From the NCBI GenBank assembly GCA_022606425.2, contig JAHDVF020000880.1, forward strand, positions 372,001-436,000: a DNA stretch of 64,000 bases. The letters run 5' to 3'. Position 1 is the stretch's first letter; each line of letters opens with the position of its first letter. The translations under genes were made by a program, and so were the position numbers. Below are positions 1 through 64,000 of the stretch, in pieces. The notes beneath the pieces were generated by a model, which was given only the letters and a program-made list of their open reading frames with translations, was not told where the DNA came from and did no database searches. The DNA comes from Lepidostoma basale. Lineage: Eukaryota; Arthropoda; Insecta; Trichoptera; Lepidostomatidae.

Positions 1-172
1 TGCATCCCTCTTTACTTCGTTCTCCTCACATCTCATCATTGCGTCGAATAAGCCATTGCTCTCCTTTTCTTACGGGTCCACAAATTCGTCCATTTTTACC
101 GTCAAAACCAGAGTCTCGCAGCCATACGCCAATACTGTTCGTATTACGATCTTATATAGTGCGATTTTGTCT
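1..172 (-). pseudogene. LINE reverse transcriptase fragment, cut by the window edge
   Basis: Read on the minus strand, this stretch encodes a line like IRTVLAYGCETLVLT, the segment just after the reverse-transcriptase fingers that many RTE/CR1-type non-LTR elements carry ('RPVLTYGSETW'). An in-frame stop follows shortly after. It is a short dead fragment and its left end is lost at the window boundary. The clade is not resolved. Confidence 0.55.
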
Positions 173-379
173 TTTTAGCCCTTTTTTCATTTTACCCGTA
201 GTAATACATAAATTTAAAGTGAATGTATCATCAACTAGCACTTAAATTGTTTCAACTCTCTTTACTTTCTGCGGTGTGCCTGCAAAATCTATCGATATAT
301 ACAAGCATATAAATAGTGTGAACTGGTAACAACCCGTGAAATATTCACGGAAATATAGATTTTCTACCCTTTAACTTGT

Positions 380-460
380 CGAAGAGTATGGACGGAAATG
401 AACGTCGACGTAAAATTTCCGTAGAGGAGTATGGACGTAAATGAACGTCGATGTAAATTT
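380..460 (+). repeat. Subterminal direct repeat at the left end of the piggyBac-like element
   Basis: Two near-identical units of about 40 bases lie in tandem just inside the left end. Both contain GAGTATGGACG followed by AAATGAACGTCGA. Subterminal repeats in piggyBac-type elements are often transposase-binding sites; that role is inference. The same GAGTATGGACG string begins the TTAA-flanked element at 37432-38497. Confidence 0.6.
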
Positions 461-814
461 TTGGGGATATTGGCTCAAATATGCATTGTAACAACATATA
501 TGGTTATTTGTATTAAGCTTTTTGACATATATAAAATATGATAAAACAGTTAGTGATTTTATCATCAACAGTATTTAACATTTTTGAAAGTCACGTGATA
601 TTGACTCGAACGAGTTTCGACCAGTTCATATATTGCAAACTGAATTTACGCGCGCTCATAATATATTACTTTTTTCGCAGTTTTTAGTAGTTTTGCTGTG
701 TTTTTATATGTTTATTATAAAGTTATTGTGATTAGAAGTGTTAAATTGTGTTTTTTTGTTAGAATAATGTTTTTTTTCGTGTTTATAATTTTGTACCTTG
801 TGTTTTTCGTAAAA

Positions 815-2485
815 ATGGATTTCACCCGAGACGATGAAATTGACTATCTTTTGATAAACAGCGATAATGAAGAAGAAAACATAGAGAGTATTGATGACTT
901 AGAAATGGTCGATGGTGAATCTTCTTCTTCTTCTTCCGATGACGATGAGGATCCAGTTCCGGTTCAACAGAGTGTTAGACGTGGGCGTGAACAAACAAGG
1001 ACATGGAGTGATACACATTTCACCCCAACATTTCACGAATTTGACGATTTCCAATCCGGCATAAAAAGCCCTATAAAATTAGATGACGATTTTGTAGAGC
1101 TGCAATTTTTTGAGTTATTTTTTAACGAAGAGATTGTGGAGACAATTGTTTCGGAGACGAACATTTATGCGACGACTGTAGCCCATAATTCATCTGCAAT
1201 GTCAAAAATGAAAAAATGGGTCGCTACTACGGCCAACGAAATACGTATTTTTCTAGCTACCATTATGCTTATGAGCCTGGTTGGCAAAAATTGTATAAAA
1301 AAGTATTGGTCAAACAATCCATTAATTGAAACACCATTTTTTAAAGTTTTATTTTCTCAAGATAGGTTTTTACTTATATTGAGAAATCTGCATTTTGCGA
1401 GTCATCCCAATGGCAATGACAGACTCTTCAAGATAAGAAAAGTTTTGGACCCCCTAAAAAAAATTATGAAAGAGGCATTTCATCCGTATCAAAATTTGTG
1501 CATCGACGAAAGCCTATTATTATGGAAAGGCAGACTTTCTTTTAAAATATATATTCCATCGAAACGGAGTAGATTCGGCATCAAAATATTTGTTTGTTGT
1601 GATGTGACAACGGGGTATGTTTTGGATTTGATCATATATACTGGTTCCACAACAGATGTTGTAATAAATTCTAGTGTAGGGATATCGGGTTCTGTGGTGT
1701 TGGCTTTGTTGAAGGACTATCTTGGATACGGACATAGCTTATATGTTGATAATTGGTACACTTCACCTGCTTTGTTTGATTACCTTCACGAAAAGAAAAC
1801 AAATGCATGCGGAACGGTGAGAAAAAATCGAAAAGAAATGCCAAAATTCGACAAGGTAAAAAAAGGTGACGTAGTCGCTTTTAATTCTGAGAACCTGATG
1901 GCTTTGAAATGGCGGGATAAGCGAGATGTTTTGATGCTGACGACTATCCATGCTAATAATATGGTGGAAACGCCAAAAATCGACCACGCAACTGGCTTGA
2001 AAAAACATAAACCGGAAGCTGTTGTTGACTACACAAGAAATATGGGGAGTGTTGATAATGTTGACAGGATTTTGGGACTCGGAGCTGTTGGTCGGAAAAC
2101 CATAAAATGGTACAAAAAAGTTTTCTTCCGACTACTGGAGATCGCAATTGTCAATGCTTTTTTTCTGCATCGTTCTGCTAAGTCTTCTACTAATTCTTTT
2201 GAAGAGTTCAAAGAGAAACTCATAGCCCAGATGGTTGAAAAATATCACACATCGCGACCATTATCATCTGGTGGTAGACGAGCAAACGATAACCCCATAC
2301 GACTAACCGAAAGACATTTTCCTCAACCAGTGCCACCCACAGAGTCCAAAGGAAGTAAAGCCCAACGACGCTGTTTTGTTTGCCAGCACACCTCAAAAAG
2401 ACCACCACAAAGAAAAGAAACTCGTTTTATGTGTCGCGAGTGTGACGTTGCGTTGTGTGTGCACCCGTGTTTCTTGGATTACTAA
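815..2485 (+). CDS. piggyBac-like transposase (DDD/D), intact ORF
   Basis: This would catalyse cut-and-paste movement of the surrounding element at TTAA sites. The frame is open from 698, but I chose the Met at 815: the 39 codons before it are a hydrophobic, AT-rich leader unlike the family, while the protein from 815 starts with an acidic segment as usual. This gives 556 residues against about 590 for classical piggyBac. Candidate catalytic acids are D231 (in CIDESLLLW), D312 (in LYVDNWYTSP) and D414 with D417 (in GSVDNVDR). Their spacing of 81, 102 and 3 is close to the classical D268/D346/D447/D450. The C-terminus is a cysteine-rich RING/PHD-like domain with C520, C523, C540, C543, C548, H550 and C552, used for end binding and nuclear targeting. 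An N-terminal acidic/serine run (residues 30-48) is also visible. There are no stops or frameshifts, so a recent or active copy is plausible. Confidence 0.9.
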   Translation: MDFTRDDEIDYLLINSDNEEENIESIDDLEMVDGESSSSSSDDDEDPVPVQQSVRRGREQTRTWSDTHFTPTFHEFDDFQSGIKSPIKLDDDFVELQFFELFFNEEIVETIVSETNIYATTVAHNSSAMSKMKKWVATTANEIRIFLATIMLMSLVGKNCIKKYWSNNPLIETPFFKVLFSQDRFLLILRNLHFASHPNGNDRLFKIRKVLDPLKKIMKEAFHPYQNLCIDESLLLWKGRLSFKIYIPSKRSRFGIKIFVCCDVTTGYVLDLIIYTGSTTDVVINSSVGISGSVVLALLKDYLGYGHSLYVDNWYTSPALFDYLHEKKTNACGTVRKNRKEMPKFDKVKKGDVVAFNSENLMALKWRDKRDVLMLTTIHANNMVETPKIDHATGLKKHKPEAVVDYTRNMGSVDNVDRILGLGAVGRKTIKWYKKVFFRLLEIAIVNAFFLHRSAKSSTNSFEEFKEKLIAQMVEKYHTSRPLSSGGRRANDNPIRLTERHFPQPVPPTESKGSKAQRRCFVCQHTSKRPPQRKETRFMCRECDVALCVHPCFLDY

Positions 2486-2792
2486 TTTTATGACATTTGA
2501 ATTAGTTTTAATTTATAAAAAAAGATGAAAACAACAGTGTAACGTAATTTTTAAATAAATATTTTGAGTTTTTTTTGTGACTGTACATGTTTTGTGACCC
2601 CTGGAATACACAATCGGTTTTTTTACAATAAAACCTAAAGTTGGTGAGTTTTATTTTTTTTATTATTTTTACATAATTTCTATTTTTATAATACATTGAA
2701 TTCGCGAAAAAAAACTATATAATTTTCATGTAAAAAGAACTCACTCCCCATAGAAAGTCGGACATCAATTTTTGTACTCCCGGAAAGGTTAA

Positions 2793-3500
2793 ACTTGGTT
2801 CATTTTACAATCGTACCTAATTAGTAATAAGTTTTAACTTCTAATTAAAAAAAAAAATTTCGCACACGTTAAAATTTTTACAATTAACAATACCAAATTG
2901 TTTTCCTTTTGTTTTCTACACAACTGTCATACGACAATAATCAGAACTAAATTCACAATAATCCAGAACACTTTCGGGCATGCGCATCGAGTGCATTTCG
3001 AATTACTTTCGGAGAGAATCGAAGTATTCCTCTCTCGCTCTCTTGTATTAAAAATATTATCGTACTCTTTCTTGATGGCATTCTAGTTTTAGTCTATTTA
3101 TATTATGCTGGGCTTGAATAAACACGTGAATCATGCAATGCGTCGCAGAACTATTTTTTTATTCGGTTATCAACATTTTTGCTATATGTATCATTTAATT
3201 AGTGTACAGAGGGTGATGGTGTGGATTCGAGACGGTACAGGAGAAGCGCACGAAATGGTAGCTTGAAAAGTTGGTGGCGGTGGTACCGCGGCCTGCACGT
3301 CTCGACATTGATATCATTCCCCGCGGTTGTGACGTCACTTGCAGTATCGACCCGGGAGCCGGGTGTTCTCTGGGCAGGTTGAGTTGGACCGGGAATCTTC
3401 GCGGATTAATCAAAATCAAATCACTTTGAATTCGTGATTCTTTATTACTGCAATTGTTTTTTGTTTTTTTTTTTACATTAATATAATGTATAATCAAATA
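2793..3500. other. Unassigned intergenic/intronic sequence
   Basis: No gene or clear repeat was recognised. Positions 3200-3420 are distinctly GC-richer than the flanks, with CCGCGG and CCCGGG sites, but carry no recognisable coding segment. Confidence 0.4.
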
Positions 3501-3501
3501 G

Positions 3502-4040
3502 TCTCTTAACTAACCATCACGCCGTCTCCCCGAAGGGGTAGGCAGAAAGAATGGACTGCCACACTTTTCTTTCCTGACATATTTCTCTCGCTTCCTCAAC
3601 ATTCATACATCGTGTCATGCACGCGCGTCGATTTCTCTGACTCCTCACATGGTCGACATTCAATATTTGATTTATTAGATCGTGCCACGTTTTTCTCGGT
3701 CTTCCTCTATTTCTGGTTCCATTTACATCATTAACATATACTTTTTTTACCGTTCTTTTTTCATTCATTCTTTCCATAAAAAGTCTCTTTCTATCCTGAA
3801 ATACCTCTCTAGCTTCCTCTACATTCATACAGCGAGTCATACACGCACGTTGATTCTTCCGGCTTCTGACATGACCAACCTTTAAAATTTGATTAATTTG
3901 GTCATGCCATGTTTTCCTCGGTCTACCTCGACTCCGTACTCCATTTACATCGTTAACGTATACTTTTTTAACCATTCTTTCTTCACCCATGCGTTCCATA
4001 TGTCAGAACCAATGCAGCGATCCTTTCATAATTTTGTTCA
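3502..4040 (-). mobile_element. LINE-A 3' fragment with an in-frame duplicated C-terminal segment
   Basis: On the minus strand this encodes the C-terminal tail of a non-LTR reverse-transcriptase polyprotein. Key strings are [33 protein letters not shown] and [14 protein letters not shown], ending YPFGETA. The element end is the TTAG-type tail at 3502-3515. The roughly 66-residue segment occurs twice in one open frame (3517-3999); the two copies differ (GVRSRG versus GTRNRG) and join at VFQDRKRLFMERM. That looks like a recombinant of two LINE-A subfamilies. Confidence 0.75.
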
Positions 4041-4136
4041 TAATAAAATATCAATTACTAATAAGTAATATACGAAGAAATATTATAATTTTCACGTTTT
4101 TTTTCATTTAAAAAATGTACATATATATCGTCGGTT

Positions 4137-4319
4137 CAAAGGTAAAACTCATTATGTGACATTAAATTTTTTTTTTGCAATTTATTTATTTATTATAGAA
4201 TAACAGTTATTCTTAAATAAAAACACTTGGTGATTATTTTCTGACGTAGAATTCACAAGTCTGATACATAACTGCAAAAAAAAAAGTCACTTAATGAGTT
4301 TTACCTTTGAACCGACGAT
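4137..4319. mobile_element. Short inverted-repeat MITE (183 bp)
   Basis: The two ends are near-perfect inverted repeats of about 34 bases starting ATCGTCGGTTCAAAGGTAA. The interior is AT-rich and non-coding. The flanks are AT-rich and I could not fix a target duplication, so the superfamily is unassigned. Confidence 0.75.
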
Positions 4320-4511
4320 GTGTTTTAAAACTCCCCTAATTTTTTTTTTAAGAAAACTTGAAGTAAAATTTGTGTAAAAAAAGTCTGCATTCAAACCAAA
4401 CTGTTTATCCTGTTATTATTTATTATATGGAAATACAAAGTAAATATTTTTTTAATGAATAATAGTTTTGGCCGAAAGACTTTGATACTTCAACATTATT
4501 AACTGTTCAAA

Positions 4512-4960
4512 TTTATAACACTGTTATGATACCACAAATATATGCGATAGAAATTAGATCTCTTAGACAAATGTGTGAGTACTCTGTGTATGATAGAGTG
4601 TCGAATGAAAATATAAGTGATTGCGGTGCGAATGATGGTGTTATGAACAAAAGAATGAAAGGATCATTAAGATGGTTTGGACACATGGAAATAATGAATG
4701 AAGAAAAATGGTAAAAAAAGTATACGTTAACGATGTAAATAGGACTAGAAATAGAGGAAGACCGAGGAAAACGTGGCACGATCAAATAAATCAAATTTTG
4801 AATGTCGTCGGCCACTTGAGAAGTCAGAGTATTCGACGTGCGTGCATGAAACGATGTATGAATGTGGAGGAGTTAGAGAGGTATGTCAGAACAGAACGGT
4901 ATGGCGGTCCATCCTCTCTGCCTACCCCTCCGGCGAAACGACGTGATGATTAGTAAGTTT
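4512..4960 (+). mobile_element. LINE-A 3' fragment
   Basis: It encodes [19 protein letters not shown], then [15 protein letters not shown], followed after a frameshift near 4705 by [19 protein letters not shown] and the [17 protein letters not shown] segment. It ends at a degenerate GATGATTAGTAAG tail. It is 5'-truncated and inactive. Confidence 0.75.
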
Positions 4961-4972
4961 GATATACTATAG

Positions 4973-5000
4973 TATGGGAATGACATATGTCATTCCCATA
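4973..5000. repeat. Perfect 28-base palindrome (FB1 remnant)
   Basis: The arm TATGGGAATGACAT is followed directly by its reverse complement. The same arm occurs in the larger FB1 palindromes (for example near 12940, 46640 and 52590), so this is probably an FB1 element that has lost its central hairpin. Confidence 0.7.
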
Positions 5001-5034
5001 AAACATAATAAAACTATTAAATGTTTAAATTTGA

Positions 5035-5235
5035 AACACTGTATCAACATTCATTTGTGAATTTGTCGAGACAGCTGTTTCGCCAACCTATGTTGGCATC
5101 ATCATGTGTTACAAGCAACTTATTGTTGTTGTTAAAGCTTTTTGCAACACCCGACGATGCCAAAATAGGTTGGCGAAACAGCTGTCGCGACAAACTCGCA
5201 AATAAATATTGATATGTAATAAGAGTGTTTCAAAT
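5035..5235. repeat. FB2 palindromic element with two opposed hammerhead-like arms
   Basis: The plus-strand arm reads CAC, CCGACGA, a hairpin with GCCAA/TTGGC arms, GAAA, CAGCTG, TC (about 5144-5195). The minus-strand arm mirrors it (about 5060-5115) with core ATGATGA. Both follow the layout of a type I hammerhead ribozyme, but each has a core substitution (U4 to C, and C3 to A), so neither should cleave. Confidence 0.6.
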
Positions 5236-5274
5236 TTAAACATTTATAATTTTGAGTATCGTACCGTTTCGGCC

Positions 5275-5440
5275 CAAACAATGTTGTTGTAGTGTAATTG
5301 ACATAGTCCCTTTGGTCTGGTGTAGAATTTACGTGACAATAAAATGGCGATAGTTACCTATCACATCTCATGAGAATCAATATCATAGCTTATAACCTTT
5401 ACATCGATTTGGCTCGCACTGTAATGATGTAAAGAGCGAT
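5275..5440 (+). mobile_element. SINE-B copy, 5'-truncated, tail variant 2
   Basis: It shares the body string TGGTGTAGAAT..ACGTGACAATAAAATGGCGATAG..CATGAGAATCAATAT with the other SINE-B copies and lacks the tRNA-like head. It ends with ATTTGGCTCGCACTGTAATG and ATGTAAAGAGC, the second of the two 3' tails seen for this family. Confidence 0.65.
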
Positions 5441-5574
5441 TCATCAAAATAATTACTTAAAATAATAATACTTCCAGGAAAGACGTTTTCATTCGTGTTA
5501 ATTAAATATATAAATGACGACTGCTCCTGACGTACTCGATCAAAATTTATATTTATATCAGGATAGGATAATTT

Positions 5575-6262
5575 TAACTAACTAACTAACTAACCATCAC
5601 GCCATCTCTTCGAAGGGGTAGGCAGAAATAATGGATTGCCACACTTTAACCGATGTGGCACTCAATCCTTCTCTTTTGGGCCCACGGGAGACGCGGTGTG
5701 ATCAAATTAAATCAAATCAAATCAGTTTAAAAACTCAAAAGACATAACAAACAGTAAAATTTCTATTGAGTAAAAGTAAAAGGCATCTATTGAGTACAGG
5801 TAAAATATTATAAAAATACAACATTGTACCAGGAACGCATTAGAGATGGGTCGACATTAGGAAGACAAGATACTTTCTTAAGTCAAGAGTATTTGTCTCC
5901 TGAACGGACCTTCACTAATATGGAAGACGTCGATCTCCAAGGAGACAGCGTTCAGCAGACTTATTGCTCTTCCCACCGGTGTCACCAGAGGCAGATTGGT
6001 TCTGGTGGCCGGTAGGTAAAACAATCTGTGCTGTCGGAAAAATCTATCGGGAACAAAAAGACCAACACCCTCTAGCACGGTCGAGTGCTCGAAATATCCC
6101 CTGATTAATTTAAAGTAATGGGTAATGAGATTCCCATCTCTTCAAAGCGGTAATGAATTGGTTCCGAGCATTCCTAAAAGAAATGCCGTGGTATAGAGCC
6201 ACGGATAACTACCATGGGTTGCGGACCTCATCGCCACCAATAGACATCTCCCGTTCAATAGG
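5575..6262 (-). mobile_element. SINE-A copy split by a LINE-B insertion
   Basis: SINE-A sequence runs from the TTAG-type tail at about 5575 to 5700. It stops within GGTGTGAT and resumes at about 6218 with GGGTTGCGGACCTCATCG to 6262. The 5701-6217 segment is LINE-B. The simplest reading is a LINE-B insertion into a pre-existing SINE-A. Confidence 0.6.
5701..6217 (-). mobile_element. LINE-B 3' fragment
   Basis: On the minus strand the C-terminal ORF reads [20 protein letters not shown], then [28 protein letters not shown] and FRRQILL. This is the C-terminal end of a reverse-transcriptase ORF, seen in all LINE-B copies here. The 3' end carries TTTGA-type repeats (CAAATCAAATCAAATCAG on the plus strand). 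The 5' part is lost. Confidence 0.7.
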
Positions 6263-6413
6263 ATAATTTTATTTATTTGATTTCTACTGTTAACTTGCCA
6301 TAACTGTACATCACGAATTTTTATTTCATTGGCTGCCAAGCATCAGTTGGCAATTCTTCGAGATAGATTTACGAACAATTTTTTTTAATATATGTATTAT
6401 ATTTTTATTGCAG

Positions 6414-6521
6414 TGGCCCAGTCAGAGGACTCCCCCGTGGCCATGAAGCTGAAAAAGATGTGGCTGAAGACCCCCGTCGGAGAGGAGCAAGCAGCGCAAG
6501 CCGTCCTAGACCCCGCCATAG
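6414..6521 (+). CDS. MTA: MTA exon (BAH region), 108 bp
   Basis: It is flanked by TTATTGCAG and GTAAGG and reads [19 protein letters not shown] followed by [13 protein letters not shown]. It ends in phase 1, and the exon at 32360 starts in the matching phase, giving an Ala codon at the junction and the sequence DPAI-A-AMEEEQ. Assignment to MTA rests on phase, strand and my recollection that insect MTA has such an insert in its BAH domain; human MTA1 does not show it clearly. The alternative is an exon of an unknown gene. This exon is symmetric (phase 1 at both ends), so it could be skipped without a frameshift. Confidence 0.7.
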
Positions 6522-9500
6522 GTAAGGCTCCAACCCTTTTTACTCATTTTCGCAGTTCTTATGGCATTTCTGATCGTGTATTGGTGGTAATCTTGGTATC
6601 GTATTTTCGGTCACTACTTATGCCGAATAATTTTATTGTTTGACATACCGCCCTTGAGGTGAGTTACTCGCGAAAACAACGCTATACAAATTGGCCTAAT
6701 ATTATTATATAAATAATGATAAAAGTTTTCTTATATTATAAAAAAAAATATTAATGAAATAATATGTATGAAAAAAACGATAGTTTTCAAGGAGTTTTAT
6801 TATAATATTTATTCGACCTTCTAAGGCATTATCAAATGTGTAATATTTGATAATGCATTAGAAGGGCGAAACATGTCGTACATAAATATTATAATAAAAC
6901 TTGAAAACTATCGTTTTTTTAAATACATATTAATAATTTAATATGGAGTCATGATTGTTCAAGAAACAATAAATAAATAAAAATATTTTGACAGAAATAC
7001 TGTGATATTTTAACATCTCATTAATATACTGTAAATTAAAATAATATAAATTAAGTAATAAAATACCCTAAATTAATTATCCCGATATTTAAATTAGGTT
7101 AATTGCTGTTTCACCAACCGATTGTCGCATCTTCATATGTAACAAAATACTAAACTTGTAAAAATAACTGACTAACTAACACCATCACGCCGTCTCTCCG
7201 AAGGGGTAGGTAGAAATAATGGACTGCCACACTTTAACCGATGCGACACTCCATCCTTCTCTTTTTACCTCCGCGTTAAACGAGGTTTGATGGGTTGCGA
7301 ACCTCATCTCCACCAATAGGCATCTTCAAAAAATATTTTATTTATAAGGATACATAGCATTATTTATTTAACATGTTACCATTGTGGCACATTACAAGAG
7401 TTGTTTTTTTATTATTAAAACGCTGATTTGTTTCCTAAGGCGCGAAACCGGTTGGCTCTTAAATAAACAAATCTGTGGTATAACACAAAATTATTGTCAT
7501 TTTTTAAACAGCGTGTCGTTTAAATGTCAGTATTTTAATAAATTTTAAACAATTCTGGCCAGAGCTATGACTGCCCTACCTAAGGTCCGGGTTCGATTCT
7601 CAGCGATGGCAGTGTGATTGGCACACTGTCTTTGGTCTGGTGTAGAATTCACGTGACAAATAAAATGGTGATAGATTAGCATGTGACATGTATCACATGT
7701 CATGAGAATCAAAAGTTGTTTACAGTAATTGGATTCAAATTACTTGTTGTATACCAATGTGGAAAACAACTGGAAACTACAACATTAAAGGCCCAAGTGG
7801 CATCCCAAGAACCAGCAAAATAGGTTACACTTTGCTGCAAACAAGTAGTCCCTTGGAGTGAAACAAGCGAGGCGAAGCTGTATTATTAATATAAAGAATA
7901 ATAATTTATTATTGATTGTTTATTCAATTGACACCTGCATTTTATACGAAGTAGTGCTTATTTTGGATTTAAATGTTTAAATATTAAAATCCACTCGTTA
8001 AAACAATGGATAAGTTTAAATTTGGATATTTATTGGATTACTATTATACAGATCTATTAGACGAATGTGTATAAATACTCTGTGTATGATAGAGTGTCGA
8101 ATGAAAATATAAGAAGTGAATGCGGTGCGAATGATGGTGTTATGAAAAAAATAATGAAAGGATTATTAAGATGGTTTGGACATATGGAAAGAATGAATGA
8201 AGAAAAAATGGAAAAAAATATATGTTAACGATGTAAATGGAACCAGAAATAGAGGAAGACCAAGGAAAACGTGGCACGATCAAATAAATCAAATATTGAA
8301 TGTCGGCCATGTGTGAAGTCAGAAAAGTCGACGCGCGTGCGTGACACGATGTTTGAATGTTGAGGAAGCGAGAGAAATATGTCAGGAAAGAAAAGTGTGG
8401 CAGTCCATTCTTTCTGCCTAGCCCTTCGGGGAGACGGCGTGGTAGTTAGTTAGTTAGTTACTATTATACATTTGAAAAAAGCTCATAATTTTATTCTTTA
8501 ATTCGTTATTTGAATTTAGTGTAGTGTTTATTAATTAGGAATGGCCTACCCATTGCCATAAACTCGTTGACACATTATCCAATGACACAATCTGATCAGA
8601 ATAATCATTACTGCTATCGCCGATTGCAGTGGTTTTCACACTGTGAGGTCGTCCCACCATCGAGGGTGTTTAAACATTTTTTAAATTTTACCATTCGAAT
8701 TTAAATATTGGAGCGTTTGTAACTAACTAACCATCACACCAATTATTTATTTTGTACAGTTGTATTCATATCGTTTTTATAAATTATACGAGTATTTGTG
8801 CAGATATGGATATTTAAACATTTTGAAATTGTATCCATTGAATACTAAGGTAATATATTATTATATTTAGTAGCTTAAAAAATAACATCTTTTTCTTCTT
8901 TTTATTATATGGAAAAAAACAATTTCGATAAAACGCTAAAATAATTTTGCAATATAAGGTGCCTTTTATGATATAGGTCGATTGTTTTAATATATTATAT
9001 TTTGAGTGGTATAAATCATATAATCAATTAAAAAAATATATAATATTAACTCATTATCTGCGGGAAGGGTATTAATACCCATTTACTGGACTCGCGGCGG
9101 CCTAAGGGTAGGGGGGGGGGGGACTGGTTATTGTAAAGTATATTTTTACACAACTTTAATGACGGATTTTAAACTTATTTTTAAGCAAACATAAATTGAA
9201 ATACATTTATAATATTACGCGCAAATCTACCTACAGACAAAATGTTAAAATATTAATACGAATTAAAATATACTCGGTTTTCCAGAAGTTTGATAATGCC
9301 TTTGCAAGGCGAAACATGTTATTCCTATAAAACTTAAAAAACAAATTTTCATTCGTATTAATTATAAAATTGTGCATTATTTTAAACTTATGATAATAAA
9401 AAAAAAACATTTTGGAAATAGATGTTTTGTCAAAAAAATATGGTATGACCAAATTTATCAATTACTACAGTAAAAGTTGGCAACATTCGAAGTCGAAAAA

Positions 9501-12500
9501 ATCAACGAATGTGCATGTTACGATGTATGAATATAGATGAAGTTCGAACAGGGTAGATCAGTGTGGCGGTCCATCCGCTCACTCTACCCCTCTAGGGAAA
9601 CGTGATGGTTTGTTAGTTTTAAACATATATGTACCTACTATATGTTGTATTTCAATCGTAATTTTGTCAAAAAAAGTTGTTTCGTCGTTGCGTCATACAC
9701 ACAAAAAAATGGTCAAAATTGTGGATCTCAAATATATATGTATCATTATATGAAAATACATGGCGCACTCAAAGTCATTACTGCAAATAGAAATATGTTC
9801 ATAGAAGCAAAGATGGCAGTACACAATGGATATTAGGGCCAACCTTCATGTATGGAAGTGAGCTTGGAGGTGGCAAAAGAAGGATGAAAGCAGGATAAAC
9901 GCCATAGAAATGAGATCACTAAGAAGAATGTGCGGGAAAACGTTGTATGATAGAATACCGAACGATGAAATGAGAGAGAAATGTAAGGCAGATGACTGCA
10001 TCATGGATAAAATTAAAAAAAGGATCCCTGAGATGGTTTGGACATATGGAGCGAATGGATAAGAGTAGAATGGTTAAAAAATTGAACACAAGCAGCGTGA
10101 GTGGAAAAAAACATGGCATGACCAAATTAATCAATTACTTAAAGGCGGCCACATCGAAGTTGGAATAATCGACGTGTATGCATGGTACGATGTATGAATG
10201 TAGAGGAATCCCGAGAGTTATGCCAGGACAGAGCATTGTGGCGATCCATCCTCTCTGCCTACCCCTCCAGGAAAATTGCGTGATGGTTAGTTAGTTTGGT
10301 TAGGTGAAAAACAATAATTGAATCTGCCATGTGAGTGTTTGCGATAAAAGTACAGGATAATCGGGTAGACCGAGTCTCGCCCGCGCCGGGAGGTCCGCGC
10401 TCCGCTGTGCGATGGCCGATATTCTATTTTCAATTTCGTTGCGTTTTTTCGCACGTGCTTTCATGTCGCATGTTCCTCATGGCCGCTACCGCTACTTCTA
10501 CGTATTTATTTTACCGCAATAAATTTCAACAGACGAATATTTTATTGCCTTGTTACTTTTCTAGCTTTCAATCAAACAAACAAACCATCACCGCACCACA
10601 GAGAGAATGGACCGCCACACTACTCTATCCTGACAAACCTCTCTAGCTTCCTACACATCCATACAACGAGTCATACACGCATGTCGATTCCTCCGACTTC
10701 TAACATGACCAACCTTTAATTTTTTATTAATTTGGTCATGCCATGTTTTCCTCGGTCTGCCTCGACTGCGCACTTCATTTACATCATTAATGTATACTTT
10801 TTTAACCATTCTTTCTTCACCTATGCGCTCCATATGTCCGAACCAACGAAGCGAACCTTTAATAATTTTGTTCATAATACCTTCTTCCGCCCTACATTCC
10901 TTTCTTATATCAGCATTTGAGATTCTGTCGTATATCGTTCTACAACACATACGTCTTAGGGACCTCATCTCTACCCCATTTATTCTGCTTTCATCCTTCT
11001 TCTGACAGTTTCATGCTTAGCTTCCATACATTAGGAAATGACATATTTTAATGCTTTCCGTTAGGTTTGACAATTCGGATTATTCGTACTTTGTTATAAC
11101 ATAAGTGTTTTTAAATGTTATTTTTGATAATGGCGCCTCTCATATTTTGTGGTAAAATGGATACTTCCTTATTATTATTATTTAAATATACTTGGGGGTT
11201 AACACAATTCCATAATGAAGATAGACTCCTTGGCAATAGGCAGATTAGTTGAAACAATGCGCAACCCCCGGACAAATTTCGATTTTTAAAGATGTTACTC
11301 ATGTTTCCGAAAGCTGCCCAGCTTAGTCCAATTCTTCTTTATTATTATGAAGGTGTAAAACCTTCGATACATTCTGAAAAAAATAAACTTAGTGGAATAA
11401 AACAGTGTTTAATTAATATATGTATTTTTTAATTTTGAACATAAACATTTGTTGGTTTGCATGAATTTATTATCTCGCTAGAAAATGATTTACAATGAAA
11501 AGATATTTGATTTTTTTCTCTCTCTGAATATTGCCTTGTGTTTTGTATATTCCATCCGAATATTATTTCTGGCGAATGTGATAAAAGAACCGATTGACAT
11601 CGTTGAGCTTTTCGATAAGCCATCGCGCGTGTGTTGAACTCCCACCCACACGCCAAGCCGTCCCAGTCCCGCCGTGTACTCCTACAATCACTCTTGCTTG
11701 ATGACCGGAGCGGGGCGCGCGGGGGATACCTACAGTTCAATTTTAGGAATATGTGCGAAACATACGAAACCGACATTCGGTGGGCCCGGAGCAGGGTGGG
11801 GGGTACGGTTCAAAACTTTGCCTCCCCCCACCCCGCCCCATGATACACCGCCAGCCCTTCCTGGTTCCCCCACCCTTCCCACCCCAGCATTGGTTTATAT
11901 GCCCCCCCCTTCTCCCCCCACGGACAGGGAGGACAAACATTATTTCCGTAATCTCGTATTCATTGTTTTAATTGTTTGATTAGCTTCATCTTTAATAATT
12001 GTAGAACCTAACTGTTTCTTGAACAATGATTCAAATTTATTTATCTAAATACACATTATATTTAGCTACCTGTGTATAATATGTGGCGATGAGGTTCACA
12101 ACCCATCACACCGCGTCTCCCGCGGGGCTAAAAGAGAAGGATGGAGTGCCGCATCGGTTAAAGTGTTACAGTCCATTCTTTCTGCCTACCCTGTCGGGGA
12201 GACGGCGTGATGGTTAGTTAGTTAGTAAGTAATATAATAATAACATCTATGTTGCCGATTTGGAAGAATGCATCGACGTAGTAACACATGAACAAGTATG
12301 ACGCTCATGAGGCTGAGTACTTTTCAATATTTAGAGTATTTTCCATTTGAAAATTGTTTCATCAATATGAAATATTTCCGAAGCGATCATGTTCAGCAGT
12401 TTGATTGCTCCCCCCCACAATAATACGAATAAACAACAACAACAACAAACCGTCACGCCGTTTCCCCGCAGGTGTAGGCAGAGATCATGGACCGCCACAC

Positions 12501-15500
12501 TATTCTATCCTGACATATCTCTCTAGCTTCCTCCACGTTCATACAGCGAGTCAAACACGCACGCCGATTCTTCCGGCTTCTAACATGACCAACCTTTAAA
12601 ATTTGATTAATTTGGTCATATGTTTTCCTCGGTCTATCTCGACTCCGTACTCAGTTTACATCGTTAACGTATACTTTTTTAACCATTCTTTCTTCACCCC
12701 TGCGCTCCATATTATTATTGTTATTATTATTATTATTATTCTGATGACTTGTATTTTAAGTGCGCCCTTTTTTAAAATCAATTACTCCAAGGGCGCACTA
12801 GGAAATGACTGACCGAACAGTGCATATGTCCGATCCTTTCATAATACCTTCTTTCGCTCTACATTCCTTTCGACCGCAATCTAATTTAATACGAACGAAA
12901 ACTTTTGTTTTCTAGGTGTTCTATTATATTTTATGGGAATGACATATTTCGCCTTGCTAAGGGTATCATGTACCTTGGCAAGGCGATACATGTAATTCCC
13001 ATAAAATATAATCCAACTAGATAACAGACGTATTTATTCGTATTAGTTATTCCTAGAGGAACTAGAAATAGAGGAAGATCGGGGAAAAAGTGTCACGATC
13101 AAATATTACGGGGGCCATGTTAGGAGTCGGAGAAATCGATGTGCCTGTATGACACGATGTATAAATGTTATGGAAGCGAGAGAAGTATGTCGTATAAACG
13201 TGACGGTCCATTTTTTCTGCCTACCCCTTCGGAGAGTCGGCGTGATGGTTTGTTAGTTATTCCTAATGTACCATAGCGCTACTCACGGGTGGTATGTTTA
13301 CCTTTGTGTTCGGAGTTCTTTGAGTTGTGTGTATTGTGATTGGAACTCCACACATATGCATCTATTTTTAGATATTTACTTTAATTCTGAGATTACAAAT
13401 CCAATTTAGTTAGTCGCTTTGTGGACTGCAATAAACATTAATCCGATTGTACGCGGTCATTTATACACTATTTAATTAATTTTACTCTTGAGAAAACCGC
13501 TTTTGAAACCTATTATTTCTTCTCAGTCATTCGCGATCCATTCATTTTTGTAATCGCGTAATGAAGTTTACTAATATTAATTTTCCGGTATTATATTATT
13601 GCGACAAGATGTCTGTAAGATTTGTAAAATATTATTTCGAAAAAATAGAAAAACATGAATACTTGTGTTTTCTAGATGTTTTATTATATTTTATGTGAAT
13701 GACATATTTCACCTTGCTAAGGCCTTTCACGATGTATGAATTTTGAGGAAGCGTATGTCGGGAAAGACCATTGTGACGGTCGATTCTTTTTACCTACCTC
13801 TTCGGAGAGACGGCTTGATGGTTAGTTAGTTTAGTAAAACTTTATTTCATATTCAAAAATGTTTCATCGTTTTTAGATTTTCAAGCAAAACAAGGGATTT
13901 AAAAAAATATTTTGCTTCTTATTTTTATTTTACACAAATGGGTAACAAACGAACAGCATTTAGGCGTCTCATTTGAACATTAAATATTGAAGTTTAATAA
14001 AAAAAAAATAGTAAATTAACGTTTGAGAGAACATATTTACATATAAATAAACAACATATCTCAAAAGGTTCCCAAATATGTCGACCTCAGTGAGGTGGTA
14101 CTCTTTCTAGAAGTATTAATGATGTAAAACTCTATATTAAATAATTAATTCGAACGAGAACGTCTGTTTTCTAAATGTTTTAATACACTTTATGGGAATG
14201 ACACGTTTCGCCCTGCTTAACCATTATTAAATGTCTTATTTTAAACATTTGATAATCCCTTACCAAGGCGAAACCGTTTTCCCCATAAAATATCTAGATA
14301 ACAGACTTTTCCATTCGTGTTAATTATTGATAATATACTGTTTATGAACACGGCCTCATTGACACTAAAATTTCCAAATCTGAGGTGATGCGTTTAACCC
14401 TTTTGTGCGGCTGACTACATTTGGAATCCAAAAAAATTTCAAACTGGGCGACTATATTTGCATATCACATTAATGAATTTCATATATCTTATAAACCTGT
14501 ATTTACTTTATTTATGACTAATAAATTGTACATAATCGGGTGGTGGTCTAGGGGATAGAACGCTCTTCTCCTGATCCAAGGGAGGGGACTTGGGTTCAAG
14601 CCTGGGCACGGCCAGATTTCTTTTTCATCTTCTTCAGCTTGTCTCAATCCACTGCTGGACGTAAAGTCTCCACCCCCACGCCAGCTCTCTCGGTCTCAAA
14701 TCAAATCAAATCAGTCTATTTCACCAATAGACATTACAAAATTATTTTTTAAGCCAGTGTTCTCCAGGCCCTTCCCGCCGTCCGTACAATATCATCGCTC
14801 CACCTGGTTGGCTGTCTCCCGACACTTCTCCGGCCCAACCTTGGCCTTAATTCAGTAATCTTTTGGCTCCATCTTCCTTCATCCCGTCGACACACATGAC
14901 CAGCCCACTGCCACGCCATCCTCGCAATGCGTATCCCTACATCGTTGACCCTGATACGTCTTCTAATCTCCACGTTGGGTATATGGTCTCTAAGCGAGAT
15001 ACCCAACATGGATCTTTCCATGGTCCGTTGTGCAACTTTGATTTTGTGCATTTCTTCTTTAGTTAACGTCCATGTCTCGCATCCATGTCATCACATGTAA
15101 CACAAACTGGTCCAGCATTTTTGTTTTTAAATTTTGTGGCATTTCCGACTTGAAGATGTTGCCCAGCCTTCCGAATGCAGACCAACCGAGCTGTATTCTC
15201 TTATCAATCTCCTTGACTTGACCCCCTCTTCCAAAAGCCAACAGATGACCAATATACACATATTCATCTACCACTTGTACATTTTTATTATGGATTTTAA
15301 TTTCTTCAATTTGTGTGTTAGTCAATATTTTTGTCTTTGTAATATTCATTTTAAGGCCAATTTTTTTAGATGATTCATTTAAAACTTTCAGCATTTCTTG
15401 GAGTTGTTCGGGAGACTCTGACAACAGAATTATATCATCAGCGAATCTCTAGTGACACAAATATTCTCCGTTTATGTTGTCTTCTTCATAATAATGAGCT

Positions 15501-18500
15501 ATTTTCTGCTCATACTGCTGCATCGTAAAATAAATTCTAATATCATTGATTTAAATTCTAGGTGCAAGTCTTTTTTTTATTAATATTTTTGTATTAAGAA
15601 ATGGGGCAATCTGTGGTCTACAAACGTAGCCAGCCGCATTTCGAGAAAATATATTTTGTTTACTTTAAATGTAGCCACCCGCACAATGGGGGTTAAATAA
15701 GCAACAGAGGCCCCGATCTCCCTGTTTCGCACCCCTGGCGTATAGTTTTCGCGTTTCTTTGCCTCCCCTCCCGGGCCGGGGATGTAATAGTCGCCGGTAA
15801 TTTGCGTTGAATTAATTTATAAATATTCTTATAGACGATCGATTCAGGTATGTCGCGGCCGAGCCCGCCGTGCTCCGCGCGGTGCTCTGCCATGCCGCCG
15901 GGACCGTGTGTTATTCCACATAATGAGGACATTGTTTCCCGCTATTATCGGGTGCTCGGGGCCCGCTCCGGATAGGCGACAGCGTCAACTCAACGACTCT
16001 ATCGATTTTCAGCGGTCATTCCAAATCTTAATAATAAGCCCGCGGTATGTTTTGTATTATTTTTTTTATCGCACGAAAGTATTTTATGCGACCGTGTCAG
16101 AGTGTAATTACCTACTTATTTTACTACACAATTACGCTAATTACGCCTACATGTGCTCACTGAATTTTTAGATACATAAATCACAGTGAAATTAATGTCA
16201 AATAACAAAACTCTTCATATTCTTCATATTTAATTTTTCAATCTAACATTTTACTAAACTTAGATTACTCAGGGGATATTTCGGGAACTCGGCCGTGCTG
16301 GAGGGTGTTCGGCTTTTTGTCCCTAATAGATATCTCCGACAGCGACAGCATAGATTGTTTTACCTACCGGCCGCCAGAACCAACCTGCCTCTGGTGATGC
16401 CGGTGGGAAGAGTAATTAATATGCTGAACGCGGTCTCATCGGAGATCGACGTCTTTCATATTAGTGAAAGTACGTTCAGAAGGCAAATACTCTTAATTCT
16501 GGAGAGTATCCTGTCTTCCTAATGTTGAACCATCTCTCATGCGTTTCTGGTAGTATACTATACACAATGTATTATTTTACCTGTTCTTGATTTGATTTGA
16601 TTTAAACTCATAATGATGTTGAGGTTGAACGAATTTCAACATTTTTATTATTATATACATATTGCACGCTTAATATAACACTGGCTTAACTAAAAAAAAC
16701 AAATTTTGCTCAATCTGACATGAGTCGGTGTTTTAACAAAAACAGTCGAAAAACACGTACGAATGGATAGCGTTAACATTGTGAACGATTATCGTATGTG
16801 CAAATGGATAGCGTTAGAATTGTGAAAAATAGATGGATAGCGTTAACACAAGCCTCTGTCTAATGTTAACTCAATTATGACCTAAACCATAATCGGTCAG
16901 TTTACTATTAAGTGTGCGATATATATTCGCATTTCTGATTATCGATTACGATTAACACGTTGACTGACAAGGTAATTTTAATGATTCGTGTATAAAAAGC
17001 CAATTTAATTCAATATTTTTTTTTGAGGTTATCTATTCATATGTACTAATTTTCTCATATCTCCACATATATGTCAAGTAAACAATGTACGAGATAACTC
17101 GTAGAAGGCGTCCTAGGCAATAACGCTAACTCGTAATTTGGAAGTCAACGTGTTAAGACACCATTAGAGATATTATTTCTGAAAATATATTTAATCATCC
17201 TTTTTAAGCGAAATCGTTGTTTGAATCAAAAATATTGTAGGCCTTCGCGGAAAAAATGATTAATTAAGATTGAAATAAACGAAAGTCCACGAATCATTAG
17301 GATATCCTTCTCTCTGTTTTCTTGCTATCCGACTCCGTCCTCGGCACCGCGCCGCGCCGCGCCGCACCGCGCCTTCCAGCCCGACTCGCCCGGCACCCTA
17401 TTTAATGTGTTCGCCTTTGCATATAAATGACGCCACTTCGCTGTAAAACACTGCAGTGGGGTCATATTATTATTGATATTATTTTAATCGTGATATTCAA
17501 CAGTATGCAATGTAAATATTTGCTTGTAATTTTTAATTAGTCAAAGCGATTCGTGCCCGGCCTTGTTGTTGGGCGCCGCTTTGAATGGTCACGTGTTGCC
17601 TGTAAAATCTCGTACGGCATCTGCGCGAAATTATTTCGAGTGTTGCGTAACACTACCCTTTGTCGCCGCGATCGGCTGACGCTCGCGCTGGTGGCGTTTG
17701 TTCCGGGGAGTTCGTCTCGGGGAGGCGGACTTTTTATTCGCGGAATGGTTAATCGCGCCGGAGGCAGGAGCGCGGTTTTAATTGAAGATCTGAGCGAAAG
17801 AATTGCGTGTACACCGGAATACTTAGCGGGGGGCGTACCGCGAGGGGGTCGGCGGTGACGCCGGCGTTATCTCCGCGTATCCATTTCCCGTGTTTTCATC
17901 TCGCGATGTGCGGGGGCGGGCGGGGGCCGCGGGGGGCGCGGGTGTCGCGGCGGACAGATTTATTTGGACGCCCCCTCCCCGCGCCGCCACCCACACCCTT
18001 CCCCCTCACATTTGACTGGATCAATAAGCAGGCAAAGGATGCCCGAGTAGAAAAACCATACCCCCACCTCCGCGTCATAGAGTCGGTGGGGTGGGGTGGG
18101 TGGGGAGGGGGGCGCGGGGGAGTCCACTCTCCTTTAATTAGTTGCCCTATGGCCGGCCCGACCGTGACTGATCTCCCTCGAGCCTATTCAGAGGCGTGAG
18201 GTACATTTAAATATCAGACAAACAATGTTCCCAACATCCAAGACCGATCCTTCATTATCGCATCCTGTACTCGTCTGCTCTAATCTCGTATCTCTTACAT
18301 ATAACCTGACTTCGCTCATAAGACTCAATTTTGTTTTTTATTTATTGCAATTATTTTAGCCATCATGTGATTACAATTAAACACGCCTAACGCTGAAAGA
18401 AACTAAGTGCGAAATTTTCAGCATAATCGATCAAGTAGTTATTGAGCCTATATTTTTTATTTAATTGCTTCTCAGTTCAACTGAGTCAGTTGCTTCTTCA

Positions 18501-21500
18501 ATAAATCATCATGTAAACGTCTCATAATTATTTTTTTCAATATCACCAATATTTTTCTTTCTAATGTAGATGTGTTTATAGTCGTTGAAGATGTTTGTCA
18601 GTGTAATTCGGTTTACGACACGAGAAGTTGGTCCTTTCTTGTGGCTGAGATTATAAATGTTTACGAGATTTCCGTATCGAAGTATCCAATAAAAAGTAAT
18701 TATCAAGCTATTGTATTAAAAGCGTAATGAGACATAATGAGTGAAGAACCGCCGCCGCTCATGCTTCCGAAAGCGGGGGCGCCGCTCCGTCTGGCCCCCG
18801 CCCGCCGGCCAGGTTAGGCTAGGTTAGGTTAGGTTAGCACCTGTAGTGTGCAGACCGCGCCTCCCCCGGCATCCGCCGCGAATATCTCCCGAGGCACGGT
18901 CGCTATCTATGTCACAAATGACGGCAAATTAGTACTCTTATCGTCCAACTTACTCACTTCTAATTGTAAATAATAGAATGTAAAATTTTAAATCGGCGAA
19001 GTCACGTGACGATTGAAGTTTTTATTACATTAAGACATTGATTGTGATATCTTATATCACAATTTCGCAATGTATTTATTTACGAAGATGGTATTTTCGA
19101 TTTAATGAATACTTGTGCTAATGTCAATATAGTAAGATACTATAAAATATGGTATATACGAGCAGTGGCGGTACTCTAATAGAAGCCTAGAAGCCCGGTT
19201 TACGTAAGAAATTTTGAATCAAAACCTCTTCTGGCTTCAAGAGGTTCAGCTCTTGTGGCTATTCCTCCTACCTCTGATGGAAGGTGATTTGGTGGGTTGT
19301 TGGTTTATGCGGGGGCACGATTTCTTAGATTTGGATGTTTCGATTCATAATTTCTTACGCAAACCGGGCTTCTGGGCTTCTATGGGAGTACCGCCACTGT
19401 ATACGAGTAGTATAGTAAAAATGTCGGTCACGTAAGGAGTCGGAGAAACCAACGTGCGTGCATGACGCGATGTATAAATGTTGAGGAATCGAGTGAAATA
19501 TATAAGATGAAGTTTGAAAGAACAGTGTGGCGGTCAATTCTTTCTGCCTACCTCTTTGAGGAGACGGTGTGATGGTTAATTAATATAAAATATATTAAAA
19601 CTTCTAGAAAACGTTTTTATTTGTATTAATTGTTTAATATGGAGTTTTCCATCAATATTCAACAAACAAAAGGTCAATATAATCATTAATATTTTTAACT
19701 TTCGTATGAAGCACTTCATTTATGGTGTGACATTATTAAATAAAAGAATAAAAACTTATTATTTGTATCTAAACCACTTTATTTGGTAACATCAACCGGT
19801 TTCGCTCCCGCCAGAGCTTCGTCAGGGTGAGAGAATAAACAGTTTACTCTCTCACCCTGACGAATCTCCGGCGGGAGCGAAACCGGCCGGTGTTACCAAA
19901 TAATCTGGTGTAGATACAAATACCTACTAAAAGTGTATTATTATTTTATTTAGTAATATTTTATCTGAACATTTTTTTAAATGTAGTTTCATTTCACAAA
20001 CATGATTTGGAGCGTAGACGTCCTTCGTCAGTGTAGAAAATTTAACCTTACTTTAAAATACAAAATATTTATTCAAATGTGAATAGAAAAGGAGTCATTT
20101 TTTAAACCTTATCCGTAACTCTGAGTAAATAAGCCATTCTGAGTTTCGATTAATGGACACACTCCAGGATAAAAAAAATAGTGTATTTAAAAAAAAATAC
20201 CGTTGTATATTTGGTTGATTATTTGATTTTAACTAACTGACCATTACGCTGTTTTCCGAAGGGATAGGCAGAATGGATGAACCGCCACACTTTTATTTCC
20301 TTGCACACCTTTCTCGCTTCATCAACATACATATCGATTTCTCTAAAATTTGATCGATTTACTCATTTTATGGTTTCCTCAGTCTTCATTTATATCTTGC
20401 TCCTTTCACATAGTTAACGTATATTTTCTTCATTTATTCATTCCATGTTTCCAATCCATCTGAATAAACTTTTCACTATTTTATTCATAATACTTTCATT
20501 TGCACTTTCGCTTTATTTCGATTTTAATTTTCTAGAATTATTGATCATTATTATTGTAACTGTTTTTTTGAAATTCATTTTCGGACTGAAATAATTCAAC
20601 ATTCCGCGTCGAATAAAATAAATCAATTTAAATAATTAAAGCAAAATAAATTTAAATATGGGAACTCTTAAATATTATTATTATTTTGTTGACAAGCTCT
20701 TTACATCATTACATCGCGAGCCAAATCGACGTAAAGGATGAATATAAAGCGAACGGTTGAATATAGACTATAGACCGTCATAGGCGGAATATTCTTGTAT
20801 ATATTTGTGCACCTGCAAGCGGGCGATCCAGCTGCCGTTCTCCGGAGGCGCCACGTGCCCGCACACAGGGGTGCACATTCTCCCGCGTGACGTAACGAAA
20901 TCTCGTGGCGTACGCACAAAGATTGGCGAATTTACACGTGACCCGATCAGATGCCCGAACATTATGTGTACATTTTATTATTTACACAACACCACCCCTT
21001 GTAATTCCAATTTCTTATAGGGAATACTCGTGACAATATTGAGATAGTCTGCAAAAAATCTTCATTTTGTTTATTATATACTAGCTGACCCGGCAACGCT
21101 TCGCTATTGCTATATTAGAGTATATAAATACACCCAATATATATTAAAGAAATACAATGAAAGTTCAATATCAATTATTTTATTGGATAAAATGACATGT
21201 GTATAGGTGCAAGAATGTGTGTATCCTAATTCAGTTCATATCTTTAAAACATTTGTTTAATCCAAGCAAACTTGCTGTGAACTTGAATAATACTAATGTG
21301 AATTGAACCACTGAAGGCTGGGCATTACCAAGGTGGCAAGTTTGCAAAAAGTCTGAAATGAGTTTTTGATGCCAATTGGTCTTAAACATAGCTGTGCAAA
21401 AGCGCGTTATGATTTAATAATATAGTGTAGTTCAAACGTTACCCTAAAGATGCCACCCAAAAAAAAGTTTATATATATCTTTTTCAGCTTTATGTTTAAA

Positions 21501-24500
21501 CCATTAAACGTCCAGTCTTAATTTTTTTCCTCAATATTTTAAGTGAAATTAAAAAAACAAATAAATATACTATATCACATTTGCATAAAACATTCATACA
21601 TATACAATTCATATCCGTTCACTCCTGGGCGTAGGCCTCCTCCATCTGCTTCAATGTCTGTCGATCCTGGGCAACACGCATCCAATGTCGTCCCTCCATC
21701 GAAGTTGAGGACATCCTGGGTTTCGGGTTGCAGTTCATCTATCATCAGGGCTGCGAGCGGCATGCCATTTTAGCGCTGCCACTCTTCCGATGATGTCCGA
21801 CACTCCTGTTCTGCCTCTAATAGTGGAATTAAACCAATTAATCCAACCTGTACATACCATTTCAAAATTAGTTCATAAATATAACAATCTTCCTGGGCGT
21901 AGGCCTCCTCCATCTGATTCAATGTCTGTCGATCCTGGGCAAAACGCATCCAATGTCGTCCCTCCATCGAAGTTGAGGACGTCCTGGGTTTCGGGTTGCA
22001 GTTCATCTATCATCAGGGCTGCGAGCGGCATGCCATTTTAGCGCTGCCACTCTTCCGATGATGTCCGACACTCCTGTTCTGCCTCTAATAGTGGAATTAA
22101 ACCAATTAATCCAACCTGTACATACCATTTCAAAATTAGTTCATAAATATAACAATCGGGTGTGGGATCCATACATGCCAGTATCTTGCGTTGCGTGCCC
22201 CATCTCACGACATCTTCCACCTTGGAGATATCGTGGATAGCCGTGTTCCTCACCCTATCTCAAAGAGTCTTTCCTGGTATCATCCTTAGCGTCGGCATCT
22301 CTGCAAAAATCAAATAATTATATTAAAATGAGCAGTATATTTAAAAAAAAAACACTCGATCATTGTAAGATTGGCGTGGGAACATCAGACCATTTGGAAA
22401 TGTTATATTAGTGGATTTTTCCAACTGAGGCAGCTAATGCTGTATGTAAGGATATGTTTACCTATCACAGCATAACAGAGAAAAACTAAAACAGCTGAAG
22501 TAAATCGTCTAATCCAAAAGATATTATAGGTTATCGCCCTGCCAGAACAATTTTACATTACATTATTAAAATAGATTATACCAATTCATAGAATTGTTAC
22601 TTAGAATTTAACGTTTTTCCATGTAGTCATAACATAACCTAAAATAATACGTAAGTAAAACGATATGTAATATCATTTCTATTCGATATAATTTAGAACT
22701 AAAACTTTGAAATATGTAATGCGGAAATATAATCTGTATTCATTTCAACGGCAAAATAGAATAAACTGAAGATATATATGAATTAGAAATATAAATATTT
22801 TACTTACGAAACTGTAACACGCAATTCAAATTTGACATTTCAGAGATAGGGATGGGCAATCCGCTCACGAGTCGACTCAAAGATTCGAATCTTTTTGGTG
22901 AGCGGGTGAGCGATGATCCATAAAAAAAAGAGCGGCAGCTCAATGATCCGCTAGATCAGGGGGGTCGGCAAAATTATTAGCCAAAGAGCCAAATGCGTAC
23001 TTTACAACGATTTAAAAAAAAATTGAGAGCCAAATATGTTTATTGATTTAGATAACCTTTATTATAATTTTTGCACTTCATTCAATTACGGGTACACTGA
23101 ATAAAACATTATTTCATACTTCTTCCTGTGATGAAGGCGACCAGCCTTCTCTCCATCTCTTTGGTGGTCATCCTGGTGGTCGACGGCCCTCTGGAGTCTC
23201 TTGCATCACGATATTAGGAATTCTTGCTGGATCCATTCTCTCGATGTCTCTGCCTACTCCATCTCACTATGTCTTCAATGTTGCAGGATTTGCGAATTTA
23301 TTCGTTGGGTATCCTATCTCTAACGGTTCTCCCCACAATAGGTCGCAGTCTGGTTCTGACAGTGTCTGCTCTTGCTTTGATTCCGTATGTTATTATGGAC
23401 CTGATGCATGTTTGTTTGTTGTTATTCTTAATTTTAGGCACAATTCCATGTTCTCATCAATAAGACGACTTCGTAGTTTACTCTTGTTAAAATTCATGCT
23501 TGAATAAAATTGTCCGCATGAATATGTAGAAGCGAAAAGCGAAAGATCAGCAAGAGTCAGTAATACTATTTCAGGCGTTGAAGATGATGACTAAAAATCT
23601 TTGAATTGGCGATGATGATTAAGAGTTTTAGCTAAACCGGAATTGATAATCGTAATCACCAATTCCATAACTTTACAAATTTCTTCTGGAAATGTCTGCG
23701 GACAGAGCGTTCTTGATGAATGATGCGATGGTAAGCAAGTATCTCGCGATTATTTTTTCTTTCAACAAACCCCTTCGGCTCCGGAGCCGCATTTTGCCGA
23801 CCTCTGCGCTAGGTGAATCATATATTATTGCAAAAGAGTCGACGAACGGTTCCGCTCAGTAAAGTGAGCCGATTCTTCTTGATAATTATCGAGCGGCTCC
23901 GGAGCCGCATTTTGCCGACCTCTGCGCTCGGTGAATCGTATGTCGACGAACGGTTCCGCTCAGTAAAGTGAGCCGATTCTTCTTGATAATTATCGAGCGG
24001 CTCCGGAGCCGCATTTTGCCGACCTCTGCGCTCGGTGAATCGTATGTCGACGAACGGTTCCGCTCAGTAAAGTGAGCCGATTCTTCTTGATAATTATCTC
24101 CGGAGCCGCATTTTGCCGACCTCTGCGCTCGGTGAATCGTATATTATTGCAAAAGAGTCGACTATTTTTAGTGATCTCTTTAAGGGATCTGAGCTGAATG
24201 GTTCCGCTCAGTAAAGTGAGCCGATTCTTCTTGATAATTATCGAGTCGTTTGTCAAAAAAGTTGTTTGTCGTTGTGAATTTTTTTTTTAGCTCATCGACA
24301 AAAAATTTATCCTGGTGAATTTTTTTTTTTTTACCGGAATCAACTTTTTTGGTCGAGGAGCAAAAAAAAAAGGTCACTAAAATAATTTCAAACTTTGAAC
24401 GACTCAAAATGGTGAACCGTGGATCGTTAAAAAGAGTCGGCTCACTTTGCTGAGCGGAACCGTTCAGATCAGATCCCTGAGATGAGTCGTTTTGCCCATC

Positions 24501-27500
24501 CCTATTAACGTGCGTATATTTTTCAGTTCAAAAGAGCGACTAATTTCATATCTGACCACGCAAAGAGTCAAAAAAGCCACTAATTTGCATCTTATCACGC
24601 CAAGCGAATATAGACTCTAAAGATCGATACTCAGGTGATACGAACATGAAGGTCTATACTCGCTCGCACTACGAAAATTTATAAATTTACAAAGTTAATT
24701 AGAGCTCGATTAATAACAAAAATATGCCTATGACGACCGGGATACTCCATTTAGTAAAGTGTATAACTTGGAAAATGATCAGCTCAGGAATAACCTCAGA
24801 AATAGTCCACACACACAACCAAAACTGCCTTTTATTTAGATAGATAGATTATTTTTACATTAATATGTATTCTACTGAATTATTATTTTTCAAGGATCTA
24901 AATCTCGCGAGTTATGCAGTCGTAGATAAATTCACGAACACGATTTTCGGATAAATTCCGATTCAATTCGCTAACGAAAGAAGGATGATGAATTAATTTA
25001 AATTTCGGCAACACGAAGAGTTAAAATGCGTGCATTAGGCGTTGTATGAATGTTGAAGATGCTAAATGAGTGTCAGAATAGTGGATACTTATTCTAATAT
25101 TGACCTGTCCGGTCTCTCCGACTTTGGCGATCAGTGTGACGTATGTTTTCTCGCTAGTGATTTCCTGGTGTGTTTGAAGTGTTTACTGGAGTGGTTTCCC
25201 ATTGGCTTCTCCGTGGCTTTTCTGTAGGGGTTATCTTACCTTAGCTGTTGGGTCTTAGTTTTGTAGTGCCGAAGATACGTCATATGTCCTCTCCTACCCT
25301 GCTTTGACCCTGATTGTAAGATCAGTGATCACATTGCCTGGGACTTACGAGATCGCGAGGACCACTCTAGGACGCCAGGGAGTCGGACTTACTGGAAGTC
25401 TTGCTGTTGTCAAGCGAGGTGGCGTTTCACGGCATTTTATAATATACTCGTATATTTCCAGCATGGGTGTCCCACCGTCCATAGTAGAAACTCCCTGATT
25501 TAGTTAGGTTAATTAGTTTGTACAATATTAGAAGAATATTTTTTTACTGTAACCGTTTATAATCGTTACAACATATTGTGGCAAATCCAAAACTGTATCA
25601 CAATTGAATAATTTCGTTTTCCGTATACAGAAAGAATTTCGGCAATTATTATAAAGATGTCGTCGGAACATTTTGAACACATCGATAGCGAAATATAAAT
25701 TTATTTATGGATTTATTTTATGAATTAAAACACTAAACAGTGGAAAAAAACACTGTTTTACTTTAAAAAAAAATCATTATTATGAAATTTTCAACAATTG
25801 AACAACTTGTGTAATTGAATAAACTGATTATTTTATGCTTTTTCTACTCTATTACTCGTATATTATGTGTCATTATAGAATTCCACAGTGTGAATGTTCA
25901 AACTTTATCAAAAACTGATGACCTTCGTGGCAGCGTGGTAAGAGCTAACACTGCCACACCCAATGTACCGGGTTTGATTCTCGCCGATGGTAGTATGATT
26001 GTCACGCTGTCGTTGATCTGGTGTAGAATTCACGTGACAATAAAATGGCGATAGGTTGGCTAACTACCACATGTCATGAGAATAAATGTAATAGCTATAT
26101 AAATAAATTGTACACAGTAATTAGGTTTAAGACAACCTGTTGTATACAAAAAAAAATATATCTGGTTTTGAATGTTTCTATTGCAACCGCAGTCTCGATG
26201 TTATCCCGATTAATACAATTTATTTTATCATCTTTGTTCCAATGACAATTTGAATAATTTCTTTAATATTATTTTAAAATTCTTGCTGGTGTTGGTTTGT
26301 TTTAAGTGCCTAATCACTGCTTATTTTAAAAAAAAACTGGATACGTGGAACATAAATTAAATAGACAATATGTGCATCATCTAAAAAGAACATTTTGTGT
26401 TCAATTATTTTTATTTTGTTATTTTATTTTATATTTTATTGTATTTTATATTATTTGTTTTAGATTTTTTTTGTGGATGTTGGACGATCAAAGTGTGCGC
26501 GGGAGATGCCTATTGGTGGCGATGAAGTTCGCAACCCATCACACCGCGTCTCCCGCGGGGCGATAAGAGAAGGATGGAGTACCGCATCGGTTAAAGTGTG
26601 ACAGTCCATTATTTCTGCCTACGCTTTCGGGGAGACGGCGCACATTGGATCCATTTGGCAAAAACAGGGACTTAGGGGTCGAACTCCGAATTTTGCCCTG
26701 ATTTTTTTAAAATTAGGTTCATTGTGTGATTCCAAACCACTTTTACATTTGAACTTTTCTTGATATAACTGCTAACTTCTAAGAAAAAAAAAATTATTGT
26801 TTTTTTGTATGAAGCACTGATTTTTTCAAATATTTCGGAATCAGGTGGATACGTCAAAACCAAACTTAGTAAGGATTATAGAAGGCATAATCTTCTATAT
26901 ACTTTTTACGACATCTACTTCATATCTCTGCCCGTTTAAAAGCAGCAGACATTATAAATTTTAATTAATTGTTACGAGTATAAAGTGATTTCGGATTTTT
27001 TGTTAGATGATAGAAAAAAAATGTAATAAAAAAAGTACAGCTCTAACGTTTTGTCGTAACATAAAGTGTGCAAAAATAATACTGATGGTATATTTAACTC
27101 AATTTCACAAAAAAACGCATCAGGGACCTTTTGCCAAATAAGTACCGATTTATTAACAATTACCACCACCACATTGCCCTGAAGATGCATACTGCAACGA
27201 TCTCCGAAACGTCGGTCGAGAAGGAGAAATCACACGGTGTTACCCAAAATCACACAAAACATACCAGTACAGTGATTTACCAATTGTTTCCCATAAGCGA
27301 ATGGCAATTTCGATTTTTAAACTCGGTATTGCATCAGTTTCCGCACGTTATTTTCGAGTGATATTTTCCGCTCCGGTCCTCGCCGCTTCCTCGGGCCGGC
27401 CTTGCGCCACATCGCTCCATTAACGAACACAAAAACGCATTACTTACATACGCACCATTTCGCAGGTATTTCGAGTATGTTCCAGCAGCGTTTTCTTTTA

Positions 27501-30500
27501 TTGACTTTATAATTGATTCGCCTTGGTTTGGTGAACTGTACCCGAGTAAAACTGGTAAAAGTTTTTTGTTTTCTTGTTACAGCGTGAACCAAATCGATGT
27601 AAACGGTATAGTTATTATACAGTGGCGGTACCCCATAGAAGCCTGGGTTGCGCAAGAAATTTTGAATCAAACCCCCAAGTTTAAGTAATCATGCCCCCGC
27701 ATAAACCAACAACCTACCAAATCACCTTCCAACAATGTTCCCATCAGACGTGAAAGGAATAGCCACAAGAGCTGAACCTCTGTAAGCCAGAAGAGGTTTT
27801 GATTCAAAATTTCTTACGCAAGCCGGGCTTCTGGGCTTCCATGGGAGTACCGCCACTGCTATTATATTGATTCTCACGACATGTGATAGGTAGCTAATCT
27901 ATCGCTATTTTATTGTCACGTGAATTCTACACGAGATCAAATACGGTGAGAATCACACTGTCATCGCCGGGAACCTTTGGTATTGCAGACATATATATTG
28001 CCACTCTGCCACGAAGGTCGTCAAATGTATTGATTACAGATTATTATTCCTTTTTTCCTTTATTATTAAAACTCCCTTTTTTAATAATTATTTTTCTGCT
28101 TCCAACAATCATATTTTCCCAGTTTGTAAATCGGAAAGAATCACTTTGGTTCGGACAGAGTTAAGAAAGTATACGTTAACGATGTGAATAGAGTACGGAG
28201 TCAAGGGAGACAGAGGAAAACGTGACATGACCAAATTAATTAAATTTTAAAGGTCGGCCATGTTAGAAGTCGGAAGAATCCATGTGCAAGTATGACTCGC
28301 TGTTTGATTGTGGATGAACTAGAGAGGTGTGTCAAGATATAGTAGTGCAGGGGTGTTTTACTCTCTGCCTACTATTACGGAGAAATGGCGTGATGGTTTA
28401 TAATTGTTAATCGAACACATTTTCATAGAGCATTGCCTGTTATCATTTTCGTGACTTATCTCTGGAGTAGACGAATTAAGTTCCATATCAATAACCCGCG
28501 TCCCTTCAACTCTCAACCCCTAGAAGGCAGACTCCTCGCTCGTGTTGAATCATACGAGTAATGTTGCTAACAAAGAAAGACGTCGACTTCGAGGCAGGCG
28601 ATAAGCGTCCAGGGAATTAAACTTGTTTGTAGATTAGAGCAGCTGATTGCCTACAGACGCGTCGCCTTATCAAGATGCCTGCGCCAGGTTATCCAAATAC
28701 CCATTAGGTACATTGTCTGCTTCATGTGTGGCGCTCTGTGGAATCTTGTTGGTTCTGTGAAATTACTAAAATTTCACTTCGTACGACTTGTCTAGCTAAT
28801 TGCTCATACTGCGTTAAAACCGAATAAAGGTCATTCGCGCTTTGAAATGCGTCATTTTTGTTTTACCGCATTATACATTTTTTTTAAGTTTCAATCCTAG
28901 GGATTGATATCCACCAAATCTAACATGTTTACTGGTTCTTGTGATGCCACTTGGGCCTTTAATGTGGTAATTTTCCTTTGCCTTCCACATTTTTGTATAG
29001 AGCATGTTATTTGAACTCAATTACTGTATGCAACTTTTTAGCTATTAATTATCATGGCATTTGACACACTGCCTTCGCCGGGAATCGAACCCGGAACCTT
29101 CGGGGTGGTAGTCAATGAACTTGCCACGAAGGTCGTGGAATGGAATGGAATGGAATGTTCAGCGAATGGAACTCCTGAAGGTGTTGTGTTATATGATAAC
29201 TCTTTGTCACACATTTTATCATTCTTGCTGCCGTGTTGTGTTCAGTGTCTAAATATCAAAGGGCACATTCATATTTGAATACGATGTTAAATCACCACCC
29301 TTCGGGAAGCGCCTTCTAATGCTGGACATCTCAATATTTACCTGTTGCACCATAATGGCGATATGCTCGATGTCATTAGTATCGATAATGGAACGTATAC
29401 AAAGAATATTGATCGGGTTGCATTTAATCTGTACAGCTAAAATACGACTCTTTTATGTTCCATAATAAAGGTACAATACAATCGACGATTCCGAGAAAGT
29501 TACTTGTTACAATGAAATTTACTTTAACCGCAATCTTATAAACTAAATTAATATCGCTTCCTCGCAATGGTTTAATAAATTGAAATATTTGTAATTAATT
29601 TACAAATTGTGTTCCAAAAAATCGCGATAATCGAAAATACCATGTCAGCTTGTCGTAACATTTGCCAGACTGGATAATTTATTACCATTTAGTTTCCACT
29701 GCTCCAAGCAATTTAGATTGTATACTCTTTTCAATATTCACTATGTGAAAACGTTTTTTAAATGTATTTTATTATTCATTTCATCATTTCCTATGGCCAT
29801 ACAACTCTTGAAGAGTTTTAGCCTCCTTGATGATTTTTCGCCAAACTCATCGATCCTGCGTCTTTTGCTCCCAGCTCCGATTCGTCCAACCTAGCCAGAT
29901 CAGCCAGAACATTGTCCATTATATAGGCGCTGTCTAGGCCTCCAGTCGGTCTAGACGCGTACATGTTCTTGATTGCTCTGGTCTCTTCGGCATACGTGCC
30001 CAATCTATGCTTGGCAACCGGCTCTCATGGTGCTCGTTATAAGGGACTGCTGGTTCATCGTACGTATCTCTTGGTTGGCCTATACCTCCAAGTTCTATTA
30101 TCCAATTATATTGTTATCCCACATATTATTTTTCAAAATTAAAAATATCAAAAAATATAAAATTTCATTTCCATTATTTACAATGAACTCGGACCAAGAT
30201 ATTTCAATAACCAACGTTATTCTGTGAAGATTTTTTTTCGCAAAAAAAAGAAAAAAAAATGAAAATAGATAATTCTTCTGTAAAGCGACTCGAACGTAAA
30301 TTTTTTTTAGTATGCTTTTTAAGAAATCCATACAAGAAGATGTTCTGAGATGAATGTATTTCTTAAAAAGCAACCAAAATCTATATACTGTGTAGCAGAT
30401 TAATTGGTTTAAAGTCCTGTACGTGGATATAGGTTTCCTGGATGCGGGTTCATGCCTTGTAATATTTTTTTTGTTATATATATTTTTTTTACATTTTTTT

Positions 30501-33500
30501 TTACAAAACAACTTTGTGTTATCTTTTTTTTTATGTGCTGGGTGAATTTATTTTATTTAAAGTTTAAACATAAAATTTGTATATTCGTGCTCAGTATTGA
30601 ATTCTAATGATTTAATTTTGTTTGCTGACGGTAATATATATTCCTTCTTTTATTAGCCTGGTATGTGACTTTTAAAGAACAGGGCAATATGAAATTAGTA
30701 AAAAGTGCTCTTATAACTATACGTCATTTTCTAGATCTCTTAACTTACTAACCATCACGCCGTCTCCCCGAGAGTGTAGGCAGAAAGAATGGACTGCCAC
30801 ACTTTAATCGATGCGGCACTCCATCCTTCTCTTTTCGCCCCCGCAAGAGACGCGGTGTGATGGGTTGCGAACCTCATCGCCACCAATAGGCATCTCCCGC
30901 GCACACTTCGATCTCCCAACGTCTACAAAATAAACCTAAAACAAATTATATAAAATACAATGATATAAAATAAAATAACAAATAAAAATAATTTAACACA
31001 TAATGTTTTTTAGATGGTGCACTTGTCGTCAGCTGGACGATCCACGATTTTTTTTGTAAACATACTACCCAAATGTATGTATTGTTAGATATATGCATCA
31101 TACAATAATCTTTCTTAATAATTTGTATTTAATTCGTCCGTTTTAATTCCTATACGTGATCGCGTCTTTCGCTAGCGATTCGCAACCATTGTAATTCGAA
31201 TGGCAGAAAAAGCGATGCTTCCACTTGTTACCCGCGATGTCTCGGGAACAATGCGCGGGCGACCTCTGCCGGGAAGAAAGGGGTCGCGGGGTGACGGTCG
31301 AGCTTTAGCGTTGGGGTTGGTTTTTATTACGTTTTTATTGTGCTGTTTTATTTTCGATCGCCGAAATCAATTTAGAGATAGAACGAAGCTGGTGACGTAC
31401 GAGCTTTGGACATTTTATACCCTTTCGGAGGTCATTAAAATTTTGTCAAGTATTTCGGAATGGTCTTTAAGTAATTTATAACGTAGAGTCACAAAGATGC
31501 CGGCTAGAATATTTAATCGTATTTCTTATAATTATATGATAAACTGCATAACATTTGTTCAATATTATAGTATCAACAATGTATTCTTATTAATATAATT
31601 AAAACATTTCTTCAATGACGTTTTGTTTTTCAAATTACGGATATCAAAATAATGCGGACTCGATTCCCGTGCTTTCGGCGCGCCGTGAATGGATGACTGA
31701 GCGCGCATGCGCAATGACTCTTTTCGACCACGCTGGTTTTGAATTTTATAACGTCGCGCGATTTTCAAATTTCGAATTCGAACATTTTATATTTTTGATT
31801 CAAATAAATCCACCATTCTTGATTCAGAAATTCTGTGAACATTGTGTTTACGTAATTTATAACCGACAATTTAACTTTTCTTTTTAAATGTTTCTTCATT
31901 TTCACTGTATTAAGCGTTATTATAATTATAGATTTATTTAGATTTTATTTCATTATATTACTGCTGGTTGACTTACTCATTATATGAATTTCCTTAACTA
32001 ACTAACTAACCAACCATCACGCCGTCTTCCCGAGAAGTAGTCAGAAATAATCGACGGCCACACTATTTTTTCCTGACACATTCATCTTGATTCTTTAACA
32101 TTCATACATCGTGTCATTCAAGCACGTCGATTTCTCTGACACCTCACGTGACCGACATTTAATAAATTAATCGGATATATATTTATAAAAAAAAAACTTA
32201 TTAATGTATTATATAAAAGGAATGTATATAAGTGTTATTTCCATTTAGAAGTTCTAAAAATTGATTTTATACCAAAATACTGACAAAAAAATATTTATAT
32301 TAAAAATATAGGATGTGATTGTACGATATTTCAATTAATGGTAGCAGTGAATTTTTCAGCGGCGATGGAGGAGGAGCAGGAGGCGGCGCTCTGCGCTGCC
32401 CCTCCCGGGCCTGGGGGAGGCGGGGGCGCCGCGGCAGTGCCGGGGGCGCTCCCCGACGGGCCGCAGTCCCGCCAGCGCCACCAGATGAAGCACCGCGAGC
32501 TCTTCCTCTCGCGCCACGTGGAAACACTGCCCGCCACACACATTCGGGGCAAGTGCTCCGTCACGCTGCTCAACGAGACAGAATCCCTCCTGAGCTATTT
32601 GAACAAAGATGTAAGGACACGTAACTTTATTAATTACATAAATAAATAAATATTTTTTAACCATATCTGCTGTGTTTTTTGGGATACTGGGAATATCCGT
32701 GTAATTTGTCTTTCTCGATCAATGTTTTGGAGATCATTGCAGTATCCATCTCCAGGGTTGTCATAATCATAAATATATCATATCAGATCAAATGGATACT
32801 CTAAAAATGGATACTGCAACAATCTCTGAAACCTCAGTCAAGATTGATAAATTTCGTGCATATACCCAAGATTCTAAAAAAACATATTGTCCCAAAGCTT
32901 TATTTCCAAGTTATTTTTTTTTAGTGGTTATTTTTGCTTTTCTACTATACTCTCGTATGTGTGCTTTTCTACTTTTCTACGCCGTCTCCCCGAAGGGGTA
33001 GGCAGAAAGAATGGACTGCCACACTTTTCTTTCCTGACATATTTCTCTCGCTTCCTCAACATTCATACATCGTGTCATGCACGCGCGTCGATTTCTCTGA
33101 CTCCTCACATAATAATTGTATGTATTTTTTTTTTGTTCTAGGACACATTTTTCTACTGCCTAGTATTTGACCCGACCCAAAAGACTTTATTAGCAGATAA
33201 GGGTGAAATCAGAGTAGGCAGCAGATATCAGACTGAATTGACAAATTTTTTGAAAGAAGGTATGTGATAATAAAATTATTTAAATACTGTATAATCAATA
33301 CTGATGTCTGTTTTCAAAAATGTTTTGTTTTATGGGAATGACATGTTTCACCTTGCTCAGTCATTATCAAATGTGCATTACATCACCTGGCTAAGACATA
33401 CATTTGATAGTGCCTTAGCAAAGCAAAATAAGTAATTTGCATAACGTAACATAAATCTATGAAACAGACATATTATTAATTAGTTAATATGGATTTCTAC

Positions 33501-36500
33501 ACACTGTTAAAGATACAATAAATTCTCTGTACATTGGAATAATAAAATTGATGAAATAATTTAGGATATCATGCTTATATTGCCAAACTCATGATATTTT
33601 TACAGGTGAAGAGGACCCCCGGAGATTAGAAACCCTGGAGACAGTGGTGTGGACCCCCGAACATGGTCTCACGGACCGGCAGATAGACCAGTTTTTAGTG
33701 GTGTCCCGCTCTGTGGGCACCTTCGCCCGCGCCCTGGACTGCAGCAGCAGTGTGAAGCAACCCTCCCTCCACATGTCGGCAGCTGCTGCTAGTAGAGACA
33801 TCACCCTGGTCAGGACATTTGATATTATTATTATTTCGTAGAATAGCTCTTTACATCACTGCTTTTTCTTCAGCCTTCTTCCCCCCACTGTTCGGTATAG
33901 GCCTCTTCCATTTTCTTCCACCTGTCCCTGTCTTGTCCCTTCCGCATCTAGATTTTTCCAGCTATCTGGGCAATATCGTCAGTCCATCTTTTAGGTTGCC
34001 TTCCGACATTCCTTTTCTTTGTCCAAGGCCTCCACTGAAGTATTCAGGATGTCCATTAGGTATTGCCCTGTCTTGCTGTTTGTCCAGCTCATTGCCACTT
34101 TAATTACATCACTACAGTGCAAGCCAAATCCATGTAAAGGGTATAGCTATAATATTGATTCTAATGACATGTGATAGATATCTAATACGTGAATTCATGT
34201 CATACGTGAATTCTACAACAGACCAATGACAGTGTGAAAATCACACTGACCTTTGGTGTGGCAGTCATAGCTGTTTCCACTCCGCCACAAAGATCGTCGA
34301 TGCTACTGACTCCAACCAAACATGTGTTTATTGCCTTAGATAATAATTTGATTTATACATACCAGACACACCCTACTTTCTTTAATATTAATGTAATAAT
34401 AATAATAAATTGGATAATTTATAGAGTACCATTTTTTATGAATTATTCATCTCAAGGGCGCTGCAGAAAATTCTCCGTTTTATGAAATAGTTAAAAAATA
34501 AACATATTTAGTATAAGGGCTGTACCCGATGCAGTCGATCAACCCTTCCTGTCAGGATGTGCCTTAATTGCCTTAGATGAAAAAAGCTACTGCTGACTGT
34601 TTTATTGATTTGAGTTTTCAATGAAAGATCAGTCTCTAGATGGAGCCAAGAAGTTTAATTGAATTTTTAGGAGAGATATCTGTGTCGGATGTAGATACTG
34701 GGGAGCGATCAATTAAGTTTTGGCGCTTCATAGAAATTCTGTTTTAATAATCTATAATCCTTCTCATTTACATAATTTAAAAAATGCAAAGACTTTCTTG
34801 TCTTTGAATTATTTTTAATTTAAGTTAAGAATATGTGATACCAGAAATTGCCGTTGCCTTGTTTACTTGGTGGTATTTGTTGAAAAGAGAAACATTTACT
34901 TTTCACTGTTTTATTTGATTGTTAAAATTGTATACATTGATAAAGGTTACTTGTAACCGAAACATGGCCGAGTTCAGATTCAATTTTAGTTTGAAATCAG
35001 TAATGTAATGAATATATTGTTTGCAGTTTCACGCTATGGACACACTGCACCGGCACGAATACTGCTTGGAGGCGTCACTGTCTTCGCTGGTGCCCCCCTC
35101 GGGCCCCGTGCTGTGCCGCGACGAGATGGAGGAGTGGAGTGCCTCGGAGGCCAACCTCTTTGAGGAAGCTCTCGACAAATACGGCAAAGATTTCAATGAC
35201 ATCCGGACAGACTTTGTATGTTTATATACCTTATAGTTTAATTACAAATAAATGTTTACATCATTTATTTCGTTAATTTAAAAAAATATGTGTTTCTGTA
35301 TATAAGTTAAGCTTATAATTTTTTTTAACTCAGGAGAAAGTACATTCCCTGGATCTTTTTGAGTGCATTATACAGTACCTGAGTCATTCACTACAAACTA
35401 TTATGTAGCTTTGGTACAGAAAATTGTTAAGAATGAAAAATATTGGGTGTTTCGGGAAGTTCAGTCTGTTTATTTGTATGAAAATCGCATTTATTTGAAA
35501 GGTAAAATAAAAAAACTTGCCAATCAAAATATTTTCCATCGTTCCACTACTTTTCCCATCTTTCTGACAATAGATGAATCCATCGTCGAAAAAACGCCTC
35601 GTCTTTTGAGGTAATTCAGGCATTCCCAATTCTTGACATCTGGGTATGAATGGAAGTGCTGCTCTTTTAAGGCATGCGTCATGAATCTGAACAAGTGGTA
35701 GTCCAATGGTGCCACGTCTGGTGAATAAGGCGGGTGTGTTATAATCTCCCAACCCACATTTTGTATATAGTTTTTGATTTGGATGTAAGCTCGAGCATTG
35801 TCGTGTTGAGGAATCAGCTTGCTGTGTTCCTGTTGCTCCATTCCGGTCGTTTTTAGGCAGTGTCGCTTTAATTACATTAGTTGTCGATAGACTTCCCCCG
35901 ACACCGTTTCACTTGGTTTGAGGAGTTAATTTTTCGGTCAAACTTTTTCGGTCTTCCAGGGCGATCTTTGTCGTCAACGCTTAAATCACCAGCATTGAAG
36001 CATATTTACCATTCTCTGCATGATTTATCTGATGGAGCATGATCGTCGTAAACTTCCACAAGCATTTTATGCGCCTCAGTTCCACTCTTCTTCAAATTAA
36101 ACCAGAACCGCAGAACTTCCTGAAAATGCTTCTTATTTACCACGAAAGTTGACATTTGAAGGAGCGATAAAAAATATTTTGTGAGAATGACAAACATGTG
36201 CGAACTGAACTTAATTGACAAATGCTCTGGCTTACTAAAAAAAAAAAGAATGGCCCCCAGATTTGAAGGCTTAGCTCTCTGTTGTTAAAAACGGACTGAA
36301 CTTTCCAAAACACTTACTACAATAAAATGTTTTAATACATTTGGAATTGGAATGTGTAATTGAATATAAAAATTTTGATGATTTGTTCCTATTATTAAAT
36401 TCTAGAAGAAAAAATATATATAACTATTGCAGTTGGAGACGATGAATTCTGGAGGCTGTAGGGCCATTGAAGAAGAAGAATTTAATTATAAAATGTTTTT

Positions 36501-39500
36501 TGTAATATTAAAATAAATTGTAAACACTAGTATATTGTTAGCCTAACTGCAAGAATACTTATCTCTATATAAGTAATATTACAGGAGGGAAAAAAATGAC
36601 TGTTTGTTCTATTTTAACTTAAACATAGTTAATCAAATGATTTTACTGAAATCTCGTGATGGAAGTTCATTTTAAATAAATAAATAAAACAATGTTTTTT
36701 TATTAAACTACTTTAGCAACCGGTTTCGCCAGGCTCGCTGGCATTGACAGACTGGTCTGTTGATGCCAGCAAGCCCGGCAAAACCGGTTGTTGTCGTAAT
36801 AAAGACAAAAGTAGAAGTAGTTTAAAAAATATTGTTTTATTTAATTATTAATTAAACGTAGTTTTTAATTTATAATGTTTGAAAAAAAAACATTTTAATA
36901 TCTGTCAAAACTGACCACATTCATGAAAATTTTGTTTAAATATTTATATTGTACATTATATTCAAAAGACTAATGAAGGCCTTCTGTGTCTAAAACATTT
37001 TTGTATTTAATTTTTTATTTTTTTAAAATAAAGTTAGTGTTGTTTGCAAAGTTATAAACATCGTTCATTGAATCCGCAACACCAAGTTATGGTGAATATA
37101 GAAGAAATGATTATTATATTACATATTCCCATCAAGTATAACTTCTAAAAATAAACATTTTGTTTCTAGTTACCATGGAAAACGCTGAAGAACATAGTGG
37201 AATATTATTACATGTGGAAGACGACAGACCGGTACGTCCAGCAGAAGAGGGTAAAGGCCGTGGAGGCGGAGTCCAAGCTGAAGCAAGTCTACATTCCCAA
37301 CTAGTGAGTGTTTGTGGTCGTTTCATATTTATCTTTTTACACCTTATACTCCACACGATACTAGTCTCACACTGCAGGTGGTCAAACGGACCAGATAAAA
37401 GCTTTATTTTATCATTGCGAAATAAAATTAACCTCTCCGTGAGTATGGACGCACGGGCGCGTCCAGTAAAAAAAGTCTTTAAGGAGTATGTATGGACTCA
37501 CCAACGCGTCCGCGCCTATAGTACAAGTGCACTCTGATTTAACCCTTAACGTACCGTGTTCAAAACAAAACGCTCGCTCCCATGTGGTCAATTCAGTTTA
37601 CCGCTAACTTTATCTAAATATCAAGCATATGACTCGATCAATCAAAATTTAATTTATGTCATCTTGTAGGGAATTTCATTAGGAATAGATCGATATCTAT
37701 AACATACATGGATTATTTGAAAAACATATCATTATTAATTTTTTTCTGGAACCGTCACAGCATACGAGCAACTGACACCAAGTATAAACTTGTCTCCGCG
37801 CCGCTTGCCGCGCCGCGGCCGGCAGGGCGAGACTTTACGAGATTTTACGTATGATAAAGGCACCTAGGCAAAATGTATAGTACGTTCAAGACAACGAGTA
37901 CGTATTAATATTTGTCCCTTTTGGTAAAGTGTTAATATTTTCACAGTTCTGATATTATTAAGTTGCGTGCTGCGTTTCCGTTCACAGTCGGTATTATTAC
38001 GTACCTATGAAAAGGCCAAACATATAATTTATAATACGTTCAAAACAATTTGTCACTTTTGATAAAGTTGTTAATATTAGCAAAACAAATTCTACCTTAA
38101 CACGAATGAAGGTGAGGGCAGTCTTAGAAAATATTTATTTTTGGGATGAAGGAAGTAATTTTTTGCTTTTTTTTTATTACGAAATATTGAGAACACTTCA
38201 ATGGAGGATTACAATTTTTTTTATAATATTAGGGTCCATAGGTTTTAAGAAAATCAACTTTAAATTGGCAGTGGAAACTCAATTGACCACATGGCAACGC
38301 GACGGTTAAATAAAATATATGTTTACTGCTGAAATCTATAGACTCACGTACTTTTACAAATATTTAAAGTGGTTCCCTACATTACCAAACTCGAACAACA
38401 TCTGTGACGTTATTCGACATTTCTTATAGAGTGACAACCATTTGCCACGAGAACTCACTTTCCAGATTCAGTTAAGTAAAAAAAACTCACGGAGAGGTTA
38501 ACGCACTGTCAAGTAAAGTATGGAGCTGACAAAAGAAGGATGAAAGTAGAATAAATGAGATCTCTTAGACAAATGTGTCTGTATATAATGAGTGTCAAAT
38601 GCAAATGTAAGAAGTGAATTAAGATTAGTGGGTCATTTGTCAAAATATGGTTTGGACACAAGGAATGATGTAAACTGAACAAGAAGTAGAGAAAGACTGA
38701 GGAAAATGTGGTACGATCAAATCAATCTAATATCAAATGTCGGCCACGTGAGGAATTCAGGGAAATGTCAGAGAATTTTCCTCACAATGTATGAATGTTG
38801 CGGAATCGAGTGAGGTATGTCAGGAATGAATAGTATGGAGGTCCATTCTTTCTGCCAACCCCTTTGTGTAATAGCGGATTGTTAGTCAGTCGTATATAAA
38901 ATTAATTGCCACACGAGAATCAGAACTTGGACCAATCCTGTACATAATTGTCCAAGTTTTTTTTCTATCCGCTGTTTTAATTATTTTATAATTACGTGTT
39001 TGCGCTTATTTCACCCTTGGGTGATCTCTCATTATTAAAGTTAATTACATTTCAAATCAATTTTTAGTCTTAATTTAGATATATACCGTATTTTACGGAC
39101 TATAAGACGCACCTTAATTTTTAAGAAATAAAAAAAAAATCATTTTTACAATTTTTATTTCAAATCAAATCAGTTTATTTTCTCAAAAGATATTACAAAC
39201 AACAGTTATAGTTTAAGGCATCTATTGAGAACAGGTAAAATATAATAAATATATAATACCAGGAATGCATGAGAGATATTAGGAATACAAGATACTCTTC
39301 AAAGTGATTATGTTTAGCAGTTTGATTGCTCTCCCCACCGGCATCACTAGATGCAGGTTGGTTCTGCATGTTGGGAGATAAAACAGTCTGTGCTGACGCT
39401 GTTGAAGATAGCCAACCATCCAGCCAGATTTGATCAGACCATCAGATTGCAAAGCCAGACTAAAGAAAAAATTCTTAGTTCATAAAACCGAACTGACCTT

Positions 39501-42500
39501 TAAAATCCCTGAAAATCGTCGTCTGAACTTTGGTTGCATTTTTATATTAATTTCGAGTATAAGACGCACCTGAATTTTGGAGTCAATTTTTTGAAGAAAA
39601 AAATTCGCCTTATAGTCTGTAAAATACCCTAATTGGATAACATTTTTGCATTATATCCTTATCCTTGCAGATCTATCATTGTTTCAAAATATTTAACTAA
39701 AAACTATTGAATATTGTATAATCAAAATTAATAAACCTGTTCTTATAAGTATTCTTCCGAGGATACCTGATTGCGAGGAAACCTTTCACGGATACAATTG
39801 CATTTGTGTGTAATATTACTACAATAGCTTTTTTCTTTTCTTTGTTACAGTAACAAGCCCAACCCAGCGATAATAAATAATAATAAATCTAATAATGTGA
39901 TGAATGGAGGCACTAATGGATCCGCGGTTAATCTCACATCGGGCGAGATCTGCAGTTCCTGTCAAGGTAATCTTGTTTCCTTATAATAAAAGTGAAATGA
40001 TTCTAGAAATTATTAAACCTCTCCAGCATTATTTAACCACCATTGGCTTCGTTTGCAGTAAAAAAATATATATTGAACTGCGGTTGACTACATATACAGC
40101 TCAGATAGAAATTCTAGTTCATTGTATTATTTACATTTAGTAGTAAGGAACTAAAGTAAGAAAGGTTTATAAGATACATTCAAATATGAGCTGCAAATGT
40201 AGTCTGCCACGGTTTGAAATGTAGCCAGTTACTCTATAGGGGTTTAAGACTATGTCATTTAAGAGAATTTTTTGCTCAAATCTCAGTATTTTGATGTTAC
40301 ATTATTTGGATTATGGTTGTCTTTATCTGTTTAAAATTTATAAATTTAAAAACTTTTTAGATAATCCATTGTTCTGGCGGAAACACTTTGATATTCCAAC
40401 ATTATTAATTGTTTAAATAAAAAACTTTGTTTTAAATCGGGTGGTCAGTGAAATGACTGAAGATTCAATAAGAATGAGCTTTACAAATGAGAGTTGCACG
40501 AACAGCGGAAGTGAAATTACTGAAATAAATTTGAACGAGATAGTAAGTGCTGTAAGATGTATGAAAGGTGGAAAAGCTGTCGGATATGACTGTGTAGCCT
40601 TAGAGTTTATCAAAAACGGTGGGCCGGTGGTTTCAGCATGGTTATATAGACTCTTTAACCAGTGTTTAGAGGAGGGATATACGCCGCTCGACTGGAGGAG
40701 GGCTGTTATCATGCCTCTTTATAAGGGAAAGGGGTCTCGTATGGACTGTGGAAATCACCGGGCAATAAGTCTATTAAGCGCCGTTGGTAAACTCTACGGT
40801 CGAATTTTAATAGAAAGAGTAAAAAAGACGACGACTGAAAGAGTATGGGATGTGCAAGGCGCTTTTATGACCGGAAGAGGTTGTATGGATCAGATTTTTG
40901 CACTTCGAACGCTTGCGGAGAAGTTTATGGCCAAAAACCGTAAGCTTTTCTGTGCGTTTGTCGATTTGCAAAAAGCCTATGATCGAGTGAACAGAGAAAA
41001 ACTGTGGTCAATCTTGTCCGAATACGGAGTGAGCACAAAACTGATACGGGCGGTTGCTTCTCTCTACGAAGGGAGCACTGCCAGTGTTAGGGTAAATGGG
41101 GACATCACGCCCTGGTTTGATATCACGAAGGGTGTTAAGCAGGGCTGCGTGATGTCCCCTTGGTTGTTCAATCTGTATATGGACAAGTGTATGAAAGAAC
41201 TTAAAGGTATAAATGCTGGTGCTAAGATGAGTGATCTGTCTGTAAACTGTCTGCTTTACGCGGACGACGCCGTTCTCGTTGCGGATAGTGCGGACGAATT
41301 ACAAGTCTTGGTGTCGAGAATGTATGAGGTATGCAAGTCGAACGATTTAATGATGAATGTCGGAAAGTCAAAGGTGTTAGTTTTTGAAAGGGAAGAGCAA
41401 ATGACAGTTTGTAATATAAGTGTAAATGAAGAGAACTTGGAACAGGTGAGCGAATTTGTGTATTTAGGTAGCATGTTCACAGCGGATGGCCGAACGGACA
41501 GTGATATTGAAAGAAGGGTTGGTGCGGGTAACAAAGTGAATGGAGCTTTAAAAGTAGTTATTGGAAACAAGAATTTATCAATGAAAGCGAAAATGGCCGT
41601 TCACAATGGAGTTCTGGTTCCAACCCTTATGTATGGAAGCGAAGCATGGAACTGGCAGAAGAAAGATGAGAGCAGAATAAATGCGGTAGAGATGAGGTCC
41701 CTAAGACGTATGTGCGGTAGAACGATGTACGACAGAATCTCAAATGCTGATATTAGGAAAGAGTGTAGAGCGAAAGAAGGTATTATGAACAAAATTATGA
41801 AAGGTTCGCTTCGTTGGTTCGGACATATGGAGCGCATGGGTGAAGAAAGAATGGTTAAAAAGTATACGTTAACAATGTAAATGGAGTAAGGAGTCGAGGT
41901 AGACCGAGGAAAACATGGCATGACCAAATTAATCAAATATTAAAAGTTGGTCATGTCAGAAGCCGGAAGAATCGACGTGCGTGTATGACTCGATGTATGA
42001 ATGTGGAGGAAGCTAGAGAGGTGTGCCAGGATAGAGTAGTGTGGCGGTCCATTCTCTCTGCCTACCCCTGCGGGGAAACGGCGTGATGGTTTTGTTTGTT
42101 TTGTTGTCTAGGGGACAGAACGCTTGGCTCCTGATCCAAGGGACATGGGTTCAAGCCTGGACACGACCCGATTCCTTCTTCATGATAATGAGCTATTTTC
42201 TGCTCATATTGAAGATTGTTAAATTAATACTATTGATTTAAATATTACAATTGATTATATTTTGTCACGACAGCTGTTACTTTTAAACCTTATTACTTAA
42301 TTGTTTACAATATTGTGTGTAGTTTCTTCCCCTCCTAATATTGATATATATAAACTAAGTTTTTCTGATGTATTTTTTACTTGATTGTAAGACCTGACGA
42401 TGCTACCATCGGTTAGCGAAACAGCTGTCGTGACAAACTATAATCAATTGTGATATTTATAACAAAGTTTTTTATTCAAACAGTTAAAAACTTATTGTTT

Positions 42501-45500
42501 ATATTTTTCTCAGCAACATCATCTTCCCAGTGGTACGCGTGGGGCCCCTCACAGTTACAAAGCAGGTTGTGTTCTTCATGTTGGCAGTACTGGAAAAAAT
42601 ATGGAGGATTCAAAGTAAGTTTTTTTTTGTTTGTATATTTTACCGAGTGCCATTAGAAATGTTGAAATTTCAAATGTGAATCAGTTACGACAGAAAATTA
42701 AATATTCCTAATTATGTTGGGTGTTATAAAAATGTGGTCCGATCAAATCAATCAAATATTAAATGAAGGCTACGTGAAGAGTCGGAGACATTGACTTGTG
42801 TGCTTAACATGGTGAAATAATGTTGAGGAAGCGATAGAAGTATATCATGAAAGAAAAGTGCAACTCCATTCTTTCTACCTACCCCTTCTGGAGACGGCGT
42901 GATGGTTAGTTAGTTAGATAGTTATTATATCAAGTATTATTCAGTGTATCCAGGTGTAACTAACTTCCTAAAACAAGATTTTTGGAAATATATTTGACTC
43001 AAAATAATTCTAAATCAATATAAGGCTTGATTAATTTTACTTTTGAGTTTGCTGACCACTGTCTTAGTTAGCTAATTATTTTAATAAGCTTTAAATAAAC
43101 TAATGGGCTAATTTTTAGTTGTGTTGTATGATTTTTTAATTTTTTTCCATAATTGTCAATGTTGATGTCAGCAATGTAGATCAAAAAATCTATCCATAAT
43201 AATCTCATAAATGAAGTGGTTACCACCATGAGATTTCAGTAAAAACATTAGATTTCTTTTATGTACAGTTTGATATTTATTTAATTCTTGGATGCATTTC
43301 AGGTGGCCGGTGGTGTGTGTGAAGGAGAGGCGGAAACGCCCACCCCTGCCAGCGGAGCGACGGGAGCAGCAGCGGAAGCCGTTCGAGTGCGGGGGCCCTT
43401 TTATGGGGGCCGCAGTAGTGATGGAGAGGAGCCTGGGCCCCCGGGTGCACACCAGGCCTTCTCACACCGCCCTCACCGCTGCACAATGCTCAACTGTGGG
43501 AAGGTTAGAACATTGCCATCTCAATATTATAATTTTTTTTTTCTCGTATACAACAAGGTCGTTTGAACCCAATTACTGTATACAATTTATTTTAGCTATT
43601 ATATTGATTCTCATGACATGTGATAGGTAGCCAATCTATTGCCATTTTATTGTCACATGAATTCTACACCAGACCAAAGACAGTGCGACAATCACACTGC
43701 TATCGCCGGGAATCAAACCCGGGACCTTCGGTATGGAAGTCAGAACTCTTACCACTCTGCCACGAAGGTTGACAAATTTTATTCCCCTTTGAGCTTTTAC
43801 ATGTGAATTTTAAGTACTACAAATCTTTTTGAATAATCTACAATATTTATTCAAGTTGCAGTTTCATTGGAATAAATCACCGATAATCATATATTACCGA
43901 AACAAGTTTTGGCTGCTTTAACCCTCGTTGTAAAAAATATTTGTCTCGAACTGCGGTTACCTACATTCACAGTTCAGACAGAGAGTCCCAGTTCATCGTA
44001 CATAATGAACTAAAGTTAAAAGGTTTATAAGATATGTTCAAATTAGAGCTGCAAATGTAGTCTGCCACAGTTCGAAATATTTTTTTTTGGATTGTAATTG
44101 TAGTCAGCCGCACTAGGGGTTAAAAGCAAAAGGAGAACATATATCCTATTAAATAAAAAAAAAGGTTGATTGTAAGACTTGATGATGCTTACATCGGTTA
44201 GGGAAACAGCTGTCGCGACAAAATATAATCAATTTTGATATTTATAACAAAGTTTTTTTTAAAATAAAAACAGTTAAAAATTGTTTTATTTTTGTACGTC
44301 ATTTGTTATTTTTTATGATTAACTATTTTTTTTTTCATTCATTAATTTTTATTTTTTTTAACCCTTAGGACACTGGGCGAATTTTCAATAACTGTCCTCC
44401 TGGGACGTAAATTTTGACATTCCGAACGCTCTCATACAATAATTAATTAGGAGAAAAATAAGACTTTCAACGAAAAAATAAAAATGCCAAATGAACTATT
44501 AACTTATAATCTATCTTTATAAATAATAAAAGATGTACTTTCAATACTTAAACAAGTTTTTTTGAAGTGTTTTCATCTAAAAAAATACCATATTACGCAG
44601 CATCCACAAAAAGAAACACTCATATCTAATCAACGATATGGATTATCGTAAAAATTCTTTCACAAGACCCGAGAACGTACTTCTCACTAAAATAATGAGT
44701 CCTTTGATTATCATGTTACTATTTCGGTAATTAATTATAGAATTTTTAAATAAACACTACGAAATTATTGCCGCGTACACACACACTATCGCAGCCGCGC
44801 TGTGTAAACATACGAGTAGGTGATTACACGTTGTTCGTGTTTGGACTTGTTTCGGGCGGGCGTTGTGATATACTCGTATACGTAAAATTCCAAGAACAAC
44901 GATTTTTTTTGTATTAGGAGTCAAGGGAATATTACGCAAGAAATGTCATCCGGTTAATCTTAATGTTTTTTTTTTTCGTTTTTTACAATTTCAACCAAGA
45001 AATTTCAAATAATAAAAATATATTTTTTTAAGATAAATCTTTCAATCTCATCATCATCAATTGGTAAAATTTAAATTATTGAAATAACACTGTCATCAAT
45101 TTTTAATAAATTAAAACAATAATTTTTCCACTTCTTACTTTATTTATCTCGACGTGTTTGGATGGTTTTAAACCTATATATAACCTTCGAAACATGTCGA
45201 TATAATTATATAATTTTTCATACCGTTTATAATTTTTTCCAATGAATTCTTTGAAACATATCGAAAAAAAATTAACCAACAAAAATATTTTTTTAATTCA
45301 TAAAAAATCGTCTTGGATGGAATGGAAATCCAAAACGTTAATACTTAAAAAAAAAAGTAGTTAACACAAACGTATTTAAAAATACGAAAACTGTTAGATT
45401 ACACATTTTTTCAAATCACATCCTTTCAAACTTTACAATTTATAAGAAGCTAAACAGTTCTTGCTCTCGGTTCTCGTCCATAACATATGGGCACCCTAAA

Positions 45501-48500
45501 GACCATTGAAATCTGACTCGTAGCTGTAAGCCGCGGCGCGCGTGTGACTGTGGTAGTGTTCCAGTTCAGCCCGTACGATTTACATCTGTCAAAAAATATT
45601 TATTTAAATTAAACCCTATGCAAAAAAAATAATCTGTTAACACCAAAATGTAGCCAAGACCCTAATTGATAAAATGACATTTTTACTTTTGTTTAAAACT
45701 TACAAGTAGAGATGATATTCGTTGACAAAACCGAGTGAAGGCCTAACACTGCAATTGCAGTGTAAAGGACCGCGGGCACGCTTTTTCGCCACTGCAAATG
45801 CAGTGTATAGGATTCTAAGAGTTAATCAAAAGGGTTTTGTGTGAGGAGACAAAAATCCTTTAATATGAAACACTTACGCCATTATTAAAGATAATTATAA
45901 CATTTGTGCTTGAATTAACTGAAAAATGTTTATGGTTTGATAAAATAAAATATAGTGTGTAAAAACAAAAGTACACAAGTGTTATAAATTAATTTTAGAT
46001 TATAATCCGTTCGATTTATCCAGACATACGATTCTTCATAGAAATATTGCATCAAAGTTTTGGTATAGCTAACACGACAATCAATTTTCCAGGAGTTCAA
46101 ATTGAAAGCCCAGCTGGCGAGACACGTGGCCGGCGCACACGGGGGCTCCCTGCGCGCCGGCTCTCCGAGGCCCGTCATGAAGACCCGCGCCGCCTTCTAC
46201 CTGCGCACCTCCCCCCTCACCCGCCTGGCGCGCCGCATCAGCCGCGCCCTGCGCCGCCCCCGCCGCATCGCTCGCGCCCCCTTCACCCCAGTCAACCTGC
46301 ACCAGGTCAAGCAGGACTGTAAGTACACAAAAAAATTCTCTCACTTGTTAACTAAATTCTAATACCTTAACGGACATTACTCACCTCTGATAACAGTAAT
46401 ATGTCACTGCGGTCATATGGAGGTGACATGATGAATCATGTGGAATCTGCGTGTAATTACTTTGTCAGTTGAATATTACCAATAGATCGATTAACATACA
46501 CAGTGCCTTTTAAAATTTAAATATTGATAGAATAACATATACAAAAGATACAAAAGTTAGCATCCGATAAGGGTTAATAATATCACCAATAATTAATACT
46601 AATGAAAATGTCCGTTTTCTAGAAGTTTTATTATATTTTATGGGAATGATATGTTTTGCCTTGTATGATATTTCTGATATTTAAATGTATAAAAACATTT
46701 GATAATGCCTTAATAAGCCAAAACATGCCGTTCTCATAAAATATAATAAAACTTCTAGAAGATGTTTTCATTTGTATTAATAATTTAATTTTGAGTTTTA
46801 CATTAGTCAGAGAAATCGACATGCGTGCATGACATGATGTCAAATCAAATCAGTTTATTTCATTAATAGACATTACAAAATTAAGGTTTAAGGCATCTAT
46901 TGATAACAGGTAAAATAATATATTGCATATAGTATACTACCAGAAACGCATGAGAGATGGTTTGACATTAGGAAGACAAGACACTCTCCAGATTCAAGAG
47001 TATTTGCCTTCTGAACGTACTTTCACTAATATGAAAGATGTTGATCTCCGAGAAGACCGTGTTCAGCAGATTAATTGCTCTTTCCACCGGTGTCACCAGA
47101 GGCAGGCTTCTGGCGGCCGGTAGGTAAAACAATCTATGCCGTTAGAGACATCTATCAGGGACAAAAAGCCGAACACCCTCCAGCATGGCTGAGAATGTAT
47201 GAATGTTGAGGAAGCAAGAGAAGTATGTCAGGAAAGAAGTGTCTTTCTGCCTACCCCTTTGGGAGAGACTTGGATCTTCTGGCTTACAGAGGTTCAGCTC
47301 TAATGGATATTCCTCTTACGTCTGTAGGAAACATTGTTGGAATGCGATTTGGTAGTTGTTTTATGATGGGGCTAAATGTATGGCCCGGAGTGTCCCTCCG
47401 AAAGAGGGCGAGGGGGGATTTAGGGTTTATGATAAAGTCTTACATTATTGTCAAGGAATGGAAGACCAGTTAGGGTTGGGATTGTATTTATAAAAAAAGC
47501 CTGTTCCCGAGGGGAAGATAAGAGAGGAGCAGTGCCTGGATGGAGTTGGGGTAGGAGATAGCATCCTGCGTGAGACCATTTTGTTTGGCGGAGTACATAG
47601 TAGGTTATCGGGGAGGATTTTTTTTTTTGTCCGCGTTGATTGCGGGAGGGGTAAGGACTGAATGATGGTGGATAACTTGGTGGTGATGGTTAGTTAGTTA
47701 GAGTTTTTCAGTTTCCAGGTTCTTGGGATGCCACCTGGGCCTTGGATTATGATTGACTATATTAAAGTTTGTGGATATTTGTGTATTACAGGTAGCGTGG
47801 GCATGGCAGGGATGAACCAGGCGGAGCTCGCGGCGCTTGTGGCGGGGCGCGGCGGGCGCGCGCGTGGGCAGGTGGCTCGCGTGGCGGAGCGCTTGGCCGG
47901 GCCGCACGTAGCGCACGTACCTGGGGCTCCGCAGCACGCCTGGCTGCGCCTCACACCCAAGGACCGCATGCCGCAGCCCGCCAAGATGGCCTTCCCCAAG
48001 CCACCAAAGGCTCCAGGTCTGTTTCATTCATGGAATTACCCATTCGTAATTTATTTCTTGATGATTATGGTTCTAATTTAAAATGTGATATGAATCCTTT
48101 GTTTAGTTACACCGGGTTCAGTGTGTTTACAAATATTGAAAGGGGTAAAGTGAAGTGTTCTTTATTTCTTTGCCCGCTACGACTAACTTTAATCAGATTA
48201 ATCACACACGAGATCCCGATGTGCACAACTGACTTTAGTCGTACACATCAGGTGTGTGTGTGTGTGTGTTTATTTATTCTGCAATATTGGAGAATGTTTT
48301 GTAAAATAATCAATTTTGGCTAAGTGATTTAGTTTTTAACCCTTATAGTCTGGCTGGCTACAATAGCAGTACGCATATATTCTCTGTGTTTAACGTGTAA
48401 TATCCCGTAAATTTACTATTACGGACCAAAAATAAAAATGAATATTATATACACTCATGTATTCTTTGTGATTTAGAGTTGAACTTTCATCCTTTTTGTG

Positions 48501-51500
48501 CAAAGATTTAAATTTATTTAATTTTTTTGTAATGCGTGTCCCATAGGGATCACGGCTCGCGGCCAATAATCACACACACAACCCGTATTATGTCGGAATT
48601 GTGTTTACTGTTTACTTAGGGTCACTCTTATGTGTATCATTATTAGTTATCAATAGTGGGATGTTTTGTTTTCATTTATAAACAACATTTTCAATGTAAT
48701 ATATTTTTATTTGTTATCAACCAACTCAAGACGAAACAAAAAAATTCTGATTATTTTTTATATCATAAAAAATGTATAACATTTGACTACAAAATTCAAT
48801 TATGTATTTTGTGTGAAAAGGAATTGTTTACAAGTTTAAAAATCTTAGCTGGCTTTCAAGGGTTAAGAAAAGATCATTTTAAATGTGACATTATAATCAA
48901 AATGCATGTACGAATAATGTGCCTCATAACAATGACAGATAGAGTAACGTTTGCTTAGCAATCTAAGGGTTGAAAAAAAAACATGTTTTCACAAAAATTA
49001 ATAAGCAAACATGTTATTGATTTGAATTTTAACAATTATTAATTTGAAATATATACGTACATTGTAAAGTATTTAATATTTCTTCAGAGTTTCATAAACT
49101 CGTTTATTGCATCCTTCAAACTTTTACAACTGACATTTTCATCAATATTAAATATTTCATATATAGTTTTACATCATTGTTCACGAAACAATAAGTTTGT
49201 TAAATGCATTATTTAAAGTTTTACATTTTACAGTGAAAGTTTATATGAGTTATGAATTGAATATATAAATGAAGCTTTACGTTTTGTCCTCCAGATGGCA
49301 GCTTGATATACGAACGCATCCCTAACAAGGTGGAGGCCGAAGGCATCCGGCCCGCCGCGGGCACGTCGCCATCGCCGGCACTCAAGAGACGCTACGACGA
49401 CCTCAACGGAGTCGACAGTAAGTTGCCAATCCCATTTTAATTACAAAATTTAACGTCTATGGGTCAACTGTCTAAGATGAAACTAAAAAAATCCAATCTA
49501 TTTATACTTCACTCAATTGGTATATACAAGTTATTATGTAGATTCAATCCATTGTAAAATGAAGTTTATATCTTGTTGCCAAATTTCATATTTCTGACGA
49601 CCTTCGTGGTAGAATGGCAACAGCTATGACTGCCACATCGATGGTCCCAGCTCGATTCCCGGCGATGACAGTGTGATGATGGCTATCTTCGACAGCATCA
49701 GCACAGACTTTTATCTCGTAGCATGCATAATCAACCTGCTTCTGGTGATGCCGGTGGGGAGAGCAAACAAACTGCTGAACAAGATCGCTTCGGAGATCGA
49801 CGTCTTTCATATTTGTGAAAGTACGTTCAGAAGACAAATACTCTTGACTTTGCAGAGTGTCTTGTATTCCTAATGTCAAACCATCCCTCATGCGTTCCTG
49901 GTATTATATATTTTACCTGCTCTCAATAGATGCCTTAAACTATAATTGTTGTTTGTAATATCTTTTGAGAAATTAACTGATTTGCTTTGATTCTCACACC
50001 GTATTTGGTTTGTTTTTATTTTATTTTAATTTTTGATAATAAAATGGCGATAGACCTATCATACCTTAGAATAAATATAATTTAGATTTGGCTCGCATTG
50101 TAATGATGTAAAGAGCTATTCATCAAAATAATTATAGTAATTTCACAATTAATATGAGTTTGTTGTTTGATGATTTGGATATTTCTTACCATCCTGAAGA
50201 ATGTTTCATCACAGTCAGGCTGACCTTGAGTGTATAAACTAACATAATTGTGCTATTATGATACACTTGTTTGTAGGTGAACATCATTCAAATCGCAGAT
50301 CATTTAAAAAATAATTAGAAGATGTGTATCCTAGTTCCCTTAACTCATTTCACTTTCCTCTCCGTCCTGTTCCTATTAATATTTCCTTAAGAGGTGGCTT
50401 TGAGGCTCACAACCCATCACATCTAAGTCAGAAGTAAGTGAATTGAGGTGAATCGTATTCTCTTTCACTGCTGCTTATGTCGGGGAAATAAACCGCGATG
50501 GTAAGTTAGTCCGTATTTCTGTTTCATCCCTGTCAGATTGCAATGTTAGTGTTCCGCTTTGATAATTGCAAACATTCAACATCTGAATATTAGTTTTCTT
50601 AGTAAAGACTTCACATCACATTTGAATTTGCAATGTGTTTATTTAGAATCATACCCTCTATGGGGCGTACAAGTTAAATACCACATTCTCTTGTACATAT
50701 AAACATTAATACATACTTGTAAAACTGTATGTTTCATGCATTGTTAGGCGATTATTAAAGAAAAAATAGAATTTTCTTATTTATTATTTATATTGCCCTT
50801 GACAAATTACAGAATGTGATTTTTGCAATGAAAAATAAATATATAAATATTTTTCTTTCATTTGGGCATTACGTAAAGTGTATCGGTACATCTTGTATCT
50901 AATCTTAATTATTAATATCAATCACTATCCCCTTGTTTGTATTAGAATGAATGTTTCGCAATGAAATGTTTCTTAGGTATTATATCTTGAAAGGATTTTC
51001 TTAATCCTTGTAAATTCAAACAGAAGCTTAATTTATCTTATCCATCCGCATCAAAGAAATATCCGTTTTGTTTGTATTTACTTTGTAGAAATTATTTAAT
51101 ATTTTTAATTATTAGGTGGTTCGGAAAGAAATTCTTTATTTTTAATTCCGTATTTGGGGTTTGATTAGGATCCAAACAGCGCACATGTTTTTTGATATTT
51201 TTATATAATATATAATACTGTTCGTAAGCTTTACTTTTAATCATATAAACACTATTTTATTATGAAACGTAAAGTGGAGAAACCAGAAAATAATTAACAA
51301 TATGTTAGACAATGTATGCTACTTTTTTACAATTAGGTATTCAGTGCAGCCAAGGTCACAAGGGCTCTTAATTATGTTTATAAGTGTTAATAGTAAATAT
51401 ATTTCAATTTTGGTTTTGTCGATTCAAATCGGGCAATATGAATTTACAGGATGCCCTTATATCAAAACAACCATTGATATTCGATGAAGATTTACTAAAA

Positions 51501-54500
51501 TTCATTAATGACGGAGATTTCCGGCTAACTGTTCAGCAGTTATTTCAAAATTTTCATCGAGTCCACCATTATTTGAAAAGCACTGGTATAATGGGCAAGA
51601 TGGGAATTTGGGTATTGCATGATCTATCCACAGACAGACAACAGAGAAAACTGTATCAAAACACGTAGATCGTTGGTGTCGAGACATAGAAATCTACCAT
51701 ATTTGGAATCATCACCGAAGATGAAATACAGATTTGTTTATAAATATGTGAAAAGAAAAAACAGCGGTTCTCAAAAAATCATATATCTATTCCGAAACCT
51801 GGATTAACATTTTATTAGGGTATGTGTGGCATCATCCGCTGTGAACTTATAAAACCAGGAGAGATAACTACTGAAAAATTCTATTTTCAGCAATCAGAAT
51901 GATTAAATGAAAAACTTTAAAATTAAACTGTCAAAATTCACACATCCTCACAAATGAAAAATTAACACAATTATACTGGGAAGTTTTATCTCATCTACCA
52001 TATTTACCAAACTTAGCAACTTCTGATTATTTTTTGTTTGGGTCTTTGGAGCATTAATTAAATAAATAAATAAAAATTAAATATGCATGAAAAAAAAATG
52101 TTTTGGAAACTTATAATCCATCTAAATAATGTTAATCTATCTAACCTGGCTAGTTTTTTTTTAATGAAGGGGTTTAAAAATTGACAGAGATTGAAATAGT
52201 TACAAGTAATGAGATTACTTACATTTTTATTAGTTTGTATATTAAATATACTTATTCTTAAAATGAAAAATAATATATTTCTTTCTGAACAACCTATTAT
52301 TGCAATGATAAAATTGTTCCCTAAATCCACACTAATAAAGGCAGTGGCGCTGAGTATCACAATCTTAAACAAGAATGGTGTTGGCAACATTGAAAATATT
52401 TAGATTTTTTGTATGCAGGTACCGAGATATGTAACTCTTTATCTTTTAATTAGGCGCTAGGAAACTGATTATGTTAAATAAAATATCGTTTTCAATGGAG
52501 AAAACAAAAATACATACCAAAAAATAACATTTTTATTGTTTCTTGAATGTGAAAACGTCCGTCTTCTAGGAGTTTTATAATATTTTAAATGGAATAACAT
52601 GTTTCGCCCTTTTGATAAAGTCTTAGAAGGGCGAAACATGTCATTCCATCTAAAATATAATAAAACTCCCAGAAGACGGACGTTTTCATTCATATATACT
52701 TTTTATTCCATCAAAAATAACTTCATTTCATTTATATAACATTTTGTGATTCAATACTGAAATCCAGTTTATAAAAATCTTTAACGAGTAATAATTTGTA
52801 TTGCGAATATGAAATTATTAATACATTTTTCACATCAGTAACAGATTGTGATTTCTTTATTATTTTTTGCATATTTGATTAGGTTTTGAAATGATTGTAA
52901 TGACCGGCGCCTCTTGCCACAGTTTGTGGGTATTCCTTTGTCCCGGATGGTAGACTAATAGTTTGTTTGTTCTTGCGATTGTTGGCTTCTACTCTGACTT
53001 GGATTGGGATGACGGTGAGTGACAAAGTGAGAATTTTTCTCATGTTTTATTATTAATAGTAATGGTTTCCGACAGTTTTTATTTTCTCTCAATTCTATTA
53101 TTATATATAATTTTATTTTGTTTTATAATTTGTATTTTTTTATATATTTGAAATGAAGTATGTTTCAATCCATACATTCCTCCAATAAATACATAGGTAG
53201 ATTTTTATCTTTGATTTTATTGTACATAGAATGCTGTAAATTGAAATTCGGTATGTTACGTGGGACATTTATTGTAATAAATGTAAAATATGACATTATT
53301 AACCCTTAACGGACGTAATGACTTACTGCGGTGACTTTGTCGCTGCGGTCGTATGGCACATGTGATGGGGAATCATGTTGAATCTTGAAAGCTAGCGTCC
53401 GATAAGGGTTAGTTTTTAGATTAAGTCAGTTTTTAGGCATGCAACTGATGTTTTTTTTTAATGATTAAATATGATTCTAAAATAATCAAGGTAATCCGTA
53501 TCAATATAATTTTGGTTTGATTATTGTCAAACTATTATAGTTTGAATCTAAATGAATTAATATAATAATTATGAATTAATAGGGGAGTTGTTAATAAAGA
53601 AATAAATTAAATGGGTTGTGTTTTTAAAAAATTAGAATAAATCACAAGTTACTTGCGATTGGTAATTAAGCATTTTACATCAAACTAGGTGGTGGTCTAG
53701 GTTATAGAATCCTTGGCTCCTGATCCAGGGGACTTGTGTTCAAACCTGGACAAGACCAGATTCGTTTTTCATAATAATGAGTTATTTTCTGCTCATAGAT
53801 TGCAAAATAAATTCCAATACCATTGATTTAAATCGGTTGATAATTAATGAAACATTGATTGCTAAGTACTGAAATTACTACCGAAATCTTTTTAAATGCT
53901 CAATATACGCCTAGCGCGTATGTGTATATTATATATGACATCTAATATACAATAAATTCTAGTTTTTTTTTTTATTTCCATTGGTTTCATTCTTTATTAA
54001 TATAAGACATAATTTGAGCTACTTAGCAGATTATTTGAAATGTTTCGATATGTGAGTGGAAAAAAAAAGTTAAACTGAAGTAGAAATTGGTGTGTTTAGA
54101 GCTCTAGTACCTGAAACTTAATAATATGATTCATGCATAAAGATACGTATGTGCAAGGTTGATTAAGAGTGTTTGTGTCCCCAGGGGGTGGCGCGGAGGG
54201 CGGGGTGTCGCTGTTTTCCGCGGCGGCGGCGGGCGCGGATACAGCGGTGCGCGGAGTGCCCTTGCCAGCCAAGCGGCCTAACAAGCACCCGCAGCCCATG
54301 CAGCGGCCCTCGGCGGAGCAGTACGCCGCCATGTGCGCCCGCGCCCAGGCCACCGGACAGCCGCTGCCTAAACACATATTCGCACACGTAAATATCTCCC
54401 TCGTCTCCTTTCATTTATGAAGCAGGTGCCATGTTAACACACCTGCTGTTACATAAATATATGAGCTGCAAATATAGCGTGCTTCAGTTCAAAACAATTT

Positions 54501-55715: not shown

Positions 55716-56380
55716 CACGGTTGTCGAGTGCGCGCTGCACCCGTAAGTGGGCAAACTGTGTGGTGTTTTGATATTGGTTTATAACTGGAATTGTTGTGAT
55801 TTGTACATTGGACGAGAGATAACATTGCTGACTCTGCGACAGTTAGGATTTTTACTAAGCGAATTATATTTTAAGTTATTCAAGGTTTTGATATAGTGAT
55901 TAATTTAGTGTTGGTAAAGTTTCACCCGCAAGCGCCGCGGCCCGGCCACAAGATGCGTGATGGCGTGATGCGTGTACAATGTACAATGAATGATCCGTGT
56001 GTATGTTCCACTTTTTGTGTTTTTCGTGTCTTCGTAACTTGGAAATTGGAACCTTCGATTCTCATTGTGAAATATAATTGTTAATTGAATTGTCGATCCA
56101 ATTGTTCACGATAATGCGAGTCCTCCGTATGGTTAACTGAATTTTTACTTTGAATTATTGTATGTAAATTTTAAATATAAATTTTATTCAAAAATTGAAA
56201 GTAAACACAAATGGTATTTTCGTAATACAATCCCCCAAGGAACTGCAGATATGAGGCCACCCCCACCACCGTCGGGTGTCTCGGTACATACTGATATGTA
56301 ATTTTAATTCTATCGGAGATTCGTTGTAGGATAATTTACATTTTTTTCATAAATAAAGCACAAATTCTGAAATAACTCTG
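55716..56380 (+). other. MTA: MTA 3' untranslated region
   Basis: Non-coding sequence after the stop, with one canonical AATAAA at 56352-56357 and a T-rich segment about 20-35 bases on. No mobile element interrupts it. Confidence 0.65.
56352..56357 (+). terminator. Probable poly(A) signal of MTA
   Basis: AATAAA within CATAAATAAAGCACAAATTC, the first canonical hexamer after the MTA stop on the plus strand. Confidence 0.6.
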
Positions 56381-56698
56381 GACTTTTTATTATCTATTTT
56401 TATTATGTATGATTTATACTTACGTGATGATGCACTGTTGTATAATATTAACCGCCCTACCTTCAGGTGATTTTCCAAGAAACGTGCAAAAAAAAGGAGG
56501 TTTTTTATTATTTAAATTTAATTAAATATTTATTTTATTTTTTCAAATTACGAAACGTCAAAGACTCGACCACACACTTCGCCTGCCCCCAGTAATATTA
56601 TCATATTTGTGAAGACTGCACTTGTACTCGAGTGTTATTGGAACACACACGTATCCCTAACAGTTTGTACATTTTAGTTACATTACTTTTTCTCAAGC

Positions 56699-56758
56699 GC
56701 GTACGTGATACGGGATAGCGCAGAATGGTACAGTCAAAGTGAACGTATCACGTACGTT
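56699..56758. repeat. Hairpin-forming inverted repeat
   Basis: GCGTACGTGATACG and CGTATCACGTACG are inverted, separated by about 35 bases. Too short to classify. Confidence 0.6.
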
Positions 56759-57298
56759 CAAATACCTAGGGTGGTTAATACAGACTGACCAAACAGTGCA
56801 GTCTACAGTAGTCTCTTAAAATAACGTCACTATTCTCATACTCAATACTAACAATACTATTCCACGCCAACAGACGCGCAACGCTCAAAGCACGATCATA
56901 GAAATTTGTTTTATTGGGTCTAATTGTAATCGTAATGTTGTTCGCATTTTTTTCCACCGATCGGAGCGAACGTCGCCTCGTTGGCATCAAACACAATTGT
57001 ATTTTTATTCACCTTTGGATTTTAAGCCAGTGAAGCTCCTTCAGGAATGGCGTGATATGACAGTATTTTTTTTGCCCCATAATCAATCTGGCAGTAGCAT
57101 TTAATATGCTATGTATTCTGCTCAATTGATTATTTGGCAATCCAGCATACATTCTGTTACAATAATCTGAACGTGACACTACAAACGAATTTACGAGGGT
57201 CCTAGCTTCATCAATCTTGTATAATGTGTAATAATTGTATGTGAATTGTATTTTATGCCACTAACACTGGACATTTTATAATACTTAGAGAATGTTTT
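56759..57298. other. Unassigned intergenic sequence
   Basis: Nothing recognised. Confidence 0.4.
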
Positions 57299-57299
57299 A

Positions 57300-57500
57300 T
57301 ATAATTTATTCTTCTTCTTCCATGCTGTTCTCCAAAGGAGGATACCCAGCTATCCATCTATCTTTTAGGAGGTCTTCCACGAGGACGAGTCCCGGGAGGC
57401 TGATTATGTAGAGCAATATGGTCTGGTGGTGTCCATTCTTTGGACATGGCCTACCAGTCCCTCCTTCGCTGTCTAATCCATCTTACAATATCCTCTGTCA
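57300..57500 (-). pseudogene. LINE C-terminal fragment
   Basis: Minus-strand reading DWIRQRRRDW..MSKEWTPPDHIALH, then PPGTRPRGRPPKR..MDSWVS. The PRGRPPKRW motif is typical of non-LTR element C-termini. Confidence 0.55.
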
Positions 57501-57624
57501 ATATAATTTGTCGATTTGATTTAAAAAAATGATTTTGGGTGAGACCTTTAGTTTAGAATTATTAATATTTCTTGATCTTTTGTGACAAAAAATGTATAAT
57601 ATCACTTGTTTTATTATTATTATA

Positions 57625-57765
57625 GCCTTATGAGAATGTCGTGACAGCTGTTTCGCCAAACAACTCTCACAACTGAGTTGTTTGTAACACCTGATGATGT
57701 CAACATTTGTGGGCAAAACAGCTGTCGTGACATTCTCAAAAAGTGTATAATAAAAAATAAAAAGT
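57625..57765. repeat. FB2 palindromic element
   Basis: The plus arm (57681-57732): TTTGT-AA-CAC, core CTGATGA, hairpin, AAAA in place of GAAA, CAGCTG, TC, GTGACA. Helix I pairs CAC/GTG and TGT/ACA. The CUGAUGA core is perfect, but the catalytic G12 is A, so this copy should be inactive. The minus arm keeps TTTGGCGAAACAGCTGTCAC. Confidence 0.65.
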
Positions 57766-57812
57766 GATATTATAACAATGTTGTAAATTTAACACTTAAT
57801 AATGTTGAAGTA

Positions 57813-58295
57813 CAGTAAACTCCTGATTTTCCGGGATGGATGGTGAAAAAAAATCCTGTATAATCGATTTCACGGTTAATCCGAAAACAAATGTTTTCTC
57901 TTTTTATGAATGATGTCCTGTACAGTTTGATCACCAACATTATATTGATTCAATAAATATTTAACGGTTGCAACATTTTTAAACTTTTGAATTATTTCGA
58001 AATTTTGTTCAATTGAAAGTACGACTTGTACGCGTTTATCTATTATACCATAGACATAGACATTATACCATAGACACTTTTTCCCAGTAATTTTTTTTTA
58101 CGACTTTAGAGCCCCAAACGTATGTTATCGGTGGCGCCAATGTGAACTAAACACCCAATGTCATTGTGACAGATGCATTATAAGTACTGTTGTGAAATAT
58201 TTTTGTTTTTATATAAAATATTTTTTCAATGACTTAAGTGTCCCGGATAATCTGCTTCCCCGTTAACCCGACCCCGGAAAATCGGGAGTGTACTG
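57813..58295. mobile_element. pogo/Tigger-like MITE, 483 bp
   Basis: Ends CAGTAAACTCCTGATTTTCC and, reversed, CAGTACACTCCCGATTTTCC, each flanked by TA. CAGT..TCC..TTTTCCGG ends and a TA target are typical of pogo-group Tc1/mariner elements. No transposase ORF. Confidence 0.8.
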
Positions 58296-58574
58296 TATAG
58301 TGTTTTGGCCAAAACAATGTATCCTACAATTCATCTGTCTCTATCGGATGGAAGTGTATTTTTTTTCAAAGGTTTGTATTCAATCTTCAGCAAAAGACAC
58401 ATTTTTACAAGTATTCCCAAAACCAAAATATTCAAACAAGATGTTCCTTGAACCAAGGAAATTTATTATATGGGGGTTTGGCCCTGGTTTATTATCTGAG
58501 AATTCCTATGATTGATGAAACATTTAGAAACTTGTTGGACATTTTTACCAAGGAATCCCCTTGCATCTAACCCT

Positions 58575-58645
58575 AAAATCAGTGGCGGTACTGTCATAGA
58601 ACCCCAGAAGCTTCGCTTGCCAAAGAAATCCCAAATCGAAAGGTT
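58575..58645. mobile_element. hAT-MITE end fragment
   Basis: CAGTGGCGGTACTGTCATAG, AACCCCAGAAGCTTCGCTTG: a worn left end of the 19163 family. Confidence 0.55.
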
Positions 58646-58689
58646 CAAATGAACAAAAAAAAACACGTGTCTATCTCTTTGATTTAAAC

Positions 58690-59435
58690 TTATTATTCTG
58701 TTGAATCCGATCTTACCCGATCTTCAAGAACTCCTAAATAAAATTGATATAGCAGGAGAGGACCTGGGCTTAAAAATCAACGTAGAGAAGACCAAATGGA
58801 TGACATTTGGGTGACTTAACTATTCTTCACCCACTCTGCAACTGAATGGTGCGAATGTTGAAATGGTCGACCAATTTAAATACCTTGGCAGCATTATCAT
58901 TAAAGTGCTTGACCCGGACATAGAAATAATATGCAAATTGAAGTTGCACGAGCGGCATTTAATAAAATGAGAACATTATTTTGCAACGATAATCTTAACT
59001 TGAAACTCCGACAAATAATGATTAAATGTTATATATGGTCTGTTCTACTATATGGCTGCGAAACCTGGACTTTGAAAGTGAATGTAATGAACCGGTTGGA
59101 AGCGTTCGAGATGTAGATATACCGTGGACCGATAGGGTCAGTAATGCAGACATACTACAGAGAGCCAGAGCCAATAGAGAGCTGTTGTCGAGTGTGAAAA
59201 TTATAAAGGTCTCATATTTGGGTCATGGGCTAAGGGGTAAAGTGGAGGGACATCGGGGAGTTGGTAGAAGGCAGCTGTCCTGGCTGCGGAACATCAAAGA
59301 CTGGACAGGAATAACAAGAGTTCAGAACCTGTTCCAAGTGGCGCAGGATAGAGATGCCTTTGCTGCAGTGATCGTCAACGTTGGGGGGGACCTGACACGG
59401 CACCGAAAGAAGAAGACTTCTGTTGGAGCGCATTG
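58690..59435 (+). pseudogene. LINE reverse-transcriptase C-terminal region
   Basis: Readings in order: KINVEKTKWMTFG, VEMVDQFKYLGSIIIKV, VARAAFNKMRTLFCNDNLNL, SVLLYGCETWTLKVNVMNRL, RVSNADILQRARANRELLSS, GKVEGHRGVGRRQLSWLRNI, AQDRDAFAAVIVNVGGDLTR. Several frameshifts and stops. It is a different LINE from LINE-A/B/C, with the RNA-binding/linker part after the catalytic domain. Confidence 0.75.
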
Positions 59436-59790
59436 AGATGAGTTACTTGTAAATTACCCTATTATGACGCGTTGTGCGTAGGCCGCGTGAACTACATTTA
59501 CATATTTTGTCTCTTCATATTGGGTTTACGAATGTTTTCTTGGTACTTACCTAATAACATAAAAACAAATAGTAGGTACCTTAAGTTTCTTGGGATTTCA
59601 ACTGTCACTAACTTCATATATTTTTATTTATTTGTCAAAGAGATTAGTGTGCATAAATTTATTTCGAAATGAATATTTGATTGTTTACCGCTGTACTTTG
59701 TGTTTTGGGGTCAACAAATATAAAATGTGTATTTTACTATTTACCGCTATATTCTTATTAATTAATTTACTTGTATGTAAATAGTGTCCA
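59436..59790. other. AT-rich intergenic sequence
   Basis: No gene recognised. Confidence 0.4.
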
Positions 59791-59794
59791 TATA

Positions 59795-59850
59795 TATCAT
59801 CAGTCTCACCGAAAGGGTAGGTAGAAAGAATAGACTGCCACACTTTAATG
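59795..59850 (-). mobile_element. LINE-A or SINE-A scrap
   Basis: CAGTCTCACCGAAAGGGTAG, GTAGAAAGAATAGACTGCCA: the shared LINE-A/SINE-A 3' block only. Confidence 0.5.
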
Positions 59851-59944
59851 TAAATAGTGTCAGTGTATATAAAATGAGTTTGGTAATGCAGGTTAAAAAT
59901 ACACCAAACAATTGATTCATATTAGAAGGGCTAACTCTTTATCT

Positions 59945-60410
59945 TAACCAACTAACTAACTAACTAACCATCACGCCGTCTCTCCGAAGGGGTAGGCAGA
60001 AATAATGGACTGCCACACTTTTCTTTCCTGACATATTTCTCTCGCTTCCTCAACATTCATACATCGTGTCATGCACGCGCGTCGATTTCTCTGACTCCTC
60101 ACATGGCCGACATTCAATATTTGATTTATTTGATCGTGCCACGTTTCCCTCGGTCTTCCTCTATTTCTGGTTCCATTTACATCATTAACATATAATTTTT
60201 TTACCATTCTTACTTCATTCATTCTTTTCATATGTCCAAACCATCTTAATGATCCTTTCATTATTTTGTTCATGACACCATCATTCGCACCGCATTCACT
60301 TCTTATATTTTCATTCGACACTCTATCATACACAGAGTATCCACACATTCGTCTAAGAAATTTTGTTCTGAAAAAAGTTACATTAAAAAAATGAATAAAC
60401 TTAAAAGCGT
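59945..60410 (-). mobile_element. LINE-A 3' fragment with open C-terminal frame
   Basis: Tail AACTAACTAACTAACTAACC. The minus-strand frame is open over 148 residues (60417-59971): [92 protein letters not shown]. The cleanest end of the GTRNRG subfamily. Confidence 0.8.
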
Positions 60411-60479
60411 TTAACACTGGAACTCCATTTGATATGAATTTTTTATGAATTCAAACTCAGCGTTTTACTTCTGTTTTAT

Positions 60480-61365
60480 ACTACATCGATAATGTTACTA
60501 ATGTTTACCAGCAAGCCAGAATAGCCTTCAATAAAAAGACAAAGATATTTGAATCGAATAACATTAATATAAGCATCAGAAAAAACCTGATCAAGACTTT
60601 TGTCTGGAGTGTGCTGGTGTATGGCCGGAGTGAGTGCAGACGTCTAACTGCTTTTGAGATGTGGTGCTACAGACGCATGATGGGGGTCCATTGGTCGGAA
60701 CACCTCCTAAATAGCAAGATAATGAGAAGGGCCGGAGAAATGAGTTAAATGCTCAAAAGGATTGCCCAGCAACGAGCAAACTGGATAGGCCATAACATCA
60801 GGCACCCGGGCCTGCTTTAAGTAAACACAGAGTACCGCAGTCTTGAATCAAGAAGAAAAGGTACATTGATGATCTTAGGATTTAAAATACTCCGTAACCT
60901 CATTGATAGCTCATACTTCTTAGAGTGTTATGGCCTCAATGCACCGGACAGGTATGCTCGCGCTAGAAGACACAATTTGTTGTACATACCGCATAGCAGG
61001 ACAAATGTCTTGGCACAGCATACAATGACCCGGGGTATGGTGCTCTTGAATGAGGTGTCAATCGATGTGGACATTCTCCAAATGACCTTTACGTCCTTTA
61101 AGGTACATACCACAATTAATAATGTAAAATGTATACAGTAATAGGGTCCTAATGACCTGTCGTATACAAAAAAAAAAAAGTTGCAGAGGGAATGGTCGAA
61201 GGCAGGAACTGCAGAGGCCGCCCAAGGGCCACCTGTATGGACCAAGTGATTAGGGACATGCACTGTGGCAGCTACACAGAGATGAAGAGACTAGATGGAG
61301 GCAGGACTGAGTAGAGGAAACAAGTGAAACTTGTTGCAGACCAATCCTCAGGATTGTAACCACGA
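60480..61365 (+). pseudogene. LINE fragment interrupted by LINE-C
   Basis: The first part (60490-60855) reads FNKKTKIFESNNINISIRKN, SVLVYGRSECRRLTAFEMWC, YRRMMGVHWSEHLLNSKIMR; the second part (61180-61365) reads LQREWSKAGTAEAAQ/GMVEGRNCRGRPRATCMDQV. Both are consecutive parts of one RTE/CR1-type C-terminus, separated by the 60856-61179 insertion. Confidence 0.65.
60856..61179 (+). mobile_element. LINE-C 3' end with poly-A, inserted in another LINE
   Basis: Plus-strand frame: ECYGLNAPDRYARARRHNLL, YIPHSRTNVLAQHTMTRGMV, LLNEVSIDVDILQMTFTSFK, related in order to LINE-B. The 3' end is GTATACAGTAATAGGGTCCT, AATGACCTGTCGTATAC and A12, the same 3' end as SINE-B tail variant 1. Confidence 0.7.
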
Positions 61366-62185
61366 GGAAGAATGTTTACCTATTCTGTGATGTTCTAATT
61401 ATGAAAATGCTAAATAATAGATAACTTTAAAAATAACTCAGTTAAAAAATATTTTAACTGGTTCTATGGTTCACAACCGTCTATAGACGGTTTATAATCC
61501 CGTGCATGGAAGGCCGGCCATACAAAATTGACATCTACAGACGTGGTACTTTATCTAGCCAAGTTTGTCAGTTTTAAATAATCTAATATTTTAAATGTAG
61601 TTACATCTCTTACCCACCATGTTAAAATAATAAGAGGCAGCATATTGTCACGAATTATCGATATTATAATACATTGATTTAAAAAAAAAGCTTTGTTGGT
61701 CAACCAAAATGCGTTGCTATGCAGGGTTGACACTAGAATTACAGAAATCTCTGTAAGTTGAAATTCGTATTAATATTTGACGTGTTTGATTTCATTTATA
61801 ACGAAGTTATGTGCCAACCCTGTCATCTTGTGAGAATGTAAGTTTTATTTTTTTTTATAAATAAAGGCATAGACGAAGCACGGATCATTTATATGGTAAG
61901 TACTTTTAACACATTTCCAAAAAAATATGAATTTAATAGGTTTTGATTTTTCAAAAAAAATGCCAGCCCACCGGCCATATGAATAACTCCCGGCATTTAA
62001 AAGGTTGAGATAACTATTTATACCGTTGGAAAGCTCCTTTGAAGAGCAAGTAGCAGTAATTTATTGATGTAAATAAATAAATAAAAATCAATTTTGAGTT
62101 ATAAATACATACATATTTAGTATTGAGCCCACGATATGAAGAAATTCTTCCCTATTGCGATTAGATATTTACAATGGAGTTAATA
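61366..62185. other. Unassigned intergenic sequence
   Basis: No gene recognised. A short inverted repeat CCGTCTATAGACGG lies near 61478. Confidence 0.4.
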
Positions 62186-62189
62186 CAAG

Positions 62190-62365
62190 TGAAAGCATCT
62201 GTTTTCTAGAAGTTTTATTATAATTTATGGGAATGATAAATTCATCCTTTGAATAACGTCACATTTGATAATTCCTTAGAAGGGCAAAACATATAATTTC
62301 CATAAATTATAATAAAACTTTTAGAAAACAGAAGTTTTCATTAATATTAATTATTTATTATGGAG
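62190..62365. repeat. FB1 palindromic element
   Basis: Arms CTGTTTTCTAGAAGTTTTAT, TTTATGGGAATGATAAATTC and mirror; centre TTGATAATTCCTTAGAAGGG, CAAAACATATAATTTCC. Confidence 0.7.
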
Positions 62366-62860
62366 TTATAAATCATTGTTCAAAAATCAAAAAATACAAT
62401 GGAGTTGTTCATGTATACAATCTGGAGTACTCTGCCATAGTTAATGGTTGAAGGTAAGTTTTTGAGAATATTTCATGTCACTTGTACCTGAGGAAGATCG
62501 TCCATCAAAGTCGTGGGTTTGTGTGTGGCTAAAGAGTCAAATCCTGGACCCACACACTCTGGGGCATCTAGAGCAGGGGGAGTCGTCGGCAGTGGAACCG
62601 CCACTGTCTCCCGATGGCCTCTCCTTTCGTCTACTCTCTGCGCTGTGCTTCTGCAGTCTTTCCAGCATTTACTTTCCATGTTAAGTCTTTTGAAGATTTG
62701 CTTTGAGGGAATCTTTGAAGCTTTTCCTCTGACTCCATGTGAATTTGATAAATTTTTCATTTTGCAAGATTGCAAAATGAAAAATTTGTCAAATTTATAC
62801 TTTTGTATGAGAGGTACTTAACTTGTGGTGTGGCATTATTAAAAATAATTTTAAATCACT
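62366..62860. other. Unassigned; inverted repeat at 62733-62795
   Basis: TTTGATAAATTTTTCATTTT and AAAATGAAAAATTTGTCAAA flank GCAAGATTGC, forming a long AT-rich hairpin. Positions 62475-62690 are GC-richer, with open frames on both strands and no recognised family. Confidence 0.45.
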
Positions 62861-62935
62861 TACTTCTTTTTACACCACTTTATTTATGTTTAACCAACCC
62901 GATTTCACTCCTGCCGAAACTCAGATAGAACAAGT
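62860..62935. repeat. FB3-like arm, decayed
   Basis: CCACTTTATTTATGTTTAAC, CAACCCGATTTCACTCCTGC corresponds to CACTTTATTTGGTAACATC, AACCGGTTTCGCTCCCGCC at 19770, with substitutions. Confidence 0.45.
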
Positions 62936-63114
62936 AAAAGTGTTTTAACCTCAGACGCTACACCTTTTGTATGTTATTAAATAAATATTCAATTTAAAAA
63001 AGGCAGTGTATGTTAATAGCTCCATTGGTAATAATAATGCCCATTGCTGTGAGTACGGGTATAAGGAACACAAATATTTAAGTCAGTCTTCTATGCCTAT
63101 CTTAGAATGACAAA

Positions 63115-63477
63115 CTCACACTCCGGACAGAGATGTTTTGCCCCTATGGCTGGAACCCTTCCTCTCCGCCTCTACGGCCTCTGGCACATAGTGACGACAA
63201 GTCTCCACTCCGCCCTATCGGTTGCCAACTGCTCACAGTCCATTTGCCTGTCTACACTCTTTACTGCAGTATGCAGATTGTCCTTATATCTCTCGCGCTG
63301 TCCTCTGTGCTTCCTTTTTCCTTCTAACGGTTCACTATATAATACGTTTTTGGGAAGCCCGTTGTCGTCCATGCGTAGCACATGACCAGACCAGCGCAAG
63401 AGAGCAGGGTCCATGTTGGAGTAGATAGAGCTCCGTAGCACCTCGGCATTGGAGACTTTGTGGAAACAGCGTATGGT
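63115..63477 (-). pseudogene. LINE C-terminal fragment
   Basis: Minus-strand frame: TIRCFHKVSNAEVLRSSIYS, RWSGHVLRMDDNGLPKNVLY, GKRKHRGQRERYKDNLHTAV, CEQLATDRAEWRLVV. The RW.GHV.RMDD.R.PK and RYKD motifs are characteristic of one LINE lineage distinct from LINE-A. The upstream part of the same open frame is the neighbouring MITE. Confidence 0.75.
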
Positions 63478-63632
63478 TCTACATTGGTAATATTCAACTG
63501 ACAAAGTAATTATGCGCAGATTCCACAGACAGGATTTAACGTGATTCATCATGTCACCTCACGTGTGCCATACGACAGCAGTGACAAAGTTCTGTTGTCA
63601 CGTCATCAGATGTGACTTATGTCTGTTAAGGG
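63478..63632. mobile_element. TTAA-MITE, joined to a LINE fragment
   Basis: TTGGTAATATTCAACTGACA, AGATTCCACAGACAGGATTT, GCCATACGACAGCAGTGACA, CTTATGTCTGTTAAGGG, then TTAA at 63633-63636. It is the reverse orientation of the 46365 copy. Confidence 0.6.
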
Positions 63633-63639
63633 TTAAAGT

Positions 63640-64000
63640 TAATTTTAATGTATCAAATGATTTTAAAAATATCCTATATAAGAGACTTTTGTACAGGAAA
63701 ATGAGTGCTGATGAAAGTGTTAAATTATAATTAGGGTTAGCATGGAAGGAAAATGAAAAAGAAAGGGTTTTTTTGTAGAAAATTTCATTTATTCGAGTAA
63801 ATAGCTATATCTTAATTATCAATAAATTTTCAATCATAGATCTTCATAGTTTGTTGTTAAAATAGGAAGACACCTGAATCGTGGGCCTGTCATGTCTGCT
63901 GCTAGAGGGCAGCTCGCCGGCTAGAGGGCAGTTCAGTCGTATCACAATAAATAAGTGAACATCGGAGTCATCGGTTATTCCTGACCAAGCTGAGAGGAAA
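63640..64000. other. Unassigned sequence to the window end
   Basis: AT-rich, then CTAGAGGGCAG twice at about 63903-63931. No gene recognised. Confidence 0.4.

Follow-up and report, generated by a model that had tools for sequence, protein, structure and literature searches.

A decayed type-I hammerhead motif in a dispersed, pseudo-LTR-like repeat of Lepidostoma basale

A hammerhead motif found in an intron of Lepidostoma basale is very probably a decayed type-I copy, located near the 3' end of a pseudo-LTR (pLTR) of a Penelope-like element (PLE). The motif resides on the plus strand of a 64,000-nucleotide stretch of contig JAHDVF020000880.1 (positions 372,001 to 436,000 of the contig; here called the window, the numbering of which is used below). 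It belongs to a dispersed repeat family in which the ribozyme core is frequently retained, helix II displays compensatory changes and neighboring units are mainly arranged head to head, i.e., with the ribozymes facing outward. Hammerheads of sister families are found beside sequences that encode the GIY-YIG domain.

Core, helices and covariation

The type-I core, C3UGANGA9 ... G12AAA ... U16.1 H17, is found at 42394-42429 with one extra nucleotide after A9. On the + strand, the motif is composed of the core segment CUGACGA (C3-A9, 42394-42400), an inserted U (42401), helix II with its loop (GCTACC/GGTTAGC, 42402-42417), the core segment GAAA (G12-A15.1, 42418-42421) and a self-complementary helix III, ACAGCUGU (A15.1-U16.1, 42421-42428), which comprises CAGCTG at 42422-42427 and T42428. 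It ends with C42429 (C17), which is followed by GTGACAA at 42430-42436. From hammerhead numbering, the cut is predicted to occur after C17, i.e., before 42430. On these letters, the stretch is confirmed as a minimal type-I hammerhead motif, of the kind with a palindromic helix III. An earlier, sequence-only reading of the window had described the same motif, including the very short helix III; its letters, coordinates and strand (+) were all found to be correct when the sequence was re-read, and the core and the palindromic helix III support its assignment to the minimal type-I kind. The reading had also held that every invariant position is satisfied. The core (C3-A9, GAAA and UH) is indeed complete, but the U inserted at 42401, a family-wide feature, had been overlooked. 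Similarly, the letters of the proposed helices were correctly placed, but helix II consists of GCUA/UAGC plus one C-G pair around a C42406-U42413 mismatch, and helix I beside the core is formed only by C-G and A-U, followed by G-G. The U at 1.2 and A2.2 form a pair that is found in 10 of the 49 distinct rows of the alignment discussed below.

Because ACAGCUGU is palindromic, a single molecule could form no more than 2 bp of helix III, closed by a 4-nt loop, and two molecules could pair over 8 bp. A possible distal helix I, seen in the predicted fold (42382-42390 with 42439-42447), would extend the motif to 42382-42448 (+ strand). Pairing of TTGT with ACAA, proposed in the sequence-only reading, competes with this helix; energies of cross-pairing gave no preference, and the distal helix displayed better pairing with its own partner in 4 of 11 clusters.

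A descriptor that allows the features of the site, and which was composed after the site had been seen, identifies one site in the window, compared to a mean of 0.04 in 200 dinucleotide shuffles, 8 of which contained at least one site. A relaxed descriptor that demands three contiguous helix I pairs yielded zero sites within the window. The lone site is only moderately surprising; its significance comes from the repeat family. A match in a scan with Rfam covariance models, proposed in the sequence-only reading as a check, did not materialize: the window as a whole gave no match at gathering level, and zero hammerhead families were found at E ≤ 10 in the segments 42380-42440, 42000-42800, 5000-5260 and 19720-19970. 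This result is a weak refutation because the library also misses the other tested copies.

Covariation was analyzed in an alignment, A1, of 49 distinct rows of the window copy's family. Here, the second pair of helix II is C-G in 32 rows, U-A in 5 and U-G in 4, while the third pair is U-A in 34 and C-G in 11, i.e., compensatory changes (C-G/U-A and U-A/C-G) are found in this helix. Over the whole structure, 19 cells are changed on both sides (shuffled mean 8.0), and 80.7% of the cells are paired, compared to 79.5% in the shuffled alignments and 17-63% in slid versions. Two of the five measures are not above the shuffles, i.e., double-change pairs (4 vs 4.4) and further pair types (14 vs 14.8). 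Helix I is poor, with pair 2.2/1.2 unformed in 39 of the 49 rows and the next pair in 35. Among nine representative genome sequences, three of which came from a descriptor that requires pairing, 94 of 108 pairs form, and one nucleotide (U or A) is inserted after A9 in all nine. The six other representatives, among which the window row had been picked in the sequence-only reading and the row of locus L091 was picked by eye with the pairing in view, form 60 of 72 pairs; the mean upon swapping strands is 48.0, and none of 5000 swaps reaches 60. By helix, these six form 27 of 30 pairs in helix II (reached in 22 of 5000 swaps), 15 of 24 in helix I (154 of 5000) and 18 of 18 in helix III, which is little varied (374 of 5000). 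The covariation support is strongest for helix II, and it is weak for helix I.

Dispersed units and head-to-head palindromes

The motif is part of a dispersed, pseudo-LTR-like unit at 42290-42490 (+ strand). Its genome copies, which mostly align at 85-92% identity, begin at 42290 or 42298 (many of the best ones at 42290) and extend to ~42490 when a longer query is used. The unit is therefore ~200 bp long, and the ribozyme is located close to its 3' end. When at most two mismatches are allowed, CAGCTGTCGTGACA has eight matches in the window compared to 0.15 expected; upon inspection seven of these are repeat elements, and the match at 46111 is unrelated. A genome search with 42235-42465 as query yielded at least 92 matches, where the best 40 of 1,390 candidates were scored. 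An 18-base piece of the consensus, GAAACAGCTGTCGCGACA, is found in 6,758 exact copies (3,399 + 3,359) in the 768.8-Mb genome, compared to 0 for a backward control. A search of viral_contigs with an exact 18-mer gave 0 matches. The window copy is not among the 6,758 copies; in its sequence a T replaces the second C of CGCG in GAAACAGCTGTCGCGACA.

A total of 60 stretches in the window and 29 fetched loci match the unit; 51 of these span the core, and the other nine are excluded from the counts. The inserted T is found in all 51 copies, as is UH, while GAAA is found in 48 and the full set of CUGANGA, GAAA and UH in 37. Because these copies were chosen by similarity to the window copy, the retention of the core is biased upward and the sample favors well-kept relatives. 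Helix III reads ACAUGU or ACCGGU in further families of this genome.

Neighboring units at most 150 nt apart (n = 19) are arranged head to head in 13 cases, tail to tail in 4 and on the same strand in 2, and a head-to-head partner within 150 nt is seen in 11 of 30 sources. Among the matches of GAAACAGCTGTCGCGACA listed, opposite-strand neighbors within 200 bases are found as minus-plus pairs, i.e., with outward-facing ribozymes, in 8 cases and as plus-minus pairs in 0. The window itself harbors a second copy of the same subfamily at 44166-44293 (+ strand, 85% identity to 42381-42508), where C3 of the core is changed to U. The window also contains a palindromic element at 5010-5253 with two outward-facing hammerhead copies, both mutated in the core, and another at 57595-57774, in which G12 is mutated in the right copy and the left copy is devoid of its 5' half. 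A tail-like stretch is shared between 4486-4535 and 57764-57812 (88% identity).

The palindrome at 19732-19957 represents a different family, referred to as family B; its two hammerhead motifs face outward, and one of its sides carries a tail. A genome search for this stretch gave at least 80 matches, mostly at the same places on both strands, where the best 40 of 2,789 first-look candidates were scored. The majority sequence of 46 halves is CACC CUGACGA A GCUCC GGCG GGAGC GAAA CCGGUU GGUG, i.e., the core and the one-base insertion are equal to those of the window copy's family, while the stems are different. In 23 head-to-head palindromes of family B, the full 3' tail is found on one arm in 18, on neither arm in 5 and on both arms in 0. 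Words of 8-13 bases are shared between the flanks in 8 of the 23, compared to 4.7% of 506 crossed pairs, as for target-site duplications. Downstream of the cut, AAAGTGGT (expected 0.004 times per 70 nt) is found in family B, both in the left arm of its window copy and in the majority sequence, as well as in the GIY-YIG loci L078 and L079; it is absent from the window copy's family.

Other elements are found in the window. An uninterrupted frame of 595 codons at 698-2485 (DDE_Tnp_1_7, 2.7e-87), with a C-terminal zinc finger, is presumably akin to piggyBac transposases. Short MITE-like elements with the inverted ends TTTTATTATATTTTATGGGAATGA, unrelated to the hammerhead, are located at 4973-5014, 12918-13019, 46624-46753 and 62211-62323.

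Penelope-like loci, intronic setting and rival explanations

A search for GIY-YIG (PF01541) in the genome gave at least 62 matches, where the best 150 of 541 candidates were scored. In 30 of these loci (96,786 bases), the descriptor with the one-base insertion identifies five hammerheads in four loci, compared to a mean of 0.02 in 100 shuffles; the descriptor devoid of the insertion identifies 0 in the same loci (shuffles 0.05). At L078, a hammerhead is located on each side of the GIY-YIG sequence, both facing outward. At L091, which represents a family other than the window copy's subfamily, an uninterrupted frame of 758 codons with RVT_1 (1.3e-13) and GIY-YIG (4.9e-05) is flanked by 406-bp inverted repeats that are 99.5% identical, one of which extends beyond the end of the fetched stretch. 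Near both outer ends of these repeats, as fetched, are hammerhead-like motifs with U instead of A6. The arrangement of EN+ PLEs, i.e., head-to-head pLTRs with an optional tail on one side, is encountered in 13 of 19 pairs of units, in 18 of 23 family B palindromes and in the L091 repeats. The link to Penelope-like elements that was drawn in the sequence-only reading holds for sister families in the same genome, while the parent PLE of the window copy's subfamily was not found. Matches (blast) of the window copy's family or of its 57-kb relative are located in the GIY-YIG loci L065, L074, L077, L082 and L087, but these may be due to chance at such a copy number, and no parent is therefore identified; nor was an autonomous PLE for the subfamily found among the 30 GIY-YIG loci. 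Inspection by eye of the surroundings of the window copy revealed no target-site duplication. Elsewhere in the genome, pairs of GIY-YIG sequences in opposite orientation lie close together (G000:C1549:6391-7377, C1139:246337-247262 and C542:509392-510538), which suggests inverted Penelope-like copies.

The head-to-head arrangement may be explained by a model where PLE transcripts carry the ribozyme, and the PLE reverse transcriptase/GIY-YIG endonuclease would cut both strands of AT-rich DNA. Reverse transcription would begin not far downstream of the ribozyme. Each of the two cut strands would prime the copying of one RNA, and the cDNAs would meet to yield a head-to-head pair, i.e., two pseudo-LTRs with outward-facing ribozymes and an optional 3' tail on one of them. 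If intact, the ribozyme would cut after C17, and this would probably work best in a dimer formed through the palindromic helix III or with the aid of protein. The window copy, the subfamily of which would likewise belong to the PLEs, apparently landed in a SINE-like repeat in an intron of a GATA-finger gene and later mutated. A more specific proposal, which we regard as tentative and which may well be wrong, is that family B and its kin are distinct, highly amplified non-autonomous PLE derivatives. These would be composed of two head-to-head pseudo-LTRs, palindromic so that either strand gives one outward-facing ribozyme, and the hammerhead, always with one inserted base, would be kept as an aid to template release or end definition in two-sided target-primed reverse transcription.

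At the window site, the SINE-like repeat is located at 42103-42243 (+ strand, 81% identity to 53692-53833), and the element is apparently inserted in its 3' end. An inverted, partial second copy at 42233-42278 (- strand, 91% identity over 46 nt with 42420-42465) constitutes a head-to-head arm that includes the 3' part of the hammerhead only; the outermost ~10 nt of this arm overlap the SINE match. Downstream, an exon at 42514-42614 (+ strand), preceded by AG and followed by GT, encodes a GATA zinc finger (Pfam GATA, 2.6e-06 on 42516-42614) and starts 84 nt downstream of the predicted cut. Upstream of these features, a frame of 479 codons at 40441-41880 (RVT_1, 2.2e-34) encodes a reverse transcriptase, which we take to be of the non-LTR type; many copies of the 3' end of this element are found in the window (e.g., 4700-4971 and 42729-42920).

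The sequence-only reading envisaged that the pre-mRNA of the gene, which it named MTA, could cleave itself at 42429; an active ribozyme in the intron would then either regulate or damage splicing. The C3-A9/GAAA/UH core, which is complete, lies on the sense strand and precedes an exon by 84 nt, would be compatible with this, as would the U at 1.2 that pairs with A2.2. This explanation is improbable. For 42380-42448, the hammerhead-constrained fold is predicted to lie 10.3 kcal/mol above the best fold, and both helix I and helix II contain mismatches. The corresponding differences are 5.1 kcal/mol for the subfamily consensus and 2.5 kcal/mol for family B, and the predicted best fold is not a hammerhead in any of the three. 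These folds were obtained with a nearest-neighbor model that excludes tertiary contacts, and the energies are rough because the constrained folds omit the core-proximal pairs of helix I (for family B also helix III). A transcript that includes the inverted arm is predicted to form a long hairpin (-72.4 kcal/mol, z -9.35) that covers 42420-42465, i.e., in the model the arm can sequester the 3' half of the hammerhead in the same transcript. From the fold gap of 10.3 kcal/mol and the sequestering hairpin, self-cleavage of the pre-mRNA is therefore held to be unlikely. The window copy also looks like one among thousands of dispersed insertions; it is worn and probably does little, and its position within the intron is most likely accidental. 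For the GATA-finger gene, the site would be of little consequence unless cleavage occurs. The possibility of an in-frame ATG close to helix II, like that of the Anolis element PAc (see below), was also considered and dropped, as the frames soon reach stops in the copies read by eye.

Two further explanations concern the element rather than the site. It is small and abundant, has inverted arms and shows no coding capacity, and in this respect it resembles a MITE or foldback DNA transposon, the terminal inverted repeats of which would be hammerhead-like by accident. Yet, no more than 11 of 30 sources have a head-to-head partner within 150 nt and units in other orientations are found, the tail is present on one arm only, and the putative duplications of family B vary in length. 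In addition, the stems covary across families while the core is unchanged, and similar motifs are found beside GIY-YIG and RT/GIY-YIG frames. The MITE explanation was abandoned on the basis of the L091 repeats, the data on orientation and tails, and the hammerheads in GIY-YIG loci, and we consider it highly improbable. Somewhat less remote, but still unlikely, is a non-LTR retrozyme, i.e., a non-autonomous element spread via circular RNA that is cut by hammerheads in tandem repeats. Short, non-coding metazoan repeats with type-I hammerheads are known, also from insects, according to the part of PMC7229834 considered here; these are described as tandem direct repeats, yet neighbors on the same strand account for 2 of 19 cases in the present family. 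A decayed hammerhead copy in a PLE pseudo-LTR agrees best with these observations.

Comparison with known systems

Hammerheads in PLEs are already a known kind, of which the present family is another instance. As described in the portion of PMC7761336 drawn on here, minimal type-I hammerheads are found by the thousands, both dispersed and in the pLTRs of PLEs, and their role is called unknown, a "mystery". The type-I order, the very short or palindromic helix III, the association with PLEs and the thousands of dispersed copies are the same here, and no clear difference is apparent from that portion of the text. In the sections of PMC3088659 considered, other insertions in the core, a palindromic helix III and possible dimers are described, and an insertion after A9 was not seen. 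A limited literature search in the contexts of inverted repeats, palindromes and MITEs led to no recognized description of palindromic hammerhead elements. Metazoan non-LTR retrozymes are likewise short, non-coding repeats with type-I hammerheads, but in the excerpt of PMC7229834 they form tandem direct repeats and circular RNAs, unlike the units discussed here.

A closer likeness in architecture is found in the Penelope elements of Adineta vaga, where, in the available part of PMC3846280, inverted pLTRs are arranged head to head, a 31-bp tail is optionally present on one of them, duplications are 8-10 bp and solo pLTRs occur. The word hammerhead is absent from that paper, and its authors favor self-priming on an antisense template over two-sided priming. 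In the PLE PAc of Anolis carolinensis, the hammerhead is located at the start of the ORF and reverse transcription has an internal start, 111-118 bp from the beginning of the ORF. The tail corresponds to the stretch between two starts of reverse transcription, and cutting and extension take place on both DNA strands (PMC11167929). The PAc ribozyme cut only with protein, and ribozyme mutants were without effect on insertion in vitro (PMC11167929). The hammerhead near an internal start of reverse transcription, the AT-rich target, the tail defined by two such starts and the cutting and extension of both strands resemble the model outlined here, while the tandem repeats of PAc with the ribozyme at the ORF start differ from the short units found here, which are often head to head (PMC11167929). 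With thousands of natural copies in several families, many of them head to head, and a one-sided tail in family B, two-sided insertion becomes testable from genome data. The pattern of head-to-head units with one tail fits a PLE protein that cuts and extends both target strands, as in PAc (PMC11167929).
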